A DNA stretch of 64,000 nt from Terramyces sp. JEL0728 (taxonomy: Eukaryota > Chytridiomycota > Chytridiomycetes > Rhizophydiales > Terramycetaceae), in NCBI GenBank assembly GCA_027603945.1, contig JADIIU010000001.1:1-64000 (forward strand). The letters run 5' to 3'. Below the pieces are notes generated by a model, which ran no database searches, was not told where the DNA came from, and was given only the letters and a program-made list of their open reading frames with translations. Positions 1-64,000 of the stretch are shown piece by piece (position 1 is the stretch's first letter; every line of letters starts with the position of its first letter). Both the position numbers and the translations under genes were made by a program.

Positions 1-1046
1 GTCTTTTCAATGTCAAGGACAAATCTGAACTTTACATCAGATTTCAACATTCTTTCCCAAGCCTTGTTTGCGTAAGAAGCAGGCACGAGCTCAATATCAG
101 AAGTAATATTGTGTTGGCCACAGAAATCAAGCATTTCTTGGGTTTCCTTGATACCTCCCACTAAAGAACCGCCAATCTTGAGTCTGCGATGAATCAAACT
201 GAATGTCCTGAGTTCCAAAGGTTCAGGGACACCACCAACGATAACCAAAGTACCATCCGTTTTGAGTAGGGTCAAATACGCACCAAGGTCGTGTTTGGCA
301 GACACTGTGTCCAAAATATAGTCGAATGATCTGTTTGCCGCTTTGAAAGCTTCTGCATCAGTGGTAATCAACACATTTCCCGCTCCCAACTTGTATGCTT
401 CATCGTTTTTGGAAGGTGACCTGGATAGCACCGTAACATGACAACCTAATGCTTTGGCTAACTTGACACCCATGTGTCCTAGACCTCCTAAACCAAGAAC
501 AGCAACCTTGTCTCCTGCTTTCAAACCATAGTGTTTAATTGGTGACCACAGAGTGATACCAGCGCATAATAGTGGTGCAGCAGCTGCCAGGTCCAGGTTT
601 TGTGGGATGTGTAAAACAAAATCTTCAGTTACCACGATACTTTCAGAGTAGCCGCCATGGGTATGGTTAGTACCATCAGTCTGTGGGGCACCATAAGTAT
701 CAACTCTTCCATTAGCACAGTACTGGACATCGCCTCTCTTACATTCATCGCAAGTACCACATGAATTTACAAAGCATCCAACAGCAGCAACTTGTCCGAC
801 CTTGAATTTCGTTACTTTAGCTCCGACTGATTCAACAATTCCTACTATTTCATGTCCTGGAACAGATGGAAGTCCACATTGTCCCCATTCGCCTTTGCAA
901 TGATGTAAATCTGAATGGCACATTCCACAATATTTAATTCGTATTTTGACATCTTTTGGTCCAACAGATCTTCTAGGAATTTCCAATAACTCGAGAACAC
1001 CTTTGTAGTCCTTTGCTCCAATTGCCAGTACCTGTTCGACAGTCAT
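1..1046 (-). CDS. Zinc-dependent NADP-type alcohol dehydrogenase (CAD family), copy A, 3' end cut by window edge
   Basis: Medium-chain zinc alcohol dehydrogenase of the cinnamyl/ADH6-7 type, which interconverts aldehydes and alcohols with NADP(H) in the cytosol. The start ATG is at 1046 and the frame runs open to base 1, missing about ten C-terminal codons compared with copy B. Visible: the catalytic zinc region CGMCHSDLH, GHEIVG, the structural-zinc cluster C-x2-C-x2-C-x7-C (CGTCDECKRGDVQYC) and the nucleotide-binding GLGGLGHMGVKLAKA. There is no intron, although copy B has one just after the cysteine cluster. The C-terminal half is almost identical to copy B at DNA level while the N-terminal half is much more diverged. 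It is a head-to-tail tandem duplicate of the next gene. Substrate cannot be read from sequence. Confidence 0.93.
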   Translation of the reverse strand, partial: MTVEQVLAIGAKDYKGVLELLEIPRRSVGPKDVKIRIKYCGMCHSDLHHCKGEWGQCGLPSVPGHEIVGIVESVGAKVTKFKVGQVAAVGCFVNSCGTCDECKRGDVQYCANGRVDTYGAPQTDGTNHTHGGYSESIVVTEDFVLHIPQNLDLAAAAPLLCAGITLWSPIKHYGLKAGDKVAVLGLGGLGHMGVKLAKALGCHVTVLSRSPSKNDEAYKLGAGNVLITTDAEAFKAANRSFDYILDTVSAKHDLGAYLTLLKTDGTLVIVGGVPEPLELRTFSLIHRRLKIGGSLVGGIKETQEMLDFCGQHNITSDIELVPASYANKAWERMLKSDVKFRFVLDIEK

Positions 1047-1365
1047 TATAAATTTGTTGGAATTCCAAACCTTTTTATATGCGAGTGGAAAAATGGGTTG
1101 GCTTCCGCTTTCGCTTTCGGGTAAACAAGTGTGGCCGAACACACAACTTTGGGATAACTTAATGGAAGCAATGTGAGTCACTCCTGGATGGCAATTTAAT
1201 AATTACTAAGCGGTTCGGGTTCCAGTATATTCTCAAACCACTGTTAAGCAGCATTTTCCATACATATTCAAACCAAGAGATTCCTATCTGCTGTGGGAAA
1301 GGTTCTATTGATACTAATACTGGTAAACCAGAATTGGACAGGTGAATGAGGGCCAGATGGATTTA
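1047..1365. other. Intergenic region between the two ADH genes
   Basis: Promoter-side spacer of copy A and 3' flank of copy B. I see no gene, RNA or repeat in it. Confidence 0.6.
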
Positions 1366-2458
1366 TTAAGCTTCAACTTTGGTATCCTTGCTCAAAGTCT
1401 TTTCAATGTCAAGGACAAATCTGAACTTTACATCAGATTTCAACATTCTTTCCCAAGCCTTGTTTGCATAAGAAGCAGGCACAAGCTCAATATCGGAGGT
1501 AACGTTCTTTTGGCCACAGAAATCAAGCATTTCTTGGGTTTCCTTGATTCCTCCCACTAAAGAACCGCCAATCTTGAGTCTGCGATGAATCAGGCTGGAT
1601 GCTCTGAGTTCCAAAGGTTCAGGGACACCACCAACGATAACCAAAGTACCATCCGTTTTAAGCAAGCTCAAGTATGCACCAAGATCGTGTTTGGCAGATA
1701 CAGTGTCCAAAATGTAATCGAATGATCTGTCAGCAGCTTTGAATGCAGTGGCATCCGTAGTAATCAAAACATGCTTTGCACCAAGTCTGAAAGCATCATC
1801 ATTCTTTGAAGCAGATCTGGACAATACTGTTACTTCGCACCCTAAAGCAACAGCGAATTTAACACCCATGTGTCCTAGACCTCCTAAACCAAGAACAGCA
1901 ACCTTGTCTCCTGCTTTCAAACCATAGTGTCTGATTGGTGACCACAGAGTGATACCAGCGCATAATAATGGTGCAGCTGCTGCCAGATCCAGGTTTGCTG
2001 GGATTCTTAATACGTAATCCTGATCAACAACAATTCCCTGTGAATAGCCACCCTTAGTATGGTTAGTACCATCAGATTGAGGAGAACCATAGGCTAAGTT
2101 AATCTACGCACTTACTTCCAACAACTCCATTTGTGCAATATTGAATCAATTCCTTCTTGCATTCAGGACATTCGCGGCAGGAATTTACAAAGCACCCAAC
2201 ACCAACTGCATCTCCGACTTTGAATTTGGTTACATTTTTTCCAACGGATTGTACGTGTCCAATAACTTCATGTCCGGGGACAGATGGAAGTGGGCAATTA
2301 CCCCATTCAGCTTTGCAGTGATGTAAATCAGAGTGACAGATTCCACAGTACTTTACTTTGATTTGTACATCATTTGCGCCAACGCTTCTTCTTTCGATTT
2401 CGAGTAATTCAAGGTGTCCTTTGTGATCTTTAGCTCCAATTGCGAATACTTTTTGCAT
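1366..2458 (-). CDS. Zinc-dependent NADP-type alcohol dehydrogenase (CAD family), copy B
   Basis: Complete 356-residue paralogue of the gene at the left edge. Exons are 2458-2116 and 2093-1366, joined over a 22-nt intron (2094-2115) that starts GTAAGT and ends TTAACTTAG. Splicing restores the sequence QYCTNGVVGTYGSPQSDGTNH, which matches copy A. Motifs: CGICHSDLH, GHEVIGH, the structural-zinc cluster CRECPECKKELIQYC, and GLGGLGHMGVKFA. Unspliced, the protein would stop just after the cysteine cluster, so the intron is essential to the model. Predicted to be a cytosolic aldehyde reductase/alcohol dehydrogenase; the substrate is not known. Confidence 0.95.
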
Positions 2459-2814
2459 TTTTGTTTTGATTTTTTCGTTAGACCTGGGTTAAATATAGCG
2501 GAGTTTGCGGATAATTTAGGCGCGCAATTTTTAACCCGATGGTAATTCGGCCTCTCCTCAGTTCAGCTTCTGTTCGTGTGATAATTTGCTACTAATAATA
2601 TAGTAAAAGATTTTGATGGATTAAATTTGCAGTTGAATTTAATTTTACAGACTTGCAAATTAATATCGAATGACAGAGCACTGGATACGACGCCAATTGA
2701 TCAAGAGTATTTTCGGTGTCTAAGCGATTGGGTCGGATGTCAATATCTGGAGCGATTCGTACGACTAGCTGAATAAAACATTCCAGTACCTCAGGTTGTA
2801 AAAAGATATATTAA
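2459..2814. other. Intergenic region upstream of ADH copy B
   Basis: Promoter region of ADH copy B and 3' flank of the NC2-beta gene. No gene or clear regulatory element recognised. Confidence 0.5.
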
Positions 2815-3362
2815 TTATTCAGTTTTGATTTCTTCGACAGGTCCAGCACCAGACTGCAATCTTTCCCTGGCTTTTGCAAACATTTCTTCTTGCACTTTAA
2901 CCAACTCTTCTTCGGTCAATCCTCCAGTATCTTTTCTACTGCTCTTTTTTTCCCGATCTACCTTTACCGATTGCTGATGCTCATTTAGTAGCTCATGCAT
3001 ATCCTTTACATAATCATCAAATCCAAGATTCTAATTTAATTATAAATGTACTTTAAGAGCTGAAATAACGTGCTCACCGGCAATGGTTTTTTTACTTTCC
3101 TTTTCGCAAATATCATTAGCTTGAATTAGCAATAGGAACCTTCCGAAGATAATAAATGAATAAATTCTAGATTAGGGAAAATTACCAACGCAACAGTCGG
3201 TAAGTAGATCTCTAGTTTCTTTTGCAGCACTCATATCGGCTGGAAGCAGCTCCTGTATTAATTTTGCCATGGTTGCTGGGTTAACTAAGATGCACCTTTC
3301 GGTAGCGACAAGTCTTCATCATTGTTGTTTCCCCCTACTTGTCCATCGAAATCTTCGTCCAT
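2815..3362 (-). CDS. Negative cofactor 2 beta (NC2-beta / Dr1), TBP-binding histone-fold repressor
   Basis: A 155-residue protein from five exons. Introns are 3276-3295, 3167-3185, 3120-3139 and 3031-3051 (20, 19, 20 and 21 nt). The spliced protein reads MDEDFDGQ...LSLPKATMAKLIQELLPADMS, then the histone-fold segments ETRDLLTDCCVEFIHLLSSEANDICEKE and KKTIAGEHVISALKNLGFDDYV, which are diagnostic for Dr1. Dr1 pairs with NC2-alpha (DRAP1) and binds TBP on promoters to block TFIIA/TFIIB entry. The C-terminal tail after residue 105 is basic then acidic and less conserved. NC2-alpha is not in this window. This gene is the best test of the tiny-intron model because four introns fall inside a short, very conserved fold. 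Confidence 0.93.
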
Positions 3363-4008
3363 TTTGAGATTGGAAAAAAAGAATCTGCCATCCCAGTTGC
3401 TAGTACAAAGTTACACGTTGCGTCATTCAAGTATACTGAATAGTGAATTACCTATCTTTACGCACCTTGTCTATTATTTCTTGCAGAGTATGCTTCTAGG
3501 GAAAGGGATATCAAAGCACAGCGAGTCTGATGTTGAACCTGATCCCATTCTTTCTCTCGCCCCAGTCATTTAAGAGTCTCCATTGCTAAGATCCATACTT
3601 CCAACGACAATCCTGTTGGCCCAGTTAAATGCAGTGCTGAACACCGGCGAATGGATAAGAGAGTGCCCTGTAAGCATTAAAATCACATCCAAATTGAACG
3701 TGACTGGTTATTTTGATAAGGGATCTGAGTCTGGGTGAGTCGTTGGTGCGATTGGTCATATTAACTCATTTTTACTGGACAAAAATGTCTGTTTTTTCCA
3801 GTCCGAGCGTAAAGCCTTTTAAAAGTTGATTTCACCATTGAATTAAGCCCGACGTGCTAGTGTAGTTAGGCGAGTTGCTCTTTCTTACTATTATCCGCTC
3901 CCCCATGCTTGGAGTTAACCTGCTTTTACTAGTTTCCTGTCTTTTTTTGCAGGATAGTCAAAGCGTTCAACTAGATAAGAAAAACCCCGATTAATTTCAT
4001 TGAAAATT
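3363..4008. other. Divergent intergenic region between NC2-beta and a small EWY-motif gene
   Basis: About 650 bp between two divergently transcribed genes. Short open frames occur but none has homology I recognise or spliceable continuity. No repeats or RNA genes seen. Confidence 0.5.
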
Positions 4009-4338
4009 ATGGATCAAACTAGTTGCAAGATTATAATCATTGCCGATAGCTGGCATATCACTTACAAAGCCGAAAAATCAATTCCATACAGAAGACAGCC
4101 ATCAAAAGTAATGAAAACCACTCGTAGATTCAAACCAGATGCTGCATTTACTTCCGTAGCCAAGAATACTATGAAATGCACTAGTAGAGAAAGGGGGTTT
4201 ACTCAATCATATAACTTTTTCAATAGTCTGATTGATCCTGAAAGCAAGTATAGACCCAGCGAAGAATGGTACCAAAGTTTTGAAAATTTGACTCCGAAAA
4301 AAAATATTGTTAGTATTGATAACTTGATTAATCAATAA
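4009..4338 (+). CDS. Small protein of an unnamed EWY-motif family, member 1
   Basis: Unrecognised 109-residue basic protein, ATG at 4009. It shares two blocks with the genes at 5760-6062 and 13383-13721. The first is an aromatic motif, here KYRPSEEWYQSFENL (consensus Y-[RK]-x-P-x-E-W-Y-x2-[YF]). The second is the extreme C-terminus, here VSIDNLINQ. The N-terminal 70 residues are rich in Lys, Arg and Ser, with no signal peptide or membrane segment. No intron is needed. Function unknown; the short conserved motif in an otherwise variable protein suggests a peptide that docks on a partner. Confidence 0.6.
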   Translation: MDQTSCKIIIIADSWHITYKAEKSIPYRRQPSKVMKTTRRFKPDAAFTSVAKNTMKCTSRERGFTQSYNFFNSLIDPESKYRPSEEWYQSFENLTPKKNIVSIDNLINQ

Positions 4339-5759
4339 ACACCCCCTTACAAGTATGTCGGTTACATCATGCTTTAGATTCTTAATGCACTTGAATCAAG
4401 CGGTTTTCATAAATATTACTAAATCGAGCAGTGATGGTTAATGAAATCGAATAACAGCTACTCAACGCCAAGTCTGTACCGCCGAGATGTAACGAATAAG
4501 AATACAGCCTTTCAGCGGCCGAATATTAGTTGGCAGAAAGACAATAGTTATCGAGTTGCTTTGAAACCCTTCCGTGTGTTTATTTGAGATTGTACCATTT
4601 ACTCATATTGGGATAAAAAGATAGTTTCTGGCTACAATCTACAGTGTCCAAAATCCTTCCGCTTCAATAGGAATATCTGAACAATATCCCAGAGAAAAAT
4701 TTTCCAATTACCATTGATTTTCGAATGACAATTCATACTTGCTTAAAACGAGGTACAGAATGCTGGCTATAAACATACAATAATTTATTGGGTATTGGCA
4801 AAAGTAGTTGTTTTGTATATGAAATACGGGTATCTGATACTGTTCTTGCGCATTATCCTTGATTTTAATAGAAGAGTCTCGTATGATTGATACCAAGATT
4901 CGTCGTGCCTGATACAGTTTTCAGCAGTAATTGGACAGAATGGCTGTGCGTTGATCTTTCCCATTTGATTTGTTCTGATCCATCCCTGCCATTACCAACC
5001 TTTTTATCCTACCCATTCTGTATAATTTTTTATGTTCATTCAATATGAGTCATCATGAGTAATGCTTTCTCCAGTGATATGGTAATCATCAACGATCACT
5101 CTGTATCTAAAAGTGGTTGATTAGGAAACCAAAGCAAGTCGTTTGCTATTGCCGAGTTTGGTTATCGTGTATTGTTTTTATCATATTTGGATGCCGATAG
5201 CGTTGCATGAATCTCACATGACGAATCACCACCCAAGCTTTTGGAGGGGAAACACAATATACCAAGCGGAAACAGAGTGTTGTTGTAGGGTTGTTGTTGT
5301 AGGGTTGTTGTTTAGTGCTTTTTCTCTACAAATAGGGTGTTCATTTATGGAGGATAATTTTGAATTTCGGAAAAAGTCGTAAACGGCTTTATATTCCATC
5401 TCTAGGCTGGCATATCCAATCTCTTACTCTTTGATCTACTGCAGCCCTTTCCTTGCATCTCCTTTCTCTTATTTTCGTCGGATTATATCGGCATTCTCGC
5501 CCACCAATCAAATCAAAGAGAGGAATTTGTGTAACTAGGTTGAAAATTATCCGTAATAAGGAAAAAAGTTGAGAGAATTAAGGGTGACTTTGATTTAACC
5601 TAGCTAAAAGTTAGATTTGCTAGATTTACCAGTTAAACGACATTGTGAGACGACTCGGAGATTCCCATGCAAAAAGCTAATCTTGAAGGCCGTTTAATCA
5701 AATAGCGAGTAAAAATTGCCTTTGAACAAAATAACTGGGTGGTTTATTTATAGTGAGTA
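4339..5759. other. 1.4-kb region without a supported gene
   Basis: Only short open frames with no family resemblance, even when ~20-nt introns are allowed. A low-complexity stretch of repeated GTTGTTGTAGG-like units lies at about 5278-5313. It may hold regulatory DNA for the two flanking EWY-motif genes or a non-coding transcript, but nothing in the sequence shows this. Confidence 0.4.
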
Positions 5760-6062
5760 TCAATTTAAGAGCATTTCAATTTTGATTGAGGTTCGGTATT
5801 TGATGCTAGATTGTTCTTGTTTGGGTTTTATTGATTCTTGAAGCAGTTTCTCATATACAGTGTACCATTCTTCCGGTGGTTTATAGCCACTAAGAACATC
5901 TATTGAGAATACTCTACGATTGCAATGACAGACTTGTGGTGTTTGGGTTTGTTTGTGCATGTATTCTACTTGCTTGAAACCAGAGCGGCATCGGAGATTG
6001 TAGCTCTTGATCTGTTTTTGGTGGTTTGGGCCATGTTCGAGTTTGTATTTTGAAGCAACCAT
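5760..6062 (-). CDS. Small protein of an unnamed EWY-motif family, member 2
   Basis: Unrecognised 100-residue protein, ATG at 6062, no intron needed. It carries the family motif as GYKPPEEWYTVYEKL at about residues 61-75 and ends SIKIEMLLN, which resembles the C-termini of the other two members (VSIDNLINQ, VNITNLINK). The N-terminal half is basic and has cysteines (RCRSGF, CHCNRR). It lies 1.4 kb from member 1 in convergent orientation. Function unknown. Confidence 0.55.
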   Translation of the reverse strand: MVASKYKLEHGPNHQKQIKSYNLRCRSGFKQVEYMHKQTQTPQVCHCNRRVFSIDVLSGYKPPEEWYTVYEKLLQESIKPKQEQSSIKYRTSIKIEMLLN

Positions 6063-6390
6063 TATTTTTCGAGAACTTTTATGTGAGCGAAAAAAGTGCC
6101 CGCGTCTGTGTTGATTATGAAAAAATGAAATTGTGTTTGTTTTGAAGCTAAAAAATCAAGGAGATACGGACAGAGTCATAGAGGACGATGTCTGTTGCGT
6201 ACCAGGCTCCTAAACCGACCAGATCCAAGTAAACGTTTCTACATTTATTTTGCGCACTGACTTGTATTTTTAGCCATTATTTTTATCATATTAATTAGTC
6301 GGCCGACCAAAAAAAACTTGGCGCTGGATAATACAAGTTGATAACCATCTGGATCACTGTTCAATATTTTCATTCATTTTTTTCAAGAAA
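6063..6390. other. Divergent intergenic region upstream of GCN2
   Basis: About 330 bp between a small minus-strand gene and GCN2. Nothing further recognised. Confidence 0.5.
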
Positions 6391-9300
6391 ATGGAAAACC
6401 AAATTGCCGAGCAAGAAATTGAAGCCATAAAAGCAATTTACGATTCCGACTTTCGACAAGAAAAACTCGTTATAAAGAATCGTAACATTAATTAACCAAG
6501 CCTGGAAAGCAACAACGACGAAAACATTGAATGTTTTGAATTTAACGCCTCGGAATTCAAACAGGGAAATATTCATCGAGTTGGCATTTGAATATCCTGA
6601 AAACTATCCAGATAAAGTTCCGGTATTTAAAATCCACAAAATGAATGGAATCAGTTTGTCCAAGGTGAAAACCATAGAGAAATTGGCAATGGAGTACGCA
6701 AAAGAAAATGCAGGACGGGAACTTGTAATTATAGTTAATGCAGATCTTTGATGTTGCAGATCTAGTTACAGAGTATATCACTAATAATTCCAACTCTCAG
6801 TCGTTTTTTGAGAACATGAACCAGAAGCTGGAACTTGAAAACAAGATTAAATTGGAGCAAAGGGAAATGGATATGAAGCAGCAACAGGAGAGATTACTGC
6901 AAGAGCGCGAAGCAGCTCAGAAACAAATACAGTTGGAGCTGGAGAGGAAAAAAGCAAAGCTTCAACAGGATAAACCACGGAAAAAAGCCTTTCCGCAAAT
7001 ATCATTTACAGAGGATTCATTCCAAAGCGAATCAGATTTCACCCCCACGCTTAGAAATGCAAATATATTACCAACCCGAACATCAGGGTTTCCTTCAACG
7101 CAGACCGCCTGGTTTACAGAATGCCAAAAGTCTTACATTATAGAAACATATGAATTGCGTTCAATTGTTGATTTGGACTCGACAATAAACGATATAGAGA
7201 AGCAAGTCCTGAAAACAAAGCAGCTTTCCCATCCAAGCATACCGCCTATATTTGATTTTGATATCTCGACAAAGAACGGAAGTATGGTATTGAGGATTCT
7301 GACTCTCAACTACAGAAAGATATCCCTGTTTGACACTTTATTATTGACCACATTCTCCCTGCAATCTTCAAAGAAAATCATCCTAACGATCCTCGGTATA
7401 CTTCAAGATCTAGGAGACTATGTTGCGCAACTTGGCGATTTAATGCTGGAAAACATTTATTATGATGATAAAATGAGCGTGATTATATCCGGAACTACCT
7501 TGTATCAATCTTTGAGAGAGTATGTGCAAAGTCCAAAGTCAAACCCCATTTGGGCTCAGCCGAATGTTTATAGAATAGGAAAAGACCAATCGTTTAGTTT
7601 ATGGAGCGCTGGATTATTATTCCTGCAACTGATGAATGGGCCAGATTTGTCAAAGTTCACTTCTCCCTTGGACTGTGCGAATAATCTGCCCAATTCCAGC
7701 CAAACACTGGTGTCATTCGTGCAGCAACTAATGGATCAGAGTCAGGGGATCAGTAGAGCCATCAAGCTTTGTATGGAGCACACTTTCTTGCATGAACGGT
7801 CGAACTCCCCCGACAAACTTATGATAGCCAAGCCAGACAATATTTCTGCCAGCTCAGTTGACATATCTTTCTTGGATACGATGCATACTCCAAAAAAAGA
7901 AAGCAGATTGTCGAGATACTATTCCGATTTCCAAGAATTGGAGTTTTTGGGAAAGGGAGGGTTTGGCGCGGTGGTAAAAGCAAAGAATCTCATTGACGGC
8001 AGGTATTACGCAATCAAGAAAATCAAACTGAATCCGACAGACAAGGAAAATTCCAAAAGATTGTTGCGCGAAGTGCAGACCCTATCTCGTTTGCAAAGCG
8101 AGTACATTGTTCGGTATTATCAGGCTTGGTTTGAAGAGGCAGAAGATGATTACGATAGTGACGATTCCAGCGAGGAGCACTCCAGCGATGAATCCCAATC
8201 CCACTATAGCTATGACGAATCCGACGATTGGCTATCATCTGGAATATCGATTAGTTTGCGCAAACAAACTTCTTTGCGTATTTCCAGGAGCACCACCAAC
8301 GATTCATACGATTCATCCGTAATGTCGTCCAACTATACCCAAATCTTGTACATCCAAATGGAATATTGCGAAAAGAAAACCTTGCGAGATTTGATTGAAG
8401 CTGGAATCAAGGTGGAAATGAGCTGGAAGTATCTCAGACAGATTTTGGAGGGATTGGGACATTTGCATCTGCAAGGAATTATACATCGGGATTTGAAGCC
8501 AAGTAATATATTCCTGGATTTGAGTGGGCGAGTAAAGATTGGAGATTTCGGACTTGCAACTGCAAAAAGAGAGTTCAATCTTGCCCAGAGTAAAATGTCG
8601 CTGGCTTCAAGCGAAATGCTTGAAGATTTATCACTAACGTCAGATATTGGTACACCTGTGTATATTGCCCCGGAAATATTGGCTAGAACTGGAAAATACA
8701 ATTCAAAAGTAGACATGTATTCTTTAGGGATCGTCTTTTTTGAAATGATTTATCCGTTGACCACAGGAATGCAAAGAGCGGTCGTTCTTCGGGATCTACG
8801 CAATCCAGACATCAACTTTCCTGAAGGTAGCCAGTTATTAATCAAGATTTCCCATATAACGTGCTAAAGGATCAGCATGAAATCATCAAACAGCTTTTGG
8901 ATCACATGCCAAATGTTCGACCATCTTGTGCCCAGTTGCTCCAATCCCCACTTGTGCCTGCTAATGTCGAGGAGGAATACATCAATGAAGACTTGCTTAG
9001 GGTTGTTCGACAAAGGAATCCAACTTATTTCTCAAGACTAATGGAGGCGTTATTTGGACAGCTTGTTGATGTCCACAAAGACTATACCTATGACTTTAAC
9101 GGAAACATTCGCATTTTCCATCAACTAACCAGTGTTGTTAAGGCTTTGGCTCACAACCATGTTCTGAAGGTTTTTACAAGACACGGCGCTGGCCAGATAT
9201 CTACCCCAATTATCATCCCAAAATCAAAAAAGGCAATGGAGTTGTACATTTCCAAGCGGCCTGCCGAATTCCTGGACCAGAATGGAGATGTAGTGCAATT

Positions 9301-10887
9301 GTACCATGATTTGACTGTTCCATTCGCCAGGTCGTTATGCCAAACTTCTGAAGTAGATATCATTTTCCCATTAAAGCGATACACTATTGAACGAGTGTAT
9401 CGTAAAAATATTGCAGGGGGTACTATTATTGCTAATCTAGGCCAACCACGCTCCATCGAAGAGTGTGATTTTGATATTGTTTATCCTAGCACGGACAAGT
9501 CAATGATTCCTGAGGCTGAAGTGATTAAAATAGTGTTTGAAATTCTAGAGTTTGGAAAAACTTTGCGGCTGATTGATGTGAATGAATACCAAATTCGCGT
9601 AAATCACTCTCAAAACCTGACTAAACTGATATCGTCTTATGGTATATCCGACTCTCTTTGCGATACGGTTATTGATATCTTGGCACAGTTACACAAACCC
9701 CTAAACATGAAGCAAGTTGCAGGGCTGCTATCACAGATCGGACTCTCACAGAAACTCATAGAAAAACTAATGTCACTGGATGTTGTCATTCCAATCACCG
9801 CCAAATCAATGCCCACCGACCTTGACGTCTATTTTGAAAAGGGGTCCAATTACTCCAAGGAGCTACTGTCTCTAACAAACAATTTAGAGAGTATGGGGTT
9901 AAAGAATAGTATCAGCTTTGAGCCTCTCCTTGTATGCAATCCAACCGTATTCCGCAATTCTTTTATTTTCCAAGTTTGCAGAAAGGTAAAGGCAAAATAT
10001 GATGTAATTGCAGTTGGAGGCAGATATGAATCGCTCCTAGACACATTTAGGGGTCCATTTGAGAGACGCGTGACTGACCTCAATTGTGTTGGGGCCAATT
10101 ACTGTAATCCTTTCTTAATTTAGCTTTGTCAAAATTCATCCAGAACATTACAAATTACCAAACGGCTGCAATACAAGAGGATAAGCCAAACTTGTGCAAG
10201 AAAGCTGATGTTGTAATTTTGACACTCGGTGATAATCCTGCGTTAACCGGACACAAGTTGTTGATTGCTAGTGATTTATGGAATGCAGGAATATCCGCAG
10301 ACCTGTCTCAACACCATATTCAGTCAACTCAGGACGAAATCTTTACGGTATGGAAGAACGGTATGTATTGCTAACCATTAGATTATACATTTGCTATAAT
10401 CATCAAGCCAAAAGGCTCAGATTCGCATGTAATCAAACTGCGGAACTTGTCTTCAAAACAGGAAACTGAAGTGCCACGATCTTCATTGATTTATCATCTA
10501 GGGTCAATGCAAGACGTGAAACGATCGGAAAGCGAGCCAGATTTATTCCACAACAAGCACACTGTTACAATTATACCATTTACGCGCAAGAAAGATTTCC
10601 AAAAATACAAGACAAATTCGTCTGTAATTTTGGAAAAATCAATTACAACTACCAGTAGTCTATACCAGCACTCGCCGATCATTGCTGTTGAGCTGCCCTT
10701 TGGCGACATAGTAGCACTTGGCAAATTTTGGTTTGAAGATGAAGAGGTGTTTAAAAAGGCTTGTAAAAATGCAAGCAGAGATTACTCGTTGCAAATCAAG
10801 CGCCAAGTAGTGAAACAAGCCAAGGAGTCTGAATTACTTTGGATATACTCTAATGTGGACAGCAAATCATATCCAATTCTGGTTTAA
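6391..10887 (+). CDS. GCN2: GCN2-type eIF2-alpha kinase (RWD, pseudokinase, kinase, HisRS-like)
   Basis: A 1465-residue protein from six exons. Introns are 6482-6500, 6725-6743, 8827-8846, 10104-10123 and 10361-10381 (19-21 nt). Order: RWD domain (about 1-115; Gcn1-binding in the family), a charged coiled coil, a degenerate kinase (about 220-430), and the active kinase from about 500. The active kinase has GKGGFGAVVKAKN, the lysine in YAIKKIKL, HRDLKPSNIFLD near 686, DFGLA near 706, and a long acidic Ser/Asp insert (DDYDSDDSSEEHSSDES) typical of eIF2-alpha kinases. A histidyl-tRNA-synthetase-like domain follows (about 870-1220), then a C-terminal domain. GCN2 senses uncharged tRNA, phosphorylates eIF2-alpha and triggers general amino-acid control. 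All exon phases close, giving a full-length family architecture. Confidence 0.97.
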
Positions 10888-10908
10888 TTTTATTTGTGAA
10901 TAAAATAA

Positions 10909-12149
10909 TTATATTAAGCCAATGGATTCCCCTAATTTGATCTTTTGGCCTTCTTCTATCTTGAATTTAAATGATTTTGGTGCTTCAAATACTAATACAA
11001 CGGTGCTGCCAAGTTTGAATCCTCCCATTTCTTCTCCTCTTTTATAAGTTAATTTGTTTCCGTTATGATTAACCATTTGTTCAATGTGCTCGCCCAATTT
11101 GCGATCTAATTCGGCATGTGGGACGTTTGTAAGGAGATGCTGTTGTTAATAATCGCTTACTGGAGCAAAGTTTAGAATGATTTTCCCAACATTAGTTGCA
11201 GCTACTGGAACCATAGAAAAGAGACCGTGCGACCATGTTCCGAGGAGAGACACTCTTTCATTCAGAGAAAACAAATGGCGGAGCTGTTTAACCATTGAAG
11301 GGGACACAGAAAACATTTCTCCAGCGAAATGTCTCATCAGTTCAATGTGCCATTCGGTAGGAGAGTGGAATCTGTGATAATCACCAGGAGCAAGGTAGAT
11401 GACAGTAAAGAATAGTGAGTTGCCCTTCCTAGGTATATAAGTAGCACCTTCAGCATTAAGACTTGTTGGGTTTTTGCCCAACAGCGCGTTTAGGGAATAC
11501 GTGACTCCTTTCACTTGCTCAATTTCATCATGAACTACTTCTCCAAAGTGCAACACTCTTCCGTCAGCAGGACTGACAAGCGAAGCTTCTTTTTTACCCG
11601 CAATTGTTCTTGCATTCGGTTTGATGGTTCTGTAAAAGAATTGCCCCAAATTTTCAAACCGGGTCAAATCAGTCTCTTCCATTTCGTCCAAATTGCATCC
11701 GCAAACAAAAGAGTAAGTTCGGTATACTGGGCCACGTAGCCAAACAGGCAAAACCAAGTCGTTGATATAACCCCAACATTGAGACAAGTAACGCAATGGA
11801 AGCGAAGCATAGAAACGAAGATACAGCGGCCCTTCGACTTTAACTCTGTTGTGGCCATTATGGTCGTCATCTCTTTGGCTAATTTTGTAAAAGTGATTAA
11901 CAGCAATCCAAGCAATGCCTAAAGAAAGCGGGATAGGATACCAAGTGGTTTTCGTGCTGTTCCAGGCGTTCTTTGCTTGTTGGAAAACTACATAAACAGT
12001 AAATTACCTGTGGTTTCGCCCTTGGAGGAAATGAACGACCTGCGAAGGGAGAGTGGAGTGCGAACATGATGAAATGATTGGACTGGAGATGGCTCGATTC
12101 TGGCAATCCTGTGCAAAAATCTAAATGTAATTCGTTTTGAGAGTGTCAT
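10909..12149 (-). CDS. PSD1: Phosphatidylserine decarboxylase, mitochondrial (Psd1 type)
   Basis: A 399-residue protein. Introns are 11988-12007 and 11140-11160. The start at 12149 gives an Arg/Ser-rich mitochondrial presequence ([19 protein letters not shown]...), followed by a membrane segment ([16 protein letters not shown]) and the decarboxylase core ([40 protein letters not shown]). The C-terminal LGST at [16 protein letters not shown] is the self-cleavage site that makes the pyruvoyl cofactor. The enzyme makes phosphatidylethanolamine from phosphatidylserine at the inner membrane. Its stop lies only 21 bp from the GCN2 stop, so the two genes converge. An in-frame upstream extension of 43 codons exists but is more likely 5' leader. 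Confidence 0.95.
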
Positions 12150-13382
12150 GACAAAAGGTGAGAAAAAAAGGACGGCTGCGATGATTTGTCTAATGGCGAT
12201 GAAAATTAACAAGTTGTATATGCAAAACAAAAGAGCTTTTTTGATTTGCTTTTGAATAATTTTCATAAGTAAACACAAACTTTTTTCGATGGGTTTTTAA
12301 TCGCTGAGTGGCTTCTCTTTCATTAAAGTATACTCGTAAAAACAGAGCCGAATGGAATGGGGCAAGTTGGATAGGATAAAGAATTTGGATGCGGGTTTAG
12401 TCTCATTTGTATTCTTTGCACCGCGCAGCTGAATTTCACGGCATTGCGAAACTATTTCAGTTTGGAAGGAACCGAGATTTTTTTCACCAAAGCGAATGGA
12501 TATCAATCAAAGTAGTACCAGATTTTTCACTAGCACAAGATACTAAGATGGTTTCCAACTAGAACGTTTTGAACTACTGGCTGCTAATGCAGCACTACAT
12601 TGTTCATATTGACTTGATTACGTAAGTTGCTAAAAACAGTCAATTGCAATATTTATTAAACACACTCCTCGCTTGAACCTTTAGTCCTGCCCGACCCAAA
12701 CTTTTTCATCTTCAAGAAATGCTCGTCTCGTCCTTTTATTTTATATTCCCTTTCTCTCTTCAGCCATCTATACAGCATGCTAATATGGATACCAGTTTCA
12801 TAGGCTACAGTTTTGGTCCGGGTTGTTCGTAGCCTCTGTAGGATTTCCAACTTTTCCTTGTATGTGTATTGAGTGCGAACTTGCACAATGCCATTTGATA
12901 TTTATTTAGCTGCGCTTCTTTATACTCTGCCATTGCCATTACTAGCACATTTCTGGGCCAATACATTTATTGCTTCCAATTTCGGTCCATTTTATTGCGG
13001 AACGCTTTAATTTCAAGGCAGCTGCTACAACAGTAGCGGAAATCTTGTATCCGCTGATTAACAAGCCAATATAAGCTGGGCGCGTTTAATTGTCTTTGCC
13101 AAGGGTATTCTAAGCAATTTTGCCACATCGCTATTCATGGTGATAGCGGTGCATGCAACGCCTCTTTTTGTGTCCACAATAGCTATAGAATCTCTAGCAG
13201 TGAAAGTCACAAAGTCTAGTTTTACGGCCCTAGTAAAGAAACGCAATTGAATCCGCGATCCTCCAGCTGTTTTATTATTGTACTCCTGAAATTTGAATTT
13301 CTAAATTGCAGGCTTGTGTGCAACACTAGCTGTGCCACCCGACAGCTGATCATATAAGTCAAGTTAATTCCTCCCATAATTC
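12150..13382. other. 1.2-kb region with no confident gene
   Basis: Lies between the Psd1 start and the third EWY-motif gene. It contains one helix-turn-helix-like frame (listed separately) and another short minus-strand frame at 13058-13246 (ending KTIKRAQLILAC) that I cannot assign. No RNA genes or repeats recognised. Confidence 0.4.
12656..12886 (-). pseudogene. Possible helix-turn-helix (transposase-like DNA-binding) fragment
   Basis: A 76-codon open frame without an upstream ATG (it begins at GTG, and a stop lies just upstream in frame). The segment YKEKLEILQRLRTT followed by AYETGIHISMLYRWLKRE has the spacing of a helix-turn-helix of the kind seen in transposases and Psq/CENP-B N-termini. 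The tail is basic. With no start codon, no catalytic domain and no terminal repeats seen, it may be a remnant of a mobile element or an exon I cannot connect. Confidence 0.3.
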
Positions 13383-13721
13383 ATGGACACTAAGAAAAAT
13401 GAACCGAAAGTAACATTAATAAATGGAAGATTGGCACTTGTGGAAGCCTCATATAACGAATCAATACCACCCCACAGTCAACGACACAAAATACTGGTTA
13501 TACCTTTTAATCCTACAAATATGAATGAAGGCTACAGGTACCCGGACGAATGGTATGATTCATATGACAAGACTAAATGTGAGTCGAATGACAAGAAAAA
13601 TAGCCTGTCGAATGACAAGGAGAATGTAAACGGTGGCATACAAGGAAAACAAGAGTGTCAAAATAGAAATGGCAGGGAGAGGCAGAATAGTGTTAATATT
13701 ACTAATTTAATTAATAAATGA
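13383..13721 (+). CDS. Small protein of an unnamed EWY-motif family, member 3
   Basis: Unrecognised 112-residue intronless protein. It has the family motif as GYRYPDEWYDSYDK near residue 50-63, a variable Asn/Lys-rich linker, and the C-terminus SVNITNLINK, nearly the same as VSIDNLINQ in the 4009-4338 gene. No signal peptide or membrane helix. It converges on the PRCC gene (stops 33 bp apart). Function unknown. Confidence 0.6.
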   Translation: MDTKKNEPKVTLINGRLALVEASYNESIPPHSQRHKILVIPFNPTNMNEGYRYPDEWYDSYDKTKCESNDKKNSLSNDKENVNGGIQGKQECQNRNGRERQNSVNITNLINK

Positions 13722-13754
13722 TTTTTGTATAAAGCTTTAAATTAGTTTATAATT

Positions 13755-14479
13755 TTAAAATCCATACTTGTTTCTGACTGTTTTTTTCAATGCATTTCTC
13801 TCTGCCTTCTGGTCTGCCATTTTATCACTCTGCTGCATTGCTTGAGCTGCCAAGCTTAGTATATGATTGTTCCTATCCTTTCCAATAGGATTCGAGATAT
13901 TCAAAGTAAGATTAAGAGTACCTTGAACGAATCGGACGCCTTAAACTCTGATTTTGTGAATTGGCGTTGTTGGGCAAGTCTATACACATCGCCAATCTGT
14001 TCTTTTTGCGATATAGTTGTGACTTTAACAGGTCCTGATTTCCTTTCTGGAATTGCTACTACTTGTTCCACTTTTACTTTCTTTTTAATATGAAAAGTCT
14101 GCAAATTGTACTGTCCACTCGGCCTCTCAGGTCCCGCTTGTGGTCCTAAATCTTCCTGTTCTTGTCCAGCTAGTATTAATGATGAATTACGAAGTGTAAA
14201 AAAACAATCCAATTCTACGCTCTCCTCCTTTTTCGCTGGTTTCTTGTCCAACTTTCCAAAAGATATATTTTTACTAGTTGTTGACTGTGCTTTTGGTATT
14301 GATGCTAATAAATTCGGTCCAAGTTCTGGTTTGAGGTTTGATTCGTGCTGTTCCAATTCTACTGCCGGCACAAAAATCTTGCGCTTTCCCTTTTCTGCTG
14401 TCTTGATTTCCTCTTTCAGAGGTTTCCTTATCTCTTCCTCGTCATCTGAAGATGCATAGTATTGCGATAGTTTATTCAT
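13755..14479 (-). CDS. PRCC homologue (splicing/mitotic checkpoint-associated nuclear protein)
   Basis: The N-terminus MNKLSQYYASSDDEEE matches the PRCC start (a YASSDES-type segment). The C-terminus HILSLAAQAM...VRNKYGF matches the family's closing block, which ends in KYGF. The middle is Pro/Lys-rich and variable, as usual. PRCC is a nuclear protein linked to pre-mRNA splicing. One intron is required. A 20-nt version (13902-13921) keeps SDSFK-NISNPIGKDRNNH but ends in TTG rather than AG; a canonical alternative uses a 44-nt intron (13878-13921) ending GGAAAG. Both keep frame (234 or 226 residues). Start chosen at 14479 because the conserved N-terminus begins there. Confidence 0.75.
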
Positions 14480-14534
14480 TTCAAATGCGAAAAGATCAGG
14501 AAAAAGTTGATTCACCCAAATCCATTATATTATT

Positions 14535-15389
14535 TCAATTGATATTCGTCAGCTTCACAGTATTAATCAGATGCTCTTGTGTTGCATGTTGCTGCATTTT
14601 TGGTTTCTTGGCAAGAGTAAATTCCTTTAGCATCTTCAAAATATAGACCAGCCCCAAGGAGTGGATACATATACAATAGATACTGCCCAAATTATATAGT
14701 ATTCCCGTGTTGGTAGCTACGGCAGAGTCAGTCAATATAAATACCAGGTACAATGCAATGGCTGACCAGTCAAGAGACACAATAGCAATATTCAATTTCG
14801 TGATAACCTTGAATTTTTGGAGCATTTCCGACGAAAGTTCCTGGCGAAATTTTGTTTGTTTAAATTTGAATACTACTACAGCAAGAGAAATATGCTGTAC
14901 ATTGTCATAGATGACTGACAGAACTGAAAATATTGCTATGCATAAATTCCCGCTCTTTCGCAACACTGAATATCCAGTTATCATGTAGCTCAAGGTTAAC
15001 AATAGCGGAAGCAAAAAGACTGCAATCACAATATTCCTGAAAATATCCAGCCTTTGCTTTGTCAGCTGTGGAATTAGTGTAATGTAAATTCGCAATATCT
15101 CTATATCAATTAATAGTATAAAGAAAATTTCAATGTTGGAAATCAGCCCGATAGCTGTCATATAGAGATTATCAGTTGCTGCTCCCGGAGCTGTGCTGTA
15201 GTGCATTAGGTGATAGAATATCAAACAACTTTGACAAACGTTGGTTGCAATCACAATATTGAATATCCACCGCAATGAACCAACAGTAGACTTTCTGAAG
15301 TTTATCACGTACAACATATAAAAGGAAATTCCAAATATTACGACTGCTACTATTTTGAAGCATGTATTGGTGATTGAAAAGCTGTCCAT
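14535..15389 (-). CDS. Seven-helix array protein, copy 1 (intronless)
   Basis: First member of a 16-unit tandem family of unrecognised multi-pass membrane proteins; 284 residues with seven predicted hydrophobic helices. Family landmarks: NVCQSCLIFYH (helix 2), DIEILRIYITLIPQLT after helix 3, VIYDNVQH and FKQTKFRQELS (end of helix 5), LDWSAIALYL (helix 6) and CICIHSLGLVYILKMLKEF (helix 7). No intron at the position used in copies 2-11. The sequence is most like copy 16 at the other end of the array (shared KMLK-[ED]-F and KKPK). It lacks the Q-K-T-x-I-I tail motif. Function unknown. Confidence 0.8.
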   Translation of the reverse strand: MDSFSITNTCFKIVAVVIFGISFYMLYVINFRKSTVGSLRWIFNIVIATNVCQSCLIFYHLMHYSTAPGAATDNLYMTAIGLISNIEIFFILLIDIEILRIYITLIPQLTKQRLDIFRNIVIAVFLLPLLLTLSYMITGYSVLRKSGNLCIAIFSVLSVIYDNVQHISLAVVVFKFKQTKFRQELSSEMLQKFKVITKLNIAIVSLDWSAIALYLVFILTDSAVATNTGILYNLGSIYCICIHSLGLVYILKMLKEFTLAKKPKMQQHATQEHLINTVKLTNIN

Positions 15390-15703
15390 TGTATTGACGT
15401 AGGCAAAAATATGACCTCCAAGATAAAAACAAGCAGTACCTCCTGAACATGCTTGGATGACAGTGTCTGTGGTTTGGATATACTTTTATCTCCAATAGTC
15501 AACTGAGGTTGCAGTTACAATATTTTGCACACTGTCGAAATCACTACAAAAGGAGAAAAGATTGCATTAGAATAATTGCTAACAAGAAGCGAATCTGAAG
15601 ATAACAGAGACCCTAATAGAATTCGTATTCCAAACAAGGCTGTATTAATGATCGAAAAAATAGTGGACATTTAACGCAAGAAGCAATATATAATATTTTT
15701 GCT
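15390..15703. other. Spacer between array copies 1 and 2
   Basis: 314 bp of AT-rich spacer. No remnant of another copy recognised. Confidence 0.4.
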
Positions 15704-16616
15704 TTATACAAGTCGCGTGCTCTTTTCATGAACATTGCTACTTGCACTTTTAATTTTCAAGTCGGCTAGTTTCTTTAATGGCACATTCGGTTCAGAATCA
15801 GTCTCATTCTTGGATAATGAAAGATCTTTGAGCTTCATCAAACAAAATATCAGCCCTAATGTGTGAATGCATATGCAAAGACATCCAGCCAAGTTATAGT
15901 AGTATGGAAAGTATGATTTGTCAGTTGTGAAGGTAAAGTAAACGTGAAAAGCGATTGCCTAAATTAGCTGGAATTACCGTCCAGTCTACAAGAAGCATGC
16001 CTGCAAGATACACAGATAGCTTTTTAAACTGATTGATTGTATTCGTAGATAATTCATTTCCGCACTTTCCATCTTTGAATTTGTATATGGCAGTTAATAA
16101 ATAAATGTTTTGGATATTATCTAGGATGACGGCGAGTATAGCAAAGAACATTACACATACATTTCCTGCAACTACTATTGATGGATTTGCGGTAAATATA
16201 CCAGCTATACGCGTGCTGAATGGGAATAATACGTAAAGCGCAATCAGAAATATCCTAATTCGGTATAGTATGCGCTTGGTGATAGTCGGGTTGAGAACTG
16301 CGAATATTGTCATCACTTCAATATCTGCCAGGAGCACGAGCAGTATTTGTAAATCCGACACGGTAGAAATAACATTGTAAGTGTTGTACCAAGTAGAAAC
16401 ATATATACTGTAAGCAATGTAAAATGAGACTATCCAGTAGACGATTATCAATGACTGGATGATATTAATCCATAGAATAAAACTTGACATTTTCCGGAAT
16501 GAATGCACATACTTTCCCCGATACACTATAATAAAGTAATATATTGAAATTAGACCTAATGAAACTGTGAATACTGAAAACAGGCTGTCGAGGATAATAT
16601 ACACCAAGAGATACAT
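15704..16616 (-). CDS. Seven-helix array protein, copy 2
   Basis: 297 residues from two exons, with a 19-nt intron at 15959-15977 placed in phase 0 after DWT (DWT|AIAFHVYF). Landmarks: INIIQSLIIVYW, DIEVMTIFAVLNPTIT, LDNIQNIYLLTAIYKFKD, ELSTNTINQFKKL, CICIHTLGLIFCLMKLKDLSLSKNE. The tail has VPLKKLADLK and ends HEKSTRLV, a variant of the family tail motif. Unspliced, the protein would lose helix 7. Membrane protein of unknown function. Confidence 0.85.
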
Positions 16617-16722
16617 TTGCTATGTGGCAAAATACACAATGAGATACAATGAAATTTAGTTGAATTGGAGCACACTAATAACAGACGTTGAGGCTTAGAT
16701 TTGTACACTAAAGAAATTCATT

Positions 16723-17639
16723 TCAGATGGTAATTATTTGCGTTTGCTGATCATGAATATTGGTTTTCGCAGCTTCCGAATGCATGTCAATTAGTTTCCG
16801 CAAAGGAACGTTCTGCTCTGTAGGTTCATTTGGGGCCAATGTCAGCTCTTTCAGTTTAATCAAACAGTAAATCATGCCCAGCGTATGAACGCAGATACAC
16901 AATGAGCCGGCTAGATTGAAATAGTATGGATAGAATGAAATATCGGCTGTAAATGTAAAATACATGTAAAATGCAATTCCCTATCATCAGCTATTTGTAC
17001 CGTCCAGTCAATCAAAATCATTGCAACAAATAAACCCCCCAATTCTTTGAATTTAATTATAGTCTTTTCTGGCAGTTCACTTTGATATTTGGACCCTTTG
17101 AATTCGTAAACCGTGAAAAGTAGATAGATGTTTTGTAAGTTATCGTAGATGGCTGCCAGCATTGCGAATACCATTGTGCATACGTTTCCAACGATAGTCA
17201 TCCAATCTTGACTTATGATTACTGAGGCTGCTCGTGAACAGCATGGAAAAAGGATATACGCGGCAATAATTCCATATTTCAACATTGCTAATTTGCTGCT
17301 CGATAAGTTTGTATTTAATACCGAGAATATCCTTAGTATTTCTATATCTGCTATTAGAACTAACAGTATTTGCAAATCAGAGACTGCAAACAGAGTAACA
17401 TTTACGTATATCCAAGTAGCATAATACACATTGAGATTGATATAGTACATGAGGATCCAGTATAAAATATTAAGTGTTTGGAGTATATTTATACAAATCA
17501 CAAGAATTGACAGTCTCCATATTGATCTGACATGTTTTGATTCATAGACGCTAATCAAAAAGAACACTGAGAATCCTCCCATAACTGTAGTAAAGATTGA
17601 AAACATGGAATCGAGAATGATGTACATCAAAGGAACCAT
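16723..17639 (-). CDS. Seven-helix array protein, copy 3
   Basis: 298 residues, intron 16981-17000 (20 nt) after DWT. The start at 17639 (MVPLMYIILD) was chosen over an in-frame ATG at 17696 because family members begin a few residues before helix 1. Landmarks: INILQTLNILYW, DIEILRIFSVLNTNLS, IYDNLQNIYLLFTVYEFKGSK, ELPEKTIIKFKEL, CICVHTLGMIYCLIKLKELTL. Tail: VPLRKLIDMH, then QQTQIITI at the C-terminus. Function unknown. Confidence 0.86.
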
Positions 17640-17777
17640 TATCGAATTTACGCAAGAAATTTCCAACAATGAAATTGTTACCCATTGAAAATTCATCGGT
17701 TATGTACAGAACTTTTAGAAAATCGCTAAATTAAAGATTAGGTATCGCATGCTGTTTATTGAGTAGATTGGCGCATA

Positions 17778-18671
17778 CTAGTTGTTTATAATCCTTGTCT
17801 GTTCTGGAGCCGGGTTTGATTCCTTTGAATTTGCCAGGAGCATAACCGGCGGAGAGCTAGGGTTTATTGTATATTCATTCTGCAAAAGCGTCATCTCTTT
17901 GAATTTAATCAAGCAGGCGATAATGCCAATGGAATGCATATAAATGCATATACAGCAAGTAATATTCAGATATTCGTTTAGCAAGGAATAAGGCAAGAAA
18001 GTGTAATATATGCTGGTAGCAAGCCCCTAAAATAAAAATTGAAATACCAACCAATCAATGACAACTAAAAGAGCGATATAGACAGCGACTGTATTGAATA
18101 ATAAAGATAGTTTCTTGGCATTATTCTGTTGTAGTTTGCTCTTTTTGAAATAGTATACTTTTATCACTAGCGAGATGTTTTGAATATTGTCATACACTAT
18201 TGCTCCCAACGCAAAGAAATTCAGACTATAGTTGCTAATCAGTGCAAGTACTCGCGAGTAGTGAATGTATTTGACCATGCGGGTTGTGAATGGCAATGCA
18301 ACAAAGAATACAATAATCGCGATCCGTATCTGATAAACCAACTTGACTCTGATTTTTGATATTAATACCGAGAATATAACTAATATTTCCAAGTCTGACA
18401 TTACTATCAATAGTAATTGTATATCTGCGGCAACACCAATTATTTCCCGCACAGCAATTACACTGGAACAAAGATTGTCACTTGTATCACATATAAACAG
18501 CCAATACAATATGAATAGCGTTTGTAATATGTTGATTACCAGAATGAGAATGAATGATTTTTGAAACGACTTTACTGTATGTCGTACTTTGGATGATATA
18601 AAGTAAACTGATAATCCAGCAAGGGTAATTATTGCTATTGCAAATGCAATTTGCAGAATTAGGTACACCAT
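17778..18671 (-). CDS. Seven-helix array protein, copy 4
   Basis: 290 residues, intron 18027-18047 (21 nt) after DWL. The intron is U-rich and lacks the CTAA/TTAA branch-like motif of its neighbours, but the frame is restored only by removing it (DWL|GLATSIYYTF). Landmarks: INILQTLFILYW, DLEILVIFSVLISKI, VYDNIQNISLVIKVYYFKKSK, CICIYMHSIGIIACLIKFKEMTLLQNE. Ends EQTRIINN. The post-helix-3 segment is less conserved than in other copies. Confidence 0.83.
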
Positions 18672-18791
18672 AGGCGTATAGTTGAGAATCGGAAACTTTC
18701 TTTGACGCGTTCGTACAGCTAGCAGGTTCCATTCATATGTGATCGAATCAATAAGTTGGATGTGCCGAAAATTCCCAATTAATTTATTAAG

Positions 18792-19684
18792 TCATAGAAC
18801 GATCATCGTATCCTGGTCTTGCACAGATTTCATATCTGCAATATCAATCAACCGCTTTTCCTGGACAGAAGGCACTGTCTCCTGTTTGGACAGTGTAACT
18901 TCTTTTAGCTTGATTAAACAGGAAAGCAATCCAAGCGCATGGATAAAGACACACATGGCGCATGCAAGGTTGTAGTACTGTATATATCTGGAAACATCTT
19001 TCGACAAATTGTAATAGACACTGGACGCGATTCCCTAGTTCAAAAAAGAATTACAGACCAATCAACTAGTACTAGTAAAATAAAATAAATAGTCAATTCC
19101 TGGAATTTGCATATCAAATTGGAAGATAATTCGCTTTGTTGTTTGGATTCTTTGAACCTGTAGATGGCATATACCAGATAGAAATTTTGAAAATTGTCAT
19201 AAATCATGGAAAAGAATGCGTATACTCCAATACTGATATTGTTGAATGTGTCGTACCAATCAGAGTTGAATGTGAAGCTGATTATTCTCGCGCTAAAAGG
19301 AATCATGAATACGAGCGCTGCAAATAGCTTGCACCGTCTGATCATCTTTGTATTGATTTTCGGATTCAACACTGAATAAATGTTCAATATTTCCAAGTCT
19401 GTTAATACAATTAATAAGAGTTGGATATCGGCGACAACACAGAGAGATTGGCCAGCAGCATAGATCGTCGAATCACATAATTCATCGCTAATATAACAAA
19501 TCAGTAGCCAATAGAGACTACATATTGATTGCAGTATGCTGATGGATATGATGATTATAAATGAATTTCTAAATGATTTGACTGTTTTTGGTAAATTGAC
19601 TACCAAGTGATAGATAGCTAGCGCTCCTAGCAACACAGAGAGTGTCGAGAATCCTACATCTACTACAATATATTTTTCAATCAT
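18792..19684 (-). CDS. Seven-helix array protein, copy 5
   Basis: 290 residues, intron 19035-19054 (20 nt) after DWS. Start set at 19684 (MIEKYIVVDVGFS); an in-frame ATG nine codons upstream is possible. Landmarks: ISILQSICSLYW, DLEILNIYSVLNPKIN, MIYDNFQNFYLVYAIYRFKESK, ELSSNLICKFQEL, CVFIHALGLLSCLIKLKEVTLSKQE. The tail has EKRLIDIADMK and ends QDTMIVL. Function unknown. Confidence 0.85.
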
Positions 19685-19781
19685 TCTAAAAAGTAAACAA
19701 TGCACATCCATGGCCCCACATATAGAAGGTATATGTGTAATGCAGATTTATTATTTTAATGAAATTCGTCCGGCTGATTAA

Positions 19782-20704
19782 TCAAGGTCTATTGTTCATT
19801 TCCGCGCAAATGATTGCAGTAGGTTGGTTATGCATTGATGCTATATTTGGCAATTTCAAATCCGCCAATTTCTTTAATCTCTCACTATTATCGGTATTTT
19901 CATCCGTTCCCGAGAGTGAAAGTTCAGTAAGCTTCAGCAAGCAGACAATCATGCCTAATATATGTATTGATTCGCATTGTGTGCTGGCTAAATTAAAGTA
20001 TTTTGCGTATATGGATACAGATATTGTCGCGTACAAGTTTAACAAGACACCCTTGGTTATTCAAAAGCTACCGTCCAGTCAATTACAATCATTAATACAA
20101 TATACACTACCAGCTCTCTGAACTTTGCCACTGTGCTATACGATAGGGGGCTCTGTAGCTTTGATTGTTTGAATTGGTAAATGGCATACAGTAACCCGAA
20201 ATTCTGAACATTATCGTACAAAACGCCAAACATTGCGTAAACTAGAATACACATATTGCTAATCACTGCCATTCTTTCTTGGTATACAAAGAAACTCAAC
20301 ACTTTTGTGCTGAATGGGAACAGCAGGTATAAAATCAAAACAACGTATCTGAAAATTACCAATCTCTTGCGAGTGAGTTTAGGATACAGCACTGAAAAAG
20401 TAAACAGCACTTCAATATCTGCTAACAAGATCAGCACTAGCTGTATTTCTGAAATAATATTCAATAGTTGGTATTCTAATTCCGATGATGCTTCAAACAT
20501 TGCTTCATTCGCGTAATACATAATGATCCATATTAATATTGTGATTGTTTGTAGTATATTAAAGCAAAGTATAAAGCCTGTCGTCTTTTGGAATGATTTT
20601 ACATATTTTCCTATCAAAATTGTGTATAGGAAATATATTGAGAGTGTACCTGTTGAAGCAGCAACGACCGCAAACAGGGCATCCAGTAAAATGTATTCAA
20701 TCAT
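19782..20704 (-). CDS. Seven-helix array protein, copy 6
   Basis: 300 residues, intron 20052-20071 (20 nt) after DWT. Start at 20704 (MIEYILLDALF), with an alternative ATG ten codons upstream. Landmarks: FNILQTITILIW, DIEVLFTFSVLYPKLT, LYDNVQNFGLLYAIYQFKQSK, PLSYSTVAKFREL, ESIHILGMIVCLLKLTELSLSG. The tail has ERLKKLADLK and NQPTAIICAE. Helix 7 has CESIH instead of CICIH. Confidence 0.84.
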
Positions 20705-21049
20705 GAAATGGAGTTTGGCGAATATCGATGACATTTTGTATCGACAATGACGGTGGTAGTCTCATTGTTTGACAGCAAAATCCAGAATCAATCCTTGCGA
20801 AATCCAATGGCATTTATAAAAATCAGTCATATTACATTTCAGTTTATTGTGCCAGTGAAAAGCCCTTTATTTGCAGTTGGAACTTGTGCCCAAGATTGGT
20901 AAAGTGGTTAGATCCCACAAACGTATGCAAATTTCATAACTCTTTGTTATTTTTGGGAATAGTTTACTACTTTAATTTATTATTCGAATCAGAGATTCCC
21001 GGCACTAGAACCCAATTAAAGAGAGCTCCACTGTCTGTATAATCACAAA
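20705..21049. other. Spacer between array copies 6 and 7
   Basis: About 345 bp. No pseudogene remnant is obvious. Confidence 0.4.
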
Positions 21050-21950
21050 TTAAGGACGCACAATAATTTGTGTTTTTTGGTTCTGTTTATCAACCACAGG
21101 ATTTTCTTTTACAAGATCTACTAGTCTTTTTAAGTGCACACTCGGCTGAGGACTCTGATTCTCTTCCAGCGAAACATCTTTTAGTTTGACTAGACAAAAA
21201 ATCATGCCGATAGTATGTGCCGAAATGCAATAGCCGTAATACTCGTAAAATGAATCATTGGATGAATAGATCCAGTATGAATAAAATAACACACCCTGGT
21301 TTAGAAAAGATTACAATCCAATCAATTGCAATCATTGCAGCAAAGTATAGTGCCAACTCCTTAAACTTGTATATAATTTGCATTGATAACTGATTCTGAA
21401 ATTTGGTTTGTTTCAGCATGTAGATGGCATAGAGAAGGTAGAAATTTTGACAGTTGTCATAAATCACTATAAACGCGGCAGAAACTAGCATTAATATATT
21501 ACTGGTTTCCAGTAGTCCAGATTCCATTAATACTATAGCTGTTAATCTAACTGAGAGCGGTCCTAGTGTAAATAATACTATTGATAGATTTCTGAACAAG
21601 TACAGCTTGGCAGGAGTCAATGCTGGATACAATACTGAATAAATAAGCAATACTTCTATTCCTGATATCAATATTAAGACCAGCTGTAGTTCAGTTATCA
21701 GATTAATTGCTTCAAACACATAATACTCTGTCTGGTGATACAAATCATAATTTAGGTATTCCGATAATATCCGAAATAATAATAGTGCTGATTGTATAAT
21801 GTTTGCTAACAGTACTGTTGCTGACAGGTATATGACAGTTCGAACGTATCTGCCCCAATTGACGATATACATAAAATACATTGAGCCGAAACCTAACATC
21901 GCAGCGAGAAGAGAGAACAGTGTGTCCAGAATATAATATGTAGGAATCAT
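21050..21950 (-). CDS. Seven-helix array protein, copy 7
   Basis: 293 residues, intron 21296-21314 (19 nt) after DWI. Landmarks: ANIIQSALLLFRILS, GIEVLLIYSVLYPALT (the first Asp of the usual D-[IL]-E is replaced by Gly), IYDNCQNFYLLYAIYMLKQTK, QLSMQIIYKFKEL, CISAHTIGMIFCLVKLKDVSLEEN. The tail has VHLKRLVDL and ends QKTQIIVRP. Function unknown. Confidence 0.84.
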
Positions 21951-21979
21951 TTATTAAAATATTTTTTCATAATCGTCAT

Positions 21980-22880
21980 TTACTCTGCAGTGACAACTCT
22001 CGCGAGATTAGTTTTGGGAATAATTTCCGTTGGAGTCTCCAGGGCTGTTGAAACTTGATTGATAATCTTTGGTTTTAAGCTTGTTTTTGACACTGTCAAT
22101 TCCTTTAGTTTGATCAAGAAGAATGTCATGAGAATGCAATGCAGCACTATACAGATTGCGCTGGCCATAGAAGAGTATAGCGTATATGCTGTTACCTTTC
22201 TTGACTGGTAATACAGGTTAAATCCGAGTCCCTGGATTAAAATCATTTACCATCCAATCAAATACAATCATGGCAACGATATTCACCACCAGGATTTTCA
22301 CTTGACCAAGCACATTTGTTGTTAGTGTGTTTCTAGATTTAACCATTTTAAACTGGTAGATTTTGTAGAGTAAATAGAAATTCTGTGTGTTGTCATAGAT
22401 TACCCCACAAAACGCATAGACCAGTGCAGATATATCACTTATCTTGAACAGCCAACTTTGGTCAAGCATATATCCCACTATCCTGAACGGAAATGGAACG
22501 AGAAAATACACTAGCAACCACGCAATTTTGAAAATCAAAAGTCTCTTTGTCGTAATATTAGAATCCAATACTGAAAATATCTGTAAAACCTCTACATCCG
22601 CAATGAAAACCAGAACCATTTGGATATGCGAAATCACCGTAATTGCTTGATAAACGAAATATTTTGTTTGAGTGTAGAAATTGTAGTTGATGTAAATTGC
22701 TACAATCCAATATAATATAAATAGAGATTGTAAAATATTGCATACTAGGATTGTTAGGGATACGCTATTGAATGATTTTATGTACTTGCCGCTGTGAATA
22801 ATTGGTATCAAGTAGCCTGTAAATATCAAGACGATGAAAATTACAATGGAATATAGAACGTCTAATGCAAGGTAGGACAT
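21980..22880 (-). CDS. Seven-helix array protein, copy 8
   Basis: 293 residues, intron 22232-22250 (19 nt) after DWM. Landmarks: CNILQSLFILYW, DVEVLQIFSVLDSNIT, IYDNTQNFYLLYKIYQFKMVK, TLTTNVLGQVKIL, CIVLHCILMTFFLIKLKELTVSK. It is the most divergent copy in helix 7 and the tail, ending PKTNLARVVTAE without a clear Q-K-T-x-I-I. It lies 29 bp from copy 7. Confidence 0.83.
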
Positions 22881-23256
22881 TGTGAGAAAGTAGAAATATT
22901 GCTTTTGGACAATGTGTGGTTTCTATTGTTAACATTACAATTTTGACAACAATGTGGTTGTTATGCAAGAACAATTTCCTTGCATTGATGGCGATAACAC
23001 CTGGGACGTGCAATACTACAACAGGGAATTGCTTCTAGATCCATAACTTTCAAGGTTTGAAAAGCAATGTGGCAAGAGCCTATTCTGCAATACAATAATG
23101 ATATTTTGATAAATTTTTGTTTATTCTAACTCTGCATGATTTGAGTAGGCTATTGAGAAATGATGAGGCTATTTTAAATGTACAATGCCGCCATTGTATT
23201 CTGCAACAATATACCGACCAATGGCAACTGCCTGAATACGGTAATTTTTTCAATGG
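22881..23256. other. Spacer between array copies 8 and 9
   Basis: 376 bp. I see no coding remnant or repeat. Confidence 0.4.
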
Positions 23257-24176
23257 TTAGTGCTTTATTATATCAGTCTTTACGTGCTGGGCAGACTTTA
23301 CTCCTCTGGCACTGCTATTGCCAATGTCTACCAGTCGCTTGATAGGTGCACTAGGTTCGCTCTCCACTTCATTTTGCGATAAGGTCAATTCTTTCAACTG
23401 CATTAGACAGTAAATCATTCCGAGAATATGTGCGCACACCAATATTGAACAACCAATATTGTAATAGTTCAGTGTATATGACGTATCGCTGGATATATTG
23501 AAATGTATATTCATTATTAATCCCTAATTTAAATCAAGAATACCATCCAATCCATTATAATCATGCCTATTATATAGAAAACTAGTCCTTTGAATTTCAT
23601 TAATGTCTTCACTGATAACTCATTTTGATATTTTGCTTCTCGAAATTGATAGATACTGTACAACAAGTAAAAGCTCTGCAGATTGTCGTAGATTGCTCCT
23701 AATATTGCGAATAATCCTATACATAAACTCCCAATTAGCTGATGTAGTTTAGATGTTGTAAAGTACGATGAGAGCCTTGCTATGAGACAGAATGTGAAGA
23801 ATACGACTGCAAAAGCTCTGAATTTGACCAAGTTCCTTCTGGTAATCGTTGGATTTAGTACAGAGAATATAAATAGCACTTCTATATCCGACCACGCTAT
23901 TAGTCCTAGCTGTATATCACATATTATATTCTGGATAGTATTGGAGTAATACCAGCTGTGTTCCCACAGCGTTGCATCGATATAATATATGAGTAACCAG
24001 TATAGCAACGCAAGACACTGAAGGATATTGAAACAGAGAATGATGCTGAATGCCTTTTTAAATGATCTAACTGCATTTCGGAAATTAATTGCAATAAAAT
24101 AGTATGCCGATATTATCCCAATGCTTAGTGTAATAACTGAATACAACGAGTCGAGAATGACACTTGGTGTACTCAT
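23257..24176 (-). CDS. Seven-helix array protein, copy 9
   Basis: 299 residues, intron 23524-23543 (20 nt) after DWM. Start at 24176 (MSTPSVILDSLYS) fits the family better than an upstream ATG at 24221. Landmarks: FNILQCLALLYW, DIEVLFIFSVLNPTIT, IYDNLQSFYLLYSIYQFREAK, ELSVKTLMKFKGL, LVCAHILGMIYCLMQLKELTLSQNE. The tail has APIKRLVDIG and ends VKTDIIKH. Function unknown. Confidence 0.85.
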
Positions 24177-24320
24177 TGCAACTCGTACGATTTTAACAAA
24201 GAACTTTCCGTGACGTTGCACCTAGTGGAATACGTAATCCCGAACTAAAGTAGAAATTACATCCATAGCAAGGCTAATAGTAGTATATGATAGATTGTTG
24301 GTTGTATGTTGCTTTACAAG

Positions 24321-25297
24321 CTAGTTCCTGGAAATAATCGCGGTCTTTTGATATTGGTTTGACACACTGTTTGCCGCACCGCTATTCTTCAAATCAAGCA
24401 GCATTTGCATTGGAACAGTTTGCGCAGGAATACTTTTGTCAAAGTCAGCATTTTGAGACAGTGACAATTCCTTTAGTTTAATCAGACAGTATATCATCCC
24501 GAGAGAGTGTACGCAGATGCAGATCATGCTGGCATAGTCATAGTAGAGCTTATATACATAATTGTAATAGTCTACTTCAAAGATATAGATTGGTGTGATA
24601 GTGTAATACACAAAGAACCCTATTCCCTGAATTAATAGAAAATTACTATCCAATCAATTACTAGCATTCCAATTAAATATAATATCAACTCTTTGAACCG
24701 CTTTATCATACTAACAGATAGTTTGCTGTCTATCCTGGATTCTTTGAATTGGTAAATTGTGTACAGCAAGTAAAAGCTCTGTCCATTGTCGTATATCACA
24801 CCAAACAGGGCAAATATCCCTATTGCAATATCGCTTATTACGTTTACCCAGTCAATAATAATAAATGTTGCAATTGCCCTGGTCAACAACGGAAATAAAA
24901 TAAATAGTGTTACTGTGGTATTTCGGAAAACATCCAATCTTTTGTGCGTTATTTTGTGATTAAATACCGAAAATATCCGCAATATTTCTATATCTGAGAG
25001 CACGATCAGTAGCAACTGTATATCTGCAATAAAATTCAATATTGCCAACGCGGCAAATCCAGTTACCACGAATACATCGTAGCTGATTAAAAATACGAGA
25101 AGCCTGTACATAAGAGTCAAAGACTGCAATAAATTTGTGCATAGTATGAATACAAAAGACTTTTGAAATGTTTTAACCGATCTTCCAAAGTTGATTAGGG
25201 ATAATAAATAGATTGACATTACCCCAATTGACGCAGCTGCTACTGCAAACACAATATTTAGTATTACATATGGAGCCACCATCTTTCCCTTGGGCAA
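24321..25297 (-). CDS. Seven-helix array protein, copy 10
   Basis: 318 residues from the first ATG (313 from the second), intron 24627-24646 (20 nt) after DWI. Very close to copy 11: both share SFQKSF-x-FILCTN and KITHKRLDVFRN/KITRKKLDIFRN. The loop before helix 7 is expanded by about 10 residues (YNYVYKLYYDYAS against YNYAS), which looks like a small internal duplication. Tail: VPMQMLLDLK, then YQKTAIISRN. Function unknown. Confidence 0.86.
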
Positions 25298-25485
25298 GAT
25301 TTATTCAACGCTGTAGAGATGACGTATTCCAATATTTGAGATTCAAAGGCAACATTGATACCTGTGTTCTCCAATTTCCGATCTTGGCAAAGGCTTTGTC
25401 AGCTGCTCATAAAGCTCAAAACGAATTGAATCAGGACAAAGTATATTAGCACTGAAAATGAACAAGTGGTATATTCTTGCGCAAT

Positions 25486-26413
25486 CTAAGCAATAGATAT
25501 TATCGCAGTCTTTTGGTTTTGAAATGACATTGAGGTTTTTGAAGGTCCACTATTCTTCAAATCCACCAACCTCTGCATATGTACACTTTCGTCCAAGTCA
25601 GCATTTTGAGACAGCGACAATTCCTTTAGTTTGATCAGACAGTATATCATCCCGAGAGAGTGTATGCAGATGCAGATCATGCTGGCATAATTATAGTATT
25701 CCACCTCAAACGAATAGTCTGGCGTGATAGTGTAATACACATAGAATCCTATCCCCTGAATTAACAATTGTTACCATCCAGTCGACGGCAAGCATCGCCA
25801 TGATATACAATATCATCTCTTTGAACCTTGATAACATCCCGAGAGATAATTTGCTATCTATTTTGGATTCTTTGAACTGGTAAACTGCGTACAGCAAGTA
25901 AAAGCTCTGCACATTATCGTATATCACCACAAACAGCGCATATAGCCCTATAGAAAGATTACTGATTAGAGTAAGCCATCCTACTTTTTTTACAAATGTT
26001 ACAATTATCCTGGATAATAATGGGCACGCAGTAAATGTTATTACCGCAGCATTTCGAAATATATCCAACTTTTTGCGTGTAATTTTATGATTTAATACTG
26101 AATAAATGCTCAGTATTTCGATATTTGTGAGCACAATTAGTACTAACTGTATATCTGCAATGAAATCCAGCACAGTAGTCGCCTCGGACCAAGAATCGAG
26201 ATACACGTTATTGTTCAAATAGCACGCAACGAGTATGTACAAAAGAGCCAGCGATTGCAAAAAGTTTGTGCAGAGTATAAATATAAATGATTTTTGAAAT
26301 GATTTCACTGCTCTGCCGAAATTGATCCTCCGTAACAAATACACTGACATTATTCCGATTGCTGCCGATGCTACCGCAAAGACTATATCTGCTATCGCAA
26401 ACGAATCAATCAT
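25486..26413 (-). CDS. Seven-helix array protein, copy 11
   Basis: 302 residues, intron 25756-25774 (19 nt) after DWM. Landmarks: TNFLQSLALLYI, NIEILSIYSVLNHKIT, IYDNVQSFYLLYAVYQFKESK, KLSLGMLSRFKEM, CICIHSLGMIYCLIKLKELSLSQN. The tail has VHMQRLVDLK and ends QKTAIISIA. It is the nearest paralogue of copy 10 and probably a recent tandem duplicate. Confidence 0.86.
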
Positions 26414-26900
26414 TCGCTTTTATTTTGGGCAAGAATTTCATTGTTTGCGCGACATTGTTCAATATCGCAAACACTAGAGACGAATAAATGTAAAATAGAC
26501 TGGTGCAGAAAACATTGAAAGTTGTCGTAAAGCACTGCCGAAATCGCATAGAGCCCAACGCAGATATTTGCAGCTACCAAGAACCAAGTAAAAATTGTGC
26601 TGATGATTCTTGCTGCCAAAGGCAACAGGATGAATGATACGATCGCGACATTGCGAAATATTTCAAGATTTCTATGGGTGATTTTTGAATTCAGCACTGA
26701 ATATACTTTTAATATCGGTTAGCACAATCAACAACAGCTGTACATTTGACAACAGACTAATTACATTCTGTGTCTGGGAAGCAATGACCGTGTAGAACTC
26801 GTTGTCCAGATAATACAGTAATAATAGGCCGAAATGGGTGTATCCGATAGTTGCGTAATAATGTGCAATATAGTATATTAGATGTTGAATGGATCAACAG
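26410..26900 (-). pseudogene. Degenerate seven-helix array copy 12
   Basis: Remnant with recognisable helix 3 to helix 5 only: YYLDNEFYTVIASQ, LLLIVLTDI, then VYSVLNSKITHRNLEIFRN, and VLYDNFQ. The frame breaks between LTDI and VYSVLN; alignment to neighbours suggests a small deletion that is not a multiple of three. Helices 1-2 are missing upstream, and the sequence after VLYDNFQ drifts into unrelated residues before a stop. The region between copies 11 and 13 is the only place in the array where a unit has decayed this far. Confidence 0.85.
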
Positions 26901-26930
26901 TAAACGAAAACAGCAAGTTGGAAATGGAGA

Positions 26931-27821
26931 TTACTTTGGGTTGATAATTTCAGTTTTTTGATAGGATATAGATTGTTCTGGAGTTACCAAGTCAACCAAC
27001 TTTTGTATCTGGACATTCTCAACAACAGTCTCACACTGTGCAAACGTTAGTTCTTTAAGAGTGACGAGACATAAAATCCCGATTTGCGAATGGAAGCATA
27101 TACAAAGCATGCTACAAATATTAATATATCCATAAGCAGAATCTGAATCAGCAGATGTGATTGAGTAGTAGATATATAACGCAAACCCAGACCAGTCAAT
27201 TACCAGGGTTGAGAGGATATAGAAACTTAAATTTCTAAATTTAGCTTTGGTCTGGCGAGACATTGTGTCTGATAATTGCGAAACTTTGAACCGGTAAATT
27301 GCAAACAATAAATACGCACTTTGAGCATTGTCGTATACTATCGCCAGCAGTGCAAAGATCCCTGTAGATATATTGGCAATAATATTCAGCATGTCATTGA
27401 AAATAAAAGCGCACAAGATGGTGGTTGATAGCGGAAACAAAGCAAAGTATGCTATTGTGACATTTTTGAAAATAATCAACTTTGCCAAAGTAATCTTTGG
27501 ATTCAATACTGAAAATATTTTCATTATTTCTACATCTGTGATTACTACTATAACCATTTGTATATTGGCAACGATTGCAAATGCAGAAACTATTTTGAAC
27601 CAAATGCTTCCAAAACTAAAATTCGAATCAAATACATTAATCCATATAGCTATACCAGCTGCTTGCAAGAAACTGAGTGCTAATATGAAAATTAATGATT
27701 TTTGAAATGAAATCACCAAACGACCAAACTTTGTGTACATGAATAGATATATTGATAGCAAGATAGAGATAATGGCCGCGATTGAAAGACATATTTGATA
27801 ATCAATGTTCGATTGTTGCAT
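26931..27821 (-). CDS. Seven-helix array protein, copy 13 (intronless)
   Basis: 296 residues with no intron. Helix 6 reads continuously as VIDWSGFALYIYYS where copies 2-11 carry an intron. Landmarks: DVEIMKIFSVLNPKIT, VYDNAQSAYLLFAIYRFKVSQ, CICFHSQIGILCLVTLKELTFAQCE. The tail has VQIQKLVDLV and ends YQKTEIINPK. Function unknown. Confidence 0.86.
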   Translation of the reverse strand: MQQSNIDYQICLSIAAIISILLSIYLFMYTKFGRLVISFQKSLIFILALSFLQAAGIAIWINVFDSNFSFGSIWFKIVSAFAIVANIQMVIVVITDVEIMKIFSVLNPKITLAKLIIFKNVTIAYFALFPLSTTILCAFIFNDMLNIIANISTGIFALLAIVYDNAQSAYLLFAIYRFKVSQLSDTMSRQTKAKFRNLSFYILSTLVIDWSGFALYIYYSITSADSDSAYGYINICSMLCICFHSQIGILCLVTLKELTFAQCETVVENVQIQKLVDLVTPEQSISYQKTEIINPK

Positions 27822-27845
27822 TACTAATTTTGTGGAAATTTTGCT

Positions 27846-28779
27846 TTAATCCTGAACAATAGGATCATTGTTAATTGTTGATCTGGGCATGACAATAGTT
27901 TTCTGCAGCGCAATGCTTTTATGTATTAGCAATTCGTCTACTGGTTGGTTGCTGACCACGGTCGCTGATCTACTTTCACACAGAGCCAAGGTTTTTAGTT
28001 GAAGCAAGCAATAAATCAAGCCAAGCGAGTGAATGCATACACAGAATATACAGCCAAGATTGTAATAATTATAAGCTAAAATGTTGTCTACACCAAAGTT
28101 TCCATAAACAAAAAAGGCAATTCCCTATTATTAGTAGAAACCGTACTATCCAATCCGAAAGAATCATCCCTACGTTGAAAATCATCAAATCTTTAAATTT
28201 TTCAGCCAGAATAGCCGATGGCTCATTGTTATTCTGTATAGTTTTGAAATTCTTTACTGCGAATATCAGGTAGTGGTTTTGGATATTGTCATAAATCACA
28301 CATGCAACTGAAAATACTGCGAGACAAATAGTGTTGAAGAACCAAAACCACTCGGCTAATATGAATATTGTCAGAAAGCTAGTTGTGAATGGAAATAGAA
28401 ATGCGACAATTAAACTAATGTTTCGGATACGATCAAGGTGTACATGAGTGATTTTTGGATTTAGCACTGAAAATATCCTCAATATCTCTAAATCTGCCCA
28501 AACTAATAGTCCTAATTGTGCGCTGCCTACGACGCTTATTCCGGTGAGCGTAATATTTGAAGTGTTGTCGTAGAAGCTCTGACTAATATATGAAACTATC
28601 GCCCAATAAATCATTAATAATCCTTGGATTATGTTACATATTAGAACTGTATTGAATAGTCTCTGATATAGCTTCACGCGCGCATTTAAATTCAGTGTGT
28701 ATAGCCAATATGCCGACTGTAGAGTAATCCAGAGTGATATGAGCGCGAATATTATATCTACTGCTAGTTGGTCCCCCAT
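27846..28779 (-). CDS. Seven-helix array protein, copy 14
   Basis: 303 residues. The intron at 28125-28146 (22 nt, ending ACTAATAATAG) is in the same phase-0 position after DWI as in copies 2-11. This intron has no stop in frame, so read-through gives a misleading frame-shifted tail; splicing yields DWI|GIAFFVYGNFG and helix 7 CVCIHSLGLIYCLLQLKTLAL. Landmarks: CNIIQGLLMIYW, DLEILRIFSVLNPKIT, IYDNIQNHYLIFAVKNFK. The tail has LQKTIVMPRS near the end. It lies 24 bp from copy 13. Confidence 0.86.
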
Positions 28780-28974
28780 TAGTAAAGTACGTCAGAATAT
28801 CGCGAAATTCAAAGAGAAAATATCCCATCTAATAATTATATTCAGTAATTCCAGAAAGGATTACATACCAGTCTTTCTTATATTTGGGCAGAATTTAATG
28901 TATTCATGATAGTCAGAAATGAAGCGATCGTGAAATTTAAATGGCCTGATATAAGCCAATACAAATATGCAATG

Positions 28975-29880
28975 TTATGCTGGACAGATCTGGCCAGAAG
29001 TGTTGATAATTATAGTTCTTTTTAAATGTATGCTCCATGTATCTGGAATTTTATCCAATTTTACGACACCTGATTCCGCAGTGGATTTCGTGTTGTCACC
29101 TTGAATAACTGCAAAGCTCTTTAGATGTAACAAACACTTGATCATCCCTAGCGAATGCGTGCAAACGGATACCATGCAGCCAAGGTTGAAATAATTGTAT
29201 TCGTAAGCATTGTAATAATAAATGTTTCCGCACAGATAAATGGCAATCCCCATTGCATCAGATAGAATCATGGCCATATTGTAATAAATCATTTCTAGAA
29301 ATTTTGTGTGTACTTTTACTGACAATTCATTCTTTAGTTGGATAGACTTAAATTTGAATACAGCGTAAATTAGAAATAAATTTTGAGAATTGTCGTACAG
29401 TACACAGAGAAATGCGAATATTCCAACACAGATGGTACTAATCAGATTCACCAAATCCGATGTTGTGAAAATACATACTGCACTGGTGCCGAATGGAAAT
29501 ATTATAAACGCAATCAGCATTACGTTCCTGAATTTGTTTAGCTTTGTATTCGTTATTCTTGGATCAAGTACTGAAAAAATTCGAATTATTTCAATATCCG
29601 TCATAATTATTAGAGTCAGTTGGGCTGTAGCAACTAAATTTAGAACTGCAGTGATGGTGTAAGAAAGAATCCAGTTATCTGGGTCAATGATACTGAACAC
29701 TAGCCAAGTTAGCATGAAGGGCGACTGTAAAATGTTTGTTAACAAAACAACATTGAATAGTATCTGGAAAGTTTGCACTTTGTTTCGGTAGTTGACGTGA
29801 TATATGAAAACTAACGATAGCGACAATATTGTAAGAGATAGAATGGAAAATGGGATTGCGAGTAGTGTATTCCTATTCAT
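28975..29880 (-). CDS. Seven-helix array protein, copy 15 (intronless)
   Basis: 301 residues, no intron; helix 6 reads through as SDAMGIAIYLCGN, with the usual DW changed to DA. Landmarks: TNILQSPFMLTW, DIEIIRIFSVLDPRIT, LYDNSQNLFLIYAVFKFKS, ELSVKVHTKFLEM, SVCTHSLGMIKCLLHLKSFAV. The tail has LKRTIIINTS near the end. Function unknown. Confidence 0.85.
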   Translation of the reverse strand: MNRNTLLAIPFSILSLTILSLSLVFIYHVNYRNKVQTFQILFNVVLLTNILQSPFMLTWLVFSIIDPDNWILSYTITAVLNLVATAQLTLIIMTDIEIIRIFSVLDPRITNTKLNKFRNVMLIAFIIFPFGTSAVCIFTTSDLVNLISTICVGIFAFLCVLYDNSQNLFLIYAVFKFKSIQLKNELSVKVHTKFLEMIYYNMAMILSDAMGIAIYLCGNIYYYNAYEYNYFNLGCMVSVCTHSLGMIKCLLHLKSFAVIQGDNTKSTAESGVVKLDKIPDTWSIHLKRTIIINTSGQICPA

Positions 29881-30112
29881 AGTGCGATAATTACAAGATT
29901 TTGTCCTATTGTTGCTATTTTTACTGGCGTGTCAAATAAGACATCAATGCGGACAATAGGCTCCATGAGCTGACGTGTTGGGATTACAGAAAGATGCGTG
30001 TAAAGTCATGTTTGTTCCGTGCAATGATATAACGTACGCTTCCGGATCCATCTCTACTTTGGAGTTATTCAAATGCAAAGTATGTTCAATCATTTTACAA
30101 TTATATTAGCAA

Positions 30113-31018
30113 CTACAACGACAGAATCTGTGTATCGCTCTGATTCGCTTCTGGGGGAGGTGGAGGATTTAGGATTTGTTGGGTGGTGTTTGCATCTTCA
30201 ACTACCTTTGCTCTTCGCTTTGGCTTCTTTGACACTGCGAAATCTTTGAGCATCTTCAGGATAACTACGAGACCAAGTGAATGAAGACAGATGCAGAAAA
30301 TACTGGCAAAGTTTGAATAAGTGCCCAAATGGCTCTCTGCGGATTTCCCAGGAGAGATAATAAATATTGCGTAAAATGCAATTGCAGTCCAATCTAGGAG
30401 AACTATAGCAATATTGTACTTTGTGATTTCTTTAAATTTCACCATCATCTCTTCGGTAAGTTCGTTGTTGCATTTTACATTTTTGAACTTGTAGATTAAT
30501 GTTGCTAAATAAATATTTTGAAGGTTATCATACACAACCACAAATAATGAAAATAGCGCGATGCATACGTTTCCAATCATCGCAGTGAATGTGGATCGGA
30601 GGGCCAAAAACAGTACGTGCGATGTAAATGGAAACAAGATAAATATTCCCACTACTGCATTCCGGAACATGTCAATCTTTCTGTTTGTGATTCTGCTATT
30701 CAACACAGAGTAAATACGCAAGATTTCAATGTCGATAAGGATAATGAAGCAAATTTCGATATTTGAAATGAGACTTACAGTTTCAGAGAAATAGAACATG
30801 GTGGACAAGTTGCTGTCAAAGTAAGACATGAAGAATATGTACAGAAACATGCAGCATTGGATAAGATTGATTCCGAGAACAATATTAAATCTCTTTTTGA
30901 ATGACTTTACGTGTGCTTTTCTGTAGTTGAGTTTGTACATGAGATAACTCGAAGCCCCAGCAATTCCAATATTCACCATATTAAACGCTATATCCAAGAT
31001 ATTTTTTGTAGTAATCAT
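30113..31018 (-). CDS. Seven-helix array protein, copy 16 (intronless)
   Basis: 301 residues from the ATG at 31018 (MITTKNILDIAF); an in-frame ATG lies 24 codons further upstream. Landmarks: INLIQCCMFLYI, DIEILRIYSVLNSRIT, VYDNLQNIYLATLIYKFKN, ELTEEMMVKFKEI, LDWTAIAFYAIF, CICLHSLGLVVILKMLKDFAVSKKPK. The long tail has a seven-Pro run with one acidic break (PPPPPE) and ends SDTQILSL. It resembles copy 1 more than its physical neighbours. It is the rightmost member. Confidence 0.85.
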   Translation of the reverse strand: MITTKNILDIAFNMVNIGIAGASSYLMYKLNYRKAHVKSFKKRFNIVLGINLIQCCMFLYIFFMSYFDSNLSTMFYFSETVSLISNIEICFIILIDIEILRIYSVLNSRITNRKIDMFRNAVVGIFILFPFTSHVLFLALRSTFTAMIGNVCIALFSLFVVVYDNLQNIYLATLIYKFKNVKCNNELTEEMMVKFKEITKYNIAIVLLDWTAIAFYAIFIISPGKSAESHLGTYSNFASIFCICLHSLGLVVILKMLKDFAVSKKPKRRAKVVEDANTTQQILNPPPPPEANQSDTQILSL

Positions 31019-31956
31019 TTTGATACTGGAAAAGATGAAAAGGTGTTTGACGTAAGCTCCCAAAGCACACATTCCCAATATGGATATCATGACATCATAT
31101 CATTCTCTTCAAATAAAAGATTCATCTCGCGATTCCCGATTTCATCTCGATAGTCCTAATTTACTTTTCAAACCTACCAGCTTGGTTGTTAGCGCTCAAT
31201 GTGTAGGACAGACCTCTTCCGGGTTTAAAATTAGCCTCGTGAATAATTGCTGGAATTAGGTGTGATTGTGGCAGCTAGTGGTCAGTTGCAGTCTGGATGT
31301 AGCTTTAGGTTGCGGATATCAATAATATGATTTGAAATGCCCCGCGATAATCGACATTTGCTGAATAGACAGCACAACAATTTAGTCAGGAGAATTTCTA
31401 CCCTCAATGGCACCGTTTTGGAGCACTGTCGGATGTCAATTCCCGATGCAATTCAAATCAATGGTGAGAGTAGCGTTTACCAAAATTAGATCTGGTTTGA
31501 ATCACACCACTGCCAGTTATCAGAGTGTCTGTGCACTACACGACCTCCTATCCTATTCGCCACAGTCGTTTGGTAATTTGGCGCGGAGCACTTTTTCCCA
31601 GTCCACGTTGCGTGTGGACGGATCCGAAACAGAAAACTGGGAACCAATGCAGATTGTCAAAAACACCGCATTACAGTTTGGTACCTTGTATATGGCAGCT
31701 CAGCTACGTCTTTGATTGTCTTTATCCGTTAAATGCGGATCCATTTGCAGCCGCGCTTGTTATTTATCCAAATCGGATTTCAAACCTCGTGGCTTATCGC
31801 ATGGTGACTTTCCGTTTTCAAGGACTCAGACACGATCGTACCAGACACTCTGCGGAAGAAGCGTCCAAACCATGCGCTCACCACATGAAGTTTATTCCGT
31901 TCGCAAAGGACCTGCATATAAATATCTCGTGAATCCCTACATACTCTATAAACTAA
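31019..31956. other. 0.9-kb region between the array and the first aspartic protease
   Basis: Divergent promoter region. Overlapping open frames at about 31407-32048 on the plus strand have no family resemblance and overlap one another, so I do not call them genes. Confidence 0.5.
31917..31924 (+). promoter_or_regulatory. Possible TATA box of aspartic protease 1
   Basis: TATAAATA about 33 bp upstream of the protease ATG at 31957. Position and sequence fit a TATA element with a short 5' leader. This is motif evidence only. Confidence 0.35.
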
Positions 31957-33162
31957 ATGGTAAACTTTATCCAACTCTCATTCGCCTTGGCTGTATCTGC
32001 AGCCCCTTCGCAACAAACAAACACTCTGCCAATCTTCAGAGTCTATGACGGTTCTAAAACCACTCTTGAAAACCATCTTACCGGTCTTCACCACACTGTC
32101 AACAAGGTAGCAAAGGGAAAACACCACAAACGTGCCAACTCTCCATTGACTAACCTTTCTGGAAACATGTTGTACAGTGCTCAAGCTACTCTAGGAAAAG
32201 GCCAAACCCTCACTGCTGATTTGGATACTGGCTCATCAGATATCTGGTTCAAATCCTCAAAATGTAAATCTTCAGACAACTCTTGCCAATTTGGAAAGAA
32301 AATCAATACTTCTGATTCTTCATTTACTCCATTGAACAAAAAGTTCAACATTGCTTATCTCGACGGCTCCAAAGCTACCTGTGATATCTTTAGCGGCCCA
32401 GTTACTCTTGCTGGATTGACTGTCAATGTTCCATTTGGTGCTGCAACCTCCTTGACTAAATTCAACAGCGGAAGTGATACTGACGGTCTCTTTGGTATGG
32501 GCTTCAACGGCGAATCAGAAATTGCTACTGCTCTTGGCGGTTCAAAGTCTGCCAACTTTTTCGATTTGCTAAACTACCCAAAAGCCCAAAACTTGTTTTC
32601 ATTCTACCTTTCCAACAGCGCCGATGGTGACTTTGGTGAAGTAACTTTGGGTGGAGTTGACACAAGCAAATACACCGGCTCAGTCGCTTATTTCCCACTT
32701 GTTTCTAGTACTGAATGGGCTTTCAGCGTTAAAGGATTGACCTACGCTGTTGGAAACGCAACCCCAAAGAAAGCATCAAAGATTGCTACTCAAGCTATTC
32801 CTGACACTGGTACCACACTTTTGATGTTGGAACAAACTGTTGCCGACTCTGTCAACAGTGATTTAGGCGCGCAATATGACGACACACAGCAAGTGTACAT
32901 TATCGACTGTTCAGTTGCTCAAACCGGCAAACCTCTTAAATTCAACTTGGGTGGGTCTTCCTTCTCCATTCCAGCTTCTGTATATGTAGTTGATGCTGGT
33001 ACCGATGACAACGGACAACCGCTCTGTATTTCTGGAGTCGTCTCTGGTGCTGACAGCAGCACTCCAATATTGTTTGGAGATGTCTTTATCAGATCGGTTT
33101 ATACCATCTTTGATAAAGGAAACAAGAGAGTTGGGTTCGCTACTGCTGTTCATCCAAAATAG
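31957..33162 (+). CDS. Secreted pepsin-like aspartic protease 1
   Basis: 401 residues, intronless. A short signal peptide (MVNFIQLSFALAVSAAPS) is followed by a propeptide with a basic processing site (HHKR, residues 56-59). The two catalytic motifs are DTGSS (Asp90) and DTGTT (Asp283). The flap tyrosine lies in YLDGS (134). Late-domain motifs are LFGDVFIRSVYTIFD and RVGFATAV. Fungal A1 peptidases of this kind are vacuolar or secreted acid proteases; with no visible GPI signal, secretion is likely. Two further paralogues lie at 42768-43900 and 44180-45322 on the other strand. Confidence 0.93.
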   Translation: MVNFIQLSFALAVSAAPSQQTNTLPIFRVYDGSKTTLENHLTGLHHTVNKVAKGKHHKRANSPLTNLSGNMLYSAQATLGKGQTLTADLDTGSSDIWFKSSKCKSSDNSCQFGKKINTSDSSFTPLNKKFNIAYLDGSKATCDIFSGPVTLAGLTVNVPFGAATSLTKFNSGSDTDGLFGMGFNGESEIATALGGSKSANFFDLLNYPKAQNLFSFYLSNSADGDFGEVTLGGVDTSKYTGSVAYFPLVSSTEWAFSVKGLTYAVGNATPKKASKIATQAIPDTGTTLLMLEQTVADSVNSDLGAQYDDTQQVYIIDCSVAQTGKPLKFNLGGSSFSIPASVYVVDAGTDDNGQPLCISGVVSGADSSTPILFGDVFIRSVYTIFDKGNKRVGFATAVHPK

Positions 33163-33249
33163 TGAATTTTATACATATAAACCGAAATAAATACAGATAC
33201 ATACAATACTAATTTCATATTTAAAGTAAACGGTCAAAATAAAATAAGA

Positions 33250-35434
33250 CTAAACTGAATTTATAATTTCATCAGACTTCTTCAAAGCTTCAAGCATCTT
33301 TTTGCATTCCTTTCTTCTGACAACGACAGATTCCGATTCCTTGAGATCTTCGTCAAATGCTTCCTTCTTGTACAATTCGGTGAGCAGCTCACGTTGCAAC
33401 TCATCCTTGGTGTATTGAACCAGCTTGAACATGATTGCTTTTGGGACAAGATCAGCTGCAGTTCTCTTTACGATATTAAAGTATGACAATAGCAAAAGCT
33501 TGATGACTTCTGTTTCCATTTGCTCTCTCTCTGAAAGATTTCCAGATGGTTTCAATACAGTTGGCGCCTCGGGTTAACAAGAAATACTTGAGTTAATTGG
33601 CCAGGCACTGTCTTTTGTTTAAAGAATGTTCCAAAGAATCCTTGGTTACTTTGATCAATCAAATCTTGATTTGGATCTTTAGTTAAGGCTGCAGCTTGTT
33701 GAAGAGACGGTGGTGGTGGTTTTGCCTTGTCATTTGGATTCTTTCCCTGCAATGTATCCATAATAGCTGGTGGATTCTTTTTGGCTGCCATTCTTTCAGC
33801 GACAACAGCGAGTGCGCGATTACCGGTGATGAATTCTGGGTGTCCGGTATTGATATAGCAGGCTTCAGAACAAGAATTAATTTGAAACTACCTGATAATG
33901 TCAGAGACAAGCTTTTGGGTTGGTTGCATGGATTTTTGGAAAAAGTTGATTACTGTGGTGTAGAACTTTTCTCGGAGTTTTGGGAAACGTCTAAACACTG
34001 GTTTAAGTAACAATTTAGTCAAAATGCGGACCAACTCGTCGTAAATCATTGAGCAACATTTCAAACTTGGGTCTTCCAGTCTTTTGATTTGTTGTTTAAC
34101 AAGAATTTCAAACGCTGCAGTTCCGACAAACAAAGATGGAGCAGAACCCTGTCGTTAACGTATATTTACAGCAGAGTTGTACAGAATGGTTCTAATATCG
34201 ACATCTTTTACTTGGTCAAATGGATCCATTGAACGAATTGCTGAAGCGTAAATTTCATGGAATACAAAACTAATACGAGCACCGCCTCCCAACTCTTCAC
34301 TGGATATATCATTGGAAGTACCAGCAATGACGGTCGAATATTCGTTTGTAAATTCAGTAATGACATTGAGCATTATTGAAGACTGCAATTAGTAACAATT
34401 ACCAAGGTCGCAGCGTCATCCAAGCCCATTGGATCTCCAAGTGAAGTCAATTCTTGGCTGTACTTTAAACTCATTTGAGAGATTTTAGCTTTAATTTCTG
34501 GCAAACATGCTTTGATGTGCATCATTAATATCTAATTAGAAATATCGTTACTTGGCTTAATCTTCTGGCAAGATATGGAGTACCACAGAAAGCCGCATTG
34601 TTCTTGTACGCTGGGTGATTTTCAAAGAATTGCTTTTCAGCTTCTAATGCGGCAGTGATTCTCTTATTCGCAACAATGTCTTTCTGGCCACGGTTAACAA
34701 CAGGAATATAGCCAAATTTCAATGGAACGATTTTTCCAGAGAGAATATCAATCAAATCAGTGCCAGGATCCATTAAATCAACTTTGGTCATCACACCAAG
34801 AGTTCTAAGACCATCAGGATCGGTTTCTCTGGCCAATTTTAAACCGTCAGAGTTGGCAATATCAGCATTTGCCGGAGTGACTGCCAAAATAATCGCGTTT
34901 GGTTTGGTAATGAATTTCAAAATCATTTCCTTGATCAAATGTTCAATGTTTTTAGGTTGATCGCCAGTAGGTACTTTGGTAATACCAGGCAAATCGACCA
35001 AGGTCAATGTTAACACATTTGGTGAAGTAACCTTTAAATAAATGGGATCCGGAGAAAGTGCTACTTTAGAAGACGTTGTTCTGTCGGTTTCTGCCTCAAT
35101 TTCCTTTCTAACTAGTTCGAAATCGGTGAATTTTTTTCCTGGAACGTGCAGGAATTCTGCAAACTCGTCTTGTCCAGTGCTGTTCACCAATTGCAACACC
35201 AAAGGTCTTCTGGTAACAATCCCGGAACCTAATATGAATTCCAATCACCTCTAGGCAAGAAATCCTTTCCGACAATATTTTCTAGGACAGAACTTTTACC
35301 CGCACTCTGTGAACCTACGACGGTAATCTTTGTTAAATCTCCATTACTTGAGGTAAATCAATTGGATTTTGTACTTTTACAGTGGAAAATGCTTCCTGAA
35401 GTCTATTCACTGTTTCAATGAGCGATGTATCCAT
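33250..35434 (-). CDS. VPS1: Dynamin-like GTPase Vps1/Dnm1 type
   Basis: A 680-residue protein from eight exons; seven introns of 20-21 nt. GTPase motifs: P-loop GSQSAGKSS, the switch-1 region [25 protein letters not shown]. The stalk/middle domain has [13 protein letters not shown] and [12 protein letters not shown]. The C-terminal GED is [20 protein letters not shown]. No PH or proline-rich tail, as in Vps1. Vps1 drives membrane scission at Golgi/endosome, vacuole and peroxisomes. The intron at 33871-33891 is odd: continuity ([20 protein letters not shown]) requires an acceptor ending TTG, while the nearest AG downstream breaks frame. All other introns are GT-AG. Total length is a whole number of codons only with the odd acceptor. 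Confidence 0.94.
33871..33891 (-). other. Non-canonical intron of VPS1 (GT...TG)
   Basis: 21-nt intron beginning GTAGTTTC and ending TTCTTG on the minus strand. Protein continuity into the conserved EACYINT-HPEF block needs this end. Using the next AG (8 nt further) shifts the frame. Confidence 0.55.
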
Positions 35435-35621
35435 TTAGTGCTTTGAGATGGAGTTTGAAAAAGGTCAAAACAAACCCGCAAAAATAATGGGCATTGTCGT
35501 CAAAGCACCTGTTCTGTGCTAGATTGCTCAAGCGAATAAGGGTAGTTATTTCAAGCAAATCGCTTCCAACAATTCTTTCCAATTGGATGCTGCTGTATGG
35601 AATCTGAAAACACAGCCTTAC

Positions 35622-35813
35622 CTATTGCGTGTCGCTATCAGACTTTTTAATCTCCAACTCTTTCAGCAAATCTAATAATGTATCTCCGATAATTCTGGTA
35701 TTTTGCAGTTCTATTGCTCTTAATCCTGCAATTGGCTCTCCTACGTCGCCTTATTGATGATGCTGGATAAATGTTCTATTCCTTCAAGGAATACCCAAAA
35801 ATTGCAGTTTCAT
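35622..35813 (-). CDS. Possible very small spliced gene, unidentified
   Basis: An amphipathic stretch IAGLRAIELQNTRIIGDTLL then DLLKELEIKKSDSDTQ ends at a stop at 35622. It can be joined to an ATG at 35813 (MKLQFL) by removing 45 nt (35750-35794), giving 48 residues. The helix-like composition looks coding, but the intron is twice the local size, so the upstream exon may be wrong. It sits in the 5' flank of VPS1 and the 3' flank of the W/DG-repeat gene. No family recognised. Confidence 0.3.
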
Positions 35814-35861
35814 TCACGCGAATTACAGAATTTCGGTATTAATATATATTATAAAGGTAGT

Positions 35862-36742
35862 TTAATCACAGTCTTGAAATTCAACACTTGGCGACGGCGA
35901 CAATGATAAATTCCACGTAACAGACTCTGGTATCTCGCCTGTGCCCTGAATTGCGTGTTCAAACACAGTTTTGAAACTGTTTCCATCAATCACCCATTCT
36001 GAAACCTCTCCCATACAAGCAAAATAAGACTGTCCATCTGAAGGCGACAGAGCAATAACAATATTTGGGTCTGCGTGCCTAATCCTGCTTATTAACAGTT
36101 TTTGTAATTCATTCGGTATAGCTTCCCATTCGCATTCACTATAATCAGCAATAATTACCCGTCAGAAAACCTTACAAACCACCCTCCGAATGCCGAAATT
36201 GCGATTTGGTCTATCGGAGGATCGTAAACCGTTCTTCTTCGCAGCAATTGATCTAGAGTAGACGGTAGTCGTTCCCAGCTCATTGCTCCATTTTGTTGAA
36301 TCACTAGCCATCCGCCAGCTGGGGCAAATATGAATTTTGCTGGGTCTTCATCCATTAGAGCTTCTCGCATTTTCATTGGCATAGGAAATCCTGAAGTTGC
36401 AAAACTTCCGTCCTTGAAAATCAGGACCCAGTTATTATCTGAAGCTATTGCTAGCGACTGGATGGGCGGTAGTGTCTTTGGTCTTCTGTATAGCTTATTG
36501 TGCAGCTCTGGTGGGATATTTTCCCATGTTGTTGTTCCGTCAGTCAAAAGCATAAGCCAACCCTTTGCAGCAAAAGCCATAAATGCAACGTCTCTCTCTA
36601 TCGAAATATTTACTTGTGGTATTTGGATTTGCGGTTTTGGTTCAGGGATATCCATCATTTTTTCTGTATCTGCAGTGTTTAAATGATTTGTTTCTGATTT
36701 GAGAGTGACACTTGATTCGGTATCTATCTCAAACTCCTCCAT
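35862..36742 (-). CDS. W/DG-repeat protein of unknown function
   Basis: 286 residues, one 20-nt intron (36139-36158). After an acidic N-terminus of about 50 residues come four tandem repeats of about 45-50 residues. Each has a G-x-W-[LVF] start, a D/N-G turn, W or F, P, and a helical L-x3-L: GWLMLLTDGTTTWENIPPEL, NWVLIFKDGSFATSGFP, GWLVIQQNGAMSWERLP, GWFVRFSDGECEWEAIPNEL. The pattern suggests a beta-rich repeat (propeller-like or stacked hairpins) with helical connectors. No signal peptide or membrane segment. I do not recognise a named family and infer only a cytosolic binding scaffold. Confidence 0.7.
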
Positions 36743-36986
36743 TTATAAATGTATTGTCAAGTGTGAATGGAAACCTCAAAGCTATCAGCCACGCCGTATT
36801 TGGGGCAGCAAGGAAATAGGAAAGCCATTGGAGCTTTTCTGCAGTGGTGTTGAGGATACTGCCTTTGCAAAATAGGAATAATAAATGGCTCTCAGTGATG
36901 AAGCGACTGGTTCTATATCGAAACTTTCTTTGCCCTGCATGGCTCATCACAAATGAAGTACCGAAAAAGCTTTATTTGATTGTGGT

Positions 36987-38314
36987 TTACTTGTCGATCC
37001 CTTCTTCTTTTTCTAGTAATATAATTGCATCTTCTTCGATTACCTTTTTTGGCTTCGCCGGCAGGACTACATCGTCTTGCAAAGCTGATTGCACAAGCGA
37101 CGGGTCATGTCCACTACTCATCAGCGATTTTCTCCAGTAAGATGGTAGCGGTGCGTGAACTAGAAGAGGCTTCCCTTCGGCATACCAGCTATCAATCTTT
37201 AAACTGTGCATATGCAAATGTAGTGGGACTTTATGTGGATCAGAGATTTGATGCTACTATTATGTATCACTTACTCTGTATTTCTTTGTACAGCCAACTC
37301 CGTACTTGTAATCGCCGAGGATAAAGGAATTGCTGAAATAATTCATGTGGCATCGAAGTTGGTGTTTGCGACCTGTCTTTGGTTCCAGTAAGACAAAGGA
37401 CGTCAGTTTTCTAGAACCGAGCACAGTCACTTTAGTTTCTGCCCGCTTAACGTCTTTAAATGTCTCTCCTTGGAATGAATCGTCTACATTAAGGCTAGAT
37501 CACTCCATGGCACAATCTTCATTCTTTCACTGCGAGTATCGCCCGTTTTTACTAGCCCAGTCTCTATAGTAACAATTTCCCCTTTCTTCAAATCAATTGG
37601 CGGAATCAATAATGCCAAGTATCTTTTCCGTATATCATTTCCGTCTTTAAATAATTCCGATAATCTAACAGCGGCTTCTTTGGTTCTAGCAAATACCAAA
37701 CAGCCAGTAGTAGCCTTGTCTAATCGGTGCACTAGCCTTAATTCGCTTCCCGTTTCATTATTGATTTTATCTATTATTTTTCCCAAATTGTCTTCAGTAT
37801 TTTTTGAACCTGCATGCACTGCCATATCCGAATTCTTGTTTATAACTATAATATGCTGGTCCTTGTATAATATCGAAGTTTTGAACTCGGCAAGGATATC
37901 TTCGATTGGTTGCTCCTCTGTTTTTTCCTTCTTTAGTATACCACCAGCAACAATATCTCCGGTTTTAAGCTTAGAAGAAGGATGAATATCAATGTAACTG
38001 GCGTGCAAGGATCCTTTAACCCACACTTCGTTGTTGACAATCTTCATCCTGGCTGTACTGTGGTCGATTCCAAACTTTTTGGCTACAAAGTGATACATCA
38101 GCATCCCATGTTCATTGTCATCTACTCTGAATTCCCGCTCATCAAATCGCTCCCTTAAATCGATTTTCTCTTGTTTCTTTATTGTAGGTGCAATTTTTGC
38201 CCATCGCTCGGCTGTTCTTTTTGACATTGATACTGGAGGGTTATACACTCCCTGTACTAGAGCTAATGGTGATTTATTTTTAAGCAGCGTCCTGGTTCTA
38301 AACATTTTTTTCAA
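36987..38314 (-). CDS. RluA-family pseudouridine synthase
   Basis: 428 residues, introns 37484-37503 and 37254-37274 (20 and 21 nt). An S4-like RNA-binding segment (residues about 60-110) precedes the catalytic domain with ILYKDQHIIVINKNSDMAVHAG and the hallmark LVHRLDKATTG, whose Asp is the catalytic residue. The conserved TGRKHQLRCHM and FILGDYKYG appear only after splicing. Eukaryotic RluA members modify cytosolic or mitochondrial tRNA/rRNA (Pus5, Pus6, Pus9, RPUSD types). The target cannot be decided here. The tail (EEDAIILLEKEEGIDK) is acidic. Confidence 0.9.
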
Positions 38315-38335
38315 AAAAAAAGTTTAATGGTGTTG

Positions 38336-39421
38336 CTAAATTTTATTTAAAAGTCGTTTAGATTCTGTGGAACTCTTCAATTGGCCGCAAGCTGCCATAA
38401 TATCCTGGCCTCTGGATGTGCGAATATGGCAAGGGACTCCAGCGTTCTGCAGAATATCCTGGAATGCTTTAATTCGAGTGTGAGCTGAGCATTGAAATTC
38501 AGTACCGGGCCAAGGATTAAATGGGATTAGATTGACGTGAGGAGAGAGCGGCTTTACGATTCTTACAAGTTCTTTTGCTTCAATTTCCGAATCGTTTACT
38601 TTGTCCAGCATCACGTACTCGAACGTTATTCTTCTATAAGTATGCTGCTTAACTTGATCCAAGTATAGGTGGCATCCTTTAACCAGCTCGCTAATGGGAT
38701 ACTGCTTGTTCAGCGGAACCAGTTTATCTCGCAGCTGATTGGTAACTGCATGCAGAGATACCGCTAAACTGGCTGGTAACTCTGCTATTTTTGGCATTAA
38801 CGGCACCAATCCCGAAGTAGACACAGTGGTTTTCCAAGGCGATAGCTGAAATGTATCATTCAAGAAACGAATTGCATTTGACACATTCTTGAAATTGTAT
38901 AATGGTTCCCCTTGTCCCATAAATACCATATTTGACACCATTCTCTTTTTCGTTGGATGATATGGGAAATAGTTTGTTTCCTGCAGGGAATTCATGTACT
39001 GACCCACAATCTGCGACGAGGTTAGATTTCCCATAAACTTCTGGGTGCCTGTGTGGCAAAATGCGCATTGGAGAGAGCATCCTACTTGGGATGATATGCA
39101 TAGGCTCCCTGTGGTTTGTTTCCTGTTTACTTCTGGGATAAAAACCGATTCAAATGATTTGCCGTCATACCCCAACAACCACTTCCTAGTTCCGTCAATC
39201 GACTGCAGAGATTCTTTTTGATTAGGGTATCCTATTGTGTAATGTTGCATTAATTCTAATTTTAAACTTTGTGGCAGGGTCGAGATATCTTCAATTCTTG
39301 TTACTCCTTGCTGATATACTGCATCGGAAATCTGCTTACTCCTGAACGGTTCTATTCTCGGAATTGTTTGCTTCAACTGAGCTGCCAGCTCCCGTAGTGA
39401 TAATCCCAATAGTGGGATCAT
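38336..39421 (-). CDS. rlmN: RlmN-type radical SAM 23S rRNA/tRNA adenine C2-methyltransferase
   Basis: 361 residues, intronless. Radical-SAM cysteines are in CSLQCAFC (C-x3-C-x2-C), followed by MGQGEPLYN and the C-terminal SRGQDIMAACGQL with the catalytic cysteine of the RlmN mechanism. In bacteria it methylates A2503 of 23S rRNA and A37 of some tRNAs. The protein is complete. RlmN is not part of the usual yeast or mould gene set. Here it probably acts on organelle (mitochondrial) rRNA/tRNA, through endosymbiotic or later transfer; both are inferences. A targeting peptide is not obvious. It sits 21 bp from the pseudouridine synthase gene, another RNA-modification gene. Confidence 0.9.
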   Translation of the reverse strand: MIPLLGLSLRELAAQLKQTIPRIEPFRSKQISDAVYQQGVTRIEDISTLPQSLKLELMQHYTIGYPNQKESLQSIDGTRKWLLGYDGKSFESVFIPEVNRKQTTGSLCISSQVGCSLQCAFCHTGTQKFMGNLTSSQIVGQYMNSLQETNYFPYHPTKKRMVSNMVFMGQGEPLYNFKNVSNAIRFLNDTFQLSPWKTTVSTSGLVPLMPKIAELPASLAVSLHAVTNQLRDKLVPLNKQYPISELVKGCHLYLDQVKQHTYRRITFEYVMLDKVNDSEIEAKELVRIVKPLSPHVNLIPFNPWPGTEFQCSAHTRIKAFQDILQNAGVPCHIRTSRGQDIMAACGQLKSSTESKRLLNKI

Positions 39422-39459
39422 TGCAAATATAAAAAAAAGAAAAATGTCAAATGAATTTA

Positions 39460-41934
39460 TTATCCTCTGAAACGGACTTCTTGCTTACGATTAGGTCTCT
39501 TAATTTTATCTTCACCACCGGTCTTGGATTCCAATACTTTTTCATTAGCATCAACGAGTGTGGATATTTTTTCAGCATAATGGCTGGACAAATGCTCTAG
39601 TCTGGTTGAACATACACCTGGTACTGATCTGTTCAGGTGAATAGACTTTAGTTTTGGGTCGATATGTGCCTGTAACTGCTCATTCACGATAAGTTTAGAG
39701 ACTACACTTGTGGTTTTCTTTTCGTCTAATCTAAACATAGAAGAAAGTGTAGCAATGTCTAATGATTCATAGAATGGTGCGTACGTGAAAATGTAAGTCT
39801 TCAATGATTCTACTTGGATAGCGCTAGTATTAACAAATCAATACTCTGTGAGAGATTTCTTGATGTTTTCCGAGTTTGGAAGCAAATCCCAAACTTTTAC
39901 AGCAAGGATAAAATCACGGGCTGCTTGCCAGTTTCCGTTAGCCATGCTCTTTGCTGCTGCCATAATATGATCACGGTTGTTTTCTGGCGGCCCAATAAAT
40001 ACCTGTCTTTCATTGTATTCCAACATTCTTCTGAAAGATTTGCTAATCATCTTTCTTCTAGAATCATGGGCATTCAATGCCATATTTGGGATTTCAAGAA
40101 GCATTGCAGATACCAAATACACGCATTCCAATAATTCCAAATTGACGTGCATATGGAAAGGTAATTGGCGGGATTTGTCCAATTTTTCTTGTTCCGGAGT
40201 CTTTTCCACAAATTTTTGGCTGGATACTCCTTGAGCAAGCAGCTCCTTTGTCTTTCCAACAGAGCAAATTTCTTGTAAAACAGTGTGTGCTTCCTTATAC
40301 AGCCCTTTTCTGAAAGCGCAGAGACCAATTTGAACCAATGCCCTGTTGTAAAGGGTTTGGGTAGGAATATCACTTTGGGTAATAGTTTCTTGCAATCTGG
40401 ACATCAAAATCATATCTCTTGCTTTGTGGTAATCGTCATGTAAGGCAACGTGGTACACATGGCACAATAAAGCGCGAACTCTAATTCTATCAATGTTGGT
40501 CTTGTACAAAGACGTACAGTAATGGGCAACTAGTTGGTCAACAGCAATATCATTTGTAAATGAATATTCGGTTTGTACAGCGGCTTCAATCGTTTCGATA
40601 ATGGAATCAGGCTAATATTAAATACTGTTACTTTGTAATACAAGTGTTCGACTCTTCTCATAAGCATCAAATCCAATATATCCTGAGTTTCGTTGGTTGC
40701 TTCGGCATATTTTAATGCACGCACAAGTAGGCAGTACAATGAAGCTTCATCGCGTAGCCTGTCGATATATTCAGTAGTGTGTGGGTCAATGTTTTGCAAG
40801 GATTTCAAGAACTCGTCGTCTAATCGATCAACGAATGAGGCAATATTTCCGCGCACATTGACATTATCCCCTATAGTAGCCATTTTATCCTTTGCCTGTT
40901 CAGTAATTTCATCATCGTCAATTGGCCCGATTTTGATATTTGAGTTCTTATCCAACAAATCATACAAGGCTTTGATTTCTTCCAAAGCCGATTGCCACAT
41001 ATCTGTAGACATACATCCAGTAACTGGAGGGACATAGTCGAAACGGGTTGGGATCAACAAGTTCAATACAATGACTTTTTGGTATTGGGTCTTTGCCACC
41101 CGTTTCAAATTCACGAGGGTTTCAATTTGTGCGAGTTTGTCGGTATTCTACAATTAATGGAATGTACCTTTTTACCACGAGCATCTAGTACTTGATTCAA
41201 AACTTCAAATAGATTGGCTTCGGCTGAAGGAACAGCTTTTCCGTGGGAAACAGGGGTGAACCCGTCTTCGTCTTCAAATTCAACCTTCTTTGATTTCTTT
41301 GCGGATTCCATGGCAGCACGTTCCTCCTCTCGTTCTTGAGCCAACTCTTGTGCTTCAAATTCAGAAGTTGCTTCGTCGACAGGGTTTTCTCTGTAAATTT
41401 CCACATCCCTTTCACGCAACTTTAATTCCTTTTTAATTTTCTGTTTCATTGCGTTCAGGGCTTTTGTAGTGGATGCGTTCATATTTGGATCCTTTTCGTA
41501 ATTCTTCAATACATCGTCAATAGTGTAAATTGCACGAATATAGAAACGGGGAATGCCTTCCCGCTTGATTATCGCATCTGCTTTAACAAGGGCTTTCTGT
41601 AATTTGTCATATTCTACTATTAGCAAGAGTTACCGTTGTTTACATTAACAAAATCATCAAATTCAAATGCATTTAGCATTGTTTGAGTCATTTCTCGCAA
41701 TTCATCAAATCTCTTTTCCTTTGCCGACTTGATTTGCTTTGGCCCTTCAGAGTCGCTGTCGCTTTCGTCTTCGGTTTTTTTCAACCATTTACTAATTCCT
41801 GATGGTTGATCGTCTTCCGCTTCTGGTTCATCAGACATTTCTGAATCAGACTGGTCTGTAAGTGCGTCAGAGGATTTATCGAATTCGTCATCAGATGATT
41901 CTGAATCGCTAGCTGCAAAGAACCTTGAAGCCAT
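39460..41934 (-). CDS. NIP1: Translation initiation factor eIF3 subunit c (Nip1)
   Basis: 797 residues from five exons, four introns of 20-21 nt (41626-41645, 41138-41157 and 40606-40625 approximately, plus one near 39813-39833). The N-terminus MASRFFAASDSESSDDEF is Ser/Asp-rich, as in eIF3c, where it contacts eIF5/eIF1. The conserved core has RVEHLYYK, RALLCHVYHVALHDDYHKARD, TQTLYNRALVQIGLCAFRKG and FRRMLEYNERQVFIGPPENNRDHI. The PCI winged-helix end has YESLDIATLSSMFRLDE. It is a core subunit of the eIF3 complex on the 40S ribosome. Confidence 0.95.
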
Positions 41935-42029
41935 TTTAAAAGTGAAAACTGATTTTTTTTTGCATTCCGATTTTGAAGTGGCTTGAGAAAACGAGATATA
42001 TTACATCGCAGCTATATTTTTTATTATCA

Positions 42030-42660
42030 TTATTCATTGTAAGATTTGGCAACCATTCCATCTGGTGGTGAGGTTTCGACTTTCTTCTTTTTGACTTCAT
42101 CCCAGTTGGTTGATAAGCAAGTTCCGTTACTTTCTTGGAAAGATTTCATCATTGCTTGCTTTGTTTCGTCGCTTCCATTCTTGAAAATATCTTGGAATAG
42201 TTTGTTTAATGCTTGGTCGCCTTCAAGCTTATCCTCTTCAACAGCCTTGTCCACAGCATTGAAATCAACTTTCTATGGTTAAATCAGCAATTACATTCTT
42301 TGCAGAGGACGGATATGAGTGTGCAGCACTGGTAGAAGTATTCATGGTAGTCAATAATCCACTTGGCTGTCCCTGCAAAAGTTCCCAGCGAGTTCCAATT
42401 GTAGCCTTCTTTAATTTGACTTCGATCTTTGTTGATAAAATTTCAAATGAGCTTGCTGCGGGATCAACTGGGAGGAAGAGCGGGTCGAAATCTAACTGTG
42501 ACTCTCTTGCTGCGTCCATCTTTACTGTTACTGTTACTGAAGATTCGGCAAAGTCAACTTGGACTTGATCTTGCTTCAAGTTCTTAATAAATACGGAAAT
42601 AATAACATGAGAGTCGGTTTGGTACCATTCATGGCGGATTGCTGGCTTTTCGGTAGTCAT
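42030..42660 (-). CDS. SGT1-like co-chaperone lacking the TPR domain (CS + SGS)
   Basis: 202 residues from the ATG at 42660, one 22-nt intron (42274-42295 region). A CS domain ([20 protein letters not shown] ... RWELLQG) binds Hsp90 in the family. The SGS domain follows: [47 protein letters not shown]. In yeast, plants and animals the family usually begins with three TPR repeats. Here only about 100 bp separate the start from the stop of the neighbouring protease gene, so no TPR exons fit. SGT1 works with Skp1/SCF complexes and Hsp90. An in-frame ATG 14 codons upstream exists. Confidence 0.88.
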
Positions 42661-42767
42661 GTTTACAAGAAAGAATATTTCACAAACAATTCCTTCAGCC
42701 ACCTCTTCTCGAAAATTCTCAAAATTCCACAGATCTGCTAAATATAAAGTCTAATTACAAGTTTAAT

Positions 42768-43900
42768 TTATTGATGTACAGCCGCAGCAAACCCAATTCG
42801 CTTTTGTCCCTTGTCGTACACGGTATAATAGGCGCGCTGAAGAACATTGCCAACGATAATTGCATTCTTGTCAAGCAAATCAGTCCCAAAAGAAGAGGCG
42901 CGATTGATTGCCAAGATGCAGGATGTTTTATCCGGCGTTGCGTAAAGCACATAGTCGCTTGCTTTCAATGTAAAGCCAACTCCTTTAATTGTGAATTTCA
43001 TGGGTGGGCCAGTAGTCATCACACTGCAGGCAATCGAATAAGACCCATGTTGGAATGGGCCAGGATTGGGATTATAGGCTGCTGCACCGAGGGCGGCAGC
43101 TAGTTTATCAGAAGGCGTATCGTCTAGGTAGATATATGGGGCTCCAGAATCTATTAAAGCACTGGTAAAAGAACCACACGCATCTTGTGCCGCCCCTCCG
43201 TTAACACTAAATGTAGCTCCGGTTGCGTCTATCTGCCAGAGGGTTTGAGAGTTTAACGGAAAATAACTAAAACTACCAGAGTATTTGGTAGAATCAGTTC
43301 CACCGAGTGTAAGTTGGCCTGGGTTGGTTTCAGCCAAGTTTGACAAGAATATTCCAGCAACACTGCTTCCCAGTTGGTCCATAAAATTCGAATCCGTTTT
43401 TGGAATTGCAGAAATACCGGTAAATCCCAATCCCAATAATCCATCCACATTTCCTAACGGTCCGGTATAAGCAGAATTAGTAGCAACCCCAATGGACATT
43501 TTGTTGACTGTTCCACTCCCCACCGTAACTGAAGAGGAGTATACGTTCCCAGCAACAGATAAGCCGTAATAACTCTTTTGAAAATTCGCACTTTCACTAA
43601 CAAGCTTGGTATCAGTCAAATCCACCTTATCTCCTCTTATCCAAACATCACTCGATCCGGTCTATGGTTAATTATCGTTACATCCACAGCAACATTGAAA
43701 AATTGGCCATCCCCCACCGTTACTTTGATCAAGTATATGTAATCGTATCCATTCTGAAGGGCACCAGGAACAGAAAATCCTCCACTGCCAGTATTTGGTG
43801 GGCTAATCGCTTGTTTTATAAGTGGGATATTGTACACACCTGCCAAAGGAGCTGCTAGCGAACTATAGAGAAACAGTAAATTGAGATAAATTTTCATCAA
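42768..43900 (-). CDS. Secreted pepsin-like aspartic protease 2
   Basis: 370 residues, one 20-nt intron (43662-43681) that falls directly after the codon for the first catalytic Asp, so the exons split D|TGSS (Asp73). The signal peptide is about MMKIYLNLLFLYSSLAAPLAG. The propeptide is very short. The second catalytic motif is ALIDSGAPYIYL (DSG, allowed in the family). The late motif is IVGNVLQRAYYTVYDKGQKRIGFA. Hydrophobic-hydrophobic-Gly motifs are intact. A cysteine pair near the second active site may form the usual disulphide. It forms a tandem pair with protease 3. Confidence 0.9.
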
Positions 43901-44179
43901 AATTCATCGATTGTTGTTGATATTTAAAAAACGGCCCCTGAATTCCGTAGCTTCAGTTCGAGAACCAGAGTGAGGAACTGCAGATTCCAAACCTAAATTC
44001 TCTGGATTGAGCTTGTGAATTCTTTGTCTTTTAAATCAATTTTGAAATTATCTACACTCGATAGCTTGCAAAAGATTCGGATATCTGAGATACGGACTTT
44101 CAACATAAAAGTATAAAAAACGTGACGACGAGTCGGGAATCGCTCCTTGTGAATTCTCGGGACTTTCATTTATTGAAAA

Positions 44180-45322
44180 CTAAACAGATTTGGCGAATCC
44201 AATTCGCTTATTGAATTTATCGTAAATAGTGTAGTAAGCTCTGCCCCAAACTTGGCCAAAATTGGCAAACGGAGTGGTTCCATCTGCTCCAGCTCTGGTA
44301 ATGCCAGATAAGCACACTCCGTTGTAAGGAATCACATATGCCGTTGACGAGAGTGAGTATTGAACCCCATTCAGCGTAAATAGCATTGGAATTTTGGAAC
44401 TTTGCCATTTGCAATCCACAATGTACGAACTGTAAGCAGAACTATAGACGCCGCCCAAATAAGAATTGATTTTATCTGCTAGACTGTTGTCGAAAAACAT
44501 CTGACCAGTGCCTGTATCAGAAATGGCATTTCCTCCTCCGGATTTACCAAGAGCAAGCGGAGCGGATCCATTGAAAGTAAAAGTCAAAGAGGAAATATCA
44601 AACTTCCAATAATTTTCACTAATAAGGGGAATGTAGGTGATTGGGCCTGCAAACTTGCTCTTGTCAATTCCACCAATAGTAATTTCACCACTTACAATAT
44701 CATTGACAAACCGAAAGTCAAAATTAGTGAGATACGTTGCAAATATCTGCTGAGAGCCCTGTAATCCAAGGGCATCCATAATACTGGCATCTCTTCCAGT
44801 TTTGAACGCAATTCTACTGATGGAATCATAGCCCAACCCTAAAATGCCATCCCCAGAGTTGCCAAATCCTGACATTTGATAAGCGGAGCCAAAAGGAAGA
44901 TCTGCAATTTTAAATCCATCAAACTGCACTGGTCCACTGAAAATGTTGAAATCCACATTTGATGTTCCATACCCAACGTAAGCAGTTTGAGACAAATTCT
45001 TTAATGTTGGATCAGACACATTCAAAACACAAGTAGTTGGATTGGGCAACATGTTGTCGCAGGAGCAGCTATTATCGCCAGCGTTCGAAGTGCATCCTGG
45101 ACCGCGAACAAACATGTCTGCTGAACCAGTGTCGATAATTAAGCTGAACACTTGGCCACTCCCAACAGTTACATTGACGTAAAACGCAAAATTCTGTCCA
45201 TTGATTAAAGAAGTTGAAATTTGTCTCTTGTGATGGTGTCTGAGCTTGCGATTCAGCTGAAGCCTGTACACTTTGGCGCAAATGGTAGAGGTGAGAAGCA
45301 AATGCAGCAGGAATGCAAGCAT
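44180..45322 (-). CDS. Secreted pepsin-like aspartic protease 3
   Basis: 380 residues, intronless. Signal peptide MLAFLLHLLLTSTICA, then a short propeptide ending in a basic run (RHHHKR, about 28-33). Catalytic motifs DTGSA (Asp64) and SDTGTGQMFF. A cysteine-rich loop just after the first site (CTSNAGDNSCSCDN...TC) suggests extra disulphides. Ends FNKRIGFAKSV. Tandem with protease 2, on the opposite strand from protease 1. Confidence 0.92.
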   Translation of the reverse strand: MLAFLLHLLLTSTICAKVYRLQLNRKLRHHHKRQISTSLINGQNFAFYVNVTVGSGQVFSLIIDTGSADMFVRGPGCTSNAGDNSCSCDNMLPNPTTCVLNVSDPTLKNLSQTAYVGYGTSNVDFNIFSGPVQFDGFKIADLPFGSAYQMSGFGNSGDGILGLGYDSISRIAFKTGRDASIMDALGLQGSQQIFATYLTNFDFRFVNDIVSGEITIGGIDKSKFAGPITYIPLISENYWKFDISSLTFTFNGSAPLALGKSGGGNAISDTGTGQMFFDNSLADKINSYLGGVYSSAYSSYIVDCKWQSSKIPMLFTLNGVQYSLSSTAYVIPYNGVCLSGITRAGADGTTPFANFGQVWGRAYYTIYDKFNKRIGFAKSV

Positions 45323-45637
45323 TTTAGTCTATATTTTGTGAATTTTTCTTTGGGCTCCTCCATTCATTGATTCCGAAAAATACCTGAGGCTGTAGAGATC
45401 TCTACAACAGAGCATCATGGTAATTTATCTATAATCGACTGCTAGAATAAAGGTTACAAACGAACCCGAGATTTTCTCGCTTGCAAAATATCTCCAAAAC
45501 TCAATTTTCCTGAGAGACCAATTAGAGGATGCGCATTCGTAACGAGTAGCGAATTTCATCCTTAATCCTTTGCTAATCTTTGTTTTGGATCGTGTGTTTT
45601 CGGGACCTTTCTTTAAAATTTTTCACCAAACAACGAA
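45323..45637. other. Divergent intergenic region
   Basis: Between protease 3 and the Hsp70-like gene. Nothing recognised beyond likely promoters. Confidence 0.4.
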
Positions 45638-47500
45638 ATGGCTTTCCAGTACTATGCTGCCTTGGACATTGGGGTTTGTAAGATTTAATCCTAGACTTCT
45701 CATTCAGGATATGCCTACATTTCGCACAGCGACCTCAAGAACGGAATGTCCCCAAAAATCCAAGCAATTTGGAAACACATGCTCTTCCCGTATTGTAAAG
45801 ATGCCTCCTATATCCTTTACGAGATCGATCCGCAAGGTAATGCAATATCTAATTGCAAGGATTTGGAACCCCAAAAGCCTACGGTTATGGTGCTTTAGCG
45901 CTCTATCAAAGGAATCCAAAAGTCAACTTGGAATTGATCAAGCATTTCAAATTACGACTTTCGCCTCATAACAAAGAGGAACCGCTTCCAGGAAAACTGA
46001 CCATCTCTCAAATATTAAAGGACTACATGAATTATATCAAAAGCAATGCCCTTGCTTCAATTCGAGTCGATGATCCAAATCTTGATGAAAGCACAATTGC
46101 ATGGTACTAGATTGCTGATTGTAGGGCTATTACTGTTCCTGCAATTTGGACTGAAGACGCAAAAAGATTAATGAGAGATGCATGTTTCGCCACTGGAATT
46201 ATTCCTTCATTCGATTCAGATAAAATGAGAATTGTCTTGGAACCAGAAGCAGCAGCCATTTGTGCACTTACAGAAAAGCGTTCTGGATTCGAATTGAAGG
46301 ATGGCGAATCGGTTGTGGTGCTCGATGCTGGCGGTGGTACCGCAGATATCACTTCGTTAAAGATGACCCCATCTGGGCTGCAACAGCTTATCCCTAGTTC
46401 TGGCTGTCTGGTTGGTAGTATCAATATTACAAAAGCTTTGGAAGAAAAATACAGAGAAAAAGTTAGCGCTGATGCTTACCAAAGAGCAAAGCGTTCTGAC
46501 CCAAGATTCTTTGACAAAATCTACAGGTTAAACTCTTTTAACAATCAGAGAATTCGATCAAGTAAAGAATGATTTCAATTTGGATCCTTCTATGGACGAA
46601 GTACCGAACAGGGCTGAAATTACAATGTCCAACAGCTTGTTCAATGCATTGACACCGGATATGCAAAATCACTTTAGAAGAGTGCAGAATGTAATTTGTT
46701 TCTAAACCCAGGGATGTACTGATAAGGTGTACTTTTCCACCAGAGACATTGAAAGTGCTTTTGATCCTGTAATTAAAGTAATTTTCACTGCTTTACAAGA
46801 ACACATTGAAAAATTGGAGCAAGTGGAACAGCGTCAAGTTACAAACATCCTTGTTGTAGGTGGTTTTGCAAGATCTGCCTATTTTGTGTCTTGTTTGAAG
46901 AGAAGATATTCCTATGCATTAAAAGTACCAGCGGATCCTGAATCTTGTATTTTGAAGGGAGCTGTTTACTACTTGACAAATGTTATTCAATCCGACCCTC
47001 CAAAAGGGCAAGCAGCAGTTGCAGCAGAAGATAACTATGCCCCAAGATTCCCTATTGTTAGCAGAGCAATGACTTACACATGTGGTATCGCTGCAACAAA
47101 GGCATCAAATCGCCCAGAGCCAGGGTTTGTTTGGGATGAAAGAGGAAACGAATACGTTCTAAGAAACGCATTCCTGAAATTTGTTACAATTGGACAGGTA
47201 ATCAATCCTTCAGAAGTAAAAGAATACAAATTTAGTCCTATTTTAGATACTAGTAGAGCGGTAACATTCACATTATTCTATTCTCCAGATAAGGATCCAA
47301 GATTAGTTTCCGACCTTGCCCACTTGCCAAATGGAGGACAAATCGTGACAGAAACTGTGATGGTACCTCCAGAGTACCAACATTTAGGAAGAAAGAATGA
47401 ATTTGTAGTTCGAATCAAGTTTGGTGAAACTGAATTGAATTGTGAAATTACTCATACGCAGAGTGGACAAGTGCAACACTTTTTTGCGCTCTCACGTTGA
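45638..47500 (+). CDS. HSPA12-like atypical Hsp70
   Basis: 584 residues from six exons. Introns are 45674-45694, 45837-45859, 46104-46124, 46527-46548 and 46691-46711 (21-23 nt). Nucleotide-binding motifs: ALDIGTSHSGYAY (phosphate 1), LEPEAAAICAL, VVVLDAGGGTADI (phosphate 2) and ILVVGGFARSAYF (adenosine). The architecture matches HSPA12A/B, distant Hsp70s with an actin-fold ATPase and a short C-terminal part instead of the canonical substrate domain. Likely cytosolic; clients unknown. The spliced frame is continuous to the stop. Confidence 0.92.
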
Positions 47501-47535
47501 ATAAACATATTAAACTCGGACTTTTATTGTTACAG

Positions 47536-49139
47536 TCAAGCATCTACTTTTCCAAATTTGAGTCTTGCATTTCTAAGACCGGTTTGAAGTAGCTCGTCAT
47601 ACTTTTCGTATTCCGCCTGCAGTGAATAACTAATTACCTTTTCCGCCTCATACTCTTTTTGCTTCAATAGTTTTTCATTTACTTTGCGGTGTTCAAATTC
47701 CTCAATTTGATCTGCAAGGATTTTGGAGTACTTTTGCTTAATCACAAGAGTTTTAGCATTGGATTCAGCTTCAATCTGTTTACCCTTTTCGATTTCCTTT
47801 TCAAGTTCAATTTTGTGAAGGCGGCTTATCTCTTGGTCCTGCTTGTTGCGTTCGATAGCTGCTTTTAATTGCTCTTGTCTTCCTTTGATTACATCCTTCA
47901 TTAATCTATCTCTAGCAGCTTGTTCCTTTTTCCAGCTTTCCGTGCGTAATTTCCAAATCTTTGATCAGCAAATTCTTACTCTGTCTTGCTCTTCATTATA
48001 ATACTGCTCTAATTCCTTTTCTCTTTGGGTTTCTTCCGCCTTTTGCCTTGTTAGATGTTCTCTGTATAACTGCATTTCCTTTTGGAGCTCCAATTTGCGT
48101 CTAGAGTTTGATTCCTTTTCAGCCTTTTCCATCTTTGAAATCTCTTCCAGAATGCGAAGATCATTATCCAACGCCCTCTTCACATCTTGTTGGCGTTGCT
48201 GAATCTTGGCTTTATTGAACGCATCCAAGTCAGCTCTGATAGCCCGCTTTTCTTGTTCTTTACGCGTTCGAATTCTTTCGTCTTCCATTTCGCGCATTTG
48301 TATATCTTGGCGCTTGCGGTTAGGATTCACTTACCATGAGTCTAGCCTCTTCGGCTTTCAGATGTTCTTGAAGTCTAGCCTGCTGCTTTAACGATTCAAT
48401 CTGTTCTTGTAGAATTACTAGTGTTTGGACACTCCTGTCGTAAGCAACTTGGTGGTCGCGCCGTTCTCGTTCTTCTTTTTTCAACCTTCCTTGCTCCCAC
48501 AATTTATCATAATACTCTGCTTCTTTCTTTTCAAGCTTCTTTTTCTCCTCCTTTTCAATCAATTGAACGGCGCGATCTTTGGCGACTTGCTTGATCAAAA
48601 TCTTGCTCTCCAATTGACGCAGCTCATCGCAGCCCTGTCTTTTGTTATTTTCCGATTACCTCCATTGTTGATTTAGTTTTTCTTTGACAATTAATTTGCG
48701 TTCATTCTCTCTTACTAATCGTAATTCAGCCATTCTCTCACGCATCACTTTAATGCGCGATTCGTTGGTGCCTTCTTTTTTCAAAAGAGCTTGTCGGTAA
48801 TTCACCTCGTCCTGAGCCAATAGTTGCTTCAATCTTTGTTAGTGAGATATAAACTTTTCACGCCTTTGTTCCAATTTACTATTTTCGGTCCCTCTTAACG
48901 CATTTAATTTTGAGAGAACTCTATTCCTGTTAATTTTATGAGTGGTAGATTCTTCAAATTGAGACTACAGTTATGAGATTTCTACTTTGCGATCCATATT
49001 TTGATAATATTGTGAGGTGTCTAGTATAGCTTGTCTTATCGCCTCATCTTTGCGTCTATTAGTGATGATGTTGTCCGAATTTCCTCTTAGAGGCTTCTGA
49101 ATTGTCAGCTTTAATCTGTACCTTTGAATAAGATGTCAT
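47536..49139 (-). CDS. CFAP53: CFAP53 (CCDC11) ciliary microtubule inner protein
   Basis: 490 residues from seven exons; introns of 21-25 nt. Almost entirely coiled coil of the trichohyalin-plectin type. The order of segments follows animal CFAP53: RREKLKQLLAQDEVNYRQAL, RMAELRLVRENERKLIVKEK, LNQQWRQGCDELRQLESKI, YYDKLWEQGRLKKEERER, then LQEHLKAEEARLM and a C-terminal RNARLKFGKVDA. CFAP53 lies inside axonemal doublets and supports dynein docking in motile cilia. Without splicing the gene looks broken by several stops, but removal of tiny introns gives an exact frame. Its presence implies a motile flagellate stage. The first intron (25 nt) is the least certain. Confidence 0.85.
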
Positions 49140-49252
49140 TCGAAAATTAACTTTTTCTCAAAAAATGACGTTATCTGACACTGGACATTCAGCGAGCAAA
49201 CAAAACTGCCACCGTATTTAGAAATGTGTAACCAGCATGATTTATTAAAACT

Positions 49253-50622
49253 CTACAACTCATCAGCGTATGGGAGACGTAGAAGGTTTCCTGAAGCAAC
49301 AACACTAGGTTTAGACGCAATAGCTGCTTTGATAATCTAAATTAGCAACAAATACCTTTTGAACATCAGCAACAGTGACTGATTTGATATTGGCGACATC
49401 TAATAATTGAGTGGTTTTGCCAGAGATTGCTTCTTTTCCAAGCGCTTCAACTAATCCTTGGCGGCTCAATTCTGATTCGGCGGTGACGATCGCAGACTTC
49501 TTGGCAGCTTCGAAAACATCGGCTGGAATAGAGGATGCAAATCCTTTTAGGGCAGAAATAGATTTTTGGACTGCTTCTTTAATTTCAGAGGTTTTCCCTT
49601 CAGCAATGAATCCAACAAGGCCGGTGTCTACATATGAATTGCTGAATCCAGAGACAGCAGTGGATACTTCACTTTGAGTTCCCCATTTGATGTTTTGCAC
49701 TTGGTCCAACAATGCGCGCAATACCAATGAAGCACTATAGCTTTCCGAGGTATAAGAAACTCCAGGATAAGCGACAGCGTACAAGGCTAATGAATTTGGT
49801 CCTGCTTCCAAACGAGCTTCTCCACCATAGTATTTTGCTTTTGGGGTTTCAATTGCTTCTTTGGCAAAAGATACTTTGGATAAAGCAGACTCGACAACTG
49901 CTTGCAAATCTGAGTGTGCAACTCCTGTAGCAACTACAGCAATACGGTCCGGGGTTAAATATTTAGAGTGAGCCTTGACTTCTGCACGAGTGAATCCTGA
50001 AAGAGCTTCCTTGGTGGCGAATACGCTGTTTCCTAAACCAGTTCTAAATGCAATTTGGTGTAATTTTTCAAATGTTTGAACATGGCGGCATGTTTTGGCC
50101 GAAGCAGATTGACTGGCGACTCCGTTAAGAGCGTCCAAAAATTCATAAACTTCCAATGATGGGTTGAACACTTGTGAGATTAATAATGGAACTGCATCGA
50201 CCCTGTGATTAAAAATATCCTTACACATCATCACGCAAAAATTCAGATCCCACGCTGATGTGTTCCCTTGAAACAGTGGTATAAAGGCTGTTTCCTCTTA
50301 ATTGTGCTTCTAATACGTTGCGAATAGCACTGTCTCCTGGAGTGTCCTATAATTATGTATATTGTACCCTGACCAATAAACGCTTGTACAAATGAGCTAC
50401 ACCCGGTGCGTCTGGAGATTCATACCTAGAGCCTGCTTTTAGATAGACTGCGACAGATGAAACTGGCCCTAAATGATCGTAGGAAGCCAATGTAACGCCA
50501 GAAGGAGTCTTTGAAACTGTTTTAACCACCTTTGGTGCAGCTGCAACTTGTTCTCCTTTACGGTTGTAACTGACAGACGATTGTGCTCTGATTTGTTGTA
50601 AAATAGTGCGATTTCGAAGCAT
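49253..50622 (-). CDS. QCR2: Cytochrome bc1 complex core protein 2 (QCR2), M16-type
   Basis: 435 residues, four exons (introns 21, 22 and 19 nt). Start at 50622 gives a mitochondrial presequence (MLRNRTILQQIRAQSSVSYNRKG). M16 features: GVTLASYDHLGPVSSVAVYLKAGSRYE and the first-domain helix VAHLYKRLLVRDTPGDSAIR. The catalytic H-x2-E-H of processing peptidases is absent (HLYKR), which points to the non-proteolytic core 2 subunit of complex III. The C-terminal exon reads IIKAAIASKPSVVASGNLLRL. It implies a normal respiratory chain. Confidence 0.85.
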
Positions 50623-50707
50623 GTAAATTCCAGATGAAAAAATCCAATTTTTTTCAACAGCACCAAACCATACCGTGGCTGAAAAGATAGATGGGAATGA
50701 TAATTTA

Positions 50708-52457
50708 TTACATCCTGAAAACTCCAAATTTAGTTTCTTCTGGTTTGGAATTGAGTGAGGCACTTAATGCAAGCCCTAGAACTTTGCGAGTATCCTGCGG
50801 TTCAATGATGCCGTCGTCCCACAAACGAGCACTAGCATGGTATGGATGACCTTCGCTATCGTACTGCTTTTGAATTGGCTCTTTGAACTTTGCTTCAGCT
50901 TCGGGACTCCAAGTTTCTCCTCTTTTGGCTTTAGCATCGCGAGTAATTTGGGCTAGCACACCAGCCGCTTGTTCACCACCCATTACAGAGATACGAGAGT
51001 TTGGCCATGACCAGAGGAATCGTGGTCCGTATGCTCTGCCACACATACCATAGTTTCCAGCTCCAAACGAGGCACCACAGAGAACCTACGCGTAAGAAAT
51101 AGTATACAGTGAATTTAGGGACTTTGGCAGAAGCGACTGCATTTACCATCTTTGCGCCATTCCTAGCAATACCGCCTGCTTCAGCGGACTTGCCAACCAT
51201 GAACCCTGTGATGTTTTGCAAGAACACTAGTGGAATTCCTCTTTGTGAACACAACTCTACAAAATGAGCTCCTTTCAATGCACATTCGGAGAAAAGAATA
51301 CCATTGTTAGCAACTATACCAACTGGGTAGCCATGGATTCTTGCAAACCCTGAATTAATAGCACATACCAGTAACCAATGTTTGCCCGTAATTTTCCTTG
51401 AATTCATGGAATCTACTTTCGTCGACAATTCTAGCAATAACTTGCTTGAGATCAATGGGTTTACGCAAATTATCACCGACTATCCCTCCAATTTCAGATT
51501 CTGGATATAAAGGTGGTTTAGAAACAGTCAAATTCATGTTGGTTTCCTTCTTGTAGTTGAAGTTGGCAACAATTTGACGCCCAATTGCAAGCGCATGCTC
51601 ATCAGATTCTGCCAAATGGTCAGTTACACCAGAAACTTTGCAGTGTAAATCACCACCTCCTAATTCTTCAGCAGAAACTTCTTCTCCGGTTGCTGCCTTG
51701 ACCAACTAAAGTTAAAACAGCTTACTGGAGGTCCGGCCAAGAAAATAGTTCCTTGATTTTTGACAATAACACTTTCGTCAGACATTGCTGGTACATATGC
51801 CCCTCCAGCCGTGCAAGACCCTAATACAATCGCTACTTGTGGGATCCCTGCTCCAGATAATGTTGCTTGGTTATAGAAAATTCTTCCAAAGTGCTCCTTA
51901 TCTGGAAATACATCTGCTTGACGAGGCAAATTAGCACCACCAGAGTCAACGAGATAAATGCAAGGAAGGCGGTTTTCCCTTGCAATTTCTTGTGCTCTCA
52001 AGTGCTTTTTAACAGTGATTGGGTAATAGGAACCGCCTTTGACTGTTGGATCGTTAGCAACAATAACACATTCTACTCCACTGACTCGGCCAATACCAGT
52101 TATAATTCCACCAGCAGGTACATCGTCATCATATAATTCAAATCCAGCAAACTGGGATAATTCCAAAAACGGTGTTCCAGGGTCGATTAGTTGGTCAACT
52201 CTATCTCTTGGCAAGAGTTTCTTGCGCTCCAAATGTCTTTGTCTGGCTTTTTCCCCTCCTCCTAGTTTGATTTTCTCTACTTTTGCCCTCAAATCCTGAA
52301 TCAATCTTTCTTGAGCAGTGCTGTTTTCCTAATATTACGAATCTAATACCTTGAACTGAGTGGAATCAGTGTCAACTGTGTTTTTGATTACAGGCCCGAT
52401 CGTGTGGAATCTCCTGCGTATTGAATTGGCAGCGATAGATTTGGTTAGTCTCAACAT
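50708..52457 (-). CDS. MCCB: Methylcrotonoyl-CoA carboxylase beta subunit, mitochondrial
   Basis: 555 residues, five exons (introns 21, 20, 19 and 22 nt). The N-terminus [21 protein letters not shown] is a mitochondrial presequence. Carboxyltransferase motifs: [133 protein letters not shown]. This set distinguishes MCC-beta from propionyl-CoA carboxylase. It acts in leucine breakdown with a biotin-bearing alpha subunit not in this window. QCR2 follows directly downstream. Confidence 0.95.
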
Positions 52458-52576
52458 TTGGAGTGAACTTTTTTCTTGCTTCAATTACGAACGTGACCAT
52501 TTCTTGTGCTACCTATCCAATTGAAGCCAAAACCCAAGTTTGATAAATGGCAGGTAGAAAATAATTTATTGTGAAT

Positions 52577-53545
52577 TTACAAATTAAAGCCAGAATCTCG
52601 TTTAAGCTGGTTGATTTTATCAGCGTCGTCTACTGGTGCAGTTATCACTAGCTTGATGCCAGCGTTGGACTTGATTTCTATAGGGGTATCGTTGTTTAGT
52701 ACTGGAGTACTAATCTTTTTTGCAAGGGAGGTTGTGCGAGGGTACTGTTGGTAAATATCTTCTGGAGCTTGTAAAGATGAATTTCGTCTATAAAAGTGGG
52801 GTTCGTTTTCTTCGTCCGAGTCGGGGAATAGGATTCGATCGATTTCAGGAATCACACTGTCAACCGCCTCCATAAACGAATCCCAGAGCGAGGGCGAATT
52901 CTTTTTTGTTTTCCAGATAACTTCTTTGGTATCTTCTGGTGAAGGTGGAACTACAATCTTTGACAGATCTGGCATATTTGTCTGTACTTTGGGATTTGGA
53001 GATCCAATCGGAGTATTTGTAAATGAAAACCGCTTGCGATCTTCAGGAAGCGATCTGTAGGCAATTTTAAACAGCTTGTCAAATACCCGTGATACATTTG
53101 TTGAATTTGTTGCGCTGCTTTCGGCAAAAAGGGATTCATATTGGATTGCGAGTTCCTTCCCCATTTCCAAAGTAACCTTTCTATCCTCCCTATCAGATTT
53201 ATTTCCAACGATCAATATGGATGGATTTGGGATCTTGCTGTTGATTTTGTAGGCTTCCAACCACATCTTTATACTTTCAAACGACTCTGGATTTGTTACA
53301 TCGTACACTGCAATACAGCCAACTGTCCTCGACCAATGCGCTTTTATGGTATTCACCAGCTCTTTCTTTCCAGGATTGTCAATGATATGGACTTTTACTG
53401 AGGCTGAATCCACTGGCAATATCGTTGAAAAGAGCTGGATCCCGTAGGTCGGAAATGTCGGCTCTGGTTTCGAAAGATATTTTTTAATTAAACTCGTTTT
53501 CCCTACTTGAGAATCTCCAAGCACTGTAATCCGCAAATCTGTCAT
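52577..53545 (-). CDS. Atypical Rab/Ras-like small GTPase with C-terminal extension
   Basis: 322 residues, intronless; the start at 53545 was chosen because the fold begins MTDLRITVLGDSQVGKTS (P-loop). The G3 motif is IIDNPGKKE instead of WDTAGQE, so the catalytic glutamine is replaced by Lys. G4 is NKSD and G5 SSATN. The GTPase ends near residue 165. A 150-residue Ser/Pro/acidic tail follows, with no C-terminal cysteine, so prenylation is not possible. Family assignment within Rab/Ras is unclear; an unprenylated Rab-like protein with slow or no intrinsic hydrolysis is inferred. It is divergent from vasohibin. Confidence 0.8.
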   Translation of the reverse strand: MTDLRITVLGDSQVGKTSLIKKYLSKPEPTFPTYGIQLFSTILPVDSASVKVHIIDNPGKKELVNTIKAHWSRTVGCIAVYDVTNPESFESIKMWLEAYKINSKIPNPSILIVGNKSDREDRKVTLEMGKELAIQYESLFAESSATNSTNVSRVFDKLFKIAYRSLPEDRKRFSFTNTPIGSPNPKVQTNMPDLSKIVVPPSPEDTKEVIWKTKKNSPSLWDSFMEAVDSVIPEIDRILFPDSDEENEPHFYRRNSSLQAPEDIYQQYPRTTSLAKKISTPVLNNDTPIEIKSNAGIKLVITAPVDDADKINQLKRDSGFNL

Positions 53546-53871
53546 TCCTCGACGGCTCTTTTTTTCTTCTTTTATGTCGCGACAGCTATGGTGAAACTTC
53601 CTACGCCTGCCATAGACAAGGCTGAGACAGCTCTGCCGCCTAACAGAAAATACAAAAGGGACCATTCCGTCATACTCACAAGGATCTAGAGAGTGTGATT
53701 GCCTAATATGGCTGTCTTGTTAGTAAATTACGACGGGGAGCAGTCTGAATATTGGGTAATAAAACATCTGAGGTTTAGACAAGAGATTACCAAGTGATTG
53801 ATCACATAATATTGTTCTGTATTTGGTGAGATTAACAATGTCATCAAAATAATCTGTCAAAATATTGAATA
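53546..53871. other. Divergent intergenic region between GTPase and vasohibin
   Basis: An ATG at 53708 (MAVLLVNYDGEQSEYW) can be extended by one putative 23-nt intron, but no conserved continuation follows. I leave it as non-coding or an unresolved 5' exon. Confidence 0.4.
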
Positions 53872-54697
53872 ATGCATGTTCTGACAGAGGTTAGGATCAC
53901 GCAAGCATACAGCCAATTGGAATCGCTGATAAATGCGCACACAGAATGCCAAGAAACCAAAGAGATACTGGAAGAAATGAACTGGGCGCCTTCATTGACA
54001 GACTACCCGATACCAAGACCGGTAGTGCATTGCAAAACCACTCCGACATTACGGAGAATCACATCAATTCGTAATCTGTAGTAATATTAGAGAGATATTT
54101 TGAAAAATTATCGTACAACTTTCTTGGTGAACCATTCTTTATCATAAAAAAGGCATTTTCAATCAACAAGCTATGCAGAGTATCACAAGAAATGATTCAA
54201 TGTGGTTTGCCGATTAAATGCTTGGAAGCGGTTGCGCTGGGTATCTACCTCACAATGAACTTTGGTATCGATAGAGTCCGTAAATATTTCTAAATCAAGC
54301 AATTTCATTCAAATCAGAATGCGATGGCAGTGAGTATAGACATATCGTATTGGGGATTAAATATGGTGATCGGTGGGGTGCGATTGGATTGTCGCGCAGG
54401 TTAGGTAGGATTCGCTAACAAGATCTGATGGATAAGCCAATCACCTACAAAAGTCTTTCAGATTTGATTCATGATTATAAGCGATCCTACGAAAACAGTA
54501 AATCTGATTTAACGAGATTGCCATGCGCTGGTAAAAATAAAGATTGGAACACCAGTGTCGCATAGTATGAGCAGCAACGAGCTACCCAGTTGGAAGGCAA
54601 GTATCATTAATTGTAGAAGTTCTCTATCCTTGCAGATCAAGGATGGTCAATTGTCGGGAAGGAAATAGATCTACACGCAAGATCAATAAGATCATAA
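53872..54697 (+). CDS. Vasohibin-like tubulin tyrosine carboxypeptidase
   Basis: 242 residues from six exons. Introns are 54071-54090, 54280-54299, 54405-54422 (18 nt), 54498-54516 and 54597-54616 (GC-AG). Conserved family blocks appear only after splicing: SIQRYFEKLSYNFLGEPFF, LPIKCLEAVALGIYLT, VPISFKSE, YRHIVLGIKYGDRWGAIGLSRR, LDLMDKP, HALVKIGTPVSHS. The non-canonical Cys-His-Ser triad is present (Cys110, His144, Ser161). Vasohibins remove the C-terminal tyrosine of alpha-tubulin, normally with the small partner SVBP, which I do not see here. It fits the ciliary gene at 47536-49139. The N-terminal start is the first ATG that leads into the conserved region. Confidence 0.92.
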
Positions 54698-54762
54698 AAT
54701 ACTGAATTTCAATTTGATTAATTAAGAATTATCTCCTGTCTGGAAATCAGACTTTTTTTCAA

Positions 54763-55382
54763 ATGAATCTGCTGGACGACTCTCAACATTTGGTGGATGA
54801 TACATGGTCGGAATCCGTTATACATCCATTGTTAGATATTTCGGCTCCAAAGATGGTCTTGGAGGAGCTTGGTCCAGCTGAAGGAACATTCGATGATCCG
54901 GACACAAAGGAGATTGCAGAATTATTAAATCAAGTGCAAGAGATCTGCAAAGATGATGAGGAGGAAGTTGACGATTTACTTGACGCTGTTAAAGCAGCGA
55001 TAGACAAGGAAACAACTGCCATCCAGTTCAAAAACAAAATTGCAAATTCCATATCGATAGAGAAACCAGAGATTAAACCAGCAAAAAAGTCGGCGCTGGC
55101 GTATAATATCCCGAAAATAGAGTACGAGACGATGGTGCTGGAAGAGGATACGATGATGGAGGTAATTTCGGTTAATTTCAGAGTCAAGTACTGGGAATAA
55201 TGGGAAAATATATGCCGCGAACAGACCTAGAAAAGGCATATAAAAGTAGATATCAGGTGGAAGACCATACGAGGATAGAATCTCCATCGACAATCGAATA
55301 TCTCAGCCGTCACAGACTTTACGAGGAAAACACAAAAATACTGGACATCAATAAGATACAGAAACTGCCAAAGCTAAGGTGA
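54763..55382 (+). CDS. Acidic/helical protein of unknown function
   Basis: 199 residues, one 20-nt intron (55162-55181). The N-terminal half is acidic with predicted helices (TKEIAELLNQVQEICKDDEE, VDDLLDAVKAAID). After a basic linker the second exon encodes SQVLGIMGKYMPRTDLEK, then a Tyr/Arg/Glu-rich stretch and the end KIQKLPKLR. No signal peptide, membrane helix or known motif. Convergent with the F-box gene, with only 11 bp between stops. I do not recognise a family; proximity to vasohibin may be chance. Confidence 0.7.
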
Positions 55383-55393
55383 AATATAGACAA

Positions 55394-56137
55394 TTATATT
55401 TTATGAGAGTAATAAATCACATAGTCATTTTGAATAATCCATCCCCAGTCAGGGGTGCGAGAGCAAACGGTTGGTGGATATTGCTCCACTATATTAGTAA
55501 TACACACCTTGAATATCGCCCGCATAGAATCTCCATCTCAATTCGTGCTCAAACAGCTCGCTAACATAAGTGTAATCGGGTTTGAAATAAGCTTTGATCC
55601 CCGGATGATCTTCTGGCCACTGCTTGAATTTAAAAATCCTGAATGAGTTATTCTTACCACTCCGTATAGCACAACTCTTCCTTTGTGATTTCCGTTCGTT
55701 TAGAATCGATTTCCGCAGCTATTAAAGCAGCTTTCCATTTTGGATGGTGCGGATATGTTATTTCTGGATCTGATTTCAATACCGCTTGTTTCAATTCACT
55801 TTTTTCAAGCATTCCTTTCAGAGGAATTCGTCTCTTGTTCAAAATTAGTTTAATTTCCTTCACAGATAGAGTGTTGATTGTGCGGGAAAAATTGCATCGA
55901 TAATGCAGCTCTAGCTTTTGGTTCCACTTGTCCTTCCATCGCATTGCGCTGTTATTAGCAATTGCATACCAGAAATTCTTGTAAAACATGTTATCATTTG
56001 ATACTGAATTCCACAGCTGCATCAGCAAAGATTACCTGGCATGCTTCAGAGCAATGCAAAAGTTCTCTGGCATTTAAATATGAAAAAATGCTGATAAGGA
56101 TTTCTCTAGGCAGGATATCAACAGTGGTTTCTGTCAT
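55394..56137 (-). CDS. F-box protein
   Basis: 228 residues from four exons. Introns 56017-56035, 55639-55657 and 55489-55507, all exactly 19 nt. The F-box is at residues about 7-46 (VDILPREILISIFSYLNARE, then LLHCSEACQLW), which recruits Skp1 in SCF ubiquitin ligases. The rest has a basic helical region (TINTLSVKEIKLILNKRRI) and Trp-rich segments (WKAALIAAEID, FKQWPEDHPGIKAYF, TPDWGWIIQNDY), some resembling the C-terminal modules of FBXO-type proteins. No LRR, WD40 or Kelch repeats. Substrate unknown. Confidence 0.82.
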
Positions 56138-56447
56138 GGTAGGCCGTAATTTTCAAAGTGGAAAATCTGGCACCGATTTCTGAGCATGAATGCTTCAACG
56201 CATTCTATAATGAAATTTTAAAAGTCGATTGTTGTCAACACCAATCAGATCATAGTGTCCTTTGTTATAGATCAATCGATTGTAGTGATTTCATTCAAAA
56301 ATCATCTGCCTGCAACGTCACTTTTTGATCAAATAATTTGCAACAAGGCAAATTCCTATACAACTTAGAAACTTATCCCTTCCGAATATCGATCTATAGT
56401 AAAGGTAAGCGATACCGCAAATTATTCGCGAACAGATTAATTCCTAG
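56138..56447. other. Divergent intergenic region between F-box and HMG-box genes
   Basis: 310 bp, AT-rich. No specific element recognised. Confidence 0.4.
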
Positions 56448-57617
56448 ATGTCAAATCTGCAACACTCTCCAGCTAAATACTATCACAATAACAGTAGCCC
56501 ATCTTCTCTCAATATTTTGCTTCCAGAGAATGGGAATGATAATTCCATACAGGAAACTTTGATTGGAAAACAGCTTAATTACCCAATGGGTTCTTTCAAT
56601 CCACATTCCTACATGCCTCAAAATTCTTATATGGGTCAAGATGACGATACATTGCTATCAAGAGTAAAAGATAATATCAACAACCCAAAAGAAGGCTTTC
56701 CGCCAGCACAACACGCTGCCGCGGCTGCTCAGGGAGATCAAGACGTTGCAAACAGGGGGAAATTAGTATTGCCAAAGCTAAATCTTAATCTAAATGATTC
56801 CGGTGCCTCGTTCCCAGAAGATTCTCTCTCTCCAAACGAATTTCCCTTGTCTACCTCGACAGTAAGTTCAGCCACGCCAATGATGGCCGACAGTCCTAAT
56901 AGCAAACCAAAGAGAGAAAGGCCACGGTCTCATACGCCAAGACCGTCAAACTCTTTTATTCTGTACCGCAGAGAAAAGCACATTGAAATTATGGCGCAAT
57001 ACAAAGGCGTTAAAACTTTAAATAACAATGTAATTTCAAAAATAGTTGCTAATATGTGGAGATCAGAAAGCCCAGAAGTAAAAGCCCATTTTTCTGCACT
57101 AGCTGATGCTGAAAAGAGAGCTCACATGTTAAAGTACCCAGATTACAAATATAGACCTAGAAAATCTGTAATAAAGAAAAGCCCAACAAGAAAAACACCG
57201 ACTACCTCTAGCAAAGAGCTGAAAATGCCTGCAATGTCTCAACCAATGGGTATGGTACAACAAGCTTATCCTCCGAATATGGGCACTCCTTATTCTAGCA
57301 TGGGACAGCAAATGCATTGGAACGTTATGCCTCAACATATCAATCCAATGAGCCAGGGCCATTACCAACAGATGCATTTAATGGATCAAGCACATCAAAT
57401 CCCAATGATGGAATCCGACGTAGAGCACGGTTACGAGATGATGGGCGGCGAGCGATTCGTAATGTCTCCAAACTTTGACGGGCATGAAACCTTTCTTCCA
57501 CACGATACTATGCTATCTCCAGCAGAATATACACATTCATGGCCAATGGGAACTTCTATCCACGGTGTTTGGGATCTCGGTTTAGATCAAAAACCACTGG
57601 GGGAATTATCTGAATGA
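56448..57617 (+). CDS. HMG-box (MATA_HMG-type) transcription factor
   Basis: 389 residues, intronless. One HMG box at about 164-237: PRPSNSFILYRREKH, NNNVISKIVANMWRSESPEV, KAHFSALADAEKRAHMLKYP and the terminal YKYRPRK, typical of sequence-specific fungal HMG factors (Ste11, Rox1, Mat-HMG). Flanking regions are disordered: Asn/Ser-rich N-terminus, PKRERPR nuclear-localisation-like run, and a Met/Gln/His-rich C-terminus that could activate or repress. It could be a mating-type or stress/repressor factor; nothing in the neighbourhood (F-box protein, BRSK-type kinase) marks a mating locus. Confidence 0.9.
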   Translation: MSNLQHSPAKYYHNNSSPSSLNILLPENGNDNSIQETLIGKQLNYPMGSFNPHSYMPQNSYMGQDDDTLLSRVKDNINNPKEGFPPAQHAAAAAQGDQDVANRGKLVLPKLNLNLNDSGASFPEDSLSPNEFPLSTSTVSSATPMMADSPNSKPKRERPRSHTPRPSNSFILYRREKHIEIMAQYKGVKTLNNNVISKIVANMWRSESPEVKAHFSALADAEKRAHMLKYPDYKYRPRKSVIKKSPTRKTPTTSSKELKMPAMSQPMGMVQQAYPPNMGTPYSSMGQQMHWNVMPQHINPMSQGHYQQMHLMDQAHQIPMMESDVEHGYEMMGGERFVMSPNFDGHETFLPHDTMLSPAEYTHSWPMGTSIHGVWDLGLDQKPLGELSE

Positions 57618-57744
57618 ACTTATGATTATAAAAGTGTATATCTTTTGAAATAAAATACAACTAAAAGAAATTATTTGGTCCTGGTCAACATTGTGTTTTT
57701 CCACGATAAAATCCACCGCGATTTTTCAGAGAAATTAAGATTGC

Positions 57745-59976
57745 ATGGCAGAAGTCAGTGAAACACCAGTGGTACCAGTTGTTGAAAAACAAAAGTCAAC
57801 CACAAACACACCCTCAGCTTCGAATAATGCAGCCCCACGGACTACATCTACAGGACAAAAGATTGGCCCGTATGTATTAGGAAAGACATTAGGTGTAGGG
57901 AGTACAGGTAATATTGCCCGCTAATTGAAGGCAGAGTAAAGTTGGCCGTACACATGGAAACCAATCAAAAAGTTGCGATTAAGATTATCAGCAAAGATAA
58001 TCCAGAAACGCCAGGGAAAAAGAATCCAGCAGTAGAAAAGAAATTAGATAGAGAAATAACTATCATGAAGCTAATTCAGCAGTACTACTTTTTTAAATTA
58101 GTCCGAACGTGTTGCAAATTTATGATGTATATGAAACAAGCAGAGAATTGTAATTGATCGTTTAGACTAGATATTTGGTATTGGAGCATGTAGAAGGAGG
58201 CGAATTATTCGACTATCTCGTAAAGAAAGGAAAGTTATCGGAATCTGAGGCTGTCCAGTTTTTCCAGCAGATTATATTTGGGGTAGAATATTGCCATCGA
58301 CATCTCATATGGTAATTATAACTAATTTAGCCATCGCGATTTAAAGCCAGAGGTAGTTTGTTTCTAATTGAGAATTTATTGCTGGACAAGGATTACAACG
58401 TCAAAGTTGCAGATTTTGGGATGGCAAATATGATTGTCCAAAGCAAAATGCTGGAAACTAGTTGTGGGTAAGAATAAGAGTAATTTAGTTCTCCGCACTA
58501 TGCCAGTCCAGAAATTATCAGAGGTGAAAAGTACGACGGGAGAACCTCAGATGTATGGAGTTGTGGGATTATCTTGTTTGCTCTAGTAACAGGAAACCTA
58601 CCGTTTGACGATTCAAACATTCGTCGTCTATTGACAAAGGTCAAGACTGGTGTATACCACATTCCTGAGCATGTTTCCCCAACAGCCAGAGATTTGATCA
58701 AAAAAATGTTGACAGTGGAAACGGCCAACAGAATTACAGTTATTGTTTTTAATGATAGTTGCAACAAGTAATGAAGCATGAGTTTTTCCTTTCCAGACCG
58801 CCAAAGAATAACCAAACAGTGATGCCGTCAATGCTAGAGTCGGACAATGTATTTCTCGCTAACAGCAGTTCAGCCAGGGATATCCAAATAATTTTAAATT
58901 CCAAGTCGATATTTTAGATTCACTAGCTCTGTTGGGATGGGAAAACAGGGAAAACCTGGTTGAATGTCTTCACGCGGAAGGGACAAATGCAGAGAAAGTG
59001 TTTTACAACCTTTTGCACAGAAGAAAATGGGAAATGCTTGAAAATTACAACAGCGATAAGCCTGAAAAGGCTGATCCAGATGGTATGAATGGACTAATTG
59101 AAGGAAACACCCCTGTTAGGAGAGCTGATTCATTCTGCAACGACAGCCCAGAAGCAAACGTCAAAAGAGAGCCAACCTCCAATAGAAGAGCGTTTAGCGA
59201 AGGCGGTCCAGCTCCTAACCGAAACACTACTATCAATGCAAAGAGTCCGCTTGCAGCCGAGACCAAATTGTAACTTTAATTAACTGTAGAACCACAGAAT
59301 CGGATGAAGGTATAGCCAAGCAGGAAGGAAGTTCCCCACAAAAAACACCAACACTTAAAAAAGCAGTAGGCAGTAAGCGCAAGGGACCTTTGGCTATCAA
59401 CACCATATCAAATGGTGAAGCTATAGAACCATCACCTGTATCAGCTTCATTGAAAAGCCCGGCGATTGCAACTGCTTTTGCAGCAATTGGTTTGGGGACT
59501 CCAAAATTCCACAGAAAAGGTAGCGTTGTAATAACCCAAGGAACTCTCGCTTCAGAAGTGCCAAACTCTCCTGTTATTTCAAATACTCCAAAAACCAGCT
59601 GGTTTCACAATATTTTCAACTTTAAGCCAGATACATATTACTTGATTAGCCAGGCTCCTTTGGCTGAAACTCTAGTGCAAGCTGAAGAGTTGCTCAACAC
59701 ATTGAATATCAGCTTCAAAGCAGGTGCGCCGGGTGTGTTGAAGTGCAAGTTCGATGCAGATGGGTCTTCAGAAAACGACGTGGGCAATGCAGAGAGCAAA
59801 GGCGTGAAGTTTAGGATTGAAATTGTCAACGACGACGATGATGCTACAAAGTTAAGAGTACAATTAATTCATCAGCAAGGTACTTTTTGATAACGCTAGG
59901 GGCATTTTCAACATTTCAGGGTTTAGTTGGCAAGATGCAAGCTAATTGGGCCACCAAGGAACCACAGACATCATAA
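57745..59976 (+). CDS. BRSK/Gin4/Cdr2-type Ser/Thr protein kinase
   Basis: 675 residues from 11 exons. Ten introns: 57908-57930, 58082-58101, 58150-58170, 58312-58330, 58353-58372, 58468-58488, 58739-58758, 58849-58868, 59270-59289, 59880-59899. The kinase domain starts near residue 42 ([20 protein letters not shown]), with [32 protein letters not shown] and [23 protein letters not shown]-like segment follows ([20 protein letters not shown]), then a low-complexity middle. The C-terminal lobe resembles the BRSK/Gin4 KA1-like membrane-binding region ([31 protein letters not shown]). Family members control cell polarity, septins and entry to mitosis and are activated at the T-loop. Confidence 0.93.
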
Positions 59977-60048
59977 CTTAATATATTCATCGTTATCAAT
60001 GGCTCATTCGCGCAATGTAAGAATATTTTGATAAGCTTTATTAAGTAC

Positions 60049-61437
60049 TTACAAGCGAACTGGCGGGAGCAGCGACTGCGATCTAGCGGAAAATCCGGAC
60101 CTTGGTCTGCTAACTCTCGATTCTCTATCATTTCCTCCTCGGAGTGGTTCGCAAATTGCCATTGGGAATATTCCTTCAGCACCAGAAGTGAGATTTTGTC
60201 CAGTTGCCCAGCCTATCATTAAATCAACTCTTACCATCGTCGAATTCTTCAAATATTGCAATGATATCGCCAACGCGGCAATCCATTTCGTCGTCCATTC
60301 CAGCATCGTAATCTTCGAATACCTGGACTTCGTTATCCCTATCACCGCCTTGAGGCTGATAGTAATCTGGGTCTTCTTGTAATTCGCTAAAGGCGTTCAA
60401 TTTGGCAGCAGGAGGTAATTGGATTGGGCCAGTCGGCAATTTAGGAGGAGCTTCGCTTTTGAATATAGTACTAGCACGGATGGTAGTGAACAGACTGGAT
60501 CTTGGTTTACCGTTGGAAACTGGAAGATCCGGAGACTTGTTGTTACCAGCAAAAAAGGAAAAGAATTTAGATTTGGCTTGCGTGCGACGTTGAGGGTTGT
60601 ATGCGGTTGTTGGGCGTTGTCCCATCTTTGAGAGTCTTTGGTAGATAAGGAAAGAAATACCCAAAACAGCCAAAACACCAGCAACAATGCCAGAAATAAC
60701 CCATACGTTATTTCCAGGAGCCAAGAGAGAAAGCGGAGGAGGGGCTGATGCTGCTGCAGCCATTATACAGCAGGCTTCACTTGGACTGGCTGCACAAAAA
60801 TCTTTGGTTTCTTGTGGAGTCATAAACCCACAAGCCAAGAATTCAGCCTTGGTTCCATTAATACATTGAGAGCCAGGTTGTGCAGCTGGGTTTGAATTCA
60901 AGCTGCTGCAAAAGTCGTTCAAATTAGTAGTTGCACCACCTCCAGCCTGTGCAGCAGTTCTGGCAGCTGCAGCCGTCGAGCTTGGGCTGGCATCGCAAAC
61001 AGAAGTGTTTGTCAAGATGGTAGAGATTGATTTTTGGTGGTCATTGCAGGTGGACGCACATAAAACGAGAGGAGGAGCAGAAGTGTTCTTGTATTGAGAT
61101 TGGCACTGACTAGCAGATGCTTCAACCATCTATATTAACTACAGCTTACAAATGCGCACAGTGTGGAGTATGGAAATCTGATGCCATAACCTTTAAAGTT
61201 TGGACATTGATATACTTGTTGGAATTGCTGCACATTGGACTGAACGCCTTCGCTTAGCGAGTCCAAGTAAGAATCAAGCGAAGCCAAGTCCTTGAATTCG
61301 TTAGAAGGGAGAATGGCTACGGTTAGTCAATGGTTACCATAATTGTCCATGTTGTCGCAGTTCTTGCTTCCAGCTAATGATATACATTGAGGACTCTGTC
61401 CATATACAGTGAGGAATAAATATGAAATAAAAATCAT
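60049..61437 (-). CDS. Single-pass membrane protein with Cys-rich ectodomain and cytoplasmic SH3 domain
   Basis: 441 residues, introns of 21, 20 and 22 nt near 61323-61343, 61131-61150 and 60210-60231. The start at 61437 gives a signal peptide (MIFISYLFLTVYGQ). A Cys-rich ectodomain of about 200 residues follows (CISLAGSKNCDNM, YQCPNF, LCAS, CDASPSS, DFCSSL, EACCIM). Then come one transmembrane helix (VWVISGIVAGVLAVLGISFL), a disordered basic segment, and a C-terminal SH3 domain (VFEDYDAGMDDEMDCRVGDI, then FEEFDDGWATGQN, GIFPMAI). The layout suggests a cell-surface sensor or polarity protein comparable in design to fungal Fus1/Sho1-like proteins, though it is not orthologous by eye. Confidence 0.85.
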
Positions 61438-62008
61438 TTACAGAACTAGAGAAATGCTGGGATTTCCTCACATTTATTGTCTTTGGCTCATCGCGTTTTA
61501 CCTTGAGGCTAGGGGGTGTTGGGGGCAACTTGGCTTCACTACCATTTGTAATTTTTCGAGGGGCATAGAATTGGGCTATCGCTTATAATGTCATTGCTTT
61601 GCTCACCACTGGAGGATGGAGGCATACCACTATCGGAAACTGCACAGCACCTATGTTGACTGATAATTATAAGTTTTTCAAGGCAATTTCAAATGTTTCG
61701 CTGATGGGCGATTGTGCCTCAAAACGGACAATGCAGATAAATTTCATTTTGTTTCACAGCAGCTCAATATTACTAAATGCCAATGTGACTATGCGCATCT
61801 GAGATCCTGAATTAGAGTCTGTTGAACGTTGAAACCTCAAGTGTGTTTTATTTCCTACTGGGAAGCGGGTTGGATTTTAAGGTTGAAAGAACCCAAGACC
61901 AGTAACCAGGGATAGATTCATGAGAAGGTCGCTCATAATCTTTCTAACCTAATTGTTTGGGATAATTTAATCCGTGTTAATTTTGACTTTTTTGATTTCA
62001 ATCTGGAA
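61438..62008. other. 570-bp divergent intergenic region
   Basis: Short frames only; no gene, repeat or RNA recognised. Confidence 0.45.
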
Positions 62009-63434
62009 ATGGGAGCAATTGAAGAAGGTAGCGCAAAGGTTGGAGCGTTTCTGTATTACCTTTCATTCCTGACGGTAATTGGAGCCTCCCTCAGCTCTTT
62101 TTATACTATATTTCTGCATTTAAAGAATTATCGGCGACCGGATTTACAGAGGTTGACTATACGCATTCTAATAATGTACTATTTCTTGACGCTAGGATAC
62201 CAATATACGGAATATCTTCACTCGCCTCACTATCTTCACACAATCTGGCATTCTTTGTGGATACGGTTCGGGATGTGTATGAAGTAGCTAGATCTAACCC
62301 AGGCATTCGTGATTTACTCATTTTTTACGCTGTTGATCAATTATCTTGACGGAGAAAGAGCGTTATTGATTTTACTGCAGCAGCGACTACGGATACACCA
62401 CATTTGGCCCTGCAACTATTGCTTCCGTCCTTTGGATGTATTTGCAGTATAACAGTAGATGAGCAATCCTGATACATTTTTAAAGATAAGGCAAGGGGTT
62501 TTACAATTCGTAGTGTTGAAACCAATCGTAGCGATCATGATTATGGTGCTAAAAGCAATAGACAAATACGATGAAGGCTACATTGCAATCGGTTCATCGT
62601 ATTTATGGCTTAGTTTGGCATACAATATCAGTGTAATGTTGGCCATGTACTGTCTAGTGCTATTTTACCTGCAATGCAGTCTCGACCTAAAACAATATCG
62701 CCCAATGCCAAAGTTCATTTGTGTAAAGAGCATAATATTCTTGACATTCTGGTACTTGAAGTTAATATAGGCAGGGGCTGCTGATTGCATTCTTTACCTG
62801 GGCAGGTATAATAACAGACGGAGATATATATTCTAGAAACAATATCGCGCAAGCATTCCAGGACTGTTTACTTTGTTTGGAAATGCCACTATTTGCATGG
62901 ATGCACTGGTATGCATTCCCATGGACAGACTATGATGATAGCAGGCTTTCTTCCAGATTACAAATCAAGTATGCAATTAGAGATGCATTGGGAATTAGAG
63001 ATATTGTGTTAGATACCAGAAAGACCTTTTCATTTGGTTCTTATGGCGGTATCTATTTGGAAGATTCAGATGAAAGCTTGCCCTTTAGAACACCGGGTTC
63101 GCCACGGCGGTATGTTTTGAATGATGACCGAGTGGATATAAGGTTTGAAATGGATGAAGAACTGGAGCAGCAATATTCTCTCGCAAGAGAGCTGACTTAT
63201 GGCGATCCTAAATTCCCAGTGTTTGTACATGAAAATCCAGCATTCCACCACCCGCCGCTAATCCAAACTAAAATGAACAAGAGTGCTGAAGAGTTTTATG
63301 CTAAAGTTGGCAATTCCGAAGCACAGCCATCCAGATCGGCACAGATAGAGGATCATATTGATTTATGGCAGTCAGATGAAGAGACAGAGAATCTAATTCA
63401 AAATAAATCCAAGGGAAAGGGCAGACAACACTAA
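62009..63434 (+). CDS. TMEM184/LAZ1-type (DUF300, organic solute transporter alpha-like) membrane protein
   Basis: 448 residues from five exons, introns 62175-62194, 62284-62302, 62438-62458 and 62752-62770. Family motifs after splicing: HLKNYRRPDLQRLTIRILIMIPIYGISSLASL, RDVYEAFVIYSFFTLLINYL, GERALL, FVVLKPIVAIMIMVLKA, YDEG, LFYLQCSLDLKQYRPMPKFICVKSIIFLTFWQ, and a last-helix end MPLFAWMHWYAFPW. About seven transmembrane helices and an acidic, Ser-rich cytoplasmic tail of about 150 residues. LAZ1/TMEM184 proteins act at vacuolar/endosomal membranes; exact transport role unclear. Confidence 0.93.
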
Positions 63435-63475
63435 TTTGAAATATATTGACTTTATTGTATAAATAACCGTTTCGT

Positions 63476-64000
63476 TTAAACTATTTCCAGGAGCGAATTC
63501 GTTCTTGTTAAGGCTGATTCCGGCTCCTGTATAGAGTCTGTCTCGAGTGATATGGTCGAGCTATTGCAAGAATTAATGCCAGTCTCCATGTCGGACAATA
63601 CATCTTCCTTTTCACGGTCTGTATCCCTATATATTGCCGATAGAATTGGATTCGCCAAATCTGTCTCTATGTACTCTGGTGGAAATGGTTTGTAAGGCGG
63701 CAGTATACTGACTAGCGAAGATCTATCTTTATACTTTGGTGGTAAAGATCTCTGGTAAATTACAATACTAAATACACAAACTATGCACGCAAATAGGATC
63801 CCTGAGAATATTATCTGAATTAATCCATATTTACCAATGCTGTTGACTGGCTCATTGATTTGCCGAATGCATCGTGGTAGGTTAAAGTCGTATCGTTGTT
63901 GAAATTTTGGTATCCAGACATTGAGAAACTGCCAATTGCACTCTCCCTTTATGTTTCTTTGTTCGGGGGCCGATCTGCCCACACGTCCACTTGTGATTCT
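63476..64000 (-). CDS. Membrane protein, C-terminal part (5' end beyond the window)
   Basis: The frame is open from the right edge to the stop at 63476. Visible: about 55 residues of presumed ectodomain with cysteines (GECNWQFLNVWIPKFQQRYD, LPRCIRQ), one transmembrane helix (GLIQIIFSGILFACIVCVFSIVIY), and a Ser/Pro/acidic cytoplasmic tail containing the proline runs SLPPKYKDRS and LPPYKPFPPEY. The tail looks disordered and could bind SH3 or WW domains. Family not recognised. It is convergent with the TMEM184-like gene (42 bp between stops). Confidence 0.7.
   Translation of the reverse strand, partial: RITSGRVGRSAPEQRNIKGECNWQFLNVWIPKFQQRYDFNLPRCIRQINEPVNSIGKYGLIQIIFSGILFACIVCVFSIVIYQRSLPPKYKDRSSLVSILPPYKPFPPEYIETDLANPILSAIYRDTDREKEDVLSDMETGINSCNSSTISLETDSIQEPESALTRTNSLLEIV

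Follow-up and report, generated by a model that had tools for sequence, protein, structure and literature searches.

Class A GPCRs are recognised by an E/DRY motif in TM3 and an NPxxY motif in TM7, insect OR/GR receptors have an inverted topology with the N terminus inside, microbial rhodopsins carry their Schiff-base lysine midway along TM7, and zinc hydrolases of the CREST/PAQR kind use three histidines. In TAS2R receptors, TM7 carries H7.49-S7.50-x-x-L7.53, according to the part of PMC7582848 drawn on here. Known fungal GPCRs include pheromone and nutrient receptors and, in the portion of the fungal GPCR census that we draw on (PMC12842992), proteins are sorted by known classes; the only unassigned seven-helix group pursued there is the largest cluster, DUF6534, whose members in Agaricomycotina are machine-predicted GPCR candidates. 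A census by known classes and DUF6534 alone, as that portion describes it, would leave a family like the one reported here unassigned. Within the open-licence PMC literature, we found neither a described zoospore chemotaxis receptor family of chytrids nor a description of the present array or family.

The window analysed, a stretch of 64,000 nucleotides from Terramyces sp. JEL0728 (contig JADIIU010000001.1), contains 15 intact copies of one gene family, all on the minus strand between positions 14535 and 31018. The tandem array of 15 intact copies and a pseudogene on one strand, claimed previously from the letters alone, was borne out by open reading frames and by a family HMM, with the following gene content:

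Copy 1, 14535..15389, minus strand: intronless, 284 aa; open frame, family HMM (E 1.9e-95) and tree.
Copy 2, 15704..16616, minus strand: 297 aa, two exons, intron 15977-15959 (19 nt); family HMM.
Copy 3, 16723..17639, minus strand: 298 aa, two exons, intron 17000-16981 (20 nt); family HMM.
Copy 4, 17778..18671, minus strand: 290 aa, two exons, intron 18047-18027 (21 nt); family HMM.
Copy 5, 18792..19684, minus strand: 290 aa, two exons, intron 19054-19035 (20 nt); family HMM.
Copy 6, 19782..20734, minus strand: 310 aa, two exons, intron 20071-20052 (20 nt); family HMM.
Copy 7, 21050..21950, minus strand: 293 aa, two exons, intron 21314-21296 (19 nt); family HMM.
Copy 8, 21980..22880, minus strand: 293 aa, two exons, intron 22250-22232 (19 nt); family HMM.
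Copy 9, 23257..24176, minus strand: 299 aa, two exons, intron 23543-23524 (20 nt); family HMM.
Copy 10, 24321..25282, minus strand: 313 aa, two exons, intron 24646-24627 (20 nt); family HMM.
Copy 11, 25486..26413, minus strand: 302 aa, two exons, intron 25774-25756 (19 nt); family HMM.
Pseudogene, 26413..26893, minus strand: two ORF pieces in different frames, both protein ends absent.
Copy 12, 26931..27821, minus strand: intronless, 296 aa; open frame, family HMM.
Copy 13, 27846..28779, minus strand: 303 aa, two exons, intron 28146-28125 (22 nt); family HMM.
Copy 14, 28975..29880, minus strand: intronless, 301 aa, D-A in place of D-W; open frame, family HMM.
Copy 15, 30113..31018, minus strand: intronless, 301 aa; open frame; AlphaFold2 target.

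Four of the 15 copies are single open frames, and predicted splicing gives each of the other 11 one GT-AG mini-intron of 19-22 nt at an identical site; once spliced, the proteins measure 284-313 aa, a range that corrects at both ends the 290-318 residues first proposed. An in-frame ATG lies upstream of copy 15, at 31090, from which 24 extra residues are possible. Used as a query, copy 15 matches the other 14 copies at E-values from 4e-22 to 2e-65, and chance is therefore excluded as the source of their kinship; pairwise identity among the 15 is 23-65%, with a median of 33% (105 pairs). The two ORF pieces of the pseudogene, of 102 and 73 codons, also match the family HMM (E 1.7e-22 and 4.8e-7). 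That one copy within the array is degraded could suggest a decaying or selfish tandem repeat with no cellular function. We find this hardly credible, since 15 of 16 copies are intact at such divergence, which already disfavours it, and since relatives in Boothiomyces keep a conserved neighbour gene. Moreover, dN/dS is 0.19 and 0.24 in two close pairs, the estimate being restricted to these because dS is saturated for most others, and both pairs are under purifying selection. For copies 10 and 11, dN is 0.21 and dS 1.09.

The family extends beyond the array. In a quick tree, where several branches are long and their joins unsafe, the Terramyces genome contributes at least 54 full-length members on many contigs; members lie, for example, on C31, C163 and C156. 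The merged count of genome loci uses rounded E-values and joins the pseudogene with copy 11. Among the matches listed, drawn in part from at most 8000 candidates, relatives come from Terramyces and from Boothiomyces macroporosus strains JEL0866 and JEL0838, together with the Logan proteins P0003 and P0014 and a distant JGI protein, P0018, which reaches 96.9% in hhalign yet is without the TM7 histidine. Since relatives were found via shared 5-residue words, this distribution is a lower bound. Copy 1 clusters with Boothiomyces HDV06_006666 in the quick tree, and copy 15 is 69% identical to Boothiomyces HDV06_006662.

Searches of Pfam-A, NCBIfam and PDB sequences support the statement of the sequence-only reading that no named family is recognisable. 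First, Pfam-A, scanned with the 15 array copies (E<=10) and with 39 family members (E<=1), four sequences being in both sets, returned just scattered, weak and unrelated matches, mostly to one member each (best E 0.0082), under HMMER filters that discard most matches above ~0.1; three outside proteins gave unrelated weak matches or none. Second, NCBIfam yielded nothing for the 15 array copies, and PDB sequences no match to two family profiles. Third, none of the 15 + 39 members carries, by hmmscan, a GPCR-class Pfam domain of the 17 published fungal classes, as given in the part of the PMC12842992 table used here, or matches a pheromone-receptor Pfam model. TAS2R (PF05296) and DUF6534 (PF20152) likewise have no match in the scanned members, and the genome is silent for both at E<=10; but the 14 control genomes for TAS2R, and those for DUF6534, are silent too, so that the absence of either from the genome is not proven.

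Membership of class A (7tm_1, fungal class 15) was rejected. Pfam 7tm_1 matches 35 places elsewhere in the same genome and none in the family, from which E/DRY and NPxxY are absent, and hhalign of the family against 14 class A receptors of this genome, a search for descent from class A, gives 0.4-1.9%, whereas positive controls taken inside the family reach 99.3% and 96.4%. The best class A alignment (P 0.026) spans 31 columns around TM6.

The landmarks noted earlier by eye mostly hold when counted over the array. In helix 2, the glutamine is found in 15/15 copies and the asparagine in 13/15; the Y-W, said to be present often, does recur there, if in just 7/15 by alignment reading. Helix 5 has DNxQ in 15/15 and YDNxQ in 14/15, helix 6 has the aspartate in 15/15 and D-W in 14/15 (alignment), and the TM7 histidine is present in all 15. 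It is followed by S/T in 11/15 copies, with L/M at +4 in 13/15, so that H-[ST]-x-x-[LM] is the usual TM7 pattern of the array; family-wide, the histidine is kept in 39/39 members and the adjacent S/T in only 17/39. TM3 ends in [DN]-x-E in the majority of array copies, and in [DN]-x-[EQH] in most of the family as a whole. As an overall trend, cytoplasmic helix halves are conserved and outer halves more variable. Within the array, this trend is carried by TM3, TM5 and TM7, with TM1 and TM2 level and TM4 and TM6 opposite, and across the family TM6 alone runs against it.

The family's most conserved positions include polar residues of TM5-TM7, namely, D209 and H246 (39/39), D164 (36), N165 (35) and Q167 (34 of 39). 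Such D, N, Q and H residues might be catalytic or substrate-binding ones of a seven-helix enzyme or transporter, for instance a hydrolase of the CREST/PAQR type or a carrier resembling SWEET/PQ-loop proteins, an explanation that we consider improbable given the single invariant histidine of the family and the lack of any credible Pfam match to a transporter or enzyme.

The C tail has its own signature: T-x-[IVL]-[IVLM], a motif picked by eye from the tails before the test, occurs in 14/15 array copies, against a mean of 2.2 and a maximum of 7 in shuffled tails (2000 shuffles). Elsewhere, it is found in 2/2 members on C31, 1/5 on C163, 0/2 on C156 and 1/3 in Boothiomyces JEL0866, and so it is not general beyond the kin of the array.

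The seven hydrophobic segments described at the outset are recovered as seven peaks in the averaged profile and as seven AlphaFold2 helices, which in copy 15 span residues 4-32, 38-67, 71-106, 112-140, 143-182, 189-221 and 230-262; the alignment behind this model is shallow, with 28 rows, of which 22 are exon pieces. Extracellular loops are short in the model (3, 2 and 8 residues). Enrichment of K+R in ICL1-3 predicts the N terminus outside and the C terminus inside, and in the array copies the C tail opens with more acidic than basic residues (K+R 1.15, D+E 3.36). An insect OR/GR type was rejected on this predicted orientation, and the outside N terminus also counts against an enzyme or transporter.

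In structural comparison, solved GPCRs match the predicted model across the whole bundle, with Foldseek E-values for copy 15 all >0.01 and no match <0.001. The predicted fold is GPCR-like and resembles that of hormone and taste receptors of animals, although seven-helix bundles can reach good structural scores with no function in common. That the structural matches listed are GPCRs speaks further against an enzyme or transporter, and no PAQR/ceramidase or PQ-loop protein is among them, which excludes nothing. Microbial rhodopsins do appear, at ranks 4, 16 and 48 among the 50 Foldseek rows listed, and again, with designed helical filaments at ranks 2 and 3, for the distant member P0006, whose model gives weak support (pLDDT 69.5). 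These rows and the seven helices would suit light receptors of the microbial-rhodopsin kind, which are nevertheless very improbable here: the rhodopsin rows have TM-scores of 0.36-0.43, against up to 0.58 in the list, and the 39 members have no common lysine inside TM7, where lysine occurs in more than five of them only at columns 255, 258 and 259, the cytoplasmic end of the helix.

Taken together, the array probably comprises 15 members of a large, sequence-novel family with a GPCR fold, whose members are most likely ordinary chemosensing GPCRs. Against this stand the failure to detect sequence kinship with a known GPCR family, the missing class A signatures, the high Foldseek E-values with rhodopsins among the rows, the acidic opening of the C tail, the uneven conservation trend and the shallow alignment of the model. 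Of the sequence-only reading, a seven-helix family without a name stands, since neither refuting outcome named there arose (a clear transporter or enzyme match, or models lacking seven helices), and its chemoreceptor or recognition repertoire is something that we, too, infer: it fits the tandem clusters, the conserved cytoplasmic and variable outer halves, and the many G-alpha genes, with about 12 loci in the Terramyces genome. Such a receptor would have an outside N terminus of a few residues, seven helices, basic cytoplasmic loops and a short C tail. A small molecule would enter a pocket amid the divergent outer helix parts, and conserved polar residues at the core (TM3 end, [DN]-x-E; TM5, Y-D-N-x-Q; TM6, D-W; TM7, H-[ST]-x-x-[LM]) may act as the switch, whereupon the cytoplasmic face would turn on one of the several G-alpha proteins, and the C-tail motif might dock a common partner. 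Tandem duplication and divergence would then have produced a repertoire of specificities, plausibly for the zoospore, and the proteins of the array and of its relatives elsewhere in the genome are good candidates for environmental sensors of the swimming spore.

GPCR-fold receptors could also serve mating, self/non-self recognition or growth-stage nutrient sensing, which we regard as unlikely, but less so than the alternatives above. The portion of the census used here counts pheromone and nutrient receptors among fungal GPCRs (PMC12842992), and the pheromone receptor Ste2 is among the structural neighbours; however, 54 full-length members over many contigs seem to fit broad sensing better than mating. 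Should the family indeed be GPCRs, the genome would offer 54 or more receptor candidates that bear a recognisable signature, as a gene list for tests of zoospore sensing.

When compared with known receptor systems, the family shares with the class A receptors of its own genome seven helices and clustered genes (seven on contig C69 in class A) and, by reading, comparable positions of a TM6 tryptophan and of an acidic residue towards the cytoplasmic end of TM3. Class D is represented by Ste2 as a structural neighbour, without a pheromone-receptor Pfam match in the array family. Class T (TAS2R) structural rows tie with class A rows (Z differences <1), at 8-12% sequence identity in six TAS2R rows, and the likeness of TM7 to TAS2R may be convergence, any residue-level equivalence being putative. 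DUF6534 is likewise a fungal, lineage-restricted seven-helix family proposed as GPCRs, but it belongs to another phylum, as Agaricomycotina, and has no Pfam match to the scanned members. A bolder proposal, for which we see the chances as evenly balanced, is that of a separate GPCR class outside the 17 published fungal ones, without traceable class A descent, which radiated in Terramycetaceae and outnumbers the genome's class A and class C receptors. With an expanded G-alpha set behind it and a common C-tail docking motif, it would allow a single-celled swimming spore to tell many chemicals apart, as a fungal counterpart of animal olfactory and taste repertoires. If these proteins are GPCRs, the family represents an independent expansion of a receptor repertoire in a unicellular opisthokont, comparable with those of animal taste and smell.

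Contig C1 of the Terramyces sp. JEL0728 assembly (15.0 Mb in 231 contigs) is 520 kb long, and the window is its first 64 kb. Terramyces is a chytrid of the Rhizophydiales, in keeping with the zoospore former supposed by the sequence-only reading. The tandem, one-stranded array described by that reading was confirmed: between 14535 and 31018 the minus strand carries 15 intact genes together with one pseudogene. The motifs named in that reading are likewise present in the array copies. Neighbours are separated by 24-376 bases; four of the 15 copies are single open frames, and the other 11 each contain a single 19-22 base intron, placed in all 11 at the codon border straight after the D-W-x of helix 6. 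Once joined, the proteins (284-313 residues) align well, with pairwise identities of 23-65% (median 33%, 105 pairs). The pseudogene, and all introns fixed in this analysis, are as follows.

Pseudogene and introns fixed in the JEL0728 assembly
26413-26893, minus strand: pseudogene adjoining copy 11, two pieces left, in different frames
15959-28146, minus strand: 11 introns, in array copies
14190-14170 of the window: one intron
L057, a stretch of contig C31: two introns
L074, C20:95600-97000: five introns

All 19 introns measure 19-22 nt (four of 19 nt, eight of 20, four of 21 and three of 22), with borders set from the reading frame and from relatives, namely, paralogues, a Boothiomyces protein and, for a G-alpha gene, the canonical G-alpha sequence. 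A scan of both window strands for GTA...YTRAY...YAG returned 14 sites of 19 nt, 20 of 20 nt and 10 of 21 nt, where ten first-order resamples gave 2.4, 2.0 and 3.6, respectively; the largest other peak between 23 and 60 nt was at 48 nt (7 sites versus 2.1). The genome seems to use spliceosomal introns of about 20 nt, which is near the shortest known among eukaryotes, and our literature search returned no report of such short introns for chytrids. In the flanking gene, comparison with the Boothiomyces protein calls for a 20 nt intron (13921-13902, minus strand) ending in TG rather than AG, which is a non-canonical site, an assembly error or a wrong guess.

Mini-introns and tight packing may cause fused or missing gene models. 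In four public models (P0004, P0009, P0010 and P0012) family members are apparently fused to neighbours or to each other: HDV06_006666 is joined to the flanking gene, a Terramyces member lies inside a DCAF7-named protein, and of two Boothiomyces proteins of 531 and 540 residues that appear to be fusions, one (P0010) looks like two members in a row. The three other intronless array copies were absent as annotated proteins from an uncapped protein search that had them in the query.

The family extends well beyond the window. Copy 15 drew 74 matches in a six-frame search of the genome, and five other members gave 74, 48, 48, 36 and 72. Merged with rounded E-values, these searches yield 96 loci over 27 contigs at E<=1e-3, the weakest of which may fall outside the family, and about 75 at E<=1e-6. 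Two near-duplicate blocks of five members each (C30:97193-101985 and C33:11159-15946; 98% for one pair) either arose by segmental duplication not long ago or are two haplotypes that were assembled separately.

In a tree of 54 full-length members of this genome and 10 outside proteins, the included rows of contigs C149, C116, C30, C156 and C163 each cluster, as expected of local tandem duplication, and those of C25 do so only in part; the C149 group also holds three Boothiomyces or Logan rows. One C149 gene is 100% identical to the public JEL0728 protein HDV01_001733. First, the outermost, intronless copies 1 and 15 group with HDV06_006666, HDV06_006662 and HDV06_006665 of Boothiomyces sp. JEL0866 (six rows including one Logan protein, SH-aLRT 95), which share one 56.8 kb contig. 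Since the public annotation of HDV06_006666 is fused to an apparent counterpart of the array's flanking protein (13901-14515), the locus looks syntenic between the two genera. Second, the 13 inner copies cluster with two C31 genes (15 rows, SH-aLRT 91); the C31 pair has its intron at the same place, and copies 12 and 14 have none. As this clade holds none of the 10 outside proteins, from a limited search, it suggests a Terramyces expansion. The dN/dS is 0.19 for the closest array pair and 0.24 for the C31 pair. A distant JGI relative, P0018, on a contig of 125,983 bases, retains D-W-x-G in helix 6 and the tail pattern of TM7, with R at the place of the family's invariant TM7 histidine; judging from this protein, the family may reach beyond Terramycetaceae.

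Basic residues are biased towards the cytoplasmic loops (K+R of 2.3-2.7 per copy around the three predicted loops, flanks of four residues included, and 0.07-0.83 for outer segments), which predicts an outer N terminus and a cytoplasmic C terminus. In the array the C-tail begins with an acidic stretch (K+R 1.15, D+E 3.36), and family-wide its first part is balanced (2.9 and 2.5). Cytoplasmic helix halves are more conserved than outer halves, both among 39 members (mean pair identity 0.28 versus 0.17, p 7e-7) and in the array (0.41 versus 0.31, p 0.008; Mann-Whitney, columns treated as independent). The only family-wide exception is TM6; in the array the trend comes from TM3, TM5 and TM7, with TM1 and TM2 level and TM4 and TM6 reversed. 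With lipid exposure uncontrolled, this is the pattern expected for receptors with a common transducer and differing ligands. T-x-[IVL]-[IVLM], a motif picked by eye, occurs within the last 28 residues of 14 of 15 copies (2000 shuffles: mean 2.2, maximum 7) and is not widespread in the other clusters examined (C163 1/5, C156 0/2), which suggests a common cytoplasmic partner for the array branch.

The genome that carries the array family also encodes the parts of a G-protein signalling system. G-alpha genes look expanded: 28 exon matches, three weak ones set aside, were grouped manually into about 12 genes. Of these, C65 holds seven, in two groups (13519-15954 and 59944-66082), and others lie on C133, C49, C99 and C20. 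Class A receptors gave 35 matches, including a cluster of seven at C69:57423-65046 (L059) with typical features (Pfam 7tm_1 E-values as low as 1.2e-33 and, by eye, an ERY/DRY-type motif) and groups on C17, C48, C57, C85, C2 and C56, several with internal stops or introns; class C gave 11. The array family outnumbers both sets, all counts being lower bounds.

That the family matches no named family, as first proposed, was borne out: no credible match came from Pfam-A (24,736 models) for the 15 copies and 39 family-wide members (the lowest E, 0.0082, was to an unrelated model) or from NCBIfam for the 15 copies, and two family profiles matched no PDB sequence. Profile-profile comparison recovers distant family branches at 99.3% and 96.4% but fails to recover class A receptors of the same genome (0.4-1.9%). 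The best class A patch (P 0.026) lies within TM6, the family D-W opposite a class A tryptophan. Conserved sites, namely, N51 (TM2), D/N96-x-E98 (TM3, near its cytoplasmic end), Y163-D164-N165-x-Q167 (TM5), D209-W210 (TM6) and H246 (TM7), fall near class A positions 2.50, 3.49, 6.48 and 7.49, as placed by counting along helices rather than by residue-level structural alignment. The family may still descend, very remotely, from class A, T or D. For class T, TM7 carries H-[ST]-x-x-[LM] in the array (H 15/15, S/T 11/15, L/M 13/15), like the H7.49-S7.50-x-x-L7.53 of TAS2Rs (PMC7582848), and TAS2R14 is the top structural row; this likeness is a lead, and may be convergence.

The predicted fold lends good support to reading these proteins as receptors, as the sequence-only reading proposed, and their function as receptors is inferred. 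A fungal GPCR census (PMC12842992) describes 17 classes, each united by a Pfam domain, and names the DUF6534 proteins as one more candidate group; the family matches no model of that list, DUF6534 included, and is best described as GPCR-like and as lying outside the fungal classes published so far.
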